Shown: one piece after another, positions 1-18,285 of the stretch | Position numbering within the stretch: the stretch's first letter is position 1 | Layout of the letters: each line of letters opens with the position of its first letter | Assembly (NCBI GenBank): GCA_018667995.1 | Contig: JABIQT010000027.1 | Span: 1 to 18,285, forward strand | From: Candidatus Latescibacterota bacterium | GTDB lineage: Bacteria; JAAXHH01; JABIQT01 | DNA length: 18,285 bases | Direction: 5' to 3' | Notes under the pieces: model-generated | What the model was told of the DNA's origin: nothing | Seen by the model: the letters and a program-made list of their open reading frames with translations, nothing else | The model's database searches: none | Translations under genes and position numbers: made by a program

Positions 1-1
1 G

Positions 2-64
2 CTCGAAGGAAAACAGTATTTGGTTCAAGATGGTGACGTGATGAACATCCGCTTCAACGTGTAA
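2..64 (+). CDS. ychF: Redox-regulated ATPase YchF, C-terminal end only
   Basis: The window opens inside this gene and shows only its last 20 codons before a TAA at 62-64. The final residues read VQDGDVMNIRFNV, which closely matches the highly conserved end of the TGS domain of YchF/OLA1 (usually ...DGDVMHFRFNV). YchF is an Obg-family P-loop ATPase that binds ribosomes and is a near-universal chromosomal housekeeping gene. Its presence here argues that the following initiator-like genes lie on the chromosome and not on a plasmid. Only 16 bases separate its stop from the next start, so co-transcription is likely. The identification rests on a short but distinctive tail. Confidence 0.85.
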   Translation, partial: LEGKQYLVQDGDVMNIRFNV

Positions 65-80
65 ATTCCTGGAAAAGACC

Positions 81-2486
81 ATGAGTGACGATTCCAAACT
101 TGAGGGTGTCCAAGGCGGTACGGATCGCCTATTGACAGCACTGACCGAAGGTGGAACACCATTTGGGCTCCTGCCGCTGTTCTCTCTGGATGACGAAGAC
201 CGACGACGTAAACACACTCTGAACTACGAGAAACAGATCACTCTCGATGCAGAGCAACTGGCCTTCAAATGGCAGGTCTCCGCCGATCCAAGTTACGGCT
301 TCCCCGATGCGTTTGACCGTAAAGTATTCAAGATCATTGAGGCGCTTGCTCTTCGTCCGGAGAAGCCGCTGAGGAATCCGGTCTTTTTCTCGCTTTACCA
401 GATATTACAGGTCCTGGACCTTCCCCCGTTTGGTATGCATTTCGCAAGAGTCAGATCCTCAATACAACGTATTGCAGCCCTCAAAATCCACACTCATTTT
501 ACGCGAGCTGGGACGGACAACGCGGATCTGCATTCTGAGACTTTCCATGTTTACAACGATGTCGTTTTCCAGGAAGAGGCTTTCGGCAATGATATTGGCG
601 CAGGCAATCATCAGTTGAATCTGGGCGAGTGGTATCTGGAAGGGCTCAATGAGGGTTTCATTCAGCCTATGGACCTTGGTCTCCTTGCGAGTATACCGGA
701 TCCCGTGAGCAACCGTCTTTGCGAGGTCTTACAGTGCAAATTTGCCGACAAGGGGACGAAGCGTGATATCGGGTGGCATGTCTCGTATTCAGATCTGTGC
801 CAGCTTCTGCCCATCAAGGAGGCGGGTTGGATTACAAATCCCCAGCGGCAACTGGACGGAATGCATGAAGAGTTGATCGCTTTAGATGTGCTGGACCGTG
901 TTGAGTGGGAGAAATCCAGCGCTGGATGGACGTTGGTTTATATACCAGGGCAGAATCGCACGGCTGATGCAGGGGAATCTGGAAAACCATCGCTCCAGGA
1001 ATCCGAATTAGAGAGCCCTGAGCAGAATCTTTCCGATGACTCGGAAGATTCCGGAGACATGGAGACCCCATTTCTATCCGATTCTACAGTACGTTCAGAA
1101 CTAGGAAATGAGCCACATCCGGAAAGCGACGCGACAGACGTCGAAGACGATGTTCCCCTACCCTCTGAGCAAATCAATATCGATGATCCTGAGGCCGATG
1201 CACCACCGCAGCAACCCCTTACCGATCAACAAGTCACGGGGAAGGATACTCTCGATAATACCGACGTCGATGATGATGTAGAATCCAACGATCAGCATGC
1301 TTCTCAGCGGGATGACATACCAGACGACCATTCGGTCCATGATTTGGTAACGGGTCTTGAAGAACAGGATGAAGTCAAAGAGGGAGACGACTACGCTGAG
1401 AGCGATGCTATGGAGAGTCCGTTGAATGAAGATTCCACTATTGAGCCAGATGAAGAATCCGAATACAGTTCATCTGAAAAGGGCACCTCTGACCCGAAAA
1501 CCAGCCCGGACGTGACCGGTGGAGCGGCCCTAGCTGAGAACCATTTACTTGACAGCGGTACAGGTGCACCCGATACTGATTCCGATGCCGATATTCAGGA
1601 CACGCTAGACACCGCAGTACCTCATGATGCTATCGAGAATTCTGGGATTGAGCAGTCGTCAGAAGACAACGGAAATTGTGGGACCGAACCAGCAGACGTC
1701 CCTGGACTGATTGACGATTGTGAGAAAGTGGAGGCGCCTGCAGACGAAGTACAACCGGTTACGGAACTTGCGCCGCAAGACATTTCAGCCGCAGGAGATA
1801 CCGAGAATCCGTATGTTAACACTCCGACCGGTGGCAGTGAATCAACTCCGGTCGATCAAACTGAGGAAGACGAAGCTATCCAGGGGGTACCACAGGAGAG
1901 TGAGATAGAGCTTGATCGCAAATACCAAATGCACCAGTATAGCGAGAAAGCAAACTTTGTCGACCCACCTGATACGAAGAGAACCAACGAAGTAGAATCG
2001 AATGAACACGACACAGGTGAACCTGTTTCCATAATCATAACGGAATCAAAAGGAGCCAAAATGTTGGAACGAAATGGCGATTATTCACTTTGTGATATCA
2101 AATTTCACATTGCCTGGACCACAAAAGCACGCGATCCTATACTGACCAACGGTGTCGGCACAAGATCGCGGGAACTCATTCGCGAGATCTGCGCAGTCCA
2201 TGATGCGCGCATCGTCAGTGGCCTTGTGGCACCGGACCACATACACATCGAAGTCGCCTGCCCGCCTACGGTCGCTCCTGGTGATCTTGTAAGCGATCTC
2301 AAGGAACGTACGCTGCAGACACTTATGGACGAATTTCCTGACCTCAAGCAGCAGTACTGGGGGCATGCGATTTGGTCCGTGGGTTACCTCTGCGTAACGA
2401 GTGGCGGCAATGCCGAAGAACAATTGCGTCAATATCTGGACGCTCAGCAGTCCGCCAAGGACGATGTATTCCAGGTGACGTCGTAA
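81..2486 (+). CDS. Replication-initiator-A-like protein fused through an acidic linker to a Y1 (IS200/IS605 TnpA-type) HUH transposase domain
   Basis: The protein has 801 residues in three parts. Residues ~25-293 resemble plasmid replication initiator A (RPA-type) proteins: a LPLFSL start, a YGFPDAFDRKVF segment, then predicted winged-helix-like stretches ending near LVYIPGQN. Residues ~296-660 form a long, apparently disordered linker very rich in Asp and Glu with few basic residues. Residues 661-801 align along their whole length with IS200/IS605 TnpA: a WTTKARDP motif near the start, the HUH pair H720-I-H722, LKERTLQ, FPDLKQQYWG, and a C-terminal helix with candidate nucleophile Y785 and Q789. 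The Y-x3-Q spacing matches the catalytic Tyr and third metal ligand of ISHp608 TnpA, so the domain looks intact. The ATG at 81 follows GGAAAAG. An internal AGGAG-ATG at 2051-2063 could produce the 141-residue TnpA domain alone. The next gene shares the N-terminal domain. The domain calls are strong; the function of the fusion is unknown. Single-strand DNA cleavage at sites bound by the initiator domain is an inference. Confidence 0.85.
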   Translation: MSDDSKLEGVQGGTDRLLTALTEGGTPFGLLPLFSLDDEDRRRKHTLNYEKQITLDAEQLAFKWQVSADPSYGFPDAFDRKVFKIIEALALRPEKPLRNPVFFSLYQILQVLDLPPFGMHFARVRSSIQRIAALKIHTHFTRAGTDNADLHSETFHVYNDVVFQEEAFGNDIGAGNHQLNLGEWYLEGLNEGFIQPMDLGLLASIPDPVSNRLCEVLQCKFADKGTKRDIGWHVSYSDLCQLLPIKEAGWITNPQRQLDGMHEELIALDVLDRVEWEKSSAGWTLVYIPGQNRTADAGESGKPSLQESELESPEQNLSDDSEDSGDMETPFLSDSTVRSELGNEPHPESDATDVEDDVPLPSEQINIDDPEADAPPQQPLTDQQVTGKDTLDNTDVDDDVESNDQHASQRDDIPDDHSVHDLVTGLEEQDEVKEGDDYAESDAMESPLNEDSTIEPDEESEYSSSEKGTSDPKTSPDVTGGAALAENHLLDSGTGAPDTDSDADIQDTLDTAVPHDAIENSGIEQSSEDNGNCGTEPADVPGLIDDCEKVEAPADEVQPVTELAPQDISAAGDTENPYVNTPTGGSESTPVDQTEEDEAIQGVPQESEIELDRKYQMHQYSEKANFVDPPDTKRTNEVESNEHDTGEPVSIIITESKGAKMLERNGDYSLCDIKFHIAWTTKARDPILTNGVGTRSRELIREICAVHDARIVSGLVAPDHIHIEVACPPTVAPGDLVSDLKERTLQTLMDEFPDLKQQYWGHAIWSVGYLCVTSGGNAEEQLRQYLDAQQSAKDDVFQVTS
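2051..2063 (+). promoter_or_regulatory. Internal ribosome binding site and ATG for a free Y1 transposase domain
   Basis: AGGAG at 2051-2055 lies five bases before an in-frame ATG at 2061, inside the fusion gene. The ATG corresponds to residue 661, exactly where ordinary IS200-type TnpA proteins begin relative to their first conserved strand. The product would have 141 residues, the usual length of a stand-alone TnpA. The sequence and spacing are seen directly; use of the site is inferred. It may be the original start of a transposase gene that became fused to the upstream frame. Confidence 0.55.
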
Positions 2487-2518
2487 GTCGGCCGGGCGGA
2501 TAACCCATCGAGGGTGGT

Positions 2519-4405
2519 ATGGTAACGGAAACTCGGCATGACGACAAGGAGACGTCGAGCTCTACACCATTCGTACTCTTCTCACCAGAAGAGACGACCC
2601 TCGCTGCCCTTCCCTTCTTCTCGACGGAGCCCAGCGATAGATCCAATATCTATCACCTCGACTACGAAACGAAGCTGGCGCATCACGACGTAAATGCCAC
2701 ATTACGGTGGAGGGTCTCCGCAGATCCGGTGTACGGGTATCCTGATCCTTTTGATCGCAAAGTCTTTAAGACTATAGAATATCTGGCTATCCAGCAAACG
2801 GGATTGCCCTTGCAGAATCCCGTCCGTATCTCACTGGAGCAGATCCTTGATCTCGTTGGACTAGCTCCTTTTCCAGCACACCTCGCTCGCCTTCGAGCCT
2901 CCATACGCAGAATCGCCGCGGTCACAGTGAGAAGCGATCTTACCTTTCTCACGGGACAGCGTACAGGACGATCCACGCAGACATTTCACGTCTACGACCG
3001 TGTGCTCTTCCGCGAAGCAACCCGCGACAGCACCTCCGAGGTACTTCAGAATCAGATCACATTCGGGGCCTGGTATCTCGAGAATATCAACCGACGATAC
3101 CTACGGCCTATTGATCTGCCCTTTTTCCGCGGTCTTCGAAACCCCATAGCAAGTCGGCTTTACGAGCTATTGACTGTTAAGTTCGAAACGGTACTCGAAC
3201 GTGAGTTAGCGGGGTGGCAAGTATCTTATCCGGTACTATGTGGCCTGTTGCCTATTCGACAAGCATTTCACGGACGCCAACGACAATTGGAGGCCTCACA
3301 TGAGGAGTTGGTTTCATCGGGCTTCGTTGCGGAGGTCTCATGGGAGAAGATCGATCGGACCTGGATGCTGCTGTACACGCCAGGACATCGGGCGAAGGCG
3401 CTGCAACAGAAGCAGATGCCAGATTTGGACTCCCGTCCAAAGCATCTGCCACCGCCCACAACCATAAACATATCGGAAGACAATTCGGAAGGCATTTCAA
3501 AGGAGTCACCCCAAGATCCCCCAAGGGCGAGTACGTTCAACCCGCCGGAGACGAAAGATATGAGCCAGAAGCAGCCACTTGATCTGGAGCAGTCTGATCA
3601 GGAGGTGCTTCTCTACTGGAAACTGACTGAACGACCATTTGACACCACCCCCAACCCAAAATTCTACTACAATAGCGGTCAGCACCAGGAAGCGTATTTC
3701 AAGATGCAGCATGCGGTCGCGACACAATCAGGAGCCATGCTATTGACCGGTGAGATCGGCTCAGGTAAAACGCTGCTGACACGGGCATTCATACACGGAC
3801 TGAATAGCGACCGATATGACGTGGCACTGCTGACGAACCCCCGTTGGGACGGGGTCGCACTGTTACGAGAGATACTATTTCAATTTGGGCAGGACGTGGA
3901 TACATCGGATAAGACAGAAATTCTACACAAAATCGAGGACATCTGGTTCAACACCTACACGGATGGCCGTCACACCGTCTTAATAATTGACGAGGCTCAG
4001 TTGATTGAGAATTATGAGACTTTCGAGGAATTGCGACTACTTCTGAATTTTCAGTTGGACGATCGCTACCTCATTACCCTCATTCTGGTGGGCCAGCCGG
4101 AACTAAATGCCCAGATAGACGCCATTCCGCAGTTTGAGCAGCGACTGGCATATCGGCACCACGTGTGCCCCTTGACCGAACTTGAGACGCGCGAATACAT
4201 TCGCCACCGACTTGAAATTGCAGGCACAACCGACAATCTATTCTTGAGAGAAAGCGCGAGTCGAATCTGTCAACTAACGCAGGGGATTCCCAGGCGGATC
4301 AACAGGCTCTGCAACATGTGTCTCTTAACGGGCTGGATGCGGAAGGCACAATCCATCGACGAAACTATTGTCGAGCATGCGGCCTCTCCCCACGGATCAT
4401 CTTGA
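2519..4405 (+). CDS. Replication-initiator-A-like protein fused to an ExeA/TniB-type AAA+ ATPase
   Basis: The protein has 628 residues. Residues ~17-290 are homologous to the N-terminal part of the upstream gene; shared anchors include RVSADPVYGYPDPFDRKVFK, FHVYDRV, the GAWYLE region and the QRQLEASHEEL region. A Pro/Ser/Glu-rich linker (~291-362) follows. Residues ~363-620 form an ExeA/GspA-like AAA+ module that opens with the family's typical YWKLTERPFDTTPNPKFYY. It has Walker A GEIGSGKT (411-418), Walker B VLIIDEAQ (487-494), a sensor-1-like VGQPEL (524-529), FEQRLAYR (539-546) with a possible arginine finger, and the sensor-2 region GIPRRINRLC (589-598). Related ATPases include ExeA of type II secretion and the transposition regulators TniB and TnsC. 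The neighbouring HUH fusion favours a DNA-processing role over secretion, but this is inference. It starts 32 bases after the upstream stop and ends seven bases before the convergent lpd stop. An internal GGAG-ATG near 3560 could yield a free 281-residue ATPase. Confidence 0.85.
   Translation: MVTETRHDDKETSSSTPFVLFSPEETTLAALPFFSTEPSDRSNIYHLDYETKLAHHDVNATLRWRVSADPVYGYPDPFDRKVFKTIEYLAIQQTGLPLQNPVRISLEQILDLVGLAPFPAHLARLRASIRRIAAVTVRSDLTFLTGQRTGRSTQTFHVYDRVLFREATRDSTSEVLQNQITFGAWYLENINRRYLRPIDLPFFRGLRNPIASRLYELLTVKFETVLERELAGWQVSYPVLCGLLPIRQAFHGRQRQLEASHEELVSSGFVAEVSWEKIDRTWMLLYTPGHRAKALQQKQMPDLDSRPKHLPPPTTINISEDNSEGISKESPQDPPRASTFNPPETKDMSQKQPLDLEQSDQEVLLYWKLTERPFDTTPNPKFYYNSGQHQEAYFKMQHAVATQSGAMLLTGEIGSGKTLLTRAFIHGLNSDRYDVALLTNPRWDGVALLREILFQFGQDVDTSDKTEILHKIEDIWFNTYTDGRHTVLIIDEAQLIENYETFEELRLLLNFQLDDRYLITLILVGQPELNAQIDAIPQFEQRLAYRHHVCPLTELETREYIRHRLEIAGTTDNLFLRESASRICQLTQGIPRRINRLCNMCLLTGWMRKAQSIDETIVEHAASPHGSS
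3547..3562 (+). promoter_or_regulatory. Possible internal ribosome binding site and ATG for a free ExeA-type ATPase
   Basis: GGAG at 3547-3550 precedes an in-frame ATG at 3560 by nine bases. The ATG is residue 348 of the fusion, just before the ExeA-type module (YWKLTERPF starts at residue 366). Initiation here would give a 281-residue ATPase, about the size of stand-alone ExeA-like proteins. The spacing is at the long end of the usual range, so this site is weaker than the equivalent one in the upstream gene. Confidence 0.35.
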
Positions 4406-4412
4406 GACACCG

Positions 4413-5831
4413 TTATTTGCGCTTGGGACTGTAAATATGGGTACTGAAACCGTAGTATGATTCGGCCGCTTCCATCATCGTCTCAGACAGCGTTGGATGA
4501 GGATGAATCGTCAACTGGAGGTCCGACGCAAGCGCAGCCATTTCTACTGCCAATGTCCCCTCAGCAATTAGTTCCCCGGCTCCTGGACCGACAATCCCAA
4601 CCCCCAGTATCCGATCGGTCTCGGGATCAACGATTAGCTTTGTCAGCCCCTCTTGCCGATCCAAGGTCATAGCCCTCCCTGATGCAGCCCAAGGAAAGCG
4701 TGCTACCTTGACCTCCCGTCCCTCTGACTTGGCCTGAGTTTCGGTCAACCCGCACCAGGCGAGCTCTGGATCAGTAAAGACAACTGCAGGAATCGCCGCT
4801 GGCTCAAAGGCGACTTTCGCACCACCTATAGACTCCGCCGCGACAATTCCCTCATGCGATGCTTTGTGAGCCAGCATCGGATCCCCTGAAATATCTCCTA
4901 TGGCATATATGGCCTGATCGGTGGTCCGTCGCTGGGCATCGACTTGAATAAACCCCTTCTCGGTCAACGCAACGCCGGTGTTCTCCAGACCAAGATCTCG
5001 TGTATTTGGTACTCTACCAACTGCCATGAGGACCTTCTCGAAAGTCTGTTCACGTTTTTCTGCATCCTTACCCTCAAAACTGGCTCTTATTCCACCGCGG
5101 GCTTTGACTAGTCCGGTTACGCTGGTGTTCAGGAGCACCTCGGCCATTTGTTCTCTGACACTTTTCGCCAGAACACCCACCAAGTTCGCATCCGCACCTG
5201 GCAGAAGATTTGGGGTCATCTCAACCACTGTTACTTTCGTCCCGAGCGCGGCATATACAGTACCGAGTTCCAATCCGATATAGCCACCACCAATCACCAG
5301 CAGGGTTTTTGGAATACTCTCAAGCGCCAAAGCCCCGGTGGAATCCATGAATCTCGGGCTATCGATGTAAAGCGATGGGATCATAACAGGTCGAGATCCA
5401 GTTGCAAGGATAGCATTGTCGAAGGAAAGCGATTTAGTCTCTCCTTCAATGCTTTCAATGTTCAACGAATTTGGTCCGCTAAACCGTGCTCGCCCTTGTA
5501 TCAAATCCACGTTTCGCTTTTTGCTGAGATCGCCTAAACCTTTTGTGAGGCGGCTTACGACACCATCCTTCCACTTCCGTACCTTGTCGATGTCAATCTC
5601 AGGCTCTCCGTACGAGACCCCCCAAGCTGCGGCCTCTCGTGTCTCGTTGATCACTTTTGCGACGTGTAGCAGGGCTTTCGATGGGATGCAGCCACGATAA
5701 AGACATACACCACCGGGATTTATCTCCGGATCGATCAATGTAACCTTCATACCAAGGTCTGCGGCCATAAAAGCCGCCGCATAGCCCCCAGGACCGCCAC
5801 CAATGACTGCAACGTGTTTCGGCTCGCTCAT
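4413..5831 (-). CDS. lpd: Dihydrolipoyl dehydrogenase (E3 of pyruvate dehydrogenase)
   Basis: This FAD flavoprotein reoxidises the dihydrolipoyl arms of the E2 subunit and passes electrons to NAD+. Numbered from the ATG at 5831 (472 residues), it has the FAD-binding GGGPGG at 11-16 and the redox disulfide C43-LYRG-C48 in a GGVCLYRGCIPSKALL context. A second Rossmann motif (VIGGGYIGLELG) binds NAD. The C-terminal HPHPTLSE carries the catalytic His-Glu pair H445/E450. Length and all key residues are those of a functional E3. A TTG at 5861 and an ATG at 5855 lie in frame upstream, but the ATG at 5831 begins at the usual MSEPKHVAVIGGG position and has GGAG nine bases before it, so I chose it. It is the last gene of aceE-aceF-lpd and converges on the initiator-like ATPase gene with a seven-base gap. 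Confidence 0.95.
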   Translation of the reverse strand: MSEPKHVAVIGGGPGGYAAAFMAADLGMKVTLIDPEINPGGVCLYRGCIPSKALLHVAKVINETREAAAWGVSYGEPEIDIDKVRKWKDGVVSRLTKGLGDLSKKRNVDLIQGRARFSGPNSLNIESIEGETKSLSFDNAILATGSRPVMIPSLYIDSPRFMDSTGALALESIPKTLLVIGGGYIGLELGTVYAALGTKVTVVEMTPNLLPGADANLVGVLAKSVREQMAEVLLNTSVTGLVKARGGIRASFEGKDAEKREQTFEKVLMAVGRVPNTRDLGLENTGVALTEKGFIQVDAQRRTTDQAIYAIGDISGDPMLAHKASHEGIVAAESIGGAKVAFEPAAIPAVVFTDPELAWCGLTETQAKSEGREVKVARFPWAASGRAMTLDRQEGLTKLIVDPETDRILGVGIVGPGAGELIAEGTLAVEMAALASDLQLTIHPHPTLSETMMEAAESYYGFSTHIYSPKRK

Positions 5832-5865
5832 ATTCCCATTCTCCAATGCCGGCATTTCCAATCTG

Positions 5866-7167
5866 TTAACCTTCCAAGCTCAACAGGAATGGCTGCTCGA
5901 AGGCCTCAATCAACCACTTCATAAACCTGGCACCATCGGCACCATCGATCAAACGGTGATCGTAAGATATCATCAATGGAAGACGCAGCCTAGGCTCAAA
6001 GGCGCCGTCGCGATAAACGGGTTCAATTCGTCCGCGGGCAAGACCCAGAATAGCCACGTCAGGGGCGTTGATTATAGGCGTAAAATACTCCCCCCCGAAA
6101 CCGCCCAGATTGGTCAACGTAAACGTACTTCCCTGCATATCCTCAAGTGACAGTTTGCGGTCTCTAGCCTTAGCGGCAATTTCGGCTAACTCGACGGTGA
6201 GGTCGATGATGCTCTTCTGGTCCACATCCCTTATAACCGGTACCACCAACCCTCGATCCGTATCCACGGCTACCCCAATGTGGTAGTAGCTCTTGTAGAC
6301 TATCTCCTGCCGTGCCATGTCTATACTGGCGTTGAAATTGGGGAACTTCTTCAATCCTGCCACCGCGAACTTCAGCGCGATCGCGGTCATCGTAAGTTTG
6401 CCCCCCTCAGCCTCAGCCCTAGGACCATACTTTTTACGTAGCGCCTCAAGATCAGTAATATCTGCCTTGTCGGCGTACGTCACATGGGGAATGCTCGTCC
6501 AGGCACGGCTCAAATGCGCTGCAGCAGCGCGCCGGAGATTCGTGACTGGTTCCCGTGTGATCGGACCCCATTTCTCAAAATCAGGTAGTGCAACCGCTGG
6601 GGCATGGATAGATGATCCCGCTACGGACGCCATATTGGCATTGAGATTTTTGGCGTGTAATTTCACATTTTCTATGGAGATACGCCCGGCAGCACCCGTG
6701 CCAGTCACTTGTCTGATGTCAATCCCGATCTCTCGGGCAAACCTCCGTACGGAGGGTGCGGCCGGAACGGTATTGGACGCCGGAGCGTCATGTGCTTCAT
6801 CAATTTCCCCTGTGGGCACTACCTGAGCGAAAACGACCTCGGAAGGTGGGACGGCTGGGGATTCATCGACGGCGACCGGTTCCGGATCTGATTGTGTTTG
6901 CGTAGTTTCTACAACTTGAACGTCGTCCCCGGTCACCTCTACAGTCAGAACGGGCTCGCCGACCACCGCCTGGTCGCCTTCCTTTACCAGCAATTCCTGG
7001 ACTACCCCTTGTACCGTTGAAGGTACTTCCAGCGTAGCTTTATCGGTCTCAATCTCGAGAACGGCCTGATCCTCGGCAATCGTATCGCCCACCGACACCA
7101 GAATTCCGACAATTGTCCCCGACTCTATGTTTTCACCCAGCGGGGGAAGGTTGAATGGTGTTGACAT
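5866..7167 (-). CDS. aceF: Dihydrolipoamide acetyltransferase (E2 of pyruvate dehydrogenase), single lipoyl domain
   Basis: E2 is the structural core of the complex and transfers the acetyl group to CoA. The 433-residue protein has one lipoyl domain (~1-80) with the lipoylated lysine K43 in IETDKATLEVPS. An acidic, Pro/Val-rich linker (~81-132) follows, then a peripheral-subunit-binding domain (~137-173, SVRRFAREIGIDIRQVTGTG...) and the catalytic domain (~200-433). The active-site motif DHRLIDGADG includes H404 and D408. E. coli AceF has three lipoyl domains, so this is a shorter but common variant. The ATG at 7167 has GGAG seven bases upstream. The stop lies 34 bases before the preferred lpd start, and the gene follows aceE after 62 bases, consistent with one operon. 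Confidence 0.95.
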   Translation of the reverse strand: MSTPFNLPPLGENIESGTIVGILVSVGDTIAEDQAVLEIETDKATLEVPSTVQGVVQELLVKEGDQAVVGEPVLTVEVTGDDVQVVETTQTQSDPEPVAVDESPAVPPSEVVFAQVVPTGEIDEAHDAPASNTVPAAPSVRRFAREIGIDIRQVTGTGAAGRISIENVKLHAKNLNANMASVAGSSIHAPAVALPDFEKWGPITREPVTNLRRAAAAHLSRAWTSIPHVTYADKADITDLEALRKKYGPRAEAEGGKLTMTAIALKFAVAGLKKFPNFNASIDMARQEIVYKSYYHIGVAVDTDRGLVVPVIRDVDQKSIIDLTVELAEIAAKARDRKLSLEDMQGSTFTLTNLGGFGGEYFTPIINAPDVAILGLARGRIEPVYRDGAFEPRLRLPLMISYDHRLIDGADGARFMKWLIEAFEQPFLLSLEG

Positions 7168-7229
7168 TGATTCGCTCCGTTTTCAGATAGGCAGAGACAA
7201 TAACACTCTACGGACAATTTCTGCATCTA

Positions 7230-9926
7230 TTACAGCATGATGGGATTTTCTTTATTCGGGTCCATCTCCATCTTCCTCATCGCCCGATTGACTTCCTCTC
7301 CTGTGATCTCACCATCACGTGCCAACGCGTGAAGTGTGGCGAGAACCACGTGGCGAGCATCTACCTCAAAGAAGTCTCGCAACTCGGCGCGGTTGCCACT
7401 TCTGCCGAACCCGTCCGTGCCCAAGGCGATGAGTGGTCTGGGAAACCATGAGCCTATGGAATCGGGTAATGCTTTAACGTAATCCGAGGCGGCGACAAAC
7501 ACCCCTTCTTCGTCGGAGATACACCTAGTTATGTAAGGTACACGCTGCTCCTCCTCAGGATGCATCATATTCCACCGATCCGCATCGGCGGCTTCGTTCT
7601 GCAGGCACTTGTAGCTGGTAATACTCCAGACATCGGCGGCGACACCGTGGCTTCGCTCCAACATGTCGGCTGCTCGAAGCACTTCGTTCAAAATAGCCCC
7701 ACTGCCAAAGAGTTGCGCACGGTGTTTGGGCTTCCGCTTAGTGGACTTTCGGAATCGATACATACCTTTGAGAATACCCTCTTTCAGATTCTCAATTTTA
7801 TCTGGCGGGTCCGGCATGGCATACGTCTCATTCATCACCGTGATGTAGTAGAACACACTCTCCTGTTCCTTGTACATTCGCCGAATGCCTTCTTCCACGA
7901 TGATAGCAAGTTCGTACGCATATGCGGGATCATAGGAAAGCAGGTTGGGTACGGGATAGGCGAGAAGGTGACTATTACCATCCTGATGTTGGAGACCTTC
8001 ACCGGCAAGAGTTGTCCGCCCGGAGGTCGCTCCGACTAAGAATCCGCGACAACGTAGATCCCCGGCAGCCCAGACAAGATCACCCACGCGTTGAAGACCA
8101 AACATGGAATAGAAGATGTAGAACGGTATTGTATTGATTCCGAAATTAGAGTACGCCGTTCCAGCGGCAATGAAGGTGGACATGGCTCCGGCTTCGTTGA
8201 TACCTTCCTCGATAATCTGTCCGCTTTTGGATTCATTGTAGAACATCAGACTATCGGCGTCTACCGGATCATAGAGCTGACCTACCGCCGAGTAGATCCC
8301 GGCCTGACTGAAGAGTGCTTCCATACCGAAGGTACGAGCCTCGTCAGGGACGATAGGAACGATCATCTTACCGACTACCTTATCCTTTAGCAATCGTGCC
8401 AGAATCCTCACGAAGGCCATGGTCGTCGACACTTCACGGTCCCCAGTGCCCACAAAGAACTCGTCAAACAACTGCTCATCTGCGGGAGCAACGGTCGTGG
8501 ACTGCGAACGGCGCTGGGGTATATACCCTCCGAGATCGGCTCGCCGCTTGTGCAGATATTTCATTTCTTCACTGTCCTCCGCGGGGCGATAAAACGGAAG
8601 ATCATCTATTACATCGTCCGGAATTGGTACGCCAAATCGGTCTCTGAATGCTCTCAGGTCGTCCGCGTCGACCTTCTTCTGCTGATGTGTTATATTCATC
8701 CCTTCGCCGCCGTCGCCCAGGCCGTATCCTTTGATGGTCTTAGCCAGGATTACCGTGGGTGCCCCCTTGTGTTCCACAGCCTGCTTGTAGGCATTGTAGA
8801 CTTTCACGGGATCATGACCTCCTCTACGAAGATCACGAAGCTGCTCGTCGGTAAGGTGCTCTACAAGTTTCAGAAGCCGCGGATCCTTTCCGAAGAACTT
8901 TTGCCGGATATACCCTCCCGACTCCACAGAGTACTTCTGATATTCGCCATCTACGGCGTCCCCCATCCGCTCTACAAGAACGCCTTCATGGTCCTGATTC
9001 AATAGAGAATCCCAATCGCTACCCCAGACCACTTTGATGACATTCCAACCAGCGCCATAGAAGATAGTTTCCAACTCTTGAATGATCTTGCCATTGCCTC
9101 TTACCGGGCCGTCTAGTCGTTGGAGATTGCAGTTGATTACGAAAATGAGGTTATCCAAGTTCTCTCGTGCAGCTACGCCAATGGCACCCAACGATTCGGG
9201 TTCGTCGCTCTCGCCGTCTCCCATAAATACCCAGATTTTCGAATCATTCCGCTCCTTGAGACCTCGATCCTCAAGGTATTTCATGAATCGTGCCTGGTAG
9301 ATCGCCATGATTGGACCCAACCCCATGGAAACTGTTGGAAATTCCCAGAAATCAGGCATTAACCAAGGATGCGGATAGGAAGAGAGTCCGTCGCGGTCGA
9401 CCTCGTGTCGGAAATTCTTGAGTTGCTCCTCTGTCAAGCGACCTTCCAGAAAACCACGCGCGTAAATCCCTGGAGAACCATGTCCCTGAAAGTAGACTCG
9501 GTCGCCATCATAGGCATTAGTTCGCGCTCTAAAGAAATGATTAAAACCGACTTCGTACAGCGTCGCAGCAGAGGCGTAGGTCGAGATATGACCGCCTATG
9601 GTACTGTCGTTACGATTTGCCCGAGCGACCATGGCAAGTGCATTCCACCGATTAATTCCTTTGATGCGCCGCTCAATAGCACGGTCACCCGGGAAGGAGA
9701 CCTGGTTATCGGGAGAGATAGTGTTGATATAAGGTGTATTTGTGCTATAGGGGGAGGTAATACCGGCACGGGCCGCGAGTGATTCGAGCGCCTGCAATAG
9801 ACGATAAACACGCTTGGGATCGCCCTGCGATATGACGTACTCCATAGAGTACAGCCACTCTTCAAGCTCTATCTGTTCTACATCCGTGTCCTGATCCTTA
9901 CTTCCGGGAGAATCCATAGTATCCAT
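7230..9926 (-). CDS. aceE: Pyruvate dehydrogenase E1 component, homodimeric AceE type
   Basis: AceE decarboxylates pyruvate with thiamine diphosphate and acetylates the E2 lipoyl arm. The 898-residue protein is close to the usual ~890 and matches the homodimeric E1 family from end to end. The ThDP/Mg motif starts at G236-D237-G238 (GDGESDEPES) and ends at the INCNLQRLDGPV segment (N265/N267). The mobile active-site loop is recognisable as KTIKGYGLGD...NITHQQKK with its conserved histidine. Other family landmarks are GHISTYASAATLYEVGFNHFF near residue 112 and FYNESKSGQIIEEGI in the second half. The ATG at 9926 has AGGAG ten bases upstream. The gene leads the aceE-aceF-lpd operon and has a good promoter at 9967-9995. 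No PdhR-like regulator gene is present in the window. Confidence 0.97.
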   Translation of the reverse strand: MDTMDSPGSKDQDTDVEQIELEEWLYSMEYVISQGDPKRVYRLLQALESLAARAGITSPYSTNTPYINTISPDNQVSFPGDRAIERRIKGINRWNALAMVARANRNDSTIGGHISTYASAATLYEVGFNHFFRARTNAYDGDRVYFQGHGSPGIYARGFLEGRLTEEQLKNFRHEVDRDGLSSYPHPWLMPDFWEFPTVSMGLGPIMAIYQARFMKYLEDRGLKERNDSKIWVFMGDGESDEPESLGAIGVAARENLDNLIFVINCNLQRLDGPVRGNGKIIQELETIFYGAGWNVIKVVWGSDWDSLLNQDHEGVLVERMGDAVDGEYQKYSVESGGYIRQKFFGKDPRLLKLVEHLTDEQLRDLRRGGHDPVKVYNAYKQAVEHKGAPTVILAKTIKGYGLGDGGEGMNITHQQKKVDADDLRAFRDRFGVPIPDDVIDDLPFYRPAEDSEEMKYLHKRRADLGGYIPQRRSQSTTVAPADEQLFDEFFVGTGDREVSTTMAFVRILARLLKDKVVGKMIVPIVPDEARTFGMEALFSQAGIYSAVGQLYDPVDADSLMFYNESKSGQIIEEGINEAGAMSTFIAAGTAYSNFGINTIPFYIFYSMFGLQRVGDLVWAAGDLRCRGFLVGATSGRTTLAGEGLQHQDGNSHLLAYPVPNLLSYDPAYAYELAIIVEEGIRRMYKEQESVFYYITVMNETYAMPDPPDKIENLKEGILKGMYRFRKSTKRKPKHRAQLFGSGAILNEVLRAADMLERSHGVAADVWSITSYKCLQNEAADADRWNMMHPEEEQRVPYITRCISDEEGVFVAASDYVKALPDSIGSWFPRPLIALGTDGFGRSGNRAELRDFFEVDARHVVLATLHALARDGEITGEEVNRAMRKMEMDPNKENPIML

Positions 9927-9966
9927 GCAGGGGCCGCTCCTGACCTTAACTTCAATAATTCTATGT

Positions 9967-9995
9967 AGTATATAATTGATTTTCCAAGCTTACAA
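9967..9995 (-). promoter_or_regulatory. Predicted sigma-70-type promoter of aceE-aceF-lpd
   Basis: On the minus strand a -35 TTGTAA (9990-9995) is followed, after a 17-base spacer, by a -10 TATACT (9967-9972). This places transcription start near 9960, about 34 bases before the aceE ATG. The spacer contains TTGGAAA at 9981-9987. The same heptamer lies in the same register in the promoter at 16792-16820. Confidence 0.65.
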
Positions 9996-10092
9996 ACATA
10001 AGAAATCCGACGATCTTCGTCAATCACATAATCAGATGAGCAGCCATCCCTGATCGCCGGTTTTTGGGTCTGTCGGAGATCCCATTTGGAGC

Positions 10093-10124
10093 TTGACAGA
10101 TATCGGTATTCGGATCAAGATAAT
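10093..10124 (+). promoter_or_regulatory. Candidate promoter of the sugar ABC transporter operon
   Basis: A perfect TTGACA lies at 10093-10098. The best -10 matches are CAAGAT at 10116-10121 (17-base spacer, poor match) or GATAAT at 10119-10124 (good match, 20-base spacer). Neither is ideal, which would fit an activator-dependent promoter. It lies about 75 bases upstream of the ATG at 10199, in the 272-base divergent gap shared with aceE. No riboswitch or clear operator was recognised in the rest of that gap. Confidence 0.4.
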
Positions 10125-10198
10125 CGATCGAATCACAAGTCTGTACAGGTCTTCCAAGTACCCATTTGTCGATCTGGTTCTTACTGGATAACCCGCCT

Positions 10199-12445
10199 AT
10201 GCACTATCTAAGATCACTTATTCTCGTTTCAATCCTTATCCTCGGAAACGGTGTTAATGCCAAGGCCCAGGAACCAGTGATTGTCACTTACTGGCGCCCG
10301 GCTTTTGACGTCGAACGAGACGCGACAATGCGCATGATCGAGGACTTTGAACGACAATATCCCCGGATCAAAATCAACATGGTGCCCACGTCCAGCTATG
10401 AGGAAAAGATCAAGACGGCTCTCGCAGGTGGTGTTGGCCCGGATATCATGGCAGTCGATGGCCCCCTCATCGCATTCTACGCTTATCAGGGGGCCCTGAT
10501 TCCGCTCGACGATTATTACACCCAAGCCAATCTAAGCGATTTCATTCCTGCTACGCTTGAGGAGATCACCTGGGACCAACATGTATGGACCGGGCCTCTG
10601 AACAACTCCAGTATAGCGGTTTACTACAATACGGAGATGTTTGAGCGGGCGGGTGTGACTCCGCCCCGGGAAATTGAAGACGCGTGGACCTGGGAGACAT
10701 TTGCAGCCAATGTGAGTAGCGTATCATCTGCTAACACAACAGGAGGGCGCAGCCCCCAGGGATTGTTGTTCGGGGTCGGCATCAATGAATTCGCCACCTA
10801 CGCTGAAATGCCGTGGTTGTGGCAAACTGACGGCGGGGTCCTGCGCCCGGACGGCATGCAGGCTTCCGGCTATCTCGACAGCCCGGCATCCGTCAGGGGT
10901 TTGACCGTATTCCAGGATCTCTACAGGCGCCACAAGATCGTATCTGTGGAAGAGATAACAGAAGGATTCCCATCGGGCAAGGCGGCATCGACCATTACCG
11001 GCCCCTGGAACATTCAGTTTTACCAGGAGCTCTATCCCGACCTGAAGTTTGGGATCATGCCATTGCCCCGCGATATCAAACAGGTCACGCCGTGCGGAAG
11101 CTGGCATATGGCTATTACCTCCCAATCCAAATATCCCGATGAAGCCTGGCTCTTTATCGACTGGATGACTGGAGTGGAGGGTAGTAAGAATTGGTACCAG
11201 GCCACAAATAACCTTCCTGCCCGCCATTCCACGTACCGTGCCTTTCCAGATCTCGAAGAATATCCCATGAGTATTTTTTCCGATCAGGTACGCTACACTG
11301 CCAGACCGCGCCCGGTGACACCCGTGTATCCGGTTGTAACTGATGCCGTAGCGCAGGCTTTTCAGAGTGCAGCCTACGGAGAACCACCCCGGGAAGTACT
11401 GGAGCGGGCAGCTATACGTATTGATGAAGAACTCGCGTTCGAATCGCTCGCGGCACGCGGCATGCAGTTTCCATCCATAATTCGATATGCGCTTATCATA
11501 TTGATTATATCGGGCGTGGTAATCGCCGCCGTTTCAATGGTCAAAATCATCCGTAAGAATGCAGTTGCTCTTCGAAGATCCGAGATGATCTGGGGATATG
11601 CATTGATTGCTCCTGCTATTGGAGGAATTCTGGTTTTCACTGTGATACCGATGGTTGTGGCCCTCTATTTGAGCTTTCATCACCCGTATGTTTTCCGGCC
11701 GGATCAATCAATGGCTTTTGTAGGCCTGGCCAACTATCGACATCTGTTATCAGATCCCTTGTTTTGGCAATCACTGATGAATTCTGGATACTTCGCCCTT
11801 GTTGTGGTACCTGTCCAAACAGCGACGGCCCTGGGATTGGCTTTGCTCATTCGCGAGAAAATTAAAGGAATAACCCTTTTCCGTAGCGCCTTCTTCGTGC
11901 CAGTGGTCACATCCATGGTCGTAGTCGCTATTATCTGGAAACTACTCTATAATGTCGATGCCGGGATCATCAATGGCCTACTGACACAGCTGGGACTTCC
12001 CAAACAGTTGTTTCTTGCGAGCACCTCACAGGCGATGCCGGCAATCATGGCCATGAGCGTCTGGAAAAGTTGCGGATTCTTCATGCTTATTTTCCTGGCG
12101 GGACTGCAGGCCATCCCGGACCAGCTGTACGAGGCGGCGATCGTCGACGGCGCCAGCCGGTGGCAGAGATTCCGACACGTAACGCTCCCCATGCTCAACC
12201 AGTCTATGCTCTTCGTACTGGTTATTACATCCATAGACGCCATGAAGCTCTTCGCGCCGATCTTCGTCATGACAAACGGCGGGCCGCTCAACTCCACAAA
12301 CGTGGTGGTGTACTATATCTACAAAGCAATGTTTCTATTTCTTAAAGTAGGTTACGCTTCAGCCATGGCATTTGTCCTATTTGGAATTATCCTTCTGCTC
12401 ACCCTTGTTCAGATGCGACTCCTGAAACGTGAATCGCTTTACTAG
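10199..12445 (+). CDS. Fused sugar ABC transporter substrate-binding protein and inner-membrane permease (MalE-MalF-type fusion)
   Basis: Numbered from the ATG at 10199 (748 residues). Residues 1-23 look like a signal sequence (hydrophobic core LILVSILILG, AKA-Q cleavage-like site). Residues ~24-420 are an extracellular solute-binding protein of the carbohydrate family: VTYWRPAFD, a GGVGPDIMAVDG segment, GKAASTITGPW, and WLFIDWMTG near the end. A transmembrane helix (~428-450) joins this to a MalF/UgpA-type permease (~465-748) carrying the EAA loop EAAIVDGASRWQRF...LP (645-664). That loop contacts the ATPase. In most CUT1 importers these are two proteins, so here the binding protein is covalently tethered. 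An in-frame TTG at 10166 would put 11 residues before the signal peptide and is less likely, although neither start has a strong Shine-Dalgarno sequence. The second permease follows after 20 bases. The ATPase is not encoded in the window. Confidence 0.88.
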   Translation: MHYLRSLILVSILILGNGVNAKAQEPVIVTYWRPAFDVERDATMRMIEDFERQYPRIKINMVPTSSYEEKIKTALAGGVGPDIMAVDGPLIAFYAYQGALIPLDDYYTQANLSDFIPATLEEITWDQHVWTGPLNNSSIAVYYNTEMFERAGVTPPREIEDAWTWETFAANVSSVSSANTTGGRSPQGLLFGVGINEFATYAEMPWLWQTDGGVLRPDGMQASGYLDSPASVRGLTVFQDLYRRHKIVSVEEITEGFPSGKAASTITGPWNIQFYQELYPDLKFGIMPLPRDIKQVTPCGSWHMAITSQSKYPDEAWLFIDWMTGVEGSKNWYQATNNLPARHSTYRAFPDLEEYPMSIFSDQVRYTARPRPVTPVYPVVTDAVAQAFQSAAYGEPPREVLERAAIRIDEELAFESLAARGMQFPSIIRYALIILIISGVVIAAVSMVKIIRKNAVALRRSEMIWGYALIAPAIGGILVFTVIPMVVALYLSFHHPYVFRPDQSMAFVGLANYRHLLSDPLFWQSLMNSGYFALVVVPVQTATALGLALLIREKIKGITLFRSAFFVPVVTSMVVVAIIWKLLYNVDAGIINGLLTQLGLPKQLFLASTSQAMPAIMAMSVWKSCGFFMLIFLAGLQAIPDQLYEAAIVDGASRWQRFRHVTLPMLNQSMLFVLVITSIDAMKLFAPIFVMTNGGPLNSTNVVVYYIYKAMFLFLKVGYASAMAFVLFGIILLLTLVQMRLLKRESLY

Positions 12446-12465
12446 GCGATTGGTCTGAAATCAAC

Positions 12466-13290
12466 ATGAAAAAAACCATCAGATACATATCGCTATCCAT
12501 CCTGGGATTTCTATTCCTGATACCATTTCTTTGGATGACCGTCTCGTCGTTGAAACCACAATCGGCTATTTTCGCTGACGCCTTTCCCCTTCGGTGGCAG
12601 GCATTCTGGGTTTCAGAACCGACATTCGAACACTATATCAAGGTCTTCACGGCGGTTCCCTTCGCCCGATACCTGCTCAATACACTCCTGATTTCTATCT
12701 CCGTCGCATTTGGAAGCTTACTGGTTGGGTCATTGGCGGCATACAGCTTTGCCCGACTCAGATTCCCGGGTCGGGATATACTGTTTATGGCCGTACTTTC
12801 TACCATGATTATTCCGGGGGAAGTCACATTCATGCCCCTATTCATGGTAATCCGGTCGCTCGGCTGGATAGACAGCTATGCCGCTCTCATCGTTCCACCG
12901 CTTTTCGGTGCATTTGGCATTTTTCTTCTGAGGCAGTTCTTCCGTGACATGCCCAGAGACCTTGAAGATTCGGCACGAATCGACGGCTGTTCAGTCCTCG
13001 GTATATACCGCCACATAACTATTCCACTCGCGAAATCAGCGCTGATCACTCTGGGGCTACTTTCATTCATGGGAGAGTGGGGAAGCTTTCTGTGGCCGCT
13101 GGTGGTAATGAACTCGCCGGAGAAGCAGGTAATCCAAGTAGGAATAGCGAACTTCACGACCACGTACGGTATCTACTGGGGGCGCATACTCGCTGGATCG
13201 GCGATGGCAACTATACCGGTCATAGTACTGTTTATGGCACTGCAACGGTACTACGTGCGCGGAATCACTATGACCGGGTTGAAAGGGTAA
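12466..13290 (+). CDS. Carbohydrate ABC transporter permease, MalG/UgpE type
   Basis: This is the second membrane subunit of the importer. The 274-residue protein is typical in length and has about six hydrophobic segments, beginning with YISLSILGFLFLIPFLWM. FARYLLNTLLIS and AAYSFARLRFPG are hallmarks of MalG-like permeases. The EAA-loop equivalent is EDSARIDGCSVLGIYRHITIP (167-187), where the Ala of EAA is replaced by Asp-Ser but the distal Gly of the IDG element is kept. It pairs with the fused binding protein/permease 20 bases upstream and the two would form the heterodimeric channel. The ATG at 12466 lacks a strong Shine-Dalgarno match, which suggests translational coupling. Substrate cannot be told from sequence alone; the adjacent aldolase/lyase gene points to a sugar or sugar acid. 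Confidence 0.92.
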   Translation: MKKTIRYISLSILGFLFLIPFLWMTVSSLKPQSAIFADAFPLRWQAFWVSEPTFEHYIKVFTAVPFARYLLNTLLISISVAFGSLLVGSLAAYSFARLRFPGRDILFMAVLSTMIIPGEVTFMPLFMVIRSLGWIDSYAALIVPPLFGAFGIFLLRQFFRDMPRDLEDSARIDGCSVLGIYRHITIPLAKSALITLGLLSFMGEWGSFLWPLVVMNSPEKQVIQVGIANFTTTYGIYWGRILAGSAMATIPVIVLFMALQRYYVRGITMTGLKG

Positions 13291-13294
13291 TCCG

Positions 13295-13492
13295 ATGGAG
13301 CTATACGGCCTTTTTCAGTGTGCATACTGCGGACAAGGAAATGAGATCTGCACGGATCTCTCTGCAGGCATATTTCAGTCCTACGTGGAGGACTGTCAAA
13401 CCTGCTGTCGGCCAAATATACTTTCGGTGGCATTTCATGAAACCGATACGGGCGACTGGGAAGTCTCCATCAGCTCAGAACTGGAATCTTAG
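13295..13492 (+). CDS. CPXCG-type small cysteine-rich protein
   Basis: The 65-residue protein matches the CPXCG-motif cysteine-rich family in length and layout. It has a C9-A-Y-C12-G pair near the N-terminus, a YVEDCQTCCRP block (C34, C37, C38) in the middle, and a short acidic tail. These cysteines probably bind a metal such as zinc. The usual CPYC is CAYC here. The family's function is not established. The gene begins four bases after the permease stop, with AAAGGG just upstream of the ATG, so it is transcribed and probably translationally coupled with the transporter genes. The conserved family pattern is the reason to accept such a short frame as real. Confidence 0.8.
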   Translation: MELYGLFQCAYCGQGNEICTDLSAGIFQSYVEDCQTCCRPNILSVAFHETDTGDWEVSISSELES

Positions 13493-13522
13493 ACTATTCA
13501 CCAATAAATACAGGAGCAAAGA

Positions 13523-14428
13523 ATGTCCGATCCCAATGATCACTGGCACGGCATTTTTACCATTCCGCAGACCCCGTTTACGGATAGGGGCCTGCTTGAC
13601 GTAGAAAGTCTTCGACGCGAAATCGATTTTTGCATTGATGCGGGAGCACATGGTATTGTGTACCCGGTCATGGTGAGCGAATTCTGGCTATTGTCCGACG
13701 ATGAACGCAAAGAGGCCATAGAGATTGTGGTGCGCCAGGCGGACGGGCGCATTCCTGTGATCGCCGGTGTCGCGGGAGTCAGCACAGAGGTGGCAGTAAT
13801 GTTCACTCGATTCTCCAGTGATATCGGAGCGGACGGAGCCATTGCCTTGCCGCCGTATGTAATCAAGCCGGACCTGAATGGTCTCATCGATTACTATTCG
13901 GCTGTCGCAGAAGCCATCGAAGGGCCCGTGTTCATCCAGAATTTTGATCCTCCCCTGGGATCCAGTCTTTCACCTCAGTTTGTTCAAAGCCTGCTGCTGG
14001 ATATCCCGAATGTCAGCTATGTGAAGGAAGAAATGATGCCCTGCGGACATTCCGTGTCTGCCCTGATGCAAACCTGTGGAGATGAATTGCACGGAGTGTT
14101 TACCGGTTTTAGTGGTCGTTGGTTTATCGACGAATTGAATCGTGGAGTGGCCGGCACCATGCCCGCCTGCCAGTTCACCGATGTCATGGTCTCGCTATAC
14201 GAACGCTATCGCTCGGGAAATGTAGAAGGTGCTCGAGAAGTACACTCCAAGGTATTGCCGCTACTGAGCATCGAGCAGCTGCATGGTGTTGTCTTCTGCA
14301 AGGAGATCTTAAAACGGAGGGGTGTGATCGACTCTACCTTCACACGTTGTCCCGGTAGCCTCGACCGGCACGACGCGGCGGAGATCGACAGATTGATGCG
14401 AGATATCGAGGAATTCTATCGGATTTAG
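13523..14428 (+). CDS. DapA/NanA-family (dihydrodipicolinate synthase / N-acetylneuraminate lyase-like) aldolase
   Basis: The 301-residue protein has the family's TIM-barrel pattern: IFTIPQTPFT at the N-terminus, SEFWLLSDDER after strand 2, IPVIAGV, GADGAIALPPY, and the Schiff-base lysine K168 in YVKEE. The family condenses or cleaves pyruvate and related keto acids. Two usual active-site features are changed. The Y-N-x-P segment that supplies the catalytic Tyr reads FIQNFDPP, with Q139 in its place, and the GTTGE pyruvate-binding loop reads VMVSE. It is therefore unlikely to be the lysine-pathway DapA and more likely a catabolic subfamily member of unknown substrate. The ATG at 13523 has AGGAG six bases upstream. 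It lies 30 bases after the cysteine-rich gene and ends the ABC transporter operon, so it may act on the imported compound. Confidence 0.85.
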   Translation: MSDPNDHWHGIFTIPQTPFTDRGLLDVESLRREIDFCIDAGAHGIVYPVMVSEFWLLSDDERKEAIEIVVRQADGRIPVIAGVAGVSTEVAVMFTRFSSDIGADGAIALPPYVIKPDLNGLIDYYSAVAEAIEGPVFIQNFDPPLGSSLSPQFVQSLLLDIPNVSYVKEEMMPCGHSVSALMQTCGDELHGVFTGFSGRWFIDELNRGVAGTMPACQFTDVMVSLYERYRSGNVEGAREVHSKVLPLLSIEQLHGVVFCKEILKRRGVIDSTFTRCPGSLDRHDAAEIDRLMRDIEEFYRI

Positions 14429-14749
14429 GTTGTAGAGCCTACATTCCTTCCAGTAACATCGGAGATCTGAAGCAAAGCAATGTGTTTCTGGGGCCCACAT
14501 TAGCTTTCTGGGGTCCGCGGACGTACGTAATGATCTTTACTCCAATGAAACCAGCGGCATCGGTGAATGACTTAGTGTGATCAACTAACCGATAATCTCT
14601 ATCATTCAGATATTCCGTCAATCGCCATAGCCCGAAGAACTATATCCCCCACATGGAGCTATTTGGAGATTACTGTAGAATCTCCCCAGCCTGTAATAGG
14701 CACGCGGAAGGCATAGAAGAGCTTGGCGCCGCCTGACTTCTACAATCTG
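14429..14749 (+). other. 321-base convergent intergenic region without a recognisable gene
   Basis: I see no convincing coding sequence here. It holds a weak hairpin right after the aldolase stop (TGTAG-AGC-CTACA, 14431-14443) followed by a pyrimidine-rich stretch. There are two near-identical 12-mers 20 bases apart (14485-14496 and 14505-14516), short palindromes GTCCGCGGAC (14513-14522) and ACGTACGT (14521-14528), and a seven-bp hairpin at 14665-14685. A minus-strand open frame of about 60 codons at 14439-14621 has no recognised motif and was not accepted as a gene. Confidence 0.6.
14665..14685. repeat. Perfect seven-bp inverted repeat (stem-loop) in the convergent gap
   Basis: GGAGATT (14665-14671) and AATCTCC (14679-14685) are exact inverted copies separated by a seven-base loop. 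The hairpin lies 65 bases beyond the stop codon of the minus-strand membrane protein gene. It lacks a T-run on either strand, so it is not a standard intrinsic terminator. It could still be a transcript end or RNA-stability structure. Confidence 0.4.
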
Positions 14750-16732
14750 TCAGATCCAGTCGTGTAGCGCATGTCCCCGTCCGTAGAACCAGATCCAATC
14801 CACGATGAACCCTAAGAAGACACCGGCGCAGTAACCTACAAGAATTCCCCAGACCAGAGGCTGAGCTCGACGATAGGCTGTGACGCCTCCTATGCGGATC
14901 AGAAGGAACTTGCCCAACCAAGCGAGGAATAGGGAGAACATCAGCAACCGGCTGATATCAGCGAAGGCCACGGTGAAACCTACAGGTGCCAGTGGCCAAC
15001 CCGGAAAGCGGTGAGAGAGCACGGTCAGCACCACCATAACTACACCGCCGCCAAGCATGAACGCAAACTCCGCAGGTTGCAATTGACTGGCATTCCGGAT
15101 CCAGCGAACAATATCATCGTAGTAGGATTCATTGATACCGCCAAACGCATCACGTGTCCCGAAATTATAGGCCCCAGTCGTTGTATATCCGACATATATC
15201 GTATAAACCATTGTGGATACTAAACTTATCATAAAGGTAAGCACAAGTACCCCGAGCAGACGACGTTTTGTGCAATTCAGATCCGATACGACCTTGTCTA
15301 CGTGGGCGATGGTACCCAGACCGGCGGACCTCCAATTTCTGGCGTATGCGGATGCCAGGCCTAATGTGGTCAGGCTAGTGGGGGAGATGTTGCCGGATCC
15401 GGTGAAGAGTATCGAGAAATGATGGGCGTTTACGGGCAAATCCAGGAAGACTAGACCAGTCTGTGCGACGATCCTAGTCATGCCCACGTACAGAATTGTG
15501 AGAAAACCCAGGAACACTGGAATCATCCACCAGTCCAGTCCAGACGCCGAAAGCCACGTGACCAGATAGGCAATACCGACCAATAGACCAAAGACTGCTG
15601 CTCGATAGGACATGAGTTCTGCCCCATCCGCCTTGCCTCCGTTCCGGATGGCATCCAGGATGACTTGCTTGAGGTGTCTTCGGGCTGTCCAGAGACCCGC
15701 CAGTACAAAGACAATAAAACCTCCAAAAAACTGAGCTTTGACCACAGCATCGGCGCCCACCGGGCTACCAAAGGTTGCGAGACCGAACCGATTGAGAATC
15801 CCGCCCTCAATTGTCCCAAACAGTGAGAAAAACCACAAACTGAAGGTAATCTCCATGGGAGCCAGGAACGCGAAACACAGAGCATAAACGTTTAAGGCGA
15901 AACGAACCGGCTGTGCGCCATCCATGACCGTCAATGACATCCCATGTGCCGACCCAACGGGTAGTGGTGGCAAATCACCCCAGAAGGAGAGGATATTCCA
16001 GGCCATAACGCCGAGGGACAGGCAGAAGCCGATCTGGAAGAGTCGATCGTGCACAAACACCGGGAACCGGCCGGTGACCCGCTCCTCGTGGCGAATGAGA
16101 TCCACGGCCAGGCGGGCAAGGGGAAACGAAATCCTCTCGTGATCGACCCAGGATTTTCTCATTATAGTGGCCACACAGGCCCCCATGAAGAATATGACGC
16201 CAAACAGAATGATCCACCAGAACAGCGGAACGAGCCATGGCTCCCAGGGAATATCAGTTACACCGGGAGGAAGCCCTTCGTAAAACCAAACGAGAGCATT
16301 CCCGTCATTATGAACGAGCAGCCAGTCAGGTAGATAGTCGAAGAACGTCTGTTCCCATTGATTCTCGGTCGTCGCATAGTAATAAGGAGTAGCCATTACG
16401 CCGAATAGATAGGCCGCGAGCACCTTCCCAGGTGCCAGACTGGCCACGAACAGCATGGCGAATATCAAACCCAATTCTCCGGCGTTCAGCACTCTCGATG
16501 GGGCGCTGATACGGAGAACGGGATTTACCACCAACAGTAGAAAAAAGAAGGGAATCAGAACGGCAATAGGAAGATGGGCCATCGTCATACGAGAGGAATG
16601 CACAAGGAAGGACCCGTAGGGTACCCAAACATTGACCAGTATTGCCAAAGCGAGGCCGACCAGGATAGCTCTGGTCGACAAACCGGCATTCACGGTTGAA
16701 TCGAGCGAGATTTCGGGCTGCTGTCGCGGCAT
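14750..16732 (-). CDS. DUF6785/DUF6784-like polytopic membrane protein, possible transporter
   Basis: The 660-residue protein has roughly 14 hydrophobic segments, starting with TRAILVGLALAILVNVWVPY. It shows blocks I associate with the DUF6785/DUF6784 family: HSSRMTMAHLP early on, ATPYYYATTENQWEQ, FYEGLPPGVTDIPWEPWLVP, RKSWVDHERISFPLARL, and a C-terminal YRRAQPLVWGILVGYCAGVFLG segment. Some annotations relate such proteins to oligopeptide transporters, but I know of no established substrate. The ATG at 16732 has only a weak purine-rich stretch upstream. The gene stands alone with its own promoter (16792-16820). It converges on the ABC operon and diverges from the carbamoyltransferase, so context does not reveal a partner. 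Confidence 0.8.
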   Translation of the reverse strand: MPRQQPEISLDSTVNAGLSTRAILVGLALAILVNVWVPYGSFLVHSSRMTMAHLPIAVLIPFFFLLLVVNPVLRISAPSRVLNAGELGLIFAMLFVASLAPGKVLAAYLFGVMATPYYYATTENQWEQTFFDYLPDWLLVHNDGNALVWFYEGLPPGVTDIPWEPWLVPLFWWIILFGVIFFMGACVATIMRKSWVDHERISFPLARLAVDLIRHEERVTGRFPVFVHDRLFQIGFCLSLGVMAWNILSFWGDLPPLPVGSAHGMSLTVMDGAQPVRFALNVYALCFAFLAPMEITFSLWFFSLFGTIEGGILNRFGLATFGSPVGADAVVKAQFFGGFIVFVLAGLWTARRHLKQVILDAIRNGGKADGAELMSYRAAVFGLLVGIAYLVTWLSASGLDWWMIPVFLGFLTILYVGMTRIVAQTGLVFLDLPVNAHHFSILFTGSGNISPTSLTTLGLASAYARNWRSAGLGTIAHVDKVVSDLNCTKRRLLGVLVLTFMISLVSTMVYTIYVGYTTTGAYNFGTRDAFGGINESYYDDIVRWIRNASQLQPAEFAFMLGGGVVMVVLTVLSHRFPGWPLAPVGFTVAFADISRLLMFSLFLAWLGKFLLIRIGGVTAYRRAQPLVWGILVGYCAGVFLGFIVDWIWFYGRGHALHDWI

Positions 16733-16791
16733 GGGCGAGCCCCGTGAGGCAATTGGGCAGAGATCTTTCTTATTGGGCGGGGAGCGTCGGG

Positions 16792-16820
16792 AGTATATAA
16801 CTCGCTTTCCAACGGGTCAA
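16792..16820 (-). promoter_or_regulatory. Predicted sigma-70-type promoter of the DUF6785-like gene
   Basis: The minus strand carries -35 TTGACC (16815-16820), a 17-base spacer, and -10 TATACT (16792-16797), about 60 bases upstream of the ATG. The spacer holds TTGGAAA (16806-16812) and the -10 is embedded in TTATATACT, both in the same register as in the aceE promoter. Confidence 0.65.
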
Positions 16821-16868
16821 CTCGTTTTAGCTGCCGGTTTCACGGAGATCGGACTGGCTTCTTTTTGC

Positions 16869-16896
16869 TTGAACATCCCAGATAGCCTATTATATT
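16869..16896 (+). promoter_or_regulatory. Predicted promoter of the carbamoyltransferase gene
   Basis: TTGAAC (16869-16874) and TATATT (16891-16896) are separated by 16 bases and lie about 60 bases before the ATG at 16959. No clear Shine-Dalgarno sequence precedes that ATG. The site is divergent from, and about 50 bases away from, the promoter of the membrane protein gene. Confidence 0.5.
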
Positions 16897-16958
16897 GAAA
16901 AGTCTAAACACACCGTTTTACGGATCCGGCTCAGTATCACATATTACTCGCCTAAAAC

Positions 16959-18285
16959 ATGAATATTCTTGGTATTTCCGCATTCTATCATGACAGTGCA
17001 GCTGCCTTGGTACGCGACGGCCATATCGTTGGCGCGGCACAAGAGGAACGGTTCTCGCGCAAAAAGCACGATCACCGCTTCCCTGGAAACGCTGTTAACT
17101 ACTGCATGGAAGCCGCTGAGATCTCACCTGATGAGCTCGACTGCGTCATATTCTATGACAAACCCCTGACAAAATTCGAACGTCTTCTTGAAACATACCT
17201 TCGCTACGCTCCGACAGGCATTCGATCGTTCAACATGGCCATGCCATTGTGGCTCAAAGAGAAACTCTGGATGCCAGACACGATCAAGAAAGCCCTGGAT
17301 GGATTTGGTGGCAAAGTACTGTTCTGTGATCACCATGAGTCCCATGCGGCAAGCGCTTTCTACCCCTCGCCATTTGAGGAAGCGGTGGTTCTCACGATGG
17401 ATGGTGTCGGCGAGTGGACGACCTCCAGTTGGGGAATCGGCCGGGGAAATGACCTTCAGCTAAAGGGCGAAATCAAATTTCCGCACTCTCTGGGCCTGCT
17501 TTACTCAGCATTCACATATTACACTGGTTTCAAGGTAAACTCCGGCGAGTACAAGGTCATGGGGCTGGCACCCTATGGAGAACCCCGATTCGTAGATTTG
17601 ATTTACAAACATCTGATCGATATAAAACCGGACGGTTCTTTCAGGCTGAACATGAAATACTTTAACTACTGTGCCGGCCTTACAATGACGAACAAACATT
17701 TCGACCAGCTATTTGGAGGTCCCGCTCGTGAACCAGAAAGCACCGTGACGCAGAGAGAGATGGACCTGGCTCGCTCGGTGCAGGACGTGACTGAGGAAAT
17801 TGTACTGCGGATGGCTCGTCATCTACGGAAGGAATCCGGACTGAAGAATCTGTGCTTGGCGGGAGGTGTCGCTCTCAACTGTGTGGCTAACGGTAAAATC
17901 CTGCAAGAGGGTATCTTTGACGACCTTTGGATTCAACCTGCAGCCGGCGACGCCGGAGGCGCACTCGGAGCCTCACTCTATGCCCATCACCGGTACTACG
18001 ATCAGCCAAGGAAAGGCACGGGTAAAGATACCCAGAGTGGATCTTTATTGGGGCCTGGATTTACAAATGCAGAGATCAAGAGTTTCATAGATGAACATGG
18101 ATACACTTCAATCTTCTATGAGGATGATGACCTTTTTAAGACGGTGGCCGAGCTTATCGCAGACGAGAATGTGATCGGTTGGTTCCAGGGCCGCATGGAG
18201 TTCGGTCCACGCGCGCTGGGCGGCAGATCGATTATTGGCGATGCACGGTCCGAGAAGATGCAATCTGTCATGAACTTGAAAGTAA
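16959..18285 (+). CDS. Carbamoyltransferase of the NodU/CmcH/TobZ family, 3' truncated by the window end
   Basis: 442 codons are visible and the reading frame is still open at the window edge; family members usually have about 570-620 residues. The Kae1/TsaD-like N-terminal domain starts at MNILGISAFYHDSAAAL. It contains the metal-binding HHESH (H125/H129) in DHHESHAASAFYPSPF, the MDGVGEW strand-turn, SGEYKVMGLAPYG, AGGVALNCVANG and GDAGGALGAS (D331). The YrdC-like C-terminal domain begins near residue 365 and shows WFQGRMEFGPRALGGRSI (~408-425). These enzymes make carbamoyl-adenylate from carbamoyl phosphate and ATP and transfer the carbamoyl group to an acceptor, often on an antibiotic, nodulation factor or surface glycan. 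The acceptor here is unknown because the downstream genes are outside the window. All visible key motifs look intact. Confidence 0.93.
   Translation, partial: MNILGISAFYHDSAAALVRDGHIVGAAQEERFSRKKHDHRFPGNAVNYCMEAAEISPDELDCVIFYDKPLTKFERLLETYLRYAPTGIRSFNMAMPLWLKEKLWMPDTIKKALDGFGGKVLFCDHHESHAASAFYPSPFEEAVVLTMDGVGEWTTSSWGIGRGNDLQLKGEIKFPHSLGLLYSAFTYYTGFKVNSGEYKVMGLAPYGEPRFVDLIYKHLIDIKPDGSFRLNMKYFNYCAGLTMTNKHFDQLFGGPAREPESTVTQREMDLARSVQDVTEEIVLRMARHLRKESGLKNLCLAGGVALNCVANGKILQEGIFDDLWIQPAAGDAGGALGASLYAHHRYYDQPRKGTGKDTQSGSLLGPGFTNAEIKSFIDEHGYTSIFYEDDDLFKTVAELIADENVIGWFQGRMEFGPRALGGRSIIGDARSEKMQSVMNLKV

Follow-up and report, generated by a model that had tools for sequence, protein, structure and literature searches.

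A tandem pair of chromosomal genes joins one replication-initiator-type domain to an IS200-type HUH domain and to an ExeA/TniB-like AAA+ domain

The window (the whole stretch of DNA analysed, 18,285 nucleotides) contains two tandem genes that share an initiator-type N-terminal domain and end in different effectors, an IS200-type Y1 HUH domain in gene 1 (RPA-Y1) and an ExeA/TniB-like AAA+ ATPase domain in gene 2 (RPA-AAA). Each domain is already of a known kind; the fusions and their tandem pairing are what appears to be new. The locus is single-copy and holds a fixed location behind ychF, the duplication behind the pair is old, gene 2 bears the mark of purifying selection, and one relative has lost metal ligands of the HUH domain. 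Our preferred reading, which is tentative and falls somewhat short of an even chance, is that of a chromosomal, vertically inherited locus consisting of a domesticated initiator-type ATPase and an accessory HUH paralogue, derived from plasmid-type replication initiators. The task of the pair is probably site-specific DNA handling, and its biological purpose would most likely be replication- or repair-linked site maintenance.

The two adjacent open reading frames described in an earlier note on this DNA are both present, and the locus is laid out as follows.

Positions 1 to 64, plus strand: C-terminal end of YchF (LEGKQYLVQDGDVMNIRFNV*), last 20 codons; the fixed upstream neighbour, near-identical to the YchF end of the relative G011.
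Positions 81 to 2486, plus strand: gene 1, RPA-Y1, 801 amino acids; initiator-fold domain, acidic linker and IS200-type Y1 HUH domain; same fusion in G011.
Positions 2519 to 4405, plus strand: gene 2, RPA-AAA, 628 amino acids; initiator-fold domain and ExeA/TniB-like AAA+ ATPase; orthologues in G011 (53%) and G001 (55-56%).
Positions 4413 to 5861, minus strand: dihydrolipoamide dehydrogenase gene (lpdA), convergent; downstream flank, outside the system.
Positions 5866 to 7167 (E2) and 7230 to 9926 (aceE, E1), convergent to the pair: remainder of the pyruvate dehydrogenase operon, a conserved flank.

The end of ychF and both genes of the pair lie on the same strand, with 16 bases between the ychF stop and gene 1 and 32 bases between genes 1 and 2. 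The remaining part of ychF in the window genome (G000) is found on a separate contig (C152:5-943), where genes for an M20 peptidase and ribosomal proteins lie upstream of it. The gene order ychF ... E2-aceE-dapA-DUF6785 is common to the window and the g3 genomes. Among the window genes, no plasmid gene, partition gene or integrase was seen near the pair, and DDE transposase, secretion and TnpB genes were likewise absent. Repeats or inverted repeats of at least 13 bases within 600 bases were not present in positions 1-7200, hence no iteron, operator or binding site was found there. Further downstream (10166-12445), a single open reading frame joins an extracellular solute-binding protein (SBP_bac) to an ABC permease (BPD_transp_1), which are usually separate genes.

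The shared N-terminal domain claimed in the earlier note was borne out, the two copies aligning with 38% identity over 323 residues (E 1e-65).

Positions 153 to 956, plus strand: RPA/Rep-type initiator domain of gene 1, residues about 25-292; 38% to gene 2; Foldseek matches to RctB (5tbf/5ubf), E about 4e-6.
Positions 2591 to 3388, plus strand: RPA/Rep-type initiator domain of gene 2, residues about 25-290; RPA profile, plasmid initiators, RctB fold.

Against the Pfam RPA profile (PF10134, cut-off 27 bits), gene 2 scores above the cut-off with 37.4 bits and gene 1 below it with 15.5 bits; the loci in G011, G001 and G013 also exceed it. Searches by tblastn with the shared domain recovered plasmid genes for 'replication initiator protein A' or 'TrfA' at 64-91% query coverage, from Rubrobacter (best E 5e-11), Deinococcus, Acidisarcina and others, and the homology to plasmid initiators spans residues 24-302, nearly end to end. 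Both structure models have low overall confidence (mean pLDDT about 47; 47.6 for gene 2), that of the initiator domain being only moderate (block pLDDT about 43-84). In the gene 2 model, the best structural match of this domain is RctB domains 2-3 (Z 13.4, 223 and 241 residues), well ahead of the remaining matches, among them RepA (1hkq), RepE and the RepE-operator entry 2z9o. For gene 1, the Foldseek list brings together RctB and IS200-family TnpA structures. The name initiator-like, and with it the earlier label RepA-like, is justified because the RPA profile, the plasmid-initiator homology and the RctB fold agree; as modelled, the shared domain has the two-winged-helix initiator fold. Fusions to Y1 or AAA domains were found in none of nine other RPA-matching proteins scanned. 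One of the closest relatives outside the phylum is an RPA gene in G384 with a gene resembling that of a DnaB-type replicative helicase some 800 bases away (L093:5399-6655 and 7439-9055), as one would expect in a replication module.

Rep-type proteins have an operator-binding dimeric form, and Rep dimers repress their own operons. The pair might be pictured as a module that controls transcription of the ychF operon or autoregulates it, the winged-helix domains serving as repressor-type regulators and the AAA+ domain switching with ATP; the tight spacing to ychF and between the genes suggests one operon, and the RepE-operator structure is among the matches to the gene 2 domain. We regard this as unlikely, given that no operator-like inverted repeat of at least 13 bases was found in positions 1-7200 of the window, that the HUH domain is left unexplained, and that ychF is kept without the pair in 11 g3 species. 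In G001, a five-copy AACGTT array with an 8-base period (L023:3146-3185) lies directly upstream of gene 2. It was rejected as a gene 2 operator because 73 such matches are scattered over the G001 genome; G000, G011, G013 and G002 have none.

In gene 1 the initiator domain is followed by a linker of about 363 residues and the Y1 domain.

Positions 957 to 2045, plus strand: acidic linker, residues 293-655, predicted disordered; 104 D/E versus 14 K/R, pLDDT about 30-40, no predicted secondary structure.
Positions 2082 to 2447, plus strand: Y1 HUH domain, residues 668-789; PF01797, NF033573, ISDra2 TnpA.
Positions 2238 to 2246, plus strand: HUH motif, H720-I-H722; aligned with DHVHL of ISDra2 TnpA.
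Positions 2433 to 2447, plus strand: Y motif, Y785-L-D-A-Q789; Y---Q signature of TnpA_IS200.

The Y1_Tnp profile (PF01797) matches residues 672-789 (E 9.9e-27), and the NCBIfam IS200 equivalog NF033573 is exceeded by a wide span (95.4 bits, cut-off 55). The closest solved relative is ISDra2 TnpA (2xm3, E 2.3e-18), with which the HUH motif and the tyrosine align. The Y---Q motif is the signature of TnpA_IS200 (PMC6006769). The full Y1 core (HUH with u = V/I, plus Y---Q) is present in the window copy, so that the earlier description of a complete Y1 domain is right for it (HIH at 720-722, Y785 and Q789), and is lacking in the G011 orthologue. A bare core, multiple copies and visible element ends, as in an IS200 element, are not what gene 1 displays: it is an 801-residue fusion and the sole Y1 of its genome, with one other in the set of 16 genomes.

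The C-terminal part of gene 2 is an ATPase domain.

Positions 3608 to 4378, plus strand: AAA+ ATPase domain, residues 364-620; AAA_22, TIGR03015, fold matches.
Positions 3749 to 3772, plus strand: Walker A, GEIGSGKT, residues 411-418.
Positions 3980 to 4000, plus strand: Walker B, LIIDEAQ, residues 488-494.

AAA_22 matches residues 403-531 (E 7.7e-22). TIGR03015 (ExeA-like, XrtA/PEP-CTERM ATPase) gives E 2.9e-63, yet its 213.8 bits lie below the equivalog cut-off of 324.5, and the TniB profile is passed marginally (23.8 bits, cut-off 22.4), with AAA_22 far stronger; the assignment to an ExeA/TniB-type AAA+ made earlier holds in this form. The modelled ATPase resembles Cdc6/ORC, TnsC and MuB with Z of 7-9, values that a common arrangement by itself can give. 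A DDE transposase in one element, as belongs to TniB and TnsC, is missing here, there being none among the window genes and the locus not being an element. None of the domain matches and alignments behind these assignments is at chance level.

The location of the pair was compared across a phylum sample of 16 genomes from one order, in which the relatives with the shared domain go under the labels Candidatus Latescibacterota (G001), Candidatus Zixiibacteriota (G011) and uncultured bacterium (a metagenome bin, G013). The order in G011 is M20 peptidase, ychF, RPA-Y1 and RPA-AAA, with gene 2 reading open to the contig end; as the same fusion and pair recur in this independent assembly, an assembly chimera was rejected. 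In G013, M20 and ychF are followed by an RPA remnant merging into the C-terminal portion of a thioredoxin-like gene, and in G001 M20 is followed by RPA-AAA alone, without gene 1. The g3 genomes have ychF, a thioredoxin-like gene, E2 and aceE, the pair being absent, and both genes are absent from 12 other species of the set. Gene 1 or its remnant stands immediately 3' of ychF in three genera (G000, G011 and G013). The recurrence of the same ychF-flanked place in relatives indicates an inherited chromosomal locus, and the absence from g3 is most simply read as loss because the pair or a remnant of it persists in G011 and G013, which belong to the same family. Where the window has the pair, the g3 loci (L053:4916-5497 and the others holding it) have the thioredoxin-like gene between ychF and E2. 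Its product is probably a selenoprotein, since a conserved in-frame TGA sits in the redox motif, at the first position (FSPT-U-GHC); the downstream fold of this gene was no more stable than shuffles.

The two genes differ in how well they are kept. Gene 2 is uninterrupted in all three of its carriers (G000, G011 and G001), and gene 1 is uninterrupted in the window genome only. In G011, gene 1 is interrupted by an in-frame TAA and, close to an A7 run, by a -1 frame change; the three metal ligands of its Y1 domain are replaced (PDSVQIEV/YLDGK, compared with PDHIHIEV/YLDAQ in the window), the tyrosine being kept. The Y1 arm looks dispensable, being missing in G001, broken and without its ligands in G011, and a fragment in G013; judged from these sequences, the nuclease arm is the first to go in relatives. 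The idea of a two-component system therefore stands in part. The pair recurs in G011, and adjacency, the test set in advance, gave a mixed answer: of the three genomes that carry the ATPase gene, two have the nuclease gene as well, uninterrupted in one of them only. An obligate pairing is weakened by G001, which keeps the ATPase only, and by the broken, ligand-less gene 1 of G011. With three carriers of gene 2 and gene 1 intact in one, co-function of the two proteins rests on their adjacency and shared domain.

The in-frame TAA occurs at the same gene 1 codon in two genera, in G011 at L025:3233-3235 (LIL*NKRPI) and in G013 on the minus strand of L057, just above 1893 (LIL*NERPI). Between these two genomes, 81% of second and 35% of third codon positions after the TAA are identical, suggesting that the downstream part stayed under selection. 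The TAA was either bypassed, by readthrough or restart, or arose twice. The frame change in G011 (L025, about 3641-3652) lies near CAGAAAAAAACC, which recalls slippery runs in certain IS transposases; it is no less likely to reflect an assembly error or simple decay.

Comparisons of codon positions and of the paralogues were used to examine the age and constraint of the genes. A branch with 99/98 support divides the gene 1 group from the gene 2 group, which places the duplication before these families diverged. In the AAA domain of gene 2, positions 1+2 are 72-80% identical and position 3 is 32-37% identical between the window and G011 or G001; over both domains the corresponding values are 62-80% and 32-37%. 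Since positions 1+2 are much better kept than the third, these sequences indicate that gene 2 is under strong purifying selection across a deep divergence. For the Y1 domain of gene 1, identities between the window and G011 at positions 1, 2 and 3 are 66, 71 and 39%, a pattern suggesting that Y1 was constrained during most of this divergence despite the ligands lost in G011. One way to read this is a binding role without cleavage; recent decay is the other.

These data bear on whether the pair is mobile. The earlier note had named mobilisation as one possible role, and an active or recent mobile element would have RPA-Y1 as transposase and RPA-AAA as target selector. The catalytic residues of the window Y1 are intact, and the ATPase fold resembles TnsC and MuB with TniB just over its cut-off. 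A mobilisation or transposition system is nonetheless very improbable: the pair is single-copy and fixed behind ychF in three genera, it shows neither visible ends nor a TnpB or DDE partner, positions 1-7200 have no repeats of at least 13 bases within 600 bases, the 16 bases from ychF to gene 1 leave no room for an IS left end, and the G011 ligands are lost. Neither Y1 domains nor TIGR03015-type ATPases occur beyond this locus in the 16 genomes, leaving no resident source of either domain.

The reading that ranks second differs from our preferred one in whether the pair still serves the host. The locus would here be a fossil left by an integrated plasmid, or by an integrative element, that was trapped behind ychF and whose replication once relied on the RPA initiator, the ATPase as helicase loader and the HUH nickase; gene 1 would now be in decay, and gene 2 retained in some minor or regulatory capacity. 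RPA proteins serve plasmids as initiators, one RPA match (L065) adjoins a ParA-like gene, gene 1 decays in G011 and G013, and both genes are missing in g3. Against it, no integrase, partition gene or further plasmid gene accompanies the pair, no iteron was found in positions 1-7200, gene 2 is under strong purifying selection over a deep divergence, and the paralogue groups are old; we consider it possible but doubtful.

An initiator-type locus could also have replaced DnaA as chromosome initiator in the lineages that keep it, and G000 and G001, the only genomes without PF00308, belong to the three that carry gene 2. The G000 contig C778, however, has the end of dnaA (the last ~139 residues, 62% identical) before dnaN-recF-gyrB, cut by the contig end, and G011 carries both DnaA and gene 2, which refutes the replacement for these two genomes; G001 is merely incomplete, because dnaN is missing there too. 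We give this explanation almost no credence.

In the domesticated-locus reading that we prefer, an ancestral initiator-fold gene would have been duplicated, the copies coming to carry different effectors. Gene 2 would be the core, its double winged-helix domain binding specific double-stranded sites and its AAA+ domain oligomerising there to remodel DNA or load a partner, like Rep/RctB and TnsC/MuB/Cdc6-type proteins. Gene 1 would be an accessory paralogue, brought to the same sites by the common recognition domain or by a mixed dimer, and may bind or nick a single-stranded hairpin through H720, H722, Q789 and Y785. From architecture and homology we infer DNA binding, ATPase activity and oligomerisation, shared sites, nicking and the process served. 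A more specific proposal, which we hold to be rather unlikely, is an immobile two-protein DNA system in which duplicated plasmid-initiator domains bring an HUH nickase and a AAA+ ATPase to the same sites, for host replication restart, site maintenance or processing of single-stranded DNA hairpins. If true, an IS200-type HUH domain has been domesticated and harnessed by a replication-initiator fold, and a TnsC/ExeA-like ATPase takes its DNA address from a Rep domain and not from a transposase partner. The locus also displays one initiator domain reused in tandem with two different effectors, and the states of the relatives (ligands lost, gene 1 lost, both absent) form a natural series for finding which part cells need.

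Neither the RPA-Y1 and RPA-AAA fusions nor their tandem pairing was found beyond the relatives in the genome, plasmid, phage and viral collections searched. The pairing was not found among several hundred genomes outside the order (overlapping sets), and its rarity holds within that sample. A search of genome contigs with four full rows returned only the three known relatives. Among plasmid records, none had the RPA-AAA fusion at more than 80% query coverage, the matches being standalone ExeA-type ATPases and standalone RPA proteins; close-relative scans gave no viral relative, the phage matches listed being Y1/IS-type transposases only; and a defence-system library gave a weak match of the AAA part of gene 2 only. 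In line with the earlier note, a search of open papers, which leaves out most subscription titles, turned up no account of such a pairing.

The pair can be set against several known systems. It has the same domain and fold as plasmid replication initiator protein A (PF10134; Deinococcus, Rubrobacter, Acidisarcina) and RctB of Vibrio chromosome 2, but differs from them in lying on the chromosome beside ychF, in two tandem copies with HUH and AAA+ effectors, with no iterons found in positions 1-7200 and no partition genes. With TnpA_IS200 (IS200/IS605, subclass 1.1; ISDra2, IS608), gene 1 shares the core, including HUH with I and Y---Q, whereas its Y1 domain stands behind an initiator domain and acidic linker, in single copy at a fixed locus without visible ends or tnpB. 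A survey of these proteins characterises subclass 1.1 as consisting of the core with no added domains; the same survey set aside proteins of unusual length (PMC6006769). Like RAYTs (TnpA_REP), gene 1 has a single-copy, vertically inherited, immobile Y1; its core, in contrast, is of IS200 type and REP repeats were not seen near the gene, and its identification as a RAYT was rejected (NF047646, 13.7 bits, cut-off 80). Gene 2 shares AAA_22, Walker A and B and a TnsC/MuB-like fold with the ExeA/XrtA-PEP-CTERM ATPases, TniB, TnsC and MuB; unlike them, it is fused to an initiator domain, falls under the TIGR03015 cut-off and has no DDE transposase or secretion genes nearby. An HUH nickase and an ATPase also serve a single initiation task in CRESS-type Rep and other HUH-helicase initiators, where one chain holds the nickase together with an SF3 or SF1 motor; here they are split over two initiator-domain paralogues, with an ATPase of the ExeA/TniB-type AAA+ kind.
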